This document shows, piece after piece, positions 1 through 36,268 of a stretch of 36,268 nt of DNA (positions are counted from its first letter, which is position 1; each line of letters begins with the position of its first letter). This stretch comes from a virus. Both the position numbers and the translations under genes were made by a program. The notes beneath the pieces were generated by a model. That model saw nothing but the letters and a program-made list of their open reading frames with translations. It was not told the origin of the DNA and did not search any database. The stretch is from the IMG/VR virus record IMGVR_UViG_3300036860_000486, positions 1 through 36,268 of that record. One strand, given 5' to 3'.

Positions 1-127
1 ACCTCCTGACCTCCTTCGGCTACTCGATCGCCTTCGACCTCCAGGGGTTCCAGGAGGCGCTCAACGGGGAAATCTCGACCATCCTCAACAATCACAAGAA
101 CTTCGCCCAGCTCCGGATCTGGACCCA
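1..127. repeat. 127-bp direct terminal repeat, left copy
   Basis: These 127 bases are identical to 36142-36268. They lie inside the portal reading frame, which continues in frame across the join. A repeat of this length inside a gene is most simply the k-mer overlap left by a de Bruijn assembler on a circular or circularly permuted molecule. It is unlikely to be a biological terminal repeat. Confidence 0.95.
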
Positions 128-1205
128 CATCAACGATCAGATGTCGATCGAGCCGATTGACGAGGGCTGCACCCTCATCAAATCGGTCACGCCGCCGCAG
201 TCCCTCAAGCTCCTGGAGCCGATCCCGGAGGCCTTCCAGCTCATCACCCTCCTCCGCGGCATGGGGGAGGCCATCTCCGGCGTCAACGCGGTGGCGCGCG
301 GGATCCCCACCGACAAGGCAACCTCCGGGGTGGCCCTGGCGCTGATCGACCAGAAGGCCCAGCAGGCCGCCTCCCACCTGATCGCGGCCTATTACCAACT
401 TCTCTCGGACGTGGGGAGCGCCACGCTTGAGATTTACCAGAGGAATGCCTCGAGCCCGCGGACGATCGCGGCCACCGCGGGGAACAGCCGGACCACGATC
501 AAGACTTTCAACGCTGACAAGCTCAGCCTCATCCAGCGGGTGGCGGTGAAGGCGGGGAACCCGCTCTCTCGGACGCTCTCCGGCCGCTTCGAGCTCGCGA
601 AGTTCCTGGCGGAGAACAACCTCGTCACCAACAAGGAAGAGATCCTGACCGTCCTCAACACCGGCCAATACAAGCCACTCATGCGCGCCGAGATGTCCGA
701 GTTGGCCATCATCAGCGAGGAAAACGAGCGGCTGTCGCGGGGGGAGGCGGTGCGGGTGAGTCCGATGGACAACCACGCGCTCCACCTCCGCGAGCAGCAC
801 GCCTACCTCGATTCGACGGAGCTCCGCCAGTCGGAGGCCGGCAAATACTTCGTCGCCCACCTGGAGCAGCACATCGACATGCTCCGGATCCCGAAAATCG
901 TCGAGATGCAGCTCATCCTGGGATTCCAGGTGCCCCCCATCCTCCTCCAAGGCCTTGCCGGTGGAGGACCGCCGGGAGCGCCGGGAGTGCCCAGTGAGCC
1001 CCCGGACGGGAACGCCCCCGGAGGGGGGCCCATGCCGCCGGGGATGGGGGCGCCTGCCCCCTTGCCACCTGGCCTTGGTGTTCAGGGCACGCCCGGCGCG
1101 GAGCCGGCGAAGGAAACGCCTCGCCTTCCGCAGCTCCCGCCCGCCGTGGCGCAAAACCTCCAGGACGCCCGCGCGAAGAGTCGGGCGGTCGCAGCCCTCC
1201 GATGA
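1..1205 (+). CDS. portal protein, C-terminal part (continues from 35106)
   Basis: This is the rest of the portal gene that starts at 35106 and crosses the circular junction. Together the pieces give 746 aa, of which residues about 346-746 lie here. The frame is open from base 3 and the ATG at 141 is internal. The portal forms the dodecameric ring at one capsid vertex through which DNA is packaged and ejected. This half carries an alpha-helical stem/wing-like stretch and ends in a Pro/Gly-rich tail (about 300-360 residues after base 141), unusual for the crown end of a portal. The assignment rests on size, on following the large terminase and on preceding scaffold and capsid. The next ORF overlaps the stop by 4 bases (ATGA). 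Confidence 0.85.
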   Translation, partial: LLTSFGYSIAFDLQGFQEALNGEISTILNNHKNFAQLRIWTHINDQMSIEPIDEGCTLIKSVTPPQSLKLLEPIPEAFQLITLLRGMGEAISGVNAVARGIPTDKATSGVALALIDQKAQQAASHLIAAYYQLLSDVGSATLEIYQRNASSPRTIAATAGNSRTTIKTFNADKLSLIQRVAVKAGNPLSRTLSGRFELAKFLAENNLVTNKEEILTVLNTGQYKPLMRAEMSELAIISEENERLSRGEAVRVSPMDNHALHLREQHAYLDSTELRQSEAGKYFVAHLEQHIDMLRIPKIVEMQLILGFQVPPILLQGLAGGGPPGAPGVPSEPPDGNAPGGGPMPPGMGAPAPLPPGLGVQGTPGAEPAKETPRLPQLPPAVAQNLQDARAKSRAVAALR

Positions 1206-1822
1206 GGCAGAAGAAGGACGCAATGCAGCAGACCACGATCAAGGCCCCGCCGGCCAGCCCCCCGGCGAACGGGCTCGGGCTCTCCATCGAGGGAGCCTGC
1301 TCTCTTCTTGAGGGGGCGCTCCGCCAGGTCCTCACCAGCCCGGAGGACAAGCTCACGCTCGAGGTGCGCCGCTCCCTCCACTTCTTCCCGCAGGGAGGCT
1401 CCCGGGATGACTCCATCGAGATCCTGGCGCGCGACCGGATCGCCGCGGTGACCCGGAAGAGCGTGGAGCTCGCGAACCGGGGAGGGACCCTTCCGAGCCT
1501 GGCTCAGGGCATCAAGGACAAGTTCGCCACCCGCCGGCCGCACCACTCGGAAACCTTCGGTCGCCTCTCTGTCCTCCGGGAGGAGGTCAACACGCTCTGG
1601 GGGATCCTCCGCGCGAGCCTCCCCGGGGGCGACCTGGCCGAGGTGCAGGGCGCGGTGGTGGAGGGCTTCGGGAAGCTCTTCCCGGACTGGCAGGACCGCG
1701 CCACCACCGCCAGCCACTACTCGGTCATCAGGAAACGGCTCTCCGATCAGATTGCCGCGCGGCTCCAGGGACTCCAGCCGCCCCGTGAGCCGATCCACCG
1801 CGCCAGGAAGAGGACCACATGA
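1202..1822 (+). CDS. hypothetical protein between portal and scaffold
   Basis: This gene encodes 206 aa that I do not recognise. It starts at the ATGA overlapping the portal stop, though a second Met at residue 8 is possible, and it ends in ATGA overlap with the scaffold gene, so it is translationally coupled on both sides. The N-terminus is Pro/Ala-rich (residues 14-24) and the rest is predicted mostly helical, with a basic C-terminus. Its place between portal and scaffold suggests a role in head assembly, such as a portal-associated or packaging chaperone. That is inference from position only. Confidence 0.6.
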   Translation: MRQKKDAMQQTTIKAPPASPPANGLGLSIEGACSLLEGALRQVLTSPEDKLTLEVRRSLHFFPQGGSRDDSIEILARDRIAAVTRKSVELANRGGTLPSLAQGIKDKFATRRPHHSETFGRLSVLREEVNTLWGILRASLPGGDLAEVQGAVVEGFGKLFPDWQDRATTASHYSVIRKRLSDQIAARLQGLQPPREPIHRARKRTT

Positions 1823-3030
1823 GCGATACCGCCCCCGCCGCCACGCCCGCCGCTCCGGCCACCCCCGCGGCGCCGGCCCCGGCCGCGCCTTCCGCCCCGG
1901 CGGCTGATTCCAACTTCGTCCCGCGGGTTGGAGGCTACCGACCGCCCCCCTCCGCCCCGACCGCCTCCGGCGAGCCGCCGGAGAGCGCGCGGGCCGATCC
2001 GGAGTTCTCCCTCGATCTGCCGGAGGAGGAAGGTGAGGAGACCAGCGCCCCGCCGGCCGAGGGGGAAGCTCCCGGCCAGGCACCCGCAGAGGGCCAGGAG
2101 GAGGGGGAGAAGCCCGCCGCGCCCCCCGCCGCGGTGCCGGACACCGCGGAGGTGGAGATCGACTTCCAGGGGGAGAAGCTCCACGTCCCGGTGGGGAAAC
2201 TGAAAGAGATCGTCCTCGGCGCGGAGGCCAAGATCGAGGAGGCCAACCAGGCCATCGAGCAGAGTCAGAAGGTCACCGGGGAGCTGAAGGCCTTCGTCGA
2301 CGAGATGCGGGAGGACTTCACCAACTCGGCCTGGCGGGTCCTCTATGACAAGCATAAGGGGGATGAGAACGCCGCATGGGGTGAGCTGGTGAACCGGTGC
2401 CGGGCCGTCGTGAAGCGGGCCGATGAGTGGATCTCTATGACCGAAGTCGAGCGGGAAGCGGTTCTCGCCCGGCGGGACGCGACTCGCTACAAGTCGGAGG
2501 CGGAGGAGCTCCGGAAGGCGCGGGAGGCGGAGGATCTGAACGATCGCCAGGCCCAGGAGCTCGAACGCTTCATCTCGGTTGGGCGGCCGGCCCTGGAGCA
2601 GGCCGGGCTCCCGGTCACTGAGAACAACATCCAGAGGCTGAAAGACATCTACGAGTACAACGCGCGCATGGGTAAGAAGCCCACCGTCGCAGGCTGCGCG
2701 CAACTCGTGAAGAAGGAAATCGAGCGGTACCGCGGCTCTCTGTCGGTGGACGCCATCGGCACCATGGATCCGCTTGAGGTCATCAAGAAATATCCGGACT
2801 TCGCGAAGGGCCTCGTCCAGCAGGCGCTTCGGCTGGCAAAGGCAAGGGTGGTCCGCTCTGGAGCGGCAGGCGGCGCGCCGGTAAATGGCGCGGCCGCGGC
2901 TCCGGGGAACGCGGCACCGGCCAGGTCCCAGGAGGATGACGAGCCGATCGTCATGTCCATGGGACTTTCCACGCCGGAATTCTTCGCGCAACTGAGAGAG
3001 AAGGCCAAAGCGAAGAAACGGAAACGCTGA
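1819..3030 (+). CDS. putative scaffolding protein
   Basis: This 403-aa protein begins with a long Ala/Pro-rich, then acidic, low-complexity stretch (residues about 1-110). A charged, coiled-coil-like helical middle follows (about 125-250), and the C-terminus is very basic (KAKAKKRKR). An acidic extended N-terminus, coiled-coil core and short basic capsid-binding tail are typical of scaffolding proteins, which template procapsid assembly and are then released. It sits directly before the major capsid gene, as scaffolds usually do. No protease domain is visible. Its TGA stop is followed by ACACC, with a weak GGTGT partner downstream. Confidence 0.75.
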   Translation: MSDTAPAATPAAPATPAAPAPAAPSAPAADSNFVPRVGGYRPPPSAPTASGEPPESARADPEFSLDLPEEEGEETSAPPAEGEAPGQAPAEGQEEGEKPAAPPAAVPDTAEVEIDFQGEKLHVPVGKLKEIVLGAEAKIEEANQAIEQSQKVTGELKAFVDEMREDFTNSAWRVLYDKHKGDENAAWGELVNRCRAVVKRADEWISMTEVEREAVLARRDATRYKSEAEELRKAREAEDLNDRQAQELERFISVGRPALEQAGLPVTENNIQRLKDIYEYNARMGKKPTVAGCAQLVKKEIERYRGSLSVDAIGTMDPLEVIKKYPDFAKGLVQQALRLAKARVVRSGAAGGAPVNGAAAAPGNAAPARSQEDDEPIVMSMGLSTPEFFAQLREKAKAKKRKR

Positions 3031-3079
3031 ACACCCAAGCAAGGTGTCCAGCGGAACCTTAGTTAGGAAGTGAGAGAGA

Positions 3080-4390
3080 ATGGCTCAATACATTGACTTC
3101 ACCACCTTCGAGGGATCGTTCAAGACGATCTTCGAAGACGGGCTGGTGCGCGTCGTGCCGGCCTTCACCGACTGCCAGCAGACGATCAAGTTCAACGACA
3201 AGCGCCGGCAGGGAGAGGAGATCCGGGTGAGCCTGGCCCTCCAGCTCGAAGCCGGAATGACGTGGGCCCAGCAGGACGGCTCGGCCTTCGATCTCGAGCT
3301 CCCCATCGCCGGGGTGACCAAGTTCGCGAAGGTCAAGGGCTCCTGCGGGTGCCTCCGCTCGGCGGTGGCCTACGTGGCGGCTTTCGCTGGAGAGGATCCC
3401 GCGCAGGCTGTCGAGAATACCACCGGATCCACCGTGAAAAACGCCTACGAGGCGATGCGGAAGTTCCTCGAGGCGGACATCCTCTACGGCCAGGATGATG
3501 AGGGGATCGGCGTGGTCCTCGATATCGAGGGCCAGCCGCAGGACCCCTCCGGCACCATCGCCACGGACTCGGTGCAGATCACCCTGGCGAGCTGGGCGCC
3601 CGGCCTCTGGGTGGAAGGGGCGAAAGTCGAGTTCTATAGCCCCGATCACACCGACCTTCGGAACGACACCTTCGCAACCATCGAAAGCGTCGACCTGGAC
3701 ACCCGCGTGGTGACCTTCGATGACCTGCCCGCGGCGGTGGCAGCCGGTGACGTGATCCACTACAAGACTCAGTTCTCCGAAGAGGGCGGTGATCACAACA
3801 CGATGGCGGGGCTCAAGAAGATCCTCTCCACCACCTCCGGGACCCTCTTCAACATCGACGTCGGCGTCTACAATAAATGGCGTGGGAACGTCTACGACGT
3901 CAACAATGGACCGCTGACATTCCCGAAGCTGGGCCGTGCGATGGCGCGGATCGCGGCCAAGGGAGGCCAGGGGAACCGGTTCATCGCCTGGCTTCCGCTC
4001 GATAGCTGGGTGGACATCAACTCGGACATCGATGCGCTCCGGACCGACGACACCTCCGGGTACAAGCCGGGGATGGTGGAGGTCGGACACGAGAGGATCA
4101 CCTACCATTCCGTGGCCGGCCCCGTGGAGCTCCGGGCGCACGCCATGGTGAAGGCCTCGGAGGCCTTCGTAATCCCTGAGAAGGGCTTCGAGCGCCTCGG
4201 ATCCACGGACATCACCTTCGACCGGAGCAAGATGACCGGCCTCACGAAGAGCGGGCCGGGCAACTTCCTCCTCGAGCTCTCGAACAACGCGGGATTCGAG
4301 TTCCGCGGGTTCCACCACCAGGCGATCTTCACGGAGCGCCCGGGGTTCTGCGTCTTCTTCAAGAACATTCTTCAGAACACGGTCGCCTGA
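3080..4390 (+). CDS. major capsid protein
   Basis: This 436-aa protein has the position and size of the coat protein (HK97 fold), after the scaffold and before decoration-like genes. Residues about 150-235 form a beta-rich, Ig-like segment with the recurring pattern of hydrophobic strands and a late AAGD turn. This suggests an inserted domain as in P22-type coat proteins. The start follows a purine-rich stretch (GGAAGTGAGAGAG). A strong hairpin lies 25 bases after the stop, which would let this abundant product be expressed separately from the genes downstream. Identification is by context and composition; no catalytic motif is expected. Confidence 0.8.
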   Translation: MAQYIDFTTFEGSFKTIFEDGLVRVVPAFTDCQQTIKFNDKRRQGEEIRVSLALQLEAGMTWAQQDGSAFDLELPIAGVTKFAKVKGSCGCLRSAVAYVAAFAGEDPAQAVENTTGSTVKNAYEAMRKFLEADILYGQDDEGIGVVLDIEGQPQDPSGTIATDSVQITLASWAPGLWVEGAKVEFYSPDHTDLRNDTFATIESVDLDTRVVTFDDLPAAVAAGDVIHYKTQFSEEGGDHNTMAGLKKILSTTSGTLFNIDVGVYNKWRGNVYDVNNGPLTFPKLGRAMARIAAKGGQGNRFIAWLPLDSWVDINSDIDALRTDDTSGYKPGMVEVGHERITYHSVAGPVELRAHAMVKASEAFVIPEKGFERLGSTDITFDRSKMTGLTKSGPGNFLLELSNNAGFEFRGFHHQAIFTERPGFCVFFKNILQNTVA

Positions 4391-4414
4391 TACTGCGGCC
4401 GCGCGTCTTCTTCT

Positions 4415-4448
4415 CGGGCGGGAGGTCGGGCTCGGTACCTCCCGCCCG
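4415..4448 (+). terminator. 12-bp perfect hairpin after the capsid gene
   Basis: The arm at 4415-4426 (CGGGCGGGAGGT) pairs perfectly with 4437-4448 around a 10-base loop. The tail is GTTCTAAAAA, so it lacks a clean U-tract. It may be a weak intrinsic terminator or an RNA stabiliser that raises capsid mRNA relative to downstream genes. Confidence 0.7.
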
Positions 4449-4469
4449 GTTCTAAAAACGAGTGAGCGG

Positions 4470-4766
4470 ATGGAAAAAGAGAAGGACACGAAGGTGGGCG
4501 GGGATCACGAGAATGCCTTTGATCTCCAGGCCCTGGGAGTACTCGGAAAGATCCTCGAGCGACGGGCGGCCCGCAAGGCTTCGACAACGGGCCGCGTCGG
4601 GGAGGAGGGCGACGAGCCGCTTTCCCCCTGGAGCGATGAGGACTGGCAACCGCCGAAGGGGAAGGCGCCGCCGAAGCGTCATCCGAAGCCACCGGCCGGC
4701 AAGCGGGACATGGAGCACTCCATGGACCGCTACGCGCGGGACGGGCGGCGCCGGCGTCTTCCCTGA
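4470..4766 (+). CDS. small hydrophilic protein downstream of capsid
   Basis: This 98-aa protein was not recognised. It is highly charged: a short helical part (residues about 15-40) is followed by a Pro/Lys-rich linker and a basic C-terminus ending RDGRRRRLP. It contains no Cys and no membrane segment. The start codon has only a weak ribosome site (GAGTGAGCGG). Small head-completion or capsid-stabilising proteins often occur here, but nothing in the sequence proves that role. Its stop begins a TGAACA box that has an inverted partner in the following gap. Confidence 0.55.
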   Translation: MEKEKDTKVGGDHENAFDLQALGVLGKILERRAARKASTTGRVGEEGDEPLSPWSDEDWQPPKGKAPPKRHPKPPAGKRDMEHSMDRYARDGRRRRLP

Positions 4767-4786
4767 ACAGCGGGATTCGGTGTTCA
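4764..4786. repeat. TGAACA...TGTTCA inverted repeat at gene boundary
   Basis: TGAACA at 4764-4769, whose TGA is the stop codon, is mirrored exactly by TGTTCA at 4781-4786 after 11 bases. The same TGAACA box recurs at many other gene ends in this genome. It could be an operator or an RNA stem; function unknown. Confidence 0.45.
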
Positions 4787-4802
4787 ACGAAAGGAGGCCC
4801 GG

Positions 4803-5282
4803 ATGGGCTGGCAGGTAAATCGGCACGGCTACGGCGGAGGATGCGCCGGAGAGCGGCTGCAATCGGAAGTCGATATCATCCGCGCGGGGGAGTACGGCTA
4901 CAAGTCGGCCCGGAAGGTCAAGCAGATCGTCGTCGACTGCACCGATGAGGGCGATGACGTCGTGACGGTGGCCGGGGCCATCCCCGCCGGAGCCTGCGAC
5001 GTCCTGGTGTCCGCCAGGGTGATCGCCGCAATCACCGGGGAGGCGGGCATCGCGTCCTTCTCTCTCGGCGTGACGGGGGATGCTGACCGCTTCGCGGCCG
5101 GCAAGGCGCTCGCCGCTGGTACCACTGTTGGGCCGGCCGACTACGCGGCGGATCAGACGGCCCCCGGGCTCTACCCGGCCGCCACGGACATCCTGATCAC
5201 CTCCAACGGTTCGAAGGACATCGAGGGCGGCAAGGTGCGGCTGGTGATCGAGTACGCCGCAGTCACCCCGCCCACCGCCTGA
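4803..5282 (+). CDS. decoration-like structural protein, copy 1
   Basis: This 159-aa protein starts with a good site (AAAGGAGG, then ATG). It is a paralog of the next gene. Both share an IPAGA-[CF]-DV segment about a third of the way in, a following strand with a GD-containing turn, the xFxAxK[AV]xALAxxT pattern, and an end reading I-xY-xxx-TPPT[AS]. It is predicted all-beta and has the register-like wording seen in many phage head or tail surface proteins. From its place after the capsid gene it is probably a capsid decoration or head-fibre base protein. That role is inferred. Confidence 0.6.
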   Translation: MGWQVNRHGYGGGCAGERLQSEVDIIRAGEYGYKSARKVKQIVVDCTDEGDDVVTVAGAIPAGACDVLVSARVIAAITGEAGIASFSLGVTGDADRFAAGKALAAGTTVGPADYAADQTAPGLYPAATDILITSNGSKDIEGGKVRLVIEYAAVTPPTA

Positions 5283-5299
5283 GAGGGGGTGAAGGAAGG

Positions 5300-5827
5300 A
5301 TGGGACTCTGGATCAAGAAAAACGGCCTCTGGGGGGCCTACCTAGACACCAAGGAAGTGCGCGTCGATGAGTGCCCGATCATCCATCGATCGAAGCATGG
5401 GGCCAGGCTCACACAGTTCGTCACGGAGATGCTGGTCGAAATCGAGGACACCGGCGGGGGCGTCTGCACGATCGAGGACGCGATCCCGGCGGGGGCCTTC
5501 GACGTGCGGATCGGAACGCTCATTCTGGTGGATCTACTGGGCGAGGCTGAGGCGGTTCCGACGAACTGGTCGATGGGATTCGTGTGGGGAGATGGTGGGG
5601 TTCAGGACGCGGCCTTTTTCGTGGCCAACAAGGTCGGGGCGTTGGCCGGGAGCACGTCGGGTCCGCAGGACCAGTACCAGGAGCAGTTTGTCCCCGGCAG
5701 CTTCGCGTTTCCCGTGGGGGCGGATCTGACCATCAGCCTCGCAGACGGGGTTGATGCGCTGGCCGTCGAAAGCGGTCGGATCCGCCTGGCGATCTTCTAC
5801 AGCCTGATCACGCCACCGACGAGCTGA
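5300..5827 (+). CDS. decoration-like structural protein, copy 2
   Basis: This 175-aa protein is a tandem paralog of the gene at 4803, 17 bases downstream, with ribosome site GGGGGTGAAGGAAGG. The shared core includes IPAGAFDV and the C-terminal TPPTS ending. It differs at the N-terminus (MGLWIKKNGLWG), so the two may form a hetero-oligomer or sit at different lattice positions. A strong terminator follows, which closes the head module. It could equally be a tail or fibre-base protein. Confidence 0.6.
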   Translation: MGLWIKKNGLWGAYLDTKEVRVDECPIIHRSKHGARLTQFVTEMLVEIEDTGGGVCTIEDAIPAGAFDVRIGTLILVDLLGEAEAVPTNWSMGFVWGDGGVQDAAFFVANKVGALAGSTSGPQDQYQEQFVPGSFAFPVGADLTISLADGVDALAVESGRIRLAIFYSLITPPTS

Positions 5828-5845
5828 AGTGAGAAGAGGAGGCAC

Positions 5846-5886
5846 GGGCGGGCGGTTCATGACATGGGGAGCCGCCCGCCCTCTTT
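5846..5886 (+). terminator. intrinsic terminator after head module
   Basis: GGGCGGGCGG (5846-5855) pairs perfectly with CCGCCCGCCC (5872-5881) around a 16-base loop, and TCTTT follows. It lies between the decoration paralogs and the fibre gene at 5908. Confidence 0.75.
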
Positions 5887-5907
5887 GAGATGGATCTGAG
5901 GTGACGC

Positions 5908-7191
5908 TTGTACGATAAGACGCTCTGGGGATCGGTCCGCCGGATTCCGGACACGCCCGGGGAAGACGGCTGGGCCTCCGACGTCTCGGGCCTCCTCGAT
6001 GACTTCGTGGACCACGCCGAGGCGACCAGCTTCCTTGGGGGGGATGGGAGCGTCCTCGAGTACTGGCAGGCGGCCGCCTCGGTCAACACTCTCGCGGCGG
6101 GGGCGACTTTGACACCTGGGAACCGTGTTCACCGCCTCCAGGGCGATGGCGGCCCGGTCACTCTCTCCGCGGTGACCGCCATCGCGGACGGGGAGAAAGA
6201 CGGGCAGATCCTGACCCTCCTCGGCGGCCACGCCTCCGATACAGTCGAGATCCTGGACGGGGCGAGCGTGACTCTTGGAGGTGGCAGCGCCATCACTCTT
6301 ACCCTCGGTGAGGCCCTTCACCTCCGTTGGGATGACGACTCGGGATCCTGGTTCGAGATCGGCCGCTCCTCCCTCACTACCGCCTTCGAGGTGCCGGTGG
6401 AATTCGGGGACGCCATCCGGCTCCTCGATCAGAACGCCCTCGAGCTCTACGAGGACGAGGCAAACGGCACCAACAAGATTTCGATCCTGGCGCCGGCCTC
6501 TCTCGCATCGGACTACAGCTTGACGCTTCCGGAAGCTGATGGCAGTGAGGGCCAGGTCCTTCAATCCGATGGCGCGGGAGCCCTCCTTTTCGCTGAGGCT
6601 CCAGGAAAGGCCCTCGAATATTTCCGCCACGCCGGGGGAGCAAGCATCGAGGCTTGGTATCCGGTTGGAGAGAACGGCAGTTTTTTCAACACGGCCCTGT
6701 CCGCGTCAACTTTGGGTGATGACCTTCTTGCGGTCATGCCCTTCGCCACGCTCCGCGGTGGGACGATCGACCGCATCAGAATCTTCGTGGATACCGCTGG
6801 TGGAGTTTCGAGCAAGGCGCGGGTCGGACTCTACGAGGCCACGTCAGATGCAAACCTCTATCCTTCAGCCCTGGTGGCCGATTTCGGAGAGATCGACACG
6901 AGCGGGACGGGCTTCCTGACTCTGAACGTGAATCAAGTTCTGGAGCCGGCGAAGCTCTACTGGTTCGCGATCCTCCTGACTGGTGGAGGCGGCACCGTTC
7001 CAGTTCTAGGGGGCCCATCGAGTCTTGACAACTCCATCTTCGGTGCCGCCGGGGCATCCAGATCCGAGGCGGGCAGGTACTGGGTCACCGCGGTGCATTC
7101 TTACAGCGCATTGCCCGGGCCCTTTCCAACTGGTGCTTCTATTCTCGGGAGCGGTATCCCGCCGCGGATTTTGATCAGGTACAGCGCATGA
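5908..7191 (+). CDS. fibre/appendage protein with shared C-terminal domain
   Basis: This 427-aa protein starts at TTG (5908), chosen because GAGGTG lies 6 bases upstream and no ATG fits. The N-terminus (residues 1-60) probably anchors to the virion. Residues about 75-160 are beta-rich with the pattern WDDDSGSWFEIG. Residues about 165-235 match the common phage fibre stem ending YSLTLPEADGSEGQVLQSDG. Residues 237-427 form a domain also found at the end of the tail fibre at 10883 (shared GGTIDRI, R-VG-[LI]Y, TSDxNLYP, GR[FY]W and [IV]RYS). This suggests a receptor-binding or carbohydrate-binding tip. Its place before the adaptor leaves open a head fibre or a tail appendage. Confidence 0.7.
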   Translation: MYDKTLWGSVRRIPDTPGEDGWASDVSGLLDDFVDHAEATSFLGGDGSVLEYWQAAASVNTLAAGATLTPGNRVHRLQGDGGPVTLSAVTAIADGEKDGQILTLLGGHASDTVEILDGASVTLGGGSAITLTLGEALHLRWDDDSGSWFEIGRSSLTTAFEVPVEFGDAIRLLDQNALELYEDEANGTNKISILAPASLASDYSLTLPEADGSEGQVLQSDGAGALLFAEAPGKALEYFRHAGGASIEAWYPVGENGSFFNTALSASTLGDDLLAVMPFATLRGGTIDRIRIFVDTAGGVSSKARVGLYEATSDANLYPSALVADFGEIDTSGTGFLTLNVNQVLEPAKLYWFAILLTGGGGTVPVLGGPSSLDNSIFGAAGASRSEAGRYWVTAVHSYSALPGPFPTGASILGSGIPPRILIRYSA

Positions 7192-8108
7192 TCTATTCAG
7201 CCTCGGACCTCCTCGAAGAAATCCGGGCCATCGGTGGGTTCCCTGACGGGGCGGTGGACGGCTACCGGGATCCGGACCTCCTCAAGCACGCCGCCAGCTA
7301 CATCCGCTCCCGGCTCCTCCCGGCGCTCCTGGCGGCGCGGGAGGAGTACAACGTCCAGCGCCAGCGGATCCCCGTCACCGCGGGCCAGGGGGAATACCGC
7401 ATCCCGGAGCGCGCGGTCGGGGACAAACTCCGGGCCATCTGGTGGGTCGACGGCGCCGGGAATCGCTTCAAGCTCGAGGCCGTGCCCCTGGCCGATCTTC
7501 ACCAGTGGAACTCGACCGGCGGCCAGCCGGTGGGCTTCTACTTGACCGCGAATCACATCAACCTCGTGGGGAACCCTGGGAGCGGAAGCCTGGAGGTCCT
7601 CTTCCCCTTCCGGGTGGGGGATATCGTCCTCCAGGAAGACGCCCGCCAGGTCGAAGGCTTCGACCCGACTTTGAAACAGATCACCTTCGCGGATAGTCCC
7701 CCGGATGATTGGGAGGAGGGGACGAAGATCGACATCCACACCGTTCAGGGAGGGCATGACCTCCGCCTCTGGGGGAACCGGATCACCAACATCACCGGCC
7801 CGGTGATCACCCTGGCGGACGCCATCGACGGCTCCACCGCGGGAACCCGGGCGGTGGAGGCGGGGGACTGGGTTTGCACGGAACGGGAATCCGCCCTGGT
7901 GGCGCTCCCGGAGGAGCTGGTTCCTGCGCTCGCGCGCGGGGTGGCTCAGCGGATTGCGGAGGCGGAGGGGGATCCCAACGGGATGCAGCACCACGCCCAG
8001 CAGGCGGAGAAGGACCAGGCCGCGGCGATCCCCCTCATCGCCTCGGACCGGGTGCAGTCGAAGCCTCAGCGGTTCTTCGGGCGGCGCTCGCCGCTCTTCG
8101 GAGGGTAG
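7188..8108 (+). CDS. head-to-tail adaptor (gp11-like)
   Basis: This 306-aa protein overlaps the previous gene by 4 bases (ATGA). The N-terminal helices (residues about 5-60) lead into a Q-xxYRIPERAVGDKLRAI segment typical of podovirus adaptor proteins, followed by a beta domain. The C-terminus has a helical stretch rich in Ala/Gln and ends FFGRRSPLFGG, as such adaptors often do. Adaptors bind the portal from below and connect it to the nozzle. The next gene follows without a gap, which fits an adaptor-nozzle pair. The family call is from pattern and order. Confidence 0.7.
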   Translation: MIYSASDLLEEIRAIGGFPDGAVDGYRDPDLLKHAASYIRSRLLPALLAAREEYNVQRQRIPVTAGQGEYRIPERAVGDKLRAIWWVDGAGNRFKLEAVPLADLHQWNSTGGQPVGFYLTANHINLVGNPGSGSLEVLFPFRVGDIVLQEDARQVEGFDPTLKQITFADSPPDDWEEGTKIDIHTVQGGHDLRLWGNRITNITGPVITLADAIDGSTAGTRAVEAGDWVCTERESALVALPEELVPALARGVAQRIAEAEGDPNGMQHHAQQAEKDQAAAIPLIASDRVQSKPQRFFGRRSPLFGG

Positions 8109-10886
8109 ATGCCGCAATCGAGCCAGGTTTTCGTCAAGGATGCGCCGGGACTCCAGACTCAGCCCTCCCCCCTGACGCTGCCTCCCGGCTCGGTCCTAGA
8201 GTCCTTCGACGCGGACATCCTCCGGGATGGCGTCTACCAGCTCCGCCGGGGCTTCGACTTCTACGGTGAACAGCTTGACGAGGTGGTCAGTCAGATCCTC
8301 CAGTACCGCCTGCGCCTCCTCCTCCACGTCGACGATGAGCTCTTCTACGACTCGGACGGGGCGGGCACCGACTGGACGCAGATCACCGGCACCTACGAGT
8401 CCCCCGACGCTTCCACCCGCATCCGCTTCGTGGAGGCCTCCGAGAACCTCTACCTGACCACCGCGGATGGCCCTGTGGTCCTGGACGCCTTGGACGGCAC
8501 GCCGCGGCGCGCGGGGATGCCCCAGGGGCTCGACTTGAACCCGGAGCTCTCCGGCACCGGCGGGGGCTGGATGCTCGGGGACACCCAGGTGGGCTACAAG
8601 GCGGTGTTCGTCCACGTCGACGGGAACAAGAACGAGATCCCCGGTGCCGCGAGCTACCGGGAGACGGTGGCGAACCCGGCGCCGGAGGAGGTGGCGCTGA
8701 CCTTCGGCGGGGGCACGGTGACGGTTACCCAGGTCGCCCACGGCTACACCACGGGGGATGAGATTGAAATCGCGGAGGCCTCGGATGCGGCCTATGAGGA
8801 GGGCCCGCACACGATCACTGTGGTGGACCCGGACACCTACACCTACACGGTGGTGGGCGCCCCGGCGAGCCCCGGAACCGCCATGGCCTCAAAGTCTTCC
8901 GAGGTGACCCTGAGCATCACCCTCCCCGATCAGGTGGCGGCCGGGGACTTCCTCGAGCTCTACCGGACGGAGCAGAGCGCCTCCGACGACGATGACCCCG
9001 GGGATCGGCACCTCCTGGTGAAGCGCCAGGAGATCACATCCTCCGACGTGTCGACCGGGATCATCACCTTCGTGGACTCCCTGGACGAGGAGCTCCTGGG
9101 AATCCAGCTCGAGTCGAATCCCACCGCCAACGGGCCCTCGCAGACCCCGGACCGCCCCCCGTGGGCCCGCTACGTCCAGCTCTGGCAGGGCCACCTCTGG
9201 TACGCCCACACCCGCCAGGCGCACAACCTGAAGCTCCAGCTCCTGGACGTGGTCGGCCTCGTCGACGACACGGCCGCGATCACCCTTCACGTGGACATCA
9301 CCCAGACCTACACCTTCAGCACCGCCGAGAACCAGGGCGCCAGGAAATTCAAGCGGTGGACTACGGAATCCACCACTGCCGCGAACATCCGGAAGACGAT
9401 GCGGAGCTTCGTCAAGATCGTCAACCGGGACGCCACCTCGGCGGTGGAGGCCTTCTACATCTCGGGCCCCACCGACGCCCCCGGGATCGTCCTTCTCCGC
9501 CGGAAGGCACTCAACGTTGATGCCTTCTGGGTCACGGCCGACTCGAGCGGCACGGGGGACAACTTCACTCCGACCATTCCCACCTCCGGCGAGGACGTGA
9601 TTTCCGATGAGGACTATCGGCAAAACGGGATCTACAACAGCCGGGCGGGACGCCCGGAGGCTGTCCCGTTCGCAAACGCCTGGCGAGCCGGCAGTGACCT
9701 GGACGAGATTCGGGGCCTCCTCGCCACCTCGAGCGCCCTCCTCGTCTTCACTGCCGGCGGCGCCTACAAGATCACCGGGGAGTCGGACGGGGGGGCGGGG
9801 AAGACGTTCGGCTTGGACGAGCTCGATCTGGCGGTGATCCTCGAAGCCCCGGAAACCCTGGTCAAGCTGGACGATCACGCCTTCGGGTACTTCAACCAGG
9901 GTGTGATGCGGATCAGCGCCCTCGGCTCTGGGATCGTGAGTGAGGGGAAGATCGGGAGCGACCTCCTCACCATCAGCCGCTTCAACGCCTTCAACACGAT
10001 CGCCCACGGGGCCGCTTACGAGTCCGACCACAAGTATCTTCTGTTCACCCAGGCCGGGAACGGGGACATCACCGCCCAATACGTGTGGGTGTACAACTAC
10101 CTCGGCAACCGCTGGACGGGCCCGTGGCGCCGGCCGAGTTCCGCCAGCCTCGTCCTGAAAGGGAAGGACCTCCTCTACCTCGCCCGCTCCGATACCCCGG
10201 TGGTGGTGGAGGAGCGCCGGAGCTATGCGCGCTCGGGTGCCGACTACCGCGATGAGACCTACGGGGGCACCGTGACCGACTTCGACGAAACGGAGGCACT
10301 CTCTCCATGGGAGGGGACGGTTTCCCGGGTGACGGTGGACTATGACGGCTTTGATGACCTCACGGCCGGGTGGCGCTTTCGCCAGGGCTTCAATCACGGC
10401 CGGGTCTGCGCCGTGGAGGACCTCGGAGGCGGGATCTTCCGCCTCACCCTCGATCAGGTCCTGAACGACCTCGATCTGGATGACTGCGAACTCTGGCGCC
10501 CGATCGAAATGCAACTCCGCTACCGCTTCGACGGTGGCAACGCCGCGATCCTGAAACAGGCAACCGACGTCCAGGCCTACTTCGAGGACCGGCAACCCTC
10601 CGTGTTCGACTTCGGTTTCCAGTCCGACATGCAGTTCGCCGTGGAGTGGCGGCGGGACTATCTGAACCCGCGCGGGGGCGGCGGGTGGGGCTTCAACTGG
10701 GGATTCGACTGGGGGAGCACCCACACCGGCCACTCGGAGCCGGCGCGGGAGAAGGTGCCCCGGAACCACCAGCGCCACCGGTGCCTTGACCTGATCCTCC
10801 GGCACAAGACGGCGGGGGAGGCCTGCACCCTCCTCCAGGTGACGGAGGACGTGAGGACCATCTCCTCCGTGACACATCGCCGATGA
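8109..10886 (+). CDS. tail nozzle/hub (tail tubular B-like) protein
   Basis: This 925-aa protein starts right after the adaptor stop. The opening, KDAPGLQTQPSPLTLPPGS then a DGVYQLRRG turn, is the usual N-terminus of large podovirus nozzle proteins (T7 gp12/P22 gp10-like), where the chain first binds the adaptor ring. The rest is dominated by beta-strands and repeats resembling a beta-propeller, with many Tyr/Asp/Gly turns. Residues about 500-720 include N-RAGRPE-V and tandem hydrophobic strands. The C-terminal 60 residues are Gly/Trp/His-rich. It is probably the tube through which DNA leaves and the platform for fibres. Confidence 0.7.
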   Translation: MPQSSQVFVKDAPGLQTQPSPLTLPPGSVLESFDADILRDGVYQLRRGFDFYGEQLDEVVSQILQYRLRLLLHVDDELFYDSDGAGTDWTQITGTYESPDASTRIRFVEASENLYLTTADGPVVLDALDGTPRRAGMPQGLDLNPELSGTGGGWMLGDTQVGYKAVFVHVDGNKNEIPGAASYRETVANPAPEEVALTFGGGTVTVTQVAHGYTTGDEIEIAEASDAAYEEGPHTITVVDPDTYTYTVVGAPASPGTAMASKSSEVTLSITLPDQVAAGDFLELYRTEQSASDDDDPGDRHLLVKRQEITSSDVSTGIITFVDSLDEELLGIQLESNPTANGPSQTPDRPPWARYVQLWQGHLWYAHTRQAHNLKLQLLDVVGLVDDTAAITLHVDITQTYTFSTAENQGARKFKRWTTESTTAANIRKTMRSFVKIVNRDATSAVEAFYISGPTDAPGIVLLRRKALNVDAFWVTADSSGTGDNFTPTIPTSGEDVISDEDYRQNGIYNSRAGRPEAVPFANAWRAGSDLDEIRGLLATSSALLVFTAGGAYKITGESDGGAGKTFGLDELDLAVILEAPETLVKLDDHAFGYFNQGVMRISALGSGIVSEGKIGSDLLTISRFNAFNTIAHGAAYESDHKYLLFTQAGNGDITAQYVWVYNYLGNRWTGPWRRPSSASLVLKGKDLLYLARSDTPVVVEERRSYARSGADYRDETYGGTVTDFDETEALSPWEGTVSRVTVDYDGFDDLTAGWRFRQGFNHGRVCAVEDLGGGIFRLTLDQVLNDLDLDDCELWRPIEMQLRYRFDGGNAAILKQATDVQAYFEDRQPSVFDFGFQSDMQFAVEWRRDYLNPRGGGGWGFNWGFDWGSTHTGHSEPAREKVPRNHQRHRCLDLILRHKTAGEACTLLQVTEDVRTISSVTHRR

Positions 10887-12337
10887 ACAACACCATCCCG
10901 GCCTTCAAGCCGCTCTCCCGCGGGGAGTTCCCGGACGCCCCGGAGTGGGCGGACCGCTACATGGGGCCGGTCAACCGCCAGCTCGATATCATCACGAAGT
11001 CCCTTCAGGGCCGGCTCCTCCCCGCCAACACCTCCGGCGGGCCGCTCAAGAAGATCGGGGTGCGGCACGGGCGGAAGGTGCGCGTCCAGATCGACGGGAT
11101 GCGGATCCGGCCATCCGGGGTGACGATCGTTGCCACCCCATACCCCGCATTCGCCCCCGTCGTGGAGCCGGTGGACGTGGGGACGCTGGATCTCACGGTG
11201 TACTTCGGCACCCCGGTACCCTCCCAGGAAGTGCCGGTGGTGATCCAGGTGCACGGGGATCCCTCCGGGGTGCAGACGGAGAAGACGAGCGACCTTCCCA
11301 CCCCGAGCGAGGACCAGGGCGGCGGCGGCGGAGGAGGCCTGACCATCCACGATCTGGTGGGGGCCTTCCACGCCGCGAGCGGCTTAACAGCGGGACAAGT
11401 TGTTCGGGCGACCGGGGCGACCACGTTCGCTTGGCAGTCGATCCAGGATGGGGATCTCCCCGCTTCGATCGCCCGGGATACCGAGGTGGCGGCCGCCATC
11501 GCGGCGCATGAGGCCGCCAGCGACCCGCACCCGACCTACACCACCGCCGCAGAGCTGGCGAGCGCCCTCGCCGCCTACCAGCTCCTCTCGGAGAAGGACC
11601 AGGCGAGCGGGTATGCCAGCCTGGACGGATCCACCCTCGTCCCGGTCGCCGAGCTCGGGAGCGGCTCCCCTTCCTCAGCGACCTTCCTTGACGGCTCCCG
11701 AACCTGGCGCGCGCTCACGAATGCAGACATCCCCTCGGGCGACATCAGCTATTTCCGCCAGGTGGGTACCAGCCCATTCGAGTGCTGGTATCCGGCGGGC
11801 GTCCTCCCATCGGCCACTTTCGGAGGAACCGGCGCCCCCGGCGTGGACACCCTCTTCACCCTTCCCTACTGGACGGGCCGGGGCGGTACCATCGACAGAA
11901 TTGGAATCGAATGGACCTCGGGACAGGCCACGCGCCGCTGTCGGGTCGGCATTTATGCATCTACTAGCGACACGAACCTCTACCCCGATGCCCTTCTGGT
12001 CGATTCCGGCGAGTTCGACGCCGTCACCACCCTCGGGGTGAAGACGGCGACCATCAGCACGCCTCTTCCGCCGAATCAGATCGTCTGGTTCGTTTACTTG
12101 GCGAAGACGGGAGGTGCGGCCCAAGGTCCAACCGTACGCCTCAACGGAAGCACCGGACAACCCGCGTCTCCCTTCGGCTGGCCATCAACTTTTGGCGCCA
12201 GCGTCGGCCGGTTCTGGATGACCACGGCCTTCACCTATGCCGCGTTGCCGGACCCGTATCCGGCCGGCGGGGTGCTGAACACCGCGGCCTATGCGGCTAA
12301 CGTATATCCCATAATCATGGTCCGGTATTCGGGTTGA
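10883..12337 (+). CDS. tail fibre with shared C-terminal domain
   Basis: This 484-aa protein overlaps the nozzle gene by 4 bases (ATGA). Residues 1-140 are probably the attachment domain, and a Gly7 hinge follows (residues 146-152). Residues about 170-285 carry classic fibre signals: TAGQVVRATG, AHEAASDPHPTYTT and KDQASGYASLDGST. Residues 290-484 are paralogous to the C-terminus of the protein at 5908, with shared GGTIDRI, TSDTNLYP and RYSG. This C-terminal unit is the likely receptor-binding tip. Having both genes in one phage suggests duplication or domain transfer, giving two appendages with related tips. Confidence 0.75.
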   Translation: MNNTIPAFKPLSRGEFPDAPEWADRYMGPVNRQLDIITKSLQGRLLPANTSGGPLKKIGVRHGRKVRVQIDGMRIRPSGVTIVATPYPAFAPVVEPVDVGTLDLTVYFGTPVPSQEVPVVIQVHGDPSGVQTEKTSDLPTPSEDQGGGGGGGLTIHDLVGAFHAASGLTAGQVVRATGATTFAWQSIQDGDLPASIARDTEVAAAIAAHEAASDPHPTYTTAAELASALAAYQLLSEKDQASGYASLDGSTLVPVAELGSGSPSSATFLDGSRTWRALTNADIPSGDISYFRQVGTSPFECWYPAGVLPSATFGGTGAPGVDTLFTLPYWTGRGGTIDRIGIEWTSGQATRRCRVGIYASTSDTNLYPDALLVDSGEFDAVTTLGVKTATISTPLPPNQIVWFVYLAKTGGAAQGPTVRLNGSTGQPASPFGWPSTFGASVGRFWMTTAFTYAALPDPYPAGGVLNTAAYAANVYPIIMVRYSG

Positions 12338-14253
12338 AGCAAATTATGCCCTACGTTTTCAAGACTTTCGAAGAGCAGCTCGCAAGCAACCGGCCGAAGA
12401 GTTACGCAACAGCGGAAACCTCTGTTCAGCCGATCGCGGAGTCTTCCTCCCCCACCGCGCCGCAACCGATCCAGCCGGCCACCACCACCACCGGAACCAC
12501 CAGTGCTGCGGTGCCCCCCACGGCCCCGACCGCGGGCCCTCTGGGGGGCACCACTTCTTCCACCTCGCCGAAGGCCACCACGGCGCCGACCTCAATCGTC
12601 CCGCCGCCGGCCCCCTTCCAGGCCGGCCCGAGCGGCTCGAAGCCCATCATCCAGGTGCAGCCCTATTCCTCGCAGCTCCCAGGCGGCCCGGCGAACGTGT
12701 TCGGACGCCTCCGTCAGGACCTCCAGAAGCTGCCCAGCCAGCTCCAGGAGAGCGCCGGGCGCTTCACCGAGGCCGCCGGGCCCTACCGGACCTGGGAGGG
12801 CATTGGAGGGCAGCAGACGATCGCCAGCACCCTCCGGCCGGAGCGGGGCAAGGTGGAGAACCTCGAGCCGGCCCGCGCCCTGGTAGAGGCCCAGTACCAG
12901 GGACCCGGCGGGCTCGACCTGGGGGACCTCGCCGGCCTCCAGGAGGCCGCCGGGGAGCTTGGGACGCGCGCCGGGAGCCTTGAAACAGCGGGAGGCATTC
13001 AGAACGCCCTCCAGGAGCAGACGGCCGGCCTGAGCGCTGGGGAGCGCGCCTTCGAGGCCCGCCGTTATCTGGACTCCCCGGAATACCGGGCTCAAGCCCG
13101 GGAGGGCCGACAGGACGTGGCCCGCCTCCAGTCGGAGCTCGCCCGGGTGGCCGCCGAGTCGGAGGCCATCGCAGGGGCCCGCCAGGCTCAGGAGGCGGAC
13201 ATCGCCTCTCAGGCCCGGGGGCTCCTCACCGGGGAGGAGGGGGCGATCCAATCCGATCTCGTCGCGAAGGTGGCGGCGGAGGAGGACAAGAACCAGGCCA
13301 TCCGGGACGCCTACACCCGCTTCCAGGAGACGGGGGATCCGGCCGCCCTCAAGGAACTGGAACAGCTTGAGGGTGTGTTGCAGGGCTTCAAGCCGGAGGA
13401 CTTCGCCACCGAGGCGAGGACGAAGACGCAGGAGGCCCTCGGGAAGCGCGCGGAGATCCTTCAGAAGTACGAGGACCTGAAGGACGTTCCGCTCCTCACC
13501 CTCCAGGCGACCTCCCGCGGCCACGAAACCATCGGGTTCCCGGAGGAGTGGTATGCGGAGGCCAAGAAGAGGTACTCGAAGGACGAGCTGGAGGCGATCC
13601 GGGCCCGGGCCATGGAGCGCCAGCGGGAGCTCGAGGGCGCGGGGTTCGCCAGCAAGTACTCGAAGGGCCGCTACACCTCCGTGGTGGAGGGCGCCGGGGG
13701 CGCTCAGGAGTCGCCCTACGGGCTCTATGCCCCTCTCTACTACGGCGAGGACCTGGAGCTCCCCGACGTGCGGAACTTCACCGGCCTGGTGGACGAGGTG
13801 CGACCATCTCGCGAGAACCTCTCGAGCGAAGATCAGCGGGGCGTCTACAACCGGATCCAGGACCTCCTCAGCCAATCGGACCGCCTGGCGGAGGCCGGCG
13901 AGCCCTACCGCGCGGCGCAGATCAACGCGGAGGTGGGGCGGTATCTCGAGGAGGAGGGTGCGGCGGTCAAGGCTCAACGGGGGGCACTTACTGAGAACCA
14001 GCAGACATGGGCCCAACAGGTTCGGAAGCTCCACAAGGCGCATGAGGAGCAGGGCAAGTTCATCAACAAAGCCATCGCCAAGGTGGCGAAGGTGGCCACC
14101 GGCACCGGCATCGTGAAGATCCCCGGCCAGGACAAGATCCGGAAGCTCATGGAGGGCGCCGCTCACACCGGCTACTCGACTGCCGAAAAGCTGAAGGCCC
14201 CTGCCGACAAGATCGGGAAGAAAGTACCGGTTGCAAAGAAGGCGGCATCATGA
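12334..14253 (+). CDS. large coiled-coil virion protein
   Basis: This gene encodes 639 aa if it begins at the TTG overlapping the previous stop, or 635 aa from the ATG at 12346; neither has a clear ribosome site. The first 110 residues are Ser/Thr/Pro-rich and disordered. Residues about 120-560 are long charged helices with heptad-like spacing, and the last 80 residues are Lys/Ala-rich (KIGKKVPVAKKAAS). No enzyme motif was seen. Its place after the tail fibre and before the lysis-like genes suggests a minor virion or ejection protein. The exact role is unknown. Confidence 0.6.
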   Translation: MKQIMPYVFKTFEEQLASNRPKSYATAETSVQPIAESSSPTAPQPIQPATTTTGTTSAAVPPTAPTAGPLGGTTSSTSPKATTAPTSIVPPPAPFQAGPSGSKPIIQVQPYSSQLPGGPANVFGRLRQDLQKLPSQLQESAGRFTEAAGPYRTWEGIGGQQTIASTLRPERGKVENLEPARALVEAQYQGPGGLDLGDLAGLQEAAGELGTRAGSLETAGGIQNALQEQTAGLSAGERAFEARRYLDSPEYRAQAREGRQDVARLQSELARVAAESEAIAGARQAQEADIASQARGLLTGEEGAIQSDLVAKVAAEEDKNQAIRDAYTRFQETGDPAALKELEQLEGVLQGFKPEDFATEARTKTQEALGKRAEILQKYEDLKDVPLLTLQATSRGHETIGFPEEWYAEAKKRYSKDELEAIRARAMERQRELEGAGFASKYSKGRYTSVVEGAGGAQESPYGLYAPLYYGEDLELPDVRNFTGLVDEVRPSRENLSSEDQRGVYNRIQDLLSQSDRLAEAGEPYRAAQINAEVGRYLEEEGAAVKAQRGALTENQQTWAQQVRKLHKAHEEQGKFINKAIAKVAKVATGTGIVKIPGQDKIRKLMEGAAHTGYSTAEKLKAPADKIGKKVPVAKKAAS

Positions 14254-14654
14254 AGCGAGTGATGATTCTTCTCCTCCTCACCGGCTGCGCCGAATTGCCG
14301 TGGCAGTCCCCACCGCCTCCCCCACCGAAGCCGCCAACGGCGGAAGAACTGATCCAGGAGCGGCGGAACGACTACGCCGCCGCCCGCCTGAAGCTGGCCG
14401 GGGTCCAGAGCCAGGACGCGCCGGACTACGACGTGCGGCGCTCCACGGTGCAACTGAAAGAGCTCGAGCTCGAGGAAGCGAAGGCAAAGGCGATCCATGA
14501 GCAGGTGCTTGCCGGCCAGAAGTTCAAGCCGCTCGGGACCAGCATCGTCTTCTCCCCGTGGCTTGCGACCGCACCTTGGGCGGTGGTTTTCCTGGGGATC
14601 TTCGCCGGAGGTGTGGTGGCTCTGAAACCGAAGGAGAGAAGCGATGGCGAATGA
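14250..14654 (+). CDS. lipoprotein with C-terminal membrane segment
   Basis: This 134-aa protein overlaps the previous gene by 4 bases. A signal peptide ends in a lipobox (LLLLTGC, Cys12), followed by a Pro-rich linker (PPPPPPKPP). A charged coiled coil spans about residues 33-85, and a C-terminal hydrophobic helix (residues about 103-125, WLATAPWAVVFLGIFAGG) leads to a basic end. A lipid anchor plus a membrane helix and coiled coil resembles a unimolecular spanin, which fuses inner and outer membranes in the last step of lysis. It heads a run of four tiny membrane genes. The spanin call is inference from topology. Confidence 0.6.
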   Translation: MKRVMILLLLTGCAELPWQSPPPPPPKPPTAEELIQERRNDYAAARLKLAGVQSQDAPDYDVRRSTVQLKELELEEAKAKAIHEQVLAGQKFKPLGTSIVFSPWLATAPWAVVFLGIFAGGVVALKPKERSDGE

Positions 14655-14835
14655 GCCCAATTTCCTGGCAAAGGTCTGGGCGGAAAAGAAGTTCATCACC
14701 GCGGCAGCCTGGGCCTCAATGTGCGTCCTCATCGCTAGCGAGGCGGGCAACAAGGACGCCGCAGTCGCGCTCATGTACGGGGCTTCCTTCGTCCTCGGGG
14801 CGTGGCTCCTCAGCGAAAGCATGGGAAAGAGGTAA
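14644..14835 (+). CDS. holin-like small membrane protein
   Basis: This 63-aa protein has a strong ribosome site (AAGGAG, 7 bases before ATG). Two hydrophobic segments are visible (residues about 17-33 and 39-57), with a charged N-terminus and a basic end (MGKR). Size, two membrane spans and a basic tail fit a class II holin. It overlaps the gene before by 11 bases and shares its stop/start (TAATG) with the gene after. No endolysin was recognised nearby, so the lysis role is provisional. Confidence 0.55.
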   Translation: MANEPNFLAKVWAEKKFITAAAWASMCVLIASEAGNKDAAVALMYGASFVLGAWLLSESMGKR

Positions 14836-15146
14836 TGGCGTGGATCGTGCTCCTTTTTCTGGCGGCAGACCTGGACTCGCTCCAGTCGTCGCTGGTGATC
14901 GAGAGCCAGCGGTCGACGATCGGCCTGATGCAGTGGGGCTTTGTCGGCATGGGCGGGGCTTTTGTCGCCACAGTCGCGGCGCTTTTCAAGACGCTGACCG
15001 ATTCCCGGAAAGAGACCCTCGCCGAAGTCAAGGCGGCGGCGGAGGCCAGGGAACGGCAGCACGCGGCGAACCTGGAGATCCTCACCCGGATGTCACACCA
15101 GATCGAAGAGCTGACGGATGCTGTGAAGGAGTTACCACACAAATGA
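14835..15146 (+). CDS. membrane-anchored coiled-coil protein (i-spanin or holin-like)
   Basis: This 103-aa protein has two hydrophobic stretches, MAWIVLLFLAA at the start and WGFVGMGGAFVATVAALF (residues about 35-52). A long charged helix follows to the end (residues about 55-103). One membrane anchor followed by a coiled-coil ectodomain matches an inner-membrane spanin. The next gene, overlapping by 4 bases, is a short lipoprotein, as in i-spanin/o-spanin pairs. A holin-like role is the alternative. Confidence 0.55.
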   Translation: MAWIVLLFLAADLDSLQSSLVIESQRSTIGLMQWGFVGMGGAFVATVAALFKTLTDSRKETLAEVKAAAEARERQHAANLEILTRMSHQIEELTDAVKELPHK

Positions 15147-15355
15147 AGCTGATGGCCCTATTTTTCCTCATCGTTCTGCCGCTGGGATGCTGTCCCGCGC
15201 AGATCGCCACGCCCGCGCTGAAGAGCGCCTGGAAGACTCTGGGGGCGGAGTATGTGGCCTACGTGGAGGCCGATCCCAAGCTGTCGCCGGAAAGCAAGGC
15301 GACCCGGAAACGCTCGGCGGAGGAATTCGAACGGACCCTGGAGGCGCTCAAGTGA
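15143..15355 (+). CDS. short lipoprotein (o-spanin-like)
   Basis: This 70-aa protein has a signal peptide ending in a lipobox (VLPLGC, Cys16, with a second Cys next to it). The rest is a helical charged tail of about 50 residues. A small lipoprotein starting in overlap with the i-spanin-like gene is the normal layout of an outer-membrane spanin subunit. That would imply a host with an outer membrane. The call is from topology and context only. Confidence 0.55.
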   Translation: MKLMALFFLIVLPLGCCPAQIATPALKSAWKTLGAEYVAYVEADPKLSPESKATRKRSAEEFERTLEALK

Positions 15356-15666
15356 TCGACATCGACAAGCTTCGGACCGGGATCGGAATCGTCATCATGG
15401 AGCACCTGGAGACGCTCAAGGGAGACCTGAAGGACGAGTACCAGAAGCGGGTCGAGCCACTCATCGATGAGGCCGCACTCTACGTCACCAGAACGGTCGA
15501 CGGCGACCCCCAATGGGCGCACAACCTGGAGCACCTCGAGCTCCAGGCGGGGCTCATCGGCGCTCAGATCGCCATCCGGGAGGCGGAGGAACTGGCGGCG
15601 GTTCTCCAGCAGACGGTCAACATGGTGGTGCGCGCGGCGGTGGCGGGGATTTTGGCGGCGGCTTGA
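15352..15666 (+). CDS. small helical protein, unknown
   Basis: This 104-aa protein starts at GTG in a GTGA overlap with the lipoprotein stop. It is predicted almost entirely helical. Its last 25 residues are hydrophobic (VNMVVRAAVAGILAAA) and may form an amphipathic or membrane helix. No known family was recognised. It lies between the lysis-like cassette and the ejection-type proteins, so it could belong to either. Its stop starts a TGAACAC box. Confidence 0.55.
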   Translation: MIDIDKLRTGIGIVIMEHLETLKGDLKDEYQKRVEPLIDEAALYVTRTVDGDPQWAHNLEHLELQAGLIGAQIAIREAEELAAVLQQTVNMVVRAAVAGILAAA

Positions 15667-15698
15667 ACACCGGAGCACGCTGTTGAGGAGGTGACGGG

Positions 15699-16661
15699 AT
15701 GCCACTGGGAGGACTCGGAGACGTCGGCGGGGGGATCGGGGGCGCGATCGGAGGCATCGCGGTCCTGGCCGGCGCCGGGGGTAAGGGAGGCGATCGCTAT
15801 TACAAGGAGGCGCTTGAGGTCTGGAAGAAGCTGAAGGACCCCGAGTTTGACATGCGCGAGCTCTCCGCGCCTCAGCTCCGTGTCTTCGCCGAATATTTCC
15901 CCGAAGTGTACGATGTTGTCATCCCCCAGAATATCAAGACGATCGCGGAATCCCCGGAGCTCCGCCTCTCCGAGCTGCGCTCCCTGAAGAAGTACGAGCG
16001 CATGGCCGACGAGGGGCTCCCCCTCTCCGAGCGCCTTGCAGAGCAGGAGGCCGGCCGGCGGCTTGCCGGGGAAGCGGCCCGGAACTTCGACACCGCACGG
16101 GCGGATCTCGCCCGCCAGGGGCGCCTCGGCTCCACCGACGAGCTCCTGGCCGCGAATCTCGCCTCGAGCCAGGCGGCGGAGTCGGCCCGCGGCCTCGGAG
16201 CTGACCTGGCCGCCCGGTCTGAGCAGGCGAAACTGACTGGGCTCGCAGGGGGCCTCGGCGCCGCGAGCGGGATCCGCGGGGAGGACTACCGGGCCGCCTC
16301 CGAGAATGCGGGCATCATGAATCGGCTCGCGGAGTACATCGCGAACCAGGGAACGGAGGCGAACCGCTTCGCGGCGGAGGCGCGCGGGGCGGCGGCCAAT
16401 GCAAACGTGGGGAACGCACAGCGGATCGGGGAGTCGAACGTGCTCAATAAGTACGCGACGGGGGAGAGCAACCTCGAGCGGAGGAACCGGCTCCGGGGCC
16501 TCCTGGCCGACTACCAGCTCCAGAAGGCCTCCGGGCTCTCCGGGGCCCTGAACGCCTTCGGGCTCAAGAAGGACCAGGACAAGGCCGCCCGCGAGCAAAC
16601 CATCATGAGCATCGGCCGCGGAGTCGGTCAGGCCGGCGGCGGAGCCGCGGGCCTTTTCTGA
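15699..16661 (+). CDS. putative DNA-ejection/internal virion protein A
   Basis: This 320-aa protein has a strong ribosome site (GAGGAGG, 7 bases before ATG). The first 30 residues are a Gly-rich hydrophobic stretch (GGIGGAIGGIAVLAGAGG) like those that insert into membranes. The rest is Ala-rich helical with repeated E-x-A-x-R patterns. Podovirus ejection proteins such as P22 gp7/gp16/gp20 share this profile and often occur as three neighbouring genes, as here. No homology to a named one can be claimed by eye. Confidence 0.55.
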   Translation: MPLGGLGDVGGGIGGAIGGIAVLAGAGGKGGDRYYKEALEVWKKLKDPEFDMRELSAPQLRVFAEYFPEVYDVVIPQNIKTIAESPELRLSELRSLKKYERMADEGLPLSERLAEQEAGRRLAGEAARNFDTARADLARQGRLGSTDELLAANLASSQAAESARGLGADLAARSEQAKLTGLAGGLGAASGIRGEDYRAASENAGIMNRLAEYIANQGTEANRFAAEARGAAANANVGNAQRIGESNVLNKYATGESNLERRNRLRGLLADYQLQKASGLSGALNAFGLKKDQDKAAREQTIMSIGRGVGQAGGGAAGLF

Positions 16662-16670
16662 GGAGGACAC

Positions 16671-18089
16671 ATGCCACTCACCGATCTTGAACAACTGGAG
16701 GCCGAGCTGCGCGCTCGGCGCCGCGGCCGCGGTGGCCTCCTCCCCGGCGACATCCCGATGCCGCCCGCCATGAGTCGGGAACCGGTCGGGCCGCCAGCGA
16801 TCGACGCCCCACCCGAAGTCTACCGGTTTGATCCCTCCATCCTCCCGCCCACCACCAGGATGACGGCTCCGCCTCCGATGCCCGAGCGCCCGCCGGCCGG
16901 ACCGAAGGGGCCGGCCGGACCCGTGACCCTCTCCGGGGCAAGGGATCTGCGCATCGGGTCCTCCACGAGGATCCCCCCCCCGCCGATCCCGGACATCCCG
17001 CAGGAGGAGGAAGCGCTGAGGAAGGGGCTCACCTCGGAGGTCCTCAGGTCGCCGGAGGGGAAGAAAGTTTTCGCCCCGGGCTCGGAGGCACTCGGGATCC
17101 CGGAGGCCCCGCCCGTCGGGCCGCCAGCCTTTGAACAGCCTGCGACTGTGTTCAACAAACCTCCCAGGGACTTCGCAGGAGAACGGCGCCGCCTGGAGGC
17201 CATGGGCGACATCGCCGAAGGCTTGGGCAACATCAACGTCATCACCGGCGCTCAGGTTCGGGCCGGCCTGGTGGGACAGCCCCCCTTCCATGCGGAAGGC
17301 ACCCGGCGGCGGCTCGCCCGGCTCGACCAGGAGGAGGCGGACCGCTTCACGCCGGAGGAACTGAAGATCATCAAGGATCAGTTCGGCCTGGCGCTCGGTC
17401 CGGATTCGCGGCGCTCCACCGTTGAGAGGCTCATCCCTCAGGTGGCCGCCCTCCAGCGGGAGAAGGCCGGCGCCAGGATGGAGATGGCGAAGGCGGCCCA
17501 GGCGGCCCAGAAGGAAGCGCGGCTCTCCGATGCTCAGGTGAAAGACATCACCTCCGTTGACAAGACGATCGCAGGACTGAAGAAGCTCCGGGAGGGTAAG
17601 GGCACCGGCGAGGGAGGCGAAGAGAAGATCAACACCGGGCCCTTCATGGAGGTGCCCTTCGGGGCGGTGAAATCGGCGGAGTACTTCGGGCTCAACCCGG
17701 AACGGGCCGCTTTCCGTGCCCGCCTCTCCGCGATCGGCAACGCCTACCGCCACGAGATCACCGGTGCCGGGGCCTCTGCCAAGGAAATCGACCGGATCAT
17801 GGAGGCGCTCCCGGGGCTCTCAGACGATGACGACACCTTCCGGGCGAAGATGGACACCGTGATCCAGGATATGGAGGACTACCGGAATCAGGCCCTCAAG
17901 AACATGCAGGCTCAAGGCAAGGACGTGACCGCCATCCGGGCGACCGAGCCGCGCTCCCGGCTTGGCCCTGAGGGCAAGATTCCGGTCTACGATCCGGACA
18001 CCGGCATCAAGCTGAAGGACGTGTGGCCGGATCAACTCAGCGCCGCCAGGGAGCGGGGAGCGGTGACGGCGGAGGAGCTGGCCCGCTGA
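16671..18089 (+). CDS. putative internal virion protein B
   Basis: This 472-aa protein has ribosome site GAGGAGG. Residues about 30-150 are Pro-rich and probably disordered, with many PPxP stretches. Residues about 170-440 are helical and charged. It ends one base into the start of the next gene (TGATG). It lies between two proteins with Gly-rich membrane-like segments and may form part of the ejected core. No enzyme motif was found. The role rests on context. Confidence 0.5.
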   Translation: MPLTDLEQLEAELRARRRGRGGLLPGDIPMPPAMSREPVGPPAIDAPPEVYRFDPSILPPTTRMTAPPPMPERPPAGPKGPAGPVTLSGARDLRIGSSTRIPPPPIPDIPQEEEALRKGLTSEVLRSPEGKKVFAPGSEALGIPEAPPVGPPAFEQPATVFNKPPRDFAGERRRLEAMGDIAEGLGNINVITGAQVRAGLVGQPPFHAEGTRRRLARLDQEEADRFTPEELKIIKDQFGLALGPDSRRSTVERLIPQVAALQREKAGARMEMAKAAQAAQKEARLSDAQVKDITSVDKTIAGLKKLREGKGTGEGGEEKINTGPFMEVPFGAVKSAEYFGLNPERAAFRARLSAIGNAYRHEITGAGASAKEIDRIMEALPGLSDDDDTFRAKMDTVIQDMEDYRNQALKNMQAQGKDVTAIRATEPRSRLGPEGKIPVYDPDTGIKLKDVWPDQLSAARERGAVTAEELAR

Positions 18090-20563
18090 TGGCGGACATC
18101 GACCTGTCCGATCTGGGAGAGGAGCGGCCGCAGAAGCGCTTGGCGGGCCGCCCTGGGGCTGGCATCATCGATCTTTCAGACCTCGGCGAGAGCCGCGGGC
18201 CGTCTGGAGCCCGCCAGGACGCTTTCGAGCGCCCTTCGATCGACCTGTCCGACCTCGGAGAAGCGAGGGCCCCGGGCAGCCATCCGGATGCCCCGCTCAA
18301 CGAACAGGGGGTAACCGTCCCGGAGCGGGTTCTCATCGAAACGACGCAACCAGCCACGCCGGCCCTCGTCGACTGGCTCCAGGGACAGGGCTACGAGGCA
18401 AAGACGAATTTCCGCGGGAACGTGGTGGTTCGCCGCTCGCCAAAGGATCCATGGAGACCTGTCAATAAGACAGGTGCGGATCTGGGGGATCTGGCCCGGA
18501 TCCCTGGTGACGTACTGCATATCGGTCTCGGCACGGGCGGCATGATCGTAGGTGGCACTGGCGGGGCGATCCTCGGAGCCCCGGCCGGCCCGGTGGGCGC
18601 CGGAGTCGGTGCCCTGGCGCTCGGCTCGGCCGGATCCGCGGCCGGAGAAACAGCGGCCACTGGTGTTCAGAAGTACATCGGCTCCCTCGCCGGCTTCAGG
18701 GAACGGCCGGAGGACATCGAAAGCGACCTGAAAACCTCCGCCCTGGTCGGGGCCGCCATGCCCGCCGCCGGCTACGCCCTGGGTGCCCTTGGCCGTGGAG
18801 CCATCCGGGGGGCGCGGGCGATCCCGGCCAGCCGCATCGGTCAGGCCACCGGCGCCGCTGCACGGGAGGCCCTCCGGGCCACCCCGCGGGCGGCAGGGAA
18901 AGCGGTACTGGGGGCGGTCGGAGGGGAGGCCGCCGGGACGGTCCTCGGCGTCCCAGGGCTGGGAACCCTCGGCGCTGGAGGCCTTGCCGCCAAGGAAATC
19001 GGCGGGGCGGCCAGGAGGGGATTCCGGGAGAGTTGGCGCGCCACCCGGCCACCAGCTCCCCCCCTGCCAGGGGAGATGGCAGCAGCAGAGGCGCTCGCCA
19101 AGACGACGCCGGAGATGGAGGAGGCCCTGATGCGGCAGATCGGGAGCGGCCGACCCCCCGCCCCCATTCCTCCGACTCCAGCCCCGCTCGAGGCCGGGCC
19201 CCTCCCGGGCGCCGCCGCGGCGGCGGAGCGCCTCCCGATCCCGCCCGCCGTGATCTCCCCGACGGTGGCGGCCGCCATCGAGCGGGAGGTGACCCCGGAG
19301 ACTCTCTCCCCGGCGGCATCCGGGGCTCTCAAGAAGGCGCTCGGGGGAGAGGCGCTCGACCCCATCGAGGACTACGCCCTCCATCTCGATCTCGCCCCCA
19401 AGTCCCTCGGCGCGGCGGCAAAGAAGGACTTCGAGAACCTGACTCCCAACGCGCAGAAGGTTCTAGTGGAGGCGATCTGGGAGAGCCAGCAGCGCGGTGG
19501 GCCGATCCAGCGGGGAGAGGAGTTCTGGGTCAAGTGGAAGCCCCGGACGAAGTTCACCGCCGCGGGGACGGAGCGCGGGGCAACGGAGGAGCGGATCTTC
19601 CTCCCGAAGCCATCGTTCATGACCCGTGCGGAGGTCCGCACGCAGGCGGAGGCCGGCGGGTTCGCCGATGACCAGCTCCGGGAGATCCTCCGGGAGCAGG
19701 GCGTCCAGGGGCTCCGGCAGACCTTCTCCCGCCACCGGCTCCCGGACGGCTCGCGGCGCGCCTACTGGGCGCCATGGTTCACCCACCAGCGCGCCCGGAT
19801 TCCGAAGAACCTCCAGGACATGACCCGGGACGAACTGGTGGACACCCTCTTCCAGGCGCAGGCCTCCCACATCAAGTGGGGGCTCGGGGGCGTCTATTCG
19901 CCTGAGAAGTACAACCTGATGCGGGTCCTCGATCCCCTGGTGGCCGATCCCCGGGAAAGCCTCCTCCGCTGGGCCACTCCCGATCTGGTCGAACGTGGCG
20001 TCCAGCGGTACGGCTTCCGGCCGGCGGATCTTGCCCGCCTCTCGAAAGAGGAAGTCGTGGACAAGCTGGTGGCGGCCATGGGGCCGCGGGAGCGGACCGC
20101 CTGGCGATCCTTCGGCAAGTCGGATCTGATCGAGGCCCGCATCGGTGGCCGGCGCTTCACCCCGGAGGAGCTCGAGCGCCTGGCTCGCGATCGGTATACC
20201 AGCGCGGGGGATCCGATCAAGCCCCCCGGCGGTTTCCCGCCGCTTCTCCCTCCAGGCGGAGGGCCCACCGCCGGCCCGCCACCGGCCCCGCGCGGCGGGC
20301 CCCCCCGGCCGCCTCCGGGCCCGCCCGCCCGTCTACTGCCCCAATCGCCCGGAGGGCCTCCCCCCGGAGGCCCGGCCCTCGGAGCTCCGCTCCCGCCACC
20401 TCCGCCGCCGCTTCCTGAACAGCCCGCGAATGTGGTCCGCCCCCACCGGTCCCTCAAAGATGTGATCGAGGATCGTCTTGTCGGAGTGGGAGGCGAGCAG
20501 CAGACTGCCAATGCCGCCTCACTTCGGGACATCGCCGCAAGGCTCAAGAAAATCCGGAGGTAA
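18089..20563 (+). CDS. large putative ejection protein with triple IDLSDLGE repeat
   Basis: The ATG at 18089 overlaps the previous stop and is preferred to an upstream in-frame start; it gives 824 aa. The N-terminus carries three copies of IDLSDLGE (residues about 4, 26 and 51), probably short linear binding motifs. Residues about 140-200 are a long Gly/Ala hydrophobic glycine-zipper-like segment. The middle is Ala/Pro-rich, and residues about 420-650 look folded (WVKWKPRTKFTAAGT, FTHQRARIPKN). Residues about 715-790 are nearly pure Pro/Gly. Size, a membrane-like segment and position at the end of the virion operon suggest a DNA-ejection protein. No lytic domain is recognisable. Confidence 0.55.
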   Translation: MADIDLSDLGEERPQKRLAGRPGAGIIDLSDLGESRGPSGARQDAFERPSIDLSDLGEARAPGSHPDAPLNEQGVTVPERVLIETTQPATPALVDWLQGQGYEAKTNFRGNVVVRRSPKDPWRPVNKTGADLGDLARIPGDVLHIGLGTGGMIVGGTGGAILGAPAGPVGAGVGALALGSAGSAAGETAATGVQKYIGSLAGFRERPEDIESDLKTSALVGAAMPAAGYALGALGRGAIRGARAIPASRIGQATGAAAREALRATPRAAGKAVLGAVGGEAAGTVLGVPGLGTLGAGGLAAKEIGGAARRGFRESWRATRPPAPPLPGEMAAAEALAKTTPEMEEALMRQIGSGRPPAPIPPTPAPLEAGPLPGAAAAAERLPIPPAVISPTVAAAIEREVTPETLSPAASGALKKALGGEALDPIEDYALHLDLAPKSLGAAAKKDFENLTPNAQKVLVEAIWESQQRGGPIQRGEEFWVKWKPRTKFTAAGTERGATEERIFLPKPSFMTRAEVRTQAEAGGFADDQLREILREQGVQGLRQTFSRHRLPDGSRRAYWAPWFTHQRARIPKNLQDMTRDELVDTLFQAQASHIKWGLGGVYSPEKYNLMRVLDPLVADPRESLLRWATPDLVERGVQRYGFRPADLARLSKEEVVDKLVAAMGPRERTAWRSFGKSDLIEARIGGRRFTPEELERLARDRYTSAGDPIKPPGGFPPLLPPGGGPTAGPPPAPRGGPPRPPPGPPARLLPQSPGGPPPGGPALGAPLPPPPPPLPEQPANVVRPHRSLKDVIEDRLVGVGGEQQTANAASLRDIAARLKKIRR

Positions 20564-20566
20564 AGG

Positions 20567-20767
20567 GTGCCCTTTAGATCCAAAGCCCAGCGGGGATGGA
20601 TGTGGGCGGCGCAGAAACGGGGGGAATTACCGGCGGGGACTGCGGAGCGCTGGAGCGCGGAGACACCCGACGATGCCGCACTTCCCAGGCGGGTGAAGAA
20701 GCGATCGAAGAAGGACGTGGAGGAGCACGCCGATCGGATTCTCAACCGGATGCACGGCGGCTACTGA
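20567..20767 (+). CDS. small conserved phage protein (PFxSKAQxxWM type)
   Basis: This 66-aa protein starts at GTG (20567) with GGAGG 6 bases upstream. The N-terminus MPFRSKAQRGWMWAA followed by a W-x-x-ET motif matches a small phage protein family of unknown function, recalled from similar P-F-K-S-K-A-Q sequences. The C-terminus is basic and may bind nucleic acid. It is the last plus-strand gene of the structural block and its end overlaps the minus-strand gene at 20761 by 7 bases, so the two transcription units converge here. Confidence 0.6.
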   Translation: MPFRSKAQRGWMWAAQKRGELPAGTAERWSAETPDDAALPRRVKKRSKKDVEEHADRILNRMHGGY

Positions 20768-21009
20768 AAAGTCCGGAAGTCCCCGAAATTCTCATCGCAG
20801 TCGTCACAAACAATCTCATCTCCGCACATAGAGAGTTCTCCGTCGCAATGCGGGCAGGAAGAATTGCCGTAACTGAGATCGGCATCGTTAATGTATTCGT
20901 TCAACTCGCGGCCAGCAAGCCGCCTTGGTGCCGCCTTCGATTCAGAATGCCACCCCCACCAGACCCCGAAAACAGCTCCTGCCATCAACAAGCCTAAAGG
21001 ACTCAACAT
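20761..21009 (-). CDS. membrane-anchored zinc-ribbon-like protein
   Basis: This 82-aa protein has an N-terminal hydrophobic segment (residues about 4-20). The C-terminal part carries CPHC at residues 52-55 and CDDC at about 67-70, separated by 11 residues, with an acidic surround. This is a plausible zinc ribbon. The start has AGAGAGGCGA upstream on the minus strand. It is the last gene of the minus-strand integrase block. Function unknown. Confidence 0.6.
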   Translation of the reverse strand: MLSPLGLLMAGAVFGVWWGWHSESKAAPRRLAGRELNEYINDADLSYGNSSCPHCDGELSMCGDEIVCDDCDENFGDFRTFQ

Positions 21010-21092
21010 ATTCGCCTCTCTTTCAATGGAGAAAAGCTACGATGCTTGGACTACAGCTTCAACCACGGCAAGAAGCGCGCCGGAGAAGAGGA

Positions 21093-21145
21093 GGAGCGGC
21101 CGGTCCGGAAGAAGAAGTGAACCATTTTCAACCGCCGGCCGCTCC
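21093..21145. repeat. 11-bp perfect inverted repeat in the 21.0-21.2 kb gap
   Basis: GGAGCGGCCGG (21093-21103) is mirrored exactly at 21135-21145 around a 31-base loop. It sits in a 214-base stretch (21010-21223) where I see no convincing gene on either strand. It could be a structured leader for the minus-strand gene at 21009, a processing site or a small RNA. Confidence 0.5.
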
Positions 21146-21223
21146 CTTGGACACACGATCGACTAGGTCAGGCGCTGGCGGAGGAGGGAGCGGGACCCTC
21201 AAGCAGGAACTTCTCGGGTGATT

Positions 21224-21322
21224 TCATGCTGTGACCACGAGCACGATCAACGCGATCACGGAAAAGGCGATGATCATAACGACGAACAACGCGATTATTG
21301 CACGGGCGACGAACTTGATCAT
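21224..21322 (-). CDS. 32-aa single-span membrane peptide
   Basis: On the minus strand ATG (21322-21320) opens a 32-residue frame that is almost wholly hydrophobic after MIKFVAR: I, A, L, F, V and M up to VVTA, then TGA. Such a clean membrane helix is unlikely by chance in GC-rich DNA. It fits the compact minus-strand block, 14 bases downstream of the gene ending at 21336. There is no clear ribosome site. It may be a superinfection, toxin or regulatory micropeptide; which of these cannot be said. Confidence 0.4.
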   Translation of the reverse strand: MIKFVARAIIALFVVMIIAFSVIALIVLVVTA

Positions 21323-21335
21323 TAGTACATGTGTT

Positions 21336-21575
21336 TCAAAAAGTCAAGGTATGCTGGAGGATCCTGACGGCTCGGGCCGGCGGGCGATGGGCGTGACACA
21401 CCCGACAGAGGTACCTCCAGAGCACCTCCGGCCCGCTGGCGCCGATCGCGCGCATCAGCTCCGGGGAGATTGCCACGTCGATCCCGCAGCGCTCGCAGAA
21501 GCCGGCGCCTTCCCGCCTGGAAGGGGCCACCTCCTCGAAGGGCTCGCAGATCACGATGGTTTCGGAGAAATTCAT
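21336..21575 (-). CDS. small zinc-binding protein
   Basis: This 79-aa protein carries CERC (residues 27-30) and CRVCHAH (residues about 57-63), which together form a likely Cys4 or Cys3His zinc site. Its start overlaps the nuclease gene upstream by 4 bases (ATGA), so it is cotranslated with it. It may be a nucleic-acid-binding accessory factor of the minus-strand block; the role is unknown. Confidence 0.6.
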   Translation of the reverse strand: MNFSETIVICEPFEEVAPSRREGAGFCERCGIDVAISPELMRAIGASGPEVLWRYLCRVCHAHRPPARAVRILQHTLTF

Positions 21576-21943
21576 CGGTCCTCCTCGATCAGGACTCCAT
21601 ACAAGTCTTCAACCTGCCTGACTTTCAGCTTGTATTTCTCGGTCCGATACCCCTTGGCGTCAAGGAAGTGGACCAGGCCGTCCCTCTTCGTCTGATAGAG
21701 AAAGTCCACGACGAAGCGCACGCCGCCCGGTAGGTGGAAGGGGACCTGCCGCAGGGGAGGGAACACCAGTTCACCCGCGCGCCATCGGAGCTGGAGCACG
21801 TCCCAGGCTTGAGCCTCCCGCTTCGAGTCGAAGCGGATCCGCCCGCGCCAGGTGTGGACGTTCCCGTACTTCCCCGGAGCCCTTCGGCCCCGCCAGCGGC
21901 GGAGCGCCTCGGCGAGAGTGGTCGGGCTCGGGTTCTTCCTCAT
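21572..21943 (-). CDS. DUF1064-type PD-(D/E)XK endonuclease
   Basis: This 123-aa protein starts at the ATGA overlap with the gene upstream (21943). It has the DUF1064 pattern: KYGN (residues 25-28), IRFDSKREAQ with Glu43, an F-VVDF strand with Asp80, and FLDAKG with Asp95 and Lys97, followed by the K-LK-xxVEDLYG helix. Asp80, Asp95 and Lys97 would form a PD-(D/E)XK metal site. Members occur widely in temperate phages and are thought to be small nucleases in recombination or DNA processing. The fold call is from motif memory; activity is inferred. Confidence 0.75.
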   Translation of the reverse strand: MRKNPSPTTLAEALRRWRGRRAPGKYGNVHTWRGRIRFDSKREAQAWDVLQLRWRAGELVFPPLRQVPFHLPGGVRFVVDFLYQTKRDGLVHFLDAKGYRTEKYKLKVRQVEDLYGVLIEEDR

Positions 21944-22314
21944 CTGGTGGGCTCCCTCAAGAGCTCCTCGATCTCCGAGAGGATCTCCCTGCCTCCAACG
22001 TCGTCTTCCTGCCAGTAGTCGCTCTGTTCGCTCACGTAGTCCCTGATCCGCAGCAAGAGCGGGAGCAACCACAAGGGAAGCGTGTTCACCTTCCGCCCCC
22101 CAAGGGCCAGCTCCGCTGCCGCGCGGATCCCCTCGGCGAGGCGGAGGGCATTCGGCGGCTGGTAGAACACCTGGCCCGGCGGGCAGTGGACCTCGAGGAG
22201 GACGCGCCCGCCAACCTCCGCCACCTTGAAGGGCGGATGCTCGGAGGAGTACGCCCGCGGCACACGCCCCGGATCGAGCGGGCGCCCGTTCACGTCGATG
22301 ATTTGGCCCATCAC
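21940..22314 (-). CDS. hypothetical protein in minus-strand block
   Basis: This 124-aa protein was not recognised. The N-terminal half is beta-like with GR-PLDPGRVP. Around residues 50-75 is a Pro-rich turn and a helix (NALRLAEGIRAAAELALGG), followed by an amphipathic LWLLPLLLRIRDYV helix. It contains no Cys. Two adjacent Met codons (22314 or 22311) are possible starts; the first makes the ATGA overlap. It is coupled on both sides within the operon of the integrase and nuclease. Confidence 0.55.
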   Translation of the reverse strand: MMGQIIDVNGRPLDPGRVPRAYSSEHPPFKVAEVGGRVLLEVHCPPGQVFYQPPNALRLAEGIRAAAELALGGRKVNTLPLWLLPLLLRIRDYVSEQSDYWQEDDVGGREILSEIEELLREPTR

Positions 22315-22679
22315 TCATCCCTTCCATCGATGTCCACCCGGGCCTTCTTCGCCTTCCTCCGGGGAGCGCTCTTCACCCCGCCACGGGGATAGTCGACCTT
22401 GGCCTCCTCCTCCGGGAGCGGGTCCGGCTCCAGGTTGATCTCGGTCTGCCGCGGCCGTTGCCGATGGACCTCCTGGAGCGTCTCCACCGTGCGGTAGAGG
22501 TGCCCGATCAGCTCCTCCGCCCGCTCGCAGGAAGCGGGATCGCTCACCAGGAAGTCCTTCACATCGGGCACCCCGTCGTAGCCGAGGCAGGCCTGGAGGT
22601 AGATCCTGGTGCGCGGGCTCTTCGCCAGCGCATCGACGAAGGCCAGCGCCTGGGATTGGTCAAGTCTCACTTGCCGCAT
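22311..22679 (-). CDS. hypothetical protein downstream of integrase
   Basis: This 122-aa protein starts at the ATG at 22679, because AAAGGAAG lies just upstream on the minus strand; a longer frame exists but lacks a ribosome site. The first 75 residues are helical. The last 40 are charged and basic (PRRKAKKARVDIDGRDE), consistent with nucleic-acid binding. It is separated from the integrase stop by a 69-base gap with a hairpin, so it may have its own RNA end. Confidence 0.55.
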   Translation of the reverse strand: MRQVRLDQSQALAFVDALAKSPRTRIYLQACLGYDGVPDVKDFLVSDPASCERAEELIGHLYRTVETLQEVHRQRPRQTEINLEPDPLPEEEAKVDYPRGGVKSAPRRKAKKARVDIDGRDE

Positions 22680-22699
22680 GTTCTTCCTTTCAAAGATGG

Positions 22700-22724
22700 G
22701 GGGCCGGCTCCACCGCCCGGCCCC
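22700..22724. terminator. 8-bp GC hairpin after integrase
   Basis: GGGGCCGG (22700-22707) pairs with CCGGCCCC (22717-22724) around 9 bases. It lies 25 bases past the integrase stop. On the minus strand only a short CATCTTT follows, so termination would be weak. Confidence 0.4.
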
Positions 22725-22748
22725 GGGTGGCACCACCACGTCCTGGCT

Positions 22749-23657
22749 TTAGGGCTTTTTCCTATGAATTTTCTGGAGGGCATCGAGGGCGACCTCCTCC
22801 TGGAGCTCCGTGTAATGAATCAGCATCGTCGTGGGCCGGCGCCAGGCGCCGAGCCTCATGATCAGGTTCATCGGTGTCCCCTCACCGGCCAGCCGCGCCA
22901 CGAAGGTGCGCCGCGTGTCGTGGAAGGAACAGGCCGGATCGATCCCCGCCGCCTTCACCGCCTTCTTGAACCAGTAACAGACGGCCGACTTCGACTTGAG
23001 GAAGAAGATCGGGCTGTCCGGCTTCCCGGCCCTCCCCATCGCGTCGAGCGCCTCATCGGCGAGGGGAATCCAATGGTTCTTGCGCGTCTTCATGATCCGG
23101 GCCGGGATGTCGATCACGGGGATCCGCTTCCCTCCCACCACCCGGGCTCCGACCATACTCCAGAGGAGCTTCCGGATCGTTCCCTGGCGCAGGCCGGTGG
23201 CGATGGCGAAGCGGATCGCTCGGGAGAGCCATCGGGGACAGCACCGGACGAGCCGCTGTTCCTCCTGGAGGGTGAGGGGCACGTATTTCTTTTGGACCAC
23301 CTCCTCCCGCGGTTCCCAGGCGGCGGTCGGGTCGCCATCGATCCATCCGTGGGTCTTGGCCCAGCGGAGGAACTGGCGGAGGTAGGCCCGCTCCTGGTTC
23401 ATGATCGAGGCTGAGATGCCCCCCTTCTTCCGGCTCGCCCTCCTGGCCTCGTGGGCCTCCACCTCGAGTATCTGGAGATCCCCGACCGCCTTGGCACCGA
23501 AGGACTCTTTCCAGGCGCGCACGAATCGGGCGACGTTGTCCTGGACGCCCTCCGACCAGCGGCCGGAGGACGACTTTTTACGGAACCAGTCGTCCACAGC
23601 CTGGAGGAAGAGTGGCGACGTTGACGGCCTCTCTATCTTTTGAGCGGGTAAAGACAT
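22749..23657 (-). CDS. int: tyrosine-recombinase integrase
   Basis: This 302-aa protein starts at the ATG at 23657, with AAAGGA 7 bases upstream; a longer GTG start is unlikely. An N-terminal SAM-like core-binding domain spans residues about 15-105, with the catalytic domain after 125. Visible catalytic residues are Arg157 in ATGLRQGT, Lys193 (TRKNHW), His246 and Arg249 in HDTRR, and Tyr282 in MLIHYTEL. The usual LGH box reads LGAW, so the second His is Ala271 or moved to Trp272. It integrates the phage at attB and so makes the phage temperate. The DnaA-like gene is directly upstream. Confidence 0.9.
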   Translation of the reverse strand: MSLPAQKIERPSTSPLFLQAVDDWFRKKSSSGRWSEGVQDNVARFVRAWKESFGAKAVGDLQILEVEAHEARRASRKKGGISASIMNQERAYLRQFLRWAKTHGWIDGDPTAAWEPREEVVQKKYVPLTLQEEQRLVRCCPRWLSRAIRFAIATGLRQGTIRKLLWSMVGARVVGGKRIPVIDIPARIMKTRKNHWIPLADEALDAMGRAGKPDSPIFFLKSKSAVCYWFKKAVKAAGIDPACSFHDTRRTFVARLAGEGTPMNLIMRLGAWRRPTTMLIHYTELQEEVALDALQKIHRKKP

Positions 23658-23689
23658 GGAGCTATCCTTTCCCACCACCAACACACCGG

Positions 23690-24031
23690 TTACAGCCCAA
23701 GGGAATCCTTGGTCGACTGTCTCATTTCAAGCGCTCGGCGGATCTGGGATCGGATAAGATCCAGCTCTTGCTTGAACACGACGCGCTGCTGTTCAAGGCC
23801 CGCGACGTAGAGCTTCGCGCGGCTGACGGCCGCGCTATCCCGGCCTAAAAACATCCCGATTTCCCGTTGGCTGAGCTGTTGCTTGTACGACTCCGTGAGG
23901 AGGCAGAGCGCGATCTTCCGGACGTGCGAAATCCGCTTTTCTCGGCCCTTCCCCATCAGCGCGGCAATGGAAACTTCGAACGCGGCCCCGATCACATCAG
24001 CGACGATCCACATTGTACGCGGCTGGGCCAT
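23690..24031 (-). CDS. DnaA domain-IV-like HTH protein
   Basis: This 113-aa protein starts at 24031, where AAAGGAG is 7 bases upstream. Residues about 34-78 match the DNA-binding domain IV of the replication initiator DnaA. They include the basic R-KIALCLLTE helix, LSQREIGMFLGRD and a signature LGRDSAAVSRA in place of GGRDHTTV. It has no AAA+ domain, so it cannot act as an initiator ATPase. A basic helical tail follows. It may bind DnaA-box-like sites to regulate replication or the integrase operon, which it heads. The match is by eye and the binding site is unknown. Confidence 0.65.
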   Translation of the reverse strand: MAQPRTMWIVADVIGAAFEVSIAALMGKGREKRISHVRKIALCLLTESYKQQLSQREIGMFLGRDSAAVSRAKLYVAGLEQQRVVFKQELDLIRSQIRRALEMRQSTKDSLGL

Positions 24032-24063
24032 CCCTAACTCCTTTAGGCTTGAAGACGATCCTG

Positions 24064-24093
24064 AGTTTATCCAAACCGATCGCACGAAGTCAA
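24064..24093 (-). promoter_or_regulatory. sigma70-like promoter for the HTH-integrase operon
   Basis: On the minus strand a -35 TTGACT (24093-24088) and a -10 TAAACT (24069-24064) are separated by 18 bases. RNA would start about 20-30 bases before the ATG at 24031. Confidence 0.55.
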
Positions 24094-24171
24094 CACGCCG
24101 CCATCGTCAACATGGCATTGCAAAGTATGATTTATGGTTAGCTATCCATTTGACACCGCGCTTGTTAATAT

Positions 24172-24309
24172 GACTTCCGCGTAAACTTTCAACAAACTCC
24201 GCAGGAATGAGCTATTTTTGGGTCGACTCCGTAAGACGCTTTGGTTTCGTTGGTTGGTTGGACTTCCGCACGAGTTACCGTTGGTCAATCTGGACTCATG
24301 CGTTTCCGC
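24172..24309. repeat. five spaced copies of GACTTCCGC-like word
   Basis: GACTTCCGC occurs at 24172 and 24261. AACTCCGC is at 24195, GACTCCGT at 24225 and GTTTCCGC at 24302. Steps are 23, 30, 36 and 41 bases. They may be integrase arm sites, operators or iterons. Confidence 0.35.
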
Positions 24310-24399
24310 AAGTCGCTGAGGTTACGGTACCTGCCACGGAAAAATGGCCTGGAATCGCGCGATTCCGGCCCTGCCCTTACTATGATTCTAGCTAGCGCT

Positions 24400-24430
24400 C
24401 TAGAAGATGAGATGGCTTCATCATCTCTAG
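24400..24430. repeat. imperfect hairpin in control region
   Basis: CTAGAAGATGA (24400-24410) pairs with TCATCTCTAG (24421-24430) with one bulged base around a 10-base loop. No T-run follows on either strand. It could be an att-like or operator element. Confidence 0.4.
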
Positions 24431-24521
24431 TTCCATCATCCGTCGCGCGTTTTCTTCCCGCTCTTCATCGCTGGTCCTCCTAGGGCGGATGGCGCGCGGA
24501 GCGAAAAAACGCTGGAACGGG

Positions 24522-24550
24522 TTGCAACTGATCTGAAATGTTGGTATGTT
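24522..24550 (+). promoter_or_regulatory. promoter for the lyase-like gene
   Basis: TTGCAA (24522-24527) and TATGTT (24545-24550) are 17 bases apart, which is good sigma70-like spacing. The start would be about 40 bases before the ATG at 24598. Confidence 0.5.
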
Positions 24551-24597
24551 TGTCCCCGCCGAGAGAGAAACCGAGCGTTCTCGATCCAGAGGTGAAG

Positions 24598-25806
24598 ATG
24601 AAACGGTTCCTGATTCTGTTCCTGCTCCTCCTCCTCGGCCTGTCCCCATCGCTTGACGCCCAGACCCCCAGTAAGGGAATCTGGCTCAGCCGCGAGGAAA
24701 TCGCAGCGCTTCCGGTCACGGGCACCGCCTGGAGCGCCATGAAGGCGGCCGCCGATTCCGCCTGGGGGACGCCGAAGCTCAGCGACCAGAACGACCCCGA
24801 CAACGTGCTGTGTCTCGCCGGCGCGTTCGTCTACGCACGCACGGGTGACGCAAGCTATAGGACGAAAGTCATCAACCAGGTCCTCCGGATCCCCGGCAGC
24901 GAGGACGGAGGCGAGACCCTGGCTCTCGGCCGCGAGCTCGCCGCCTACGTGATCGCTGCGGATCTCGTCGGGCTCCCCGCCGACAAGGAACCAGGCTTCA
25001 AGGCGTGGCTCAGCGGCGTGCGGACGAAGACCCTTTCCGGTAAGACGCTCATTTCCACAAGTGAGCACAAGCAAAACAATTGGGGAGTCATCTGCCGATA
25101 CTCACGGATCGTATGCGCGGTTTACCTGGACGACGCAGCCGACCTCGCTCGCTGCGCGAAGATCGAGCGCGGATGGCTCGGGGACCATGTCGCCTGGAAC
25201 TTCAGCCAGGACGACTTCGGGGACGATCTTTCCTGGCAGAGCGACCCCGCCCACCCGGTTGGTATAAACCCCAAGGGCGCGCTGATCCAGGGGCACAACG
25301 TCGATGGCGTGCTCCCCGACGAGGAGCGCCGCGCCGGCAGCTTCGTCTGGCCTGCGCCGAAGACCAACTACAGTTGGACGGGGCTCGAAGGCGCGCTGTG
25401 CTCGGCCTGGGTGCTTTCCCGCTTCGGCTACGCGGATATCTTCAACGTCCAGGACAAGGCCCTCCTGCGTGCCTATACCTGGCTCCATCAGGTGAACAAC
25501 TACCCCGCCGAGGGGAACGATCTGGTGCAAATCTGGATCGTCAATGCGGTCTACGGCACTAATTTTCCCACGAAGTCTCCCGCGCCACTCAGCCGGGCCT
25601 TCGGCTGGACGGATTGGACGCATAGCCGGCCGCTCACGCCCGATGTCCCGAAGGACTTTGCGGCCACCTTTGAGTTCCATTACCGCGCGGATACGAAAGA
25701 CTGGAGCAGCAATAGGTTGAGTAACGACACCTCGAAGCCGGGCATTGGCTCAACGCCATCAACAGCGCTGGCAAACTGGCTTCAGGTTAATGCCGGGGAG
25801 CCCTGA
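24598..25806 (+). CDS. secreted alginate-lyase-like polysaccharide lyase
   Basis: This 402-aa protein starts at 24598 with GAGGTG upstream. A signal peptide spans residues 1-21 (basic KR, Leu-rich core, cut near LDA-Q). The rest matches the alpha/alpha-toroid alginate-lyase superfamily: helical repeats, the HKQNNWG core (Asn160, Asn161), and DLSWQSDPAHPVGINPKG with an H-NVDGVLPDEERR loop (His233). The tail GWTDWTHS is also family-like. It would cleave uronic-acid polysaccharide by beta-elimination outside the cytoplasm. It has its own promoter, a signal peptide absent from virion enzymes, and sits beside the integrase, so it is probably a lysogenic conversion gene. A virion depolymerase is less likely. 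Confidence 0.65.
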   Translation: MKRFLILFLLLLLGLSPSLDAQTPSKGIWLSREEIAALPVTGTAWSAMKAAADSAWGTPKLSDQNDPDNVLCLAGAFVYARTGDASYRTKVINQVLRIPGSEDGGETLALGRELAAYVIAADLVGLPADKEPGFKAWLSGVRTKTLSGKTLISTSEHKQNNWGVICRYSRIVCAVYLDDAADLARCAKIERGWLGDHVAWNFSQDDFGDDLSWQSDPAHPVGINPKGALIQGHNVDGVLPDEERRAGSFVWPAPKTNYSWTGLEGALCSAWVLSRFGYADIFNVQDKALLRAYTWLHQVNNYPAEGNDLVQIWIVNAVYGTNFPTKSPAPLSRAFGWTDWTHSRPLTPDVPKDFAATFEFHYRADTKDWSSNRLSNDTSKPGIGSTPSTALANWLQVNAGEP

Positions 25807-25929
25807 ACGTGGCGGTGAGAGGCCACTTCCCGGGCGAGACCCCCACAAGCGGGTCACGGATCTCGATGCCAGGATCGAGGAACTCGACGCCATGACCGAA
25901 ATTCTTCTCAACCTTTCTTTTCTATTCGA

Positions 25930-25960
25930 GCGCCGGCCTCTCACGGCCGGCGCAGTTTTC
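25930..25960 (+). terminator. intrinsic terminator downstream of lyase gene
   Basis: GCGCCGGCC (25930-25938) pairs with GGCCGGCGC (25945-25953) around 6 bases, then AGTTTTC. It isolates the lyase transcript from the genes starting at 25978. No convincing gene lies in 25807-25977. Confidence 0.75.
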
Positions 25961-25977
25961 ATGATGAGGTGGCGCTG

Positions 25978-26310
25978 ATGGTCGAGCGGGAGAGCTTCGT
26001 CCGCACCTTCATCGGGGCCTTCCGCCCCGTCATCGAGAAGGGATTTGCGGAGTCAGGGCCGGAGCGGTGGAGCTGGCTGGCCTTCGATCACGCCATCGAG
26101 ATCCTGGAGGCCCATCTGCCGCTCCTCGATGAATTCGAGAAGGACGGACTGAAGGATCTCCTGACCATGGGGGCTCTCCTCATACCCCTGGAGGAGAGGG
26201 CCCGGCGTGTACGCGATATGGCCGCCGGGGCGGAGCGGTACCACGAGCTGATGGAAGTCCTGACCTGGCTTGGCCCGGTCGGTTCCCGGATCCTCCTGTC
26301 GTTTCTTTGA
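25978..26310 (+). CDS. small helical protein, unknown
   Basis: This 110-aa protein starts at the ATG at 25978, with GAGGTGG 5 bases upstream; an in-frame GTG at 25969 is less likely. It is entirely helical and acidic, with no Cys. The C-terminus is hydrophobic (WLGPVGSRILLSFL). It opens the run of small accessory genes that ends with the sigma factor. No family was recognised. Its TGA begins a TGAACAG box. Confidence 0.5.
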   Translation: MVERESFVRTFIGAFRPVIEKGFAESGPERWSWLAFDHAIEILEAHLPLLDEFEKDGLKDLLTMGALLIPLEERARRVRDMAAGAERYHELMEVLTWLGPVGSRILLSFL

Positions 26311-26357
26311 ACAGATCGGACCGCTGTTTCGTAATCGCAGCGCGTAAGGAGTCAACG

Positions 26358-26783
26358 ATGTCGGACCTGCCCCCGGCGGTTGCGCCAGCCCCGCAACCGC
26401 CAGCGCCGCCTGTCCCGGTGGTGCAGCCCGTAGTCCAGAAGCTCGATGACCTCGAGCACGCCGCGTTTCAGGCCTCGGTCACCCGGATGACCCGGGCCGG
26501 ATTCGAGCTCAGAAGCGCGGAACACGCCCACGACAAAATCTGCGCCGCCTTCCTCAGCCGCCTGGGATTGAAGGCCACGGACTGGTTCATCAATCCGACC
26601 TACCTGGACACGAAAACGCTGGTCCTGATGCCCAAGAACGGCGGCGCCCCGCCCGAGAAGAAGGACGAACCCACGGACCCTCAGGTGGCCGCCTCGAGCC
26701 CGAAGAAGCCGGGAGCGCTGGCGGCCGGAGCGGAGATGACCTGGGAGGACCCGGCGAAGAAGCCGCCCCCTCCGGGCGCTTGA
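26358..26783 (+). CDS. small Pro-rich protein, unknown
   Basis: This 141-aa protein starts at 26358 after AAGGAGTCAACG. The first 27 residues are Pro/Val/Ala-rich. Residues about 28-90 form a folded helical part with two Cys-free helices and an aromatic DWFINPTYLD stretch. The end is Lys/Pro-rich and disordered. No known motif was seen. It is followed by a TTGA-overlapping gene. Confidence 0.5.
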   Translation: MSDLPPAVAPAPQPPAPPVPVVQPVVQKLDDLEHAAFQASVTRMTRAGFELRSAEHAHDKICAAFLSRLGLKATDWFINPTYLDTKTLVLMPKNGGAPPEKKDEPTDPQVAASSPKKPGALAAGAEMTWEDPAKKPPPPGA

Positions 26784-27022
26784 CCCCGGAGCGGGAGGAG
26801 TACTTCCTCACCAAGGTGGCGAGGAAGATCCGGACGCTCCGGATGGGCGCCACCAAGGCGCGCCGCGCAGCCGTAGGCATGAAGGGGAAGCGGAAGAACA
26901 TGATGCTCAAGCTAGCCGACGACATGGAGGGACAGTCGATTGCGGCCGCTTCGATCGCGAAGCGGCTGGGCTATACCCTCCGGGAGTCGCCGGCCGGGAT
27001 CTCCTGGAGCCGGGACCAGTGA
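26780..27022 (+). CDS. small basic protein, unknown
   Basis: This 80-aa protein starts at TTG in overlap with the stop before it (TTGA), without a clear ribosome site. The middle is strongly basic (TLRMGATKARRAAVGMKGKRKN) and could bind nucleic acid, followed by a helix-turn-helix-like GQSIAAASIAKRLGYTLRESP. This resembles a winged or MarR-like reading segment, but it is too short to name. It ends in GTGA overlap with the next gene. Confidence 0.5.
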   Translation: MTPEREEYFLTKVARKIRTLRMGATKARRAAVGMKGKRKNMMLKLADDMEGQSIAAASIAKRLGYTLRESPAGISWSRDQ

Positions 27023-27297
27023 CGCAGACGAGCCACCCGTACAAAAACTCCTATGCCACGAAGCGTCTACGGGGCCTGGCCCGCACCGTAGAGGCCCGGA
27101 TCGAGGCCACGGTCAAGAAGGGGGAGGACCCGCCCCCGGAGCTCCTGGAGGCCCTCATGAAGGCCCTGGCCGAAATCGAGCGCCTCGAGAGGGAGCCGCG
27201 GGCCTCGGAGCTGGGCCAGCTCCGACAGGACCTGGCGAAGCTGGACCGACGAATCGGGAGCCTGGAGGCGAAGGACTTCGGCCGAGCGATCCGGTAA
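27019..27297 (+). CDS. small coiled-coil protein, unknown
   Basis: This 92-aa protein starts at GTG (GTGA overlap). Residues about 15-85 are charged helices with heptad-like leucines, and no Cys is present. It may oligomerise. It precedes the DUF5681-like gene by 35 bases and may share its function. Confidence 0.5.
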   Translation: MTQTSHPYKNSYATKRLRGLARTVEARIEATVKKGEDPPPELLEALMKALAEIERLEREPRASELGQLRQDLAKLDRRIGSLEAKDFGRAIR

Positions 27298-27332
27298 CCC
27301 GTTTCCCGTTTCGGCCGTTTAGACGGTGGAGT

Positions 27333-27884
27333 GTGAAGACGCGGAAGAAGAAGCGGGAACACGCGGGGATCCCTCCTGAGTTCCGGGGGGATCGCGGCCG
27401 ATTCCTGCCCGGCAACCCCGGCGGCCCCGGCCGCCCCCCGCTCTTCATCGACCTGGAGAACCTCCGGGCGATCACCTCCGTCCTCACACCGGAGGCCTGG
27501 AAGGATCTGGCGCAGCGGAAGCTCGAGGCCGCGAAGAAGGGGGATCGGGAGGCCTTCGAGTGGTGCGAACGCCGAGGCCTCGGCGACGTCACCCTGTCGG
27601 AACTGAAGAAGGCGGAGAACGGCGCGGGCGAAGGGGAGGATGTTGACCGCCGGAAGGATCTCCTGGCCCTGGACGAAGAGGTCCTCCGGGAGGAGCTGGT
27701 CCGCTTCCTTCAGAAGGCCCGCATGGGGCCCCTCACGGCGGAGGAGTCGGAGCGAGTCCTTGAGATCCGCCGAGTTCTCAATGAGGCGAAGAGCGTGGAA
27801 AAGCTCCCCGACTTCTCCGACCTTGAGCCGCGCCAGGCGGAGGACGAGCTCTTCCGGATGAAAGAGGGAAAGAGGGGCCTGTGA
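27333..27884 (+). CDS. DUF5681-like protein (possible small-terminase-type)
   Basis: This 183-aa protein starts at GTG 27333; the ribosome site is poor. The segment GRFLPGNPGGPGRPP (residues about 23-37) is the DUF5681 signature found in many phages and prophages, where the domain is often near terminases. The remaining 150 residues are helical and acidic-basic alternating. Here it lies 5.6 kb before the large terminase, so a DNA-recognition role in packaging is a guess. No HTH was confidently seen. Confidence 0.6.
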   Translation: MKTRKKKREHAGIPPEFRGDRGRFLPGNPGGPGRPPLFIDLENLRAITSVLTPEAWKDLAQRKLEAAKKGDREAFEWCERRGLGDVTLSELKKAENGAGEGEDVDRRKDLLALDEEVLREELVRFLQKARMGPLTAEESERVLEIRRVLNEAKSVEKLPDFSDLEPRQAEDELFRMKEGKRGL

Positions 27885-27961
27885 CACATTGCGGAGGGAC
27901 GAGTCTGAGGGGGAGTACCAACCATGAACACCTGTCCAGGCTGTCAAAAGGAGTCGAATAC

Positions 27962-28147
27962 ATGGCTTTGGAAACGCTTTCAGCTCTGGCGCGCAATCAA
28001 CGCCGATGGCGTCGGTACTGGCGGAAAGAGGAACGGATGCGCCGTTTTATGAACGACTTCTTCGCGGCAGGCGTGAGGCGGATCAAGGAGGGCGGCTGCG
28101 ACTGTTCGATTTGCAAGCTCTGCGACCAGAGGGCGGCCCGCCAATGA
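27962..28147 (+). CDS. small Cys-containing protein, unknown
   Basis: This 61-aa protein starts at the ATG at 27962, with AAAGGAG 8 bases upstream. It is rich in Arg/Trp in its first half, and the C-terminus has CDCSICKLC, a likely zinc or redox knuckle. An alternative 42-codon frame (27924-28052, MNTCPGC) overlaps in another frame; I prefer this one for its better ribosome site. The next gene overlaps by 4 bases (ATGA). Confidence 0.45.
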   Translation: MALETLSALARNQRRWRRYWRKEERMRRFMNDFFAAGVRRIKEGGCDCSICKLCDQRAARQ

Positions 28148-28431
28148 CCAGGCGCTCCTGGTTCGGCTGGCTCTGCGGGGCGGTGACGGCGCTGATGGGC
28201 CGGCGGAAGCCGGATCCGGAGAGGTGGTACGATCCCGAGGCAGGAACCGTCAGCGGCATCAGCTCAGTGGCACGAGGCTGGTCGAAGCCGCTGGCCGAGA
28301 TGACCCTGACCGAGTTCCAGGACGAGATCAACCGCGTAGCCGACGAGGCGCGGCAAAAGTGCAGGCATGGGATCTGGATTGTGAAGTGCGAGGAGTGCCT
28401 AACACCCGGGATATTTGTTGAAGGAAGTTGA
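28144..28431 (+). CDS. small protein with CxxC end, unknown
   Basis: This 95-aa protein starts at the ATGA overlap. An N-terminal hydrophobic stretch (FGWLCGAVTALMG) may be a membrane anchor. Residues about 75-90 have C-x8-C-x2-C, a possible zinc site. Its stop TGA starts a TGAACACA box whose last bases are followed at once by GTG, the start of the next small gene. Confidence 0.45.
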   Translation: MTRRSWFGWLCGAVTALMGRRKPDPERWYDPEAGTVSGISSVARGWSKPLAEMTLTEFQDEINRVADEARQKCRHGIWIVKCEECLTPGIFVEGS

Positions 28432-28436
28432 ACACA

Positions 28437-28544
28437 GTGGCTCCAGTTCCTCCTGACTCGCCGGGCGCCCAGCGGGCAGCCGTGCTCCTCTTTGCGTTCG
28501 TGGTGCTGGCCTTTGGGCTGATCGTGTGGATGTGCTTTCGATGA
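28437..28544 (+). CDS. 35-aa single-pass membrane peptide
   Basis: GTG 28437 follows TTGAACACA directly. The 35 residues are short Pro-rich, then one strongly hydrophobic helix (AVLLFAFVVLAFGLIVW), then CFR and a stop that overlaps the next ATG (ATGA). The clean membrane helix and coupling on the downstream side support it. Confidence 0.45.
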   Translation: MAPVPPDSPGAQRAAVLLFAFVVLAFGLIVWMCFR

Positions 28545-28996
28545 CCTGGGAGCGCGTGACCAAGTTTGACCGGCGGGCGGTAGCGCTCGCTGACCGTCAC
28601 TACAACCGGCGGAAGGTCGGGTCGCCCCAGTTCATGCCGCCTGGGGAAACGGTGGTCCTCCTCCTCCAGGACGGCCGAGCCGCGTTCGGCTGGTGGAGAC
28701 CGCACCCGCGCTCAGGGCTGAAGGCCATGAACGGCCTGGACGGATGGACCTGCTCCATCTTCCGGAATGAGTCAGCCCGCCGCTCGAGCGAGTTAATCCT
28801 CGAGGCCGAGTTCGCCCTGCGGGAGGCCACTTGCGGCCCGGACGGGCTCCTGACCTACGTCTGGGACAAGAAGGTCCAGTCCAGGAACCCGGGTTATTGC
28901 TTCAAGTGTGCCGGCTACAGGGTCCGTGGCCGGAGCGCTGACGGGAAGAAGACCCTCCTCTCGAAGCCCTTCGCGCTTCTGGGGAGGGCGAGTTGA
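28541..28996 (+). CDS. conserved phage protein of the ADxHYxRRxxGSPQF type
   Basis: This 151-aa protein starts at ATG 28541 overlapping the peptide stop; an upstream in-frame ATG at 28526 is less likely. The segments ALADRHYNRRKVGSPQF, DGWTCSIFRNES and KVQSRNPGYCFKCAGY recur in a phage family of unknown function that I recall with the same order. The layout (central beta strands, E-A-x-x-A-helix, KxxxxNPGYCFK) is reminiscent of a GNAT-like fold, but no acetyl-CoA motif can be shown. Its TGA starts a TGAACAC box. Confidence 0.6.
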   Translation: MTWERVTKFDRRAVALADRHYNRRKVGSPQFMPPGETVVLLLQDGRAAFGWWRPHPRSGLKAMNGLDGWTCSIFRNESARRSSELILEAEFALREATCGPDGLLTYVWDKKVQSRNPGYCFKCAGYRVRGRSADGKKTLLSKPFALLGRAS

Positions 28997-29031
28997 ACAC
29001 ATAAGGCTGGTGGTAGGGAGGACTGAACACA

Positions 29032-29265
29032 GTGCTGAAAAGCGAATTGGGACCGACCGGCCGGTATCCCCTGGGCAAGCTGGGACCTGAGGACCAGGGC
29101 GAAACCGGAATCGCTATCGGGTCGGACCTGGAGAAGAACGTTGTCTTCATCCATTTGGGCGTGCCGACGACCTGGATAGCCTTCCCGGCGGATCAGGCCC
29201 GCCAAATGGCGGCAGCGTTGATCGATCACGCAGACCGTTTAACACAGAGGGAATGTGGTCAATGA
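29032..29265 (+). CDS. small hypothetical phage protein
   Basis: This 77-aa protein starts at GTG directly after the box CTGAACACA, with no AGGAG-type ribosome site. Beta strands in the middle (VVFIHLGVPTTWIAFP) precede a QARQMAAALIDHA helix, a combination I recall in small phage proteins of unknown function. Its stop overlaps the next ATG by 4 bases (ATGA). Confidence 0.5.
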   Translation: MLKSELGPTGRYPLGKLGPEDQGETGIAIGSDLEKNVVFIHLGVPTTWIAFPADQARQMAAALIDHADRLTQRECGQ

Positions 29266-29625
29266 GCGAGTTCTTTATCATTGCCAACAGCTTCGCGGCC
29301 CCGTTCTTCTCGGACTCCTCGAAGGAGTACGTGACCGCGGACACTCCTGAAGCCGCCTTGGAGAAGTTCGCCGCAGGCTACAAGCATCCATGCGGGCTCT
29401 ACGCCGCCGAGTGCTATGGGAGCGCGGACGACTACCACAGAAACAAGCCGAAGCTGGCGCGATGGCTTTCCAACCAAGCCGAGGTTGAAGTCCGAATGCG
29501 GCATGTTCTACCAGAAGGCTCCAGGCGACTTCGAGGTCAACGGGAAGCCCGTGAAGCTGGAGAATCCGAAGGCCGGGCGCGTGGTGCCGCTGGAGGCTCT
29601 AACACCTCAGGCGTCTGGTCAATGA
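29262..29625 (+). pseudogene. frameshifted conserved phage protein (two frames)
   Basis: Reading from ATG 29262, the first about 75 residues (MSEFFIIANSFAAPFFSDS, YKHPCGLYAAECYGSADD, KLARWLSNQ) match a phage family I recall. Its usual end (GPGxFxINGxP, NPKAGxxV) appears only in the +1 frame, ending at 29625 (MFYQKAPGDFEVNGKPVKLE, NPKAGRVV). The join needs a one-base shift between about 29470 and 29505. It is either a sequencing/assembly error, a real inactivating mutation, or programmed frameshifting. No strong slippery heptamer was seen, and I treat it as a broken or recoded gene. Confidence 0.6.
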
Positions 29626-29816
29626 GTGCGAGCCGGCCGAAGCGAGTCAGCCACGGGATGGAGCGTGATTACTGTGGCCTTTGCAACAGGGAAACGTGGT
29701 GGTCACTTTGGAGCACTCGGGCGGCATGCCCCGAGTACTACAAGCGGTGCGAGGGCTACCGGCGGCGGGCGGCGCGGAAGGGTCGGACACAGAAGCGAGG
29801 TGATCGAGGGAACTGA
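29622..29816 (+). CDS. small zinc-finger-like protein
   Basis: This 64-aa protein starts at ATG 29622 (ATGA overlap with the frameshifted gene's +1 end, after GGTCA). It carries CGLC (residues 18-21) and further Cys at about 35 and 43, giving a possible Cys4 zinc site, and the C-terminus is very basic (YRRRAARKGRTQKRGDRGN), suiting nucleic-acid binding. Its TGA starts the TGAACACATG box of the next gene. Confidence 0.5.
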   Translation: MSASRPKRVSHGMERDYCGLCNRETWWSLWSTRAACPEYYKRCEGYRRRAARKGRTQKRGDRGN

Positions 29817-29820
29817 ACAC

Positions 29821-30057
29821 ATGTGCCACCACCCGCACGGCGACTGCCTGGAATGCCGCGCCACCAGCGCCCGTTACGCGGAGCTCCGGGCATGGGCCGA
29901 TGAGCGGGCGGCCGTCAACATCGCGCTGCGGACCAGGTACAACCGGCTGCGGAAGGCGGCGGAGGAAGCGCACCGTTACTTCCGAAACCGCCCGGGCAAC
30001 TGGGAATACCAGACGCTGCAGATGCTCGAGGCCGCGCTGGCGGAGGAGGGGGAGTGA
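29821..30057 (+). CDS. small His/Cys protein, unknown
   Basis: This 78-aa protein starts at ATG 29821, preceded directly by CTGAACAC. The start is chosen over the long upstream frame because MCHHPHGDCLEC gives a compact His/Cys knuckle right at the N-terminus. The rest is a charged helix. The next gene begins in its stop (GTGATGA). Confidence 0.5.
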   Translation: MCHHPHGDCLECRATSARYAELRAWADERAAVNIALRTRYNRLRKAAEEAHRYFRNRPGNWEYQTLQMLEAALAEEGE

Positions 30058-30275
30058 TGAGCGACCGACCTCCTCCGGAGGTCCCTGACTGGACCTGGCC
30101 TCCCAGGGAACCACCTTGCGCTCGCTGCGTTCGGTTATGCAGGGCGGTGGAAGAGGCGAAGGCGAGATGCTTGGAAGCTCTTTTTTCGGACATCCGGGAA
30201 AACACAAGAGCAGCCCTGGAAATCCTCAAGGCCGCGCTGGCGGAGGATCGAACGGCCCGGGGAGGTCTTCAGTGA
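30057..30275 (+). CDS. small CxxC helical protein, unknown
   Basis: This 72-aa protein starts at ATG 30057 (or GTG 30054). It has PCARCVRLC near residue 20, then one long helix. It ends in GTGA overlap with the next gene. It resembles neighbouring small Cys-rich peptides in size only. Confidence 0.45.
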   Translation: MSDRPPPEVPDWTWPPREPPCARCVRLCRAVEEAKARCLEALFSDIRENTRAALEILKAALAEDRTARGGLQ

Positions 30276-30568
30276 GTGAGCCGCTGACCCTGGAGGAGCT
30301 GCGCGAGCTGGAGCAGTTCTGGGCGAAGGAAAACGAGGGGCCTGGGGAGATTGCTCCGTCCCGGACCCTGCGCGCCGTGCGGGAGCTTCTATCTATCCGG
30401 GAGGGGAGGCCGATGAGGATCGGGCCGCTGACGCCAGACGAAATGGCGGCGCTCAAGAAGGCGTGGGAGGAGCCGGGCGAGGTGATGCGGATCTCGCCGG
30501 AGATCATCCACCAGGAGAACGAGCAGCGAACAGCGGCGGAAATCCGGCAACGGACTGAACAGCACTGA
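30272..30568 (+). CDS. small acidic helical protein, unknown
   Basis: This 98-aa protein starts at GTG (GTGA overlap). Two similar helical segments (LTLEELRELEQFWAKE; LTPDEMAALKKAWEEP) look like an internal duplication of a short helix-pair unit. It has no Cys. The end encodes a TGAACAGCACTGA stretch that overlaps the repeated box. Confidence 0.45.
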   Translation: MSEPLTLEELRELEQFWAKENEGPGEIAPSRTLRAVRELLSIREGRPMRIGPLTPDEMAALKKAWEEPGEVMRISPEIIHQENEQRTAAEIRQRTEQH

Positions 30569-30576
30569 GAGAAAGT

Positions 30577-30593
30577 CGACTCCGTTGAACACA
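30577..30593. repeat. 17-bp word shared with 32142-32158 (inverted)
   Basis: CGACTCCGTTGAACACA at 30577-30593 occurs as its exact reverse complement at 32142-32158, inside the last codons of the sigma factor gene. The first part, GTCGACTCCGT, also occurs at 24222 in the control region. Confidence 0.5.
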
Positions 30594-30605
30594 CGCGCAC
30601 GAGCC

Positions 30606-31067
30606 ATGACTCTCACCGAAAGGTTCCTCAGCCACGTCGACGGGGCTCCGGGCTTCGGGCCAGAGGGCAACTGCTGGCGGTGGACGGCACAGACCCATCG
30701 CGGATACGGCCGCTTTCAGCTCGACGGTCGTCCCATGATGGCACACCGCGCAAGTTACCTACTCTTTCGGGGGCCGATCCCGAAGGGACTGGAGGCGCGG
30801 CACACCTGCTTGAATCGGCTCTGTGTGAACCCCGACCATATCGAGCCCGGGACCAAGTTCGACAACGCGGCAGACGGGCTGAAGGCCGGGAGGACTGCGC
30901 GGGGCCGGCGGCTGCCGCAAGCGGTCTTGACTGAGGCCAAGGTCCAAGCGATTCGGAGACGCTACGCGGCCGGCGGGGTTTCCCAGGGCGCGCTCGCCCG
31001 GGAGTACGGAGTGTGCCAGGCCACGATAGGTCTGGTGTTGCGGTGGAAGACATGGACGCACTGTTGA
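30606..31067 (+). CDS. HNH endonuclease with C-terminal HTH
   Basis: This 153-aa protein starts at ATG 30606; a longer TTG start at 30585 is possible. Residues 23-50 carry the NCWRWTAQTHRGYGRF and AHRASYLLFRG strand-helix of HNH proteins. ARHTCLNRLCVNPDHIE supplies the motif, with His66 and the Asn76/His79 pair and Cys68/Cys73 as a structural zinc site. Residues about 110-147 form an HTH (VSQGALAREYGVCQATIG). This is a homing-type or packaging-associated nuclease. It is free-standing, with no intron seen. It could also assist terminase, as in some HNH phages. Confidence 0.8.
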   Translation: MTLTERFLSHVDGAPGFGPEGNCWRWTAQTHRGYGRFQLDGRPMMAHRASYLLFRGPIPKGLEARHTCLNRLCVNPDHIEPGTKFDNAADGLKAGRTARGRRLPQAVLTEAKVQAIRRRYAAGGVSQGALAREYGVCQATIGLVLRWKTWTHC

Positions 31068-31092
31068 ACAGCCTGAGAGTGTAGTCGAATCG

Positions 31093-31440
31093 GTGGAGAA
31101 GAGGCGAAGAGAGGATCTTGAATGGGCGGCCCGCTACGCACGCGAGAAATGGGACCAGGTGAGAACCGGATCCGCCACGGAGGCGCTTCTGGCGGCCTCG
31201 CTCGAGGCGGCGGTTCCGCTCCGCTGCCTGGAGCTGAGGCACCTGGGTTTCGAGGCGCGAAAACGCATAGCGCAGGAGTGCTTCCCCACCCTGTTGGAGC
31301 ACGGAGACGATGCCATGTTCAAGTCGGTGCGCCGCGGGGACAGCGCGAGGGCGTTCTATGCACTGGTCACGATCCTCGCGGTCCTCGCCTTCGCGCCGGG
31401 CGGGGTAAAGGCCCTCGGGATGCACTTCGAATGTCGGTGA
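31093..31440 (+). CDS. small protein with membrane segment, unknown
   Basis: This 115-aa protein starts at GTG 31093, after the AGTCGAATCG end of the repeated box and with no clear ribosome site. Its first 90 residues are charged helices. Residues about 91-108 are hydrophobic (YALVTILAVLAFAPGG), possibly one membrane span. The end overlaps the next gene by 10 bases. Confidence 0.45.
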   Translation: MEKRRREDLEWAARYAREKWDQVRTGSATEALLAASLEAAVPLRCLELRHLGFEARKRIAQECFPTLLEHGDDAMFKSVRRGDSARAFYALVTILAVLAFAPGGVKALGMHFECR

Positions 31441-31634
31441 GGGTATTCAACCTCGCAACGGGTGAGGAAAGAATCTACGACTGGACGCTGACCCCGGTCC
31501 AGGCGGTCAGGAACGCCTGGCTTCAGACAGTCCGGGGCGACTTCAACACCTGGGACTATGAGAACCGCACCCTACTGCCGATGAGAGTCACCGGAAGGAC
31601 GGTGTCCTGCGGAGATTGGGTGGCGCTCCTGTGA
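31431..31634 (+). CDS. small conserved phage-type protein (GDFNTWDYE)
   Basis: This 67-aa protein starts at ATG 31431. The run RVFNLATGEE, QAVRNAWLQ and GDFNTWDYENR, and the ending TVSCGDWVALL, resembles small proteins found in various phages and mobile elements, of unknown function, as far as I recall. Its stop overlaps the sigma factor start by 4 bases (GTGA), so translation is coupled to it. Confidence 0.55.
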   Translation: MSVRVFNLATGEERIYDWTLTPVQAVRNAWLQTVRGDFNTWDYENRTLLPMRVTGRTVSCGDWVALL

Positions 31635-32167
31635 AGGTAGAGAACGAGCACTTGGATCTCTTGCGAATGGAATCCGCCATGAGAACCGGCCGTTGGATCT
31701 CCTTCGAGGACGCATTCGGAGCTGGTGCCGTCGGGCTTCTTGTCGCAGCCAAGCATTACGATCCTGATTGCGGTTTCCCGTTCAATGGCTACGCCAGGAA
31801 ACACATCAGGGGACGCATCATCAACGAGGCCAGGTTTCTTACCTGGAAGTACCACCGCGTCGGATCCCATGGGATACGCAAGTTCCGGGACCGGCCCGAG
31901 CGGCGGAGCCTCGCGAAGTGGAAGCGCATGGGCAAGCCGGACCGGGCCTATTCGGAAATCGAGAGAAGAGAGCTTTGTGAATACCTGCTCTCCCTTCTGG
32001 ATCTGCCGCGAAGCCGGGGGGTAATGCGCCTCCATTTCCTCGAGGGCTTGACGCTGGGGGAGATCGGCCGGCGATTGGGATGCACCGAGTCCAACGTCTG
32101 TGTGATCGTCAGGAATGCCGTTCGAAAGATTCGGCAGGCACTGTGTTCAACGGAGTCGGCCACATGA
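31631..32167 (+). CDS. phage-encoded sigma-70 family factor
   Basis: This 178-aa protein starts at GTG (GTGA overlap). Residues about 24-67 are region 2: FEDAFGAGAVGLLVAAKHYDP, then FPFNGYARKHIRGRI, the classic -10-binding/core-binding helices. Residues about 128-170 are region 4: VMRLHFLEGLTLGEIGRRLG then ESNVCVIVRNAVRKIRQ, the -35-binding HTH. It lacks the region 1 and long region 3 of housekeeping sigmas, like small sporulation, flagellar or stress sigmas. It closes the accessory operon, about 0.8 kb before the promoters that lead into packaging genes, so it may direct host polymerase to phage late genes. Anti-sigma partners were not seen. Confidence 0.85.
   Translation: MKVENEHLDLLRMESAMRTGRWISFEDAFGAGAVGLLVAAKHYDPDCGFPFNGYARKHIRGRIINEARFLTWKYHRVGSHGIRKFRDRPERRSLAKWKRMGKPDRAYSEIERRELCEYLLSLLDLPRSRGVMRLHFLEGLTLGEIGRRLGCTESNVCVIVRNAVRKIRQALCSTESAT
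32142..32158. repeat. inverted copy of the 17-bp word at 30577
   Basis: This is the reverse complement of CGACTCCGTTGAACACA, read on the minus strand, and is within the sigma factor's C-terminal codons. The minus strand continues with GTG, as at other box-linked starts, but no gene follows. Confidence 0.45.
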
Positions 32168-32175
32168 GACGGGTG

Positions 32176-32379
32176 TTAGAGAGTCCGCTCCGCCACCTCG
32201 ATGGCGTAAGCCAGACGGGCCTTGCGCTCGATGGCTTCATGCCAGGCGGCTTCCTGGAACTGGGCAGAAAGACGGCCAGGCTTTGGGCGCATTTTTACGA
32301 TACGGCTTTCAAGGTCGGGAAGGACGGCTTTCGCGGCCTTCACAAGCTGCGTGAGATTCATCTTGTCGAGAACGTCCAT
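32176..32379 (-). CDS. small helical protein, unknown
   Basis: This 67-aa protein starts at 32379 with GAAGAGGT upstream on the minus strand. It is helical and Ala/Lys-rich, with no Cys. It is the last of four small minus-strand genes that read away from the late promoter. Function unknown. Confidence 0.5.
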   Translation of the reverse strand: MDVLDKMNLTQLVKAAKAVLPDLESRIVKMRPKPGRLSAQFQEAAWHEAIERKARLAYAIEVAERTL

Positions 32380-32382
32380 CGT

Positions 32383-32556
32383 CTACCTCTTCGCCTTGCG
32401 GCGCTTCTTCTTCTGGCGGGCGCGCCACACCTTGACCCTGGCACCGACGTAGCAGGACTCGCAGAGCCCGCGGGCCAGGTGGCGGCGCTCGGTGCGGGCG
32501 CAGCGCCGGCAGCGGTCGAAGTCCCTGGCCCAACGGGTGAGTTTGGGCGGGGCCAT
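32383..32556 (-). CDS. small Cys4-type basic protein
   Basis: This 57-aa minus-strand frame begins MAPPKLTRW. It carries CRRC (residues 16-19) and CESC (residues 32-35), a good zinc-finger spacing, and ends in a very basic tail (KKKRRKAKR). It is 1 base from the next upstream small gene and 3 bases before the next downstream. It may be a DNA- or RNA-binding regulator. Confidence 0.55.
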   Translation of the reverse strand: MAPPKLTRWARDFDRCRRCARTERRHLARGLCESCYVGARVKVWRARQKKKRRKAKR

Positions 32557-32664
32557 CTACTCGGCCTCGGCAGGGGCCGTCTCGCAGCCCGGGCAATAGG
32601 GCTCGCCGGTGTGCCAAGTGGCCTTGGAAGCCTGGTTCCTTTCGTTGGGGTTGGGCGGGGCCAT
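32557..32664 (-). CDS. 35-aa CPGC peptide
   Basis: This minus-strand frame of 35 residues begins MAPPNPNERN and has CPGC near residue 24, then an acidic end. It shares the MAPP opening with the next gene, so one may be a duplicated start. It is tightly packed between neighbours. Modest confidence as it is very short. Confidence 0.4.
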   Translation of the reverse strand: MAPPNPNERNQASKATWHTGEPYCPGCETAPAEAE

Positions 32665-32895
32665 TCAGCGGGCCTTCCGGTCGCGGATGAACTGAGCGAT
32701 AGCCTCCCGCCGGCTGCCGGCCTGCACCGGGACGCCACCGTCGCCAGGCTCCGTGACGGCGATGACCGGACGGGTCATACGGCCGCCGGCGATGCCCGGG
32801 CGGTCAGGCGCGGTGATGGTGATGTGGCCGACAGGGATTCTGTCAGAGGACGGGGCGGCATCGGCGGTGAGGATGTGCACGTAGTAGGTCTTCAT
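32665..32895 (-). CDS. small beta-rich protein, unknown
   Basis: This 76-aa protein starts at 32895 (MKTYYVHI), and a longer frame to 32994 would run through the promoter. Two beta-like halves (YYVHILTAD; VGHITITAP) are followed by a C-terminal helix (SRREAIAQFIRDRKA). It is the first gene read leftward from the operator. A regulatory role is possible from position, but no HTH was seen. Confidence 0.5.
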   Translation of the reverse strand: MKTYYVHILTADAAPSSDRIPVGHITITAPDRPGIAGGRMTRPVIAVTEPGDGGVPVQAGSRREAIAQFIRDRKAR

Positions 32896-32939
32896 GGCGT
32901 TTTCTCGGTCGCCGGCTCCATGCCAGCGATCTACAAGGA

Positions 32940-32967
32940 ATGATACCATGGTATCTTGATTCGGCAA
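32940..32967 (-). promoter_or_regulatory. leftward promoter over the palindrome
   Basis: On the minus strand a -35 TTGCCG (32967-32962) and a -10 TATCAT (32945-32940) are 16 bases apart. The -10 and spacer lie on the palindrome at 32942-32955. Confidence 0.5.
32942..32955. promoter_or_regulatory. perfect 14-bp palindrome (operator candidate)
   Basis: GATACCATGGTATC is an exact palindrome between the divergent promoters. It covers the leftward -10 and spacer and abuts the rightward -35. A dimeric repressor bound here could shut both promoters. Confidence 0.6.
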
Positions 32968-32984
32968 GGGGAATCCGGTAACGT
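32956..32984 (+). promoter_or_regulatory. rightward promoter into packaging genes
   Basis: TTGATT (32956-32961) and TAACGT (32979-32984) are separated by 17 bases. It faces the small ORFs at 33120, the large terminase and then the structural genes. Confidence 0.5.
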
Positions 32985-33020
32985 CGGACAACAACAGGTG
33001 CTAGAGGAGTAAGCCCAACC

Positions 33021-33095
33021 GGAAGCCCTGGCCCGTAACTTATCCAACGGCTTTTTTCCCAAACTCAATGCCTTTCTGTAGCGGCCAGGGCTTCC
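33021..33095. repeat. 13-bp perfect inverted repeat in late leader
   Basis: GGAAGCCCTGGCC (33021-33033) is mirrored exactly at 33083-33095 around a 49-base loop, in the untranslated leader before 33120. It resembles tRNA ends but has no T-arm. It may be an RNA structure, small RNA or packaging site. Confidence 0.5.
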
Positions 33096-33119
33096 AACCT
33101 TGAAGAAGAGGAGGAGCGA

Positions 33120-33209
33120 ATGAAGAAGAGAACCAAGCCGCCCCCCGGGAAGGACGGCCGGATCCGCCGGAAGGACAGCCACGGCCGGGACTACCCACCA
33201 AAGGGATGA
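33120..33209 (+). CDS. 29-aa basic peptide
   Basis: ATG 33120 follows GAGGAGGAGCGA, a strong ribosome site. The 29 residues are Lys/Arg/Gly/Pro-rich (MKKRTKPPPGKDGRIRRKDS...). Its stop overlaps the next ATG (ATGA). It may be a leader peptide coupled to the next gene. Confidence 0.5.
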   Translation: MKKRTKPPPGKDGRIRRKDSHGRDYPPKG

Positions 33210-33538
33210 AGAAACGCCGGGCCCGCCGGGCCGAAAAGGTCGCCAGGACCTCCCGTGAGGTAGAGCGCCTCCGCGAACGCCAGCTCGCCGCGGTGATGGC
33301 TCCGCCGGCCGGCACCCCGGAGGCGCTCCGGGCCCTGGTGGACATCCCGACCTGGAGGAAGGGGCTGGTGGTCCACGACGCCATCGCGGTCGCCGTCGTC
33401 AAGGTGCTCCTGGATGCCTATGAAGCCACGGTCCGGGAGCTCGAGGAGGTGAAGGGATCGTCCTCGTTACTTCTGCCGCCCGCCGGGAACGGCTCCTACG
33501 GGAGTACCTCTGGTACCGGGGGGATCTCCGCCACCTGA
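33206..33538 (+). CDS. small ORF upstream of terminase (possible small terminase)
   Basis: This 110-aa protein starts at ATGA overlap with the leader peptide. The basic N-terminus (MKKRRARRAEKV) and helices (residues about 15-85) could suit a small packaging subunit, but no HTH is clear. Its last 30 residues are Ser/Gly/Leu low-complexity and run in another frame over the terminase N-terminus, so the true end, or a frameshift into the terminase, is open. Confidence 0.5.
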   Translation: MKKRRARRAEKVARTSREVERLRERQLAAVMAPPAGTPEALRALVDIPTWRKGLVVHDAIAVAVVKVLLDAYEATVRELEEVKGSSSLLLPPAGNGSYGSTSGTGGISAT

Positions 33539-35013
33539 TCAGGGAGAAGCGCCCGCATGGGCAGCTCTCGCTCTACGACTGGATCCACGGCTGGAAGGCG
33601 GAGCACCCGGAGGATCCGGGCCCCCTCTGCATCACCACCCACCGGCGTTTTGGGAAGTCTCACCTGATGGGACTTCTTACGATCGAGCGGGCCATCCGCC
33701 GGCCGCATCAGGTGGTGAAAGTCGGATCGCCCTGGTTCAAACAGACCCGCGAGGTGTTCCGCCCCGTCTTGAATCGGATCCTGAAGGACTGCCCGGGCCC
33801 CCTCCGCCCCGAGCACGCCGGCTACACCTACACGTTCCAGAACCCCTACTGGGGCGAGCGGGGGGAAAGTACCATCACGCTCTGCGGCGTCAACACCGAC
33901 CGGGGCGACCGCCTCCGCGGAGGCGACCTGGACCTCGGCGTCCTGGACGAATGCCGGGACGTGAAGGACCAGCTCTACATCCAGGACGACATCCTGATGC
34001 CCATGTTCCTTGGGCGGGAAGAGCCCCTCTTGATCTACTGCACCACCATCCCCAAGACGCTCGCCCACGACTACACCGTGGAGATCCTTCCCGCCGCGCG
34101 CCGCGAAGGCCGGGCGAAGCTCTTCCGGGTGGCGAACCTCGAGCGGGATCCCCTGACGCCCCCCGACCCGGAGGAGAACCTCGATTGGACGGACAAGCAT
34201 GAGCACCTGGTCCTGAAGTCCATTTCAAAGAGCTCCTCCACCTGGAAACGGGAGTACCTCTGCCTGGAGGTGCCGGACCTCACCTCCCTGATCATCCCCG
34301 AGTTCCCGGAGGTGGAGGGGGAGGTAGTCTACCAGGGGGAGGACTACACCCCGGCCCACCGGGGGCGGCCGGAGGAGTACGAGGTCTACATGGGGGCGGA
34401 CCTCGGCTGGGAGGACTTCACCGCTTGTATCTGGGGATTTCACGATTTCGAGGAGGATTTGCTCGTTATCGAGGCCGAAACGGTGAAAAACCACACCACA
34501 CCGCGGGAAATCGCAAAGCTCATAAGAGAGACGGAGCAAAGGCTGTACCCGGGGCATTACTCTCAGCGGCGCATCGTGAGGTTTGCGGACGCCGAGCAAA
34601 TCACGCTGGCGGGCCTCACGCTCGACGAGCGAATCCCGATCCTGCCTCCTGCGAAGTGGGACCGGGATGAGGCGATCGCGAAGCTCAGGACCCGCTTCAG
34701 CGATCGGAAGGTGCGGATACACGCGCGGTGCAAGGAACTGATCTACCAGCTCAAGAACGGGATCTGGGACGATCGCCGGAAGGACTTCACCCGCTCCGCC
34801 ACCCTCGGCCACTGCGATGCGCTCTCCGCCCTGATCTACCTGAACCGCATGGGCAACTGGCGGAAGAATCCCCGCCTCCAGGAGCCGCGGAAGCCGGACA
34901 CCAAGTTCTACCCGCCATGGGTCGCCCCGCCGGAGAGCTCGCCCCGCACGGTGGTCCGGGAGAGGACGATCCGCCGGGAGCCCCGCCGCGGCGGGGAGAA
35001 CCCCTTCCGCTAG
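33457..35013 (+). CDS. terL: terminase large subunit (possible ATC start)
   Basis: This is the packaging ATPase-nuclease, about 518 aa from 33457. The frame is open from 33424, and Walker A (ITTHRRFGKS, 33640-33660 for HRRFGKS) lies before the first ATG (33667), so 33667 cannot be the start. No ATG, GTG or TTG occurs between 33424 and 33667. AGGAGG (33444-33449) is 7 bases before an ATC at 33457, the best start; CTG at 33535 overlapping the previous stop is the alternative. Walker B is LDLGVLDE (33928-33951). Nuclease Asp residues are at 34399 (GADLGWED), 34588 (RFADAEQ) and 34816 (HCDALSAL). The full domain set is present. Confidence 0.85.
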   Translation: MVLVTSAARRERLLREYLWYRGDLRHLIREKRPHGQLSLYDWIHGWKAEHPEDPGPLCITTHRRFGKSHLMGLLTIERAIRRPHQVVKVGSPWFKQTREVFRPVLNRILKDCPGPLRPEHAGYTYTFQNPYWGERGESTITLCGVNTDRGDRLRGGDLDLGVLDECRDVKDQLYIQDDILMPMFLGREEPLLIYCTTIPKTLAHDYTVEILPAARREGRAKLFRVANLERDPLTPPDPEENLDWTDKHEHLVLKSISKSSSTWKREYLCLEVPDLTSLIIPEFPEVEGEVVYQGEDYTPAHRGRPEEYEVYMGADLGWEDFTACIWGFHDFEEDLLVIEAETVKNHTTPREIAKLIRETEQRLYPGHYSQRRIVRFADAEQITLAGLTLDERIPILPPAKWDRDEAIAKLRTRFSDRKVRIHARCKELIYQLKNGIWDDRRKDFTRSATLGHCDALSALIYLNRMGNWRKNPRLQEPRKPDTKFYPPWVAPPESSPRTVVRERTIRREPRRGGENPFR

Positions 35014-35038
35014 AAACCAATCTCTTCCTGATGGGGGA

Positions 35039-35071
35039 GGCCGCCGGCTATGGATGGCCGGCGGCCGTTTT
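35039..35071 (+). terminator. intrinsic terminator between terminase and portal
   Basis: GGCCGCCGGC (35039-35048) pairs perfectly with GCCGGCGGCC (35057-35066) around TATGGATG, then GTTTT. The portal would then need readthrough or its own promoter. Confidence 0.8.
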
Positions 35072-35105
35072 AACAGCGGCTCACGCTGCTCACGAGAGGA
35101 GCTGA

Positions 35106-36268
35106 ATGGCCACCGCCTCCGGCACCTATCAGCTCCCCACGGACAGGTATTGGGCCCTGGACGAGGGGAAGAAGGTGGCCTGTTACCTCGCCCGGAAGCG
35201 TGGGGAGTATTTCACCTTCCTGAACGGGTGCGGCCTCCAGAATAAGATCGCCCGGAACAACCGGTACTTCCACGGGGACTTCTCGCGCGCCGCGACGGCC
35301 CCGGGGGACATGGCGATCCGGCAGAACCAGGAGACGGGCAACGTCCACCTGGCGATGAACGAATTCCGGGCCCTGGTGAGCCAGCTCGCCATCCTCGCCA
35401 CCGAGAACCCTCCGGCCTGGGACACGCTCGCCCGGAACAGCTCCCACGAGGCCCTTCAGCAGACCATCCTTGGAAACGACATTCTCGACTACGAGATGGA
35501 CGGGCCGCACCACGTTGAGGAGAAGCTCCGTGATGCGGTGGAGGACGCGCTCATCTTCACCTCCGGCTACGTGTGGACCCGCTGGGATCGGCACTGCGGG
35601 GATGAGGTCGGGGCAGAGCTCTACGGGTTCCCGGAGTACGACGGGGACATCCGCCATTCGAATCCCAACTTCTATCAAGTCCTTTATCCCTGGGATCGGC
35701 CGTGGCGGCAAAAGCAATGGGTGTGCGTCTGGGACTACGAGAACATCTGGGATCTCATTGCGGTCAACCCCGAGAAGCGGGACGAGATCCTCCAGTCCTG
35801 GAAGAAGAGGGAGAGCTACGGCCCGGACGGCTTCCAGAAGATCGGGGCGGAGGCCCCCGACCCCGACACCGTTGAGGTGGGGTATTTCTATCACCTCCGG
35901 ACGCCCGCCCTGCCCTACGGCAGGAAGATCAAGTTCGTGGCAGAGTGCATCCTTGAGGACACGTACGAGAGACCGGGATCCGTGTGGGGCGGGGAGGAGA
36001 TGGACCAGGCCAGCGGCTACGGCCCGGGCGAGGACTATAACGAGCCTTCCAACACAGCGCTTGTGTGGTCGGACCTGGATCAGCCGGAGCCCGAAGGCTG
36101 GAACCTCATGCTCCCCGTCCACCGGGTCATCCCCGCGCGCTACCTCCTGACCTCCTTCGGCTACTCGATCGCCTTCGACCTCCAGGGGTTCCAGGAGGCG
36201 CTCAACGGGGAAATCTCGACCATCCTCAACAATCACAAGAACTTCGCCCAGCTCCGGATCTGGACCCA
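35106..36268 (+). CDS. portal protein, N-terminal part (continues at base 1)
   Basis: The ATG at 35106 has GAGAGGAGC 4 bases upstream. This part carries residues 1-387, and the frame runs over the window end into base 1 (the overlap is 36142-36268 = 1-127), giving 746 aa in total. Segments LAMNEFRALVSQLAILATENPPAW (about 80-105) and DALIFTSGYVWTRWD (about 145-160), followed by YQVLYPWDRPW, resemble the helical wing and clip of podovirus portals. It follows the terminase and precedes scaffold and capsid, the canonical order. Confidence 0.85.
   Translation, partial: MATASGTYQLPTDRYWALDEGKKVACYLARKRGEYFTFLNGCGLQNKIARNNRYFHGDFSRAATAPGDMAIRQNQETGNVHLAMNEFRALVSQLAILATENPPAWDTLARNSSHEALQQTILGNDILDYEMDGPHHVEEKLRDAVEDALIFTSGYVWTRWDRHCGDEVGAELYGFPEYDGDIRHSNPNFYQVLYPWDRPWRQKQWVCVWDYENIWDLIAVNPEKRDEILQSWKKRESYGPDGFQKIGAEAPDPDTVEVGYFYHLRTPALPYGRKIKFVAECILEDTYERPGSVWGGEEMDQASGYGPGEDYNEPSNTALVWSDLDQPEPEGWNLMLPVHRVIPARYLLTSFGYSIAFDLQGFQEALNGEISTILNNHKNFAQLRIWT
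36142..36268. repeat. 127-bp direct terminal repeat, right copy
   Basis: This is identical to bases 1-127. It shows the assembly closes into a circle and the unique length is 36,141 bp. Confidence 0.95.

Follow-up and report, generated by a model that had tools for sequence, protein, structure and literature searches.

A sigma factor gene and a divergent promoter pair before the late operon of a circular phage genome: a candidate late-gene switch

The most likely explanation of our observations, to which we assign a probability of about one half, is that this new phage turns on its late genes with a sigma factor by a logic already known: phiEco32-like in its scheme, Ltr-like in the position of the regulator. 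The sigma factor gene is the last gene of the early operon, the late operon starts after 32896, and two overlapping divergent extended -10 promoters are located there, where a protein bound to a palindrome would cover both -10 elements. The sigma gene, a small leftward operon and the late promoter lie near each other at 31631-33119. As an instance of sigma-switch logic, what the sequence supports is ordinary; the collections that were searched gave no close relatives of the phage. To our knowledge, few of the phage sigma factors that take over the host polymerase have been studied, most of them in lytic phages, and a small temperate phage whose early operon closes with a sigma gene, and which has one clear late control region, would offer a compact system for the study of sigma appropriation alongside the integration decision.

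Genome layout and the sigma factor gene

The window, that is the whole stretch of 36,268 nucleotides that was analysed, is filed as a virus record and has a G+C content of 65.5%. It carries an exact 127-bp repeat at both ends, and is therefore regarded as the whole of a circular phage genome, 36,141 bp in length. The labels early and late are used here on the basis of gene content and gene order. The rightward late run begins at 33120 and comprises terminase, portal, capsid and tail genes up to about 20.6 kb, the portal gene (35106-36268, plus strand) continuing across the circle joint to 1205. Next comes a block of leftward genes that includes one for a tyrosine recombinase (22749-23597; match to Phage_integrase at E 1.6e-16), which suggests a temperate phage, and the lifestyle is probably temperate. 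The early rightward block extends from 24.6 to 32.2 kb, with the sigma gene at its end.

A second divergent gap, at 24032-24597, has 51% G+C compared to 65% in the genome and is a candidate immunity or replication region; it contains a 16-bp perfect palindrome, GGAATCGCGCGATTCC, at 24351-24366, as well as an extended -10 promoter at 24522-24550. The first gene of the early block (24598-25806) encodes a secreted-looking protein with a weak match to PF05426 (alginate lyase; 26.7 with a cut-off of 22.2), a possible host-polysaccharide cargo, for which a plasmid search gave no match. Adjoining the integrase block, 23690-24031 encodes a 113-residue protein in which the C-terminal DNA-binding domain of DnaA was recognised. 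Among the early genes scanned, that at 28541-28996 gave the top PHROG match (E 8e-33), to phrog_24928, a family with no assigned function.

The sigma gene (31631-32167, plus strand) reads from a GTG start at 31631 to a TGA stop ending at 32167 and is the final gene of the rightward early operon; the GTG overlaps the stop of the preceding gene, which suggests translational coupling. The encoded protein has 178 residues and is basic (pI 10.0). Region 2 was recognised in residues 15-71 (Sigma70_r2, PF04542; E 4e-7, 30.2 bits against a curated cut-off of 24.0) and region 4 in residues 126-169 (Sigma70_r4, PF04545; E 4e-11, 42.8 bits against a curated cut-off of 24.1), and the NCBIfam model TIGR02937 scored 78.2 bits, with a cut-off of 42.9. 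Both domains above their curated cut-offs, together with the TIGR02937 score of 78 bits, argue that the product is a genuine member of the sigma-70 family, and the description given in the first-pass annotation, of a sigma factor with regions 2 and 4 that ends an operon at 32167, can be retained. Pfam gave no Sigma70_r3 match at E 0.1, and residues 72-125 between the two domains gave no Pfam match. FliA/WhiG is the closest named subfamily, and WhiG and FliA are also the closest solved structures by sequence, yet the score was 69.1 bits against a subfamily cut-off of 189.6; with region 3 missing as well, membership of the FliA/WhiG (sigma-28) group was rejected. The domain content, regions 2 and 4 only, fits an ECF sigma, but the ECF models scored under their cut-offs (Sigma70_r4_2, 23.8 vs 25.7; Sigma70_ECF, 15.1 vs 21.1), and the protein is neither FliA nor a proven ECF sigma. 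The PHROG family phrog_36, labelled 'transcriptional regulator', matches in region 4 only (E 4.7e-6), and an AlphaFold model computed without an alignment had a pLDDT of 42, which is too poor for use of the fold.

Four leftward genes (32895-32176, minus strand), with gaps of 0, 0 and 3 bp, separate the sigma gene from the intergenic region 32896-33119. The first (32665-32895), recognised by its codon score and zero-gap stacking with the next genes, encodes 76 residues of no family; it is followed by a 35-residue protein with one CxxC (32557-32664; ORF list and stacking), a 57-residue zinc-ribbon-like protein with two CxxC pairs and a weak HNH match to phrog_20467 (32383-32556), and a 67-residue protein whose gene is convergent with sigma (32176-32379; stacking). 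No repressor-like protein was found among the four by PHROG/Pfam-type family searches. Between the end of this operon and the sigma stop lie 8 bp, and no terminator-like site was found between these convergent units, so leftward transcripts may run antisense into the sigma gene. Two neighbouring leftward genes have a common N-terminal coding sequence (MAPP...; 32383-32675), which belongs to a 30-nt direct repeat at 77%; this likeness suggests a small duplication.

The control region before the late operon

No region other than 32896-33119 lies in front of the rightward run that starts at 33120 and takes in the terminase, portal and structural genes. The perfect 14-bp palindrome GATACCATGGTATC (32942-32955) is an exact match, located 775 bp past the sigma stop, in agreement with the distance of about 0.8 kb given earlier, and the divergent sigma70-like promoters described at the palindrome were also recovered by promoter scans. 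The leftward promoter (32940-32967, minus strand) is TTGCCG-16-TATCAT with a TGn extension (9/12; predicted start around 32933), and the rightward, late promoter (32930-32957, plus strand) is TCTACA-16-TATCTT, also with TGn (8/12; predicted start around 32964). In a sigma-70 scan of 30000-34000 the leftward promoter was the only match (0.3 expected), and the rightward one, which is under the threshold of that scan, becomes conspicuous only with the extended -10 included in the score. The two promoters overlap over 32930-32967, with their -10 elements 6 bp apart and the predicted starts 31 bp apart; because the same 38 bp are common to both, they cannot be occupied together. Each -10 element takes its TATC from one end of the palindrome.

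In dinucleotide shuffles of 32896-33119 (n = 4000), both promoters appeared at the observed level three times (p 0.00075), palindromes 14 bp or longer were present in 65 (p 0.016), and promoters and palindrome all together in none, these p-values being optimistic because the site had already been seen when the scoring, with its TG bonus, was fixed. The whole genome has seven perfect palindromes of at least 14 bp, two of them in the two divergent gaps, against 4.25 expected, which makes nothing special of the palindrome by itself; the shuffles speak more strongly for the promoter pair. The palindrome has a single copy in the genome. The 14-mer occurs in 75 other viral loci, mostly within ORFs and on unrelated contigs, and no kinship with this phage at the site was found in any of them.

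The statistically strongest local feature, which is missing from the first-pass annotation, is located in the predicted late leader. This is a 13-bp perfect inverted repeat with a 49-nt loop (GGAAGCCCTGGCC/GGCCAGGGCTTCC; 33021-33095, plus strand), identified by repeat scan, shuffles and folding, and the genome has no longer perfect inverted repeat at a spacing of at most 120 nt. The predicted hairpin has a dG of -32.8 (z -5.1), and an inverted repeat of that kind was found in one of 4000 shuffles of 32896-33119 (0.00025). No Rfam family matched it; it may be an RNA stability element, an antitermination element or a packaging site. A T-run in the leader (33052-33057) was considered as an intrinsic terminator and rejected, the local hairpin being no better than in shuffles.

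The rightward promoter leads into terminase and structural genes, as had been claimed. The first late ORF (33120-33209, plus strand) encodes 29 residues, is basic, has a good ribosome-binding site and shares an ATGA overlap with the second late gene (33206-33538, plus strand), whose 110-residue product belongs to no family and is a small terminase candidate by position only. The large terminase gene, TerL (33457/33478-35013, plus strand), was assigned by its PHROG terminase match (E 1.5e-17) and its frame. In 33440-33670 this frame has no ATG, GTG or TTG ahead of the Walker A motif (HRRFGKS); AGGAGG lies about 7 nt ahead of an ATC at 33457, which is the probable start, the alternative being coupling or a frameshift from the overlapping 110-residue gene.

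Promoter class, the candidate switch and competing readings

That the phage sigma uses these promoters, a possibility raised in the first-pass annotation, is not borne out by their class. Both are of the housekeeping extended -10 type, and a near-identical extended -10, TGGTATGTT, is present in the top promoter upstream of the early operon (24522-24550, plus strand; TTGCAA-17-TATGTT with TGn, from the extended -10 scan), which has TGGTATNTT in common with the late promoter. The leftward, the rightward and this early promoter, plus several sites within genes, are the best extended -10 matches in the genome. The word TGGTAT(C/G)(A/T)T is common to the early, leftward and late units and is near the housekeeping consensus, which argues against a sigma-specific late class if one polymerase form reads them all. 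By these elements the promoters appear to be of the ordinary host sigma-70 type. In a search for a two-box motif common to intergenic regions only ribosome-binding-site words exceeded shuffles, and no recurring phage motif emerged, an absence that is weak evidence, as the entire late operon might depend on a single late promoter. A sigma-28 consensus was rejected, there being no convincing match in front of the late genes. The sequence thus gives no tie between the sigma factor and any promoter, and the protein could act elsewhere or on the host.

For a late-gene sigma switch of known logic, the following course may be envisaged. Host RNA polymerase with its housekeeping sigma would read both promoters, one at a time, and the outcome would be either transcripts of the small leftward genes or leakage into the late operon. 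Once early transcription reaches the end of its operon, the phage sigma would accumulate, join the host core and raise late transcription from 32896-33119. Leftward transcription, on the opposite strand and toward the sigma gene, may damp sigma until the rightward direction wins, and the late-leader hairpin may act at a later step of control, through RNA stability or antitermination, or may mark a site for packaging. It would be a long shot to propose further that a region-3-less, sigma-28-like sigma flips one 38-bp site from leftward transcription, opposing sigma, to rightward late transcription, where the symmetric -10 pair would form one switch point and the structured leader a second gate.

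The same site could be a plain bidirectional or overlapping host promoter, in which the palindrome arises from two facing extended -10 elements and has no operator role, direction being set by strength and competition. The palindrome contains exactly TGGTATC of each extended -10, and bacteria commonly have divergent promoters with such symmetry (PMC12825309). Against it, the predicted starts are 31 bp apart, whereas promoters with a single shared -10 typically start 10, 18 or 23 bp apart, and the centre is perfectly symmetric, which a pair of promoters would not require. We consider this explanation possible but doubtful. The switch originally proposed, where the phage sigma reads 32930-32957 and a dimeric repressor on the palindrome picks left or right, draws on the overlap of the palindrome with both -10 elements and on the sigma gene 0.8 kb upstream. 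It is unlikely, as the -10 elements are housekeeping-like and common to the best early promoter, the palindrome (p 0.016 locally) is unremarkable genome-wide, and a repressor candidate was not found: no Cro, CI or ribbon-helix-helix protein was among the proteins scanned, where the clearest small DNA-binding protein is the DnaA-C-like one, 9 kb from the palindrome. Of the early-to-late switch in that annotation there remain a real sigma factor, its place at the end of the early operon and a divergent control region before the late operon, but not the use of the promoters by sigma nor the repressor, and to call this kind of switch uncharacterised was too strong; the locus looks like a new example of an already known timing of phage late genes.

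It is quite unlikely that the sigma factor reprogrammes the host and not the late genes, in the manner of sporulation-like phage sigmas, and that its siting is incidental. The protein is FliA/WhiG-like by best subfamily, no phage promoter class was found, and phage sigmas that lytic growth does not need and that act on host development exist (PMC9429907), but it lacks region 3, failed the FliA/WhiG cut-off (69 vs 189.6 bits) and is encoded where late regulators typically lie. Very unlikely is a packaging start (cos or pac) with the palindrome and/or the inverted repeat as terminase sites, a reading in line with the position directly before the terminase genes and with the inverted repeat as the strongest non-random feature (0.00025; z -5.1); the promoter pair is nevertheless better than chance, and the assembly of the record as a circle says nothing on genome ends. 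The late sigma switch of known logic is the interpretation that we prefer.

Relatives and known systems

Among named phages, homology of structural proteins across several genes was seen with Silvanigrella phage MWH-Nonnen-W8red 1 (CP017838.1) alone, which has terminase, portal, major capsid and tail homologues at 22-28% identity; its record contains no sigma region 4 protein and no homologue of the sigma factor. No related locus was found in viral contigs via sigma, terminase, portal, capsid or a two-sequence terminase alignment, in searches from which near-identical records may have been kept out, and a degenerate portal motif gave only chance matches in viral and bacterial genomes. The terminase DRD motif led to distant terminases (22-26% identity) in low-GC contigs among loci L013-L027, and a sigma region 4 protein was found in none of the seven records that were tested. 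The only sigma match in phage records was to MT837064 (L005), at 28%. MT837064.1 is named Bacteriophage sp. and has bacterial housekeeping-like genes and a sigma-H-like gene; with such genes on the contig, the match is probably not a phage sigma but comes from a bacterial contig filed as phage. The presence of a DnaA-C-like 113-residue protein and a sigma factor in one phage recalls GafA of gene transfer agents, which unites DnaA-like and sigma-like domains (PMC9638019).

Phage sigma factors are numerous, 686 having been classified in one database survey (PMC9429907). The layout described here differs from E. coli bidirectional promoters, in which a symmetric sequence is bound by polymerase in both orientations (PMC12825309), in having two -10 elements and not one that is shared; assignment to the shared -10 class was rejected, since the predicted starts are 31 bp and the -10 elements 6 bp apart, and the class needs 10, 18 or 23 bp. 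With the FliA/WhiG sigma-28 group the protein has in common its best subfamily match in regions 2 and 4 and the closest solved structures, and it differs in the lack of region 3 and of a sigma-28 promoter before the late genes. Compared to Ltr, RinA and ArpU, the late regulators of Gram-positive temperate phages (for the late-regulator literature see PMC13123087), the present protein is a sigma factor with region 2 besides region 4, and the phi13 Ltr site has direct repeats upstream of the promoter, none like which are present here.

Late transcription by a phage sigma with the host core is established for phiEco32 and 7-11, where motifs common to promoters reveal the sigma promoters; in phiEco32 these stand before the late cluster, upstream of gene 6, gene 7 being the terminase (PMC4331800). 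BLASTP of our sigma factor against phiEco32 gave E 0.8, and terminase and portal gave no match; with no homology detected and no repeated promoter motif found, kinship with phiEco32 or membership of its type of late sigma was rejected. The phage also differs from phiEco32 in its integrase and in the leftward operon between sigma and late genes. The likeness to phiEco32 (gp36) and Salmonella phage 7-11 consists in one late cluster of terminase, portal and capsid and in a sigma factor made before the late genes, and judged by gene order the locus, while standing outside the phiEco32 system, appears to resemble the known late sigma systems.
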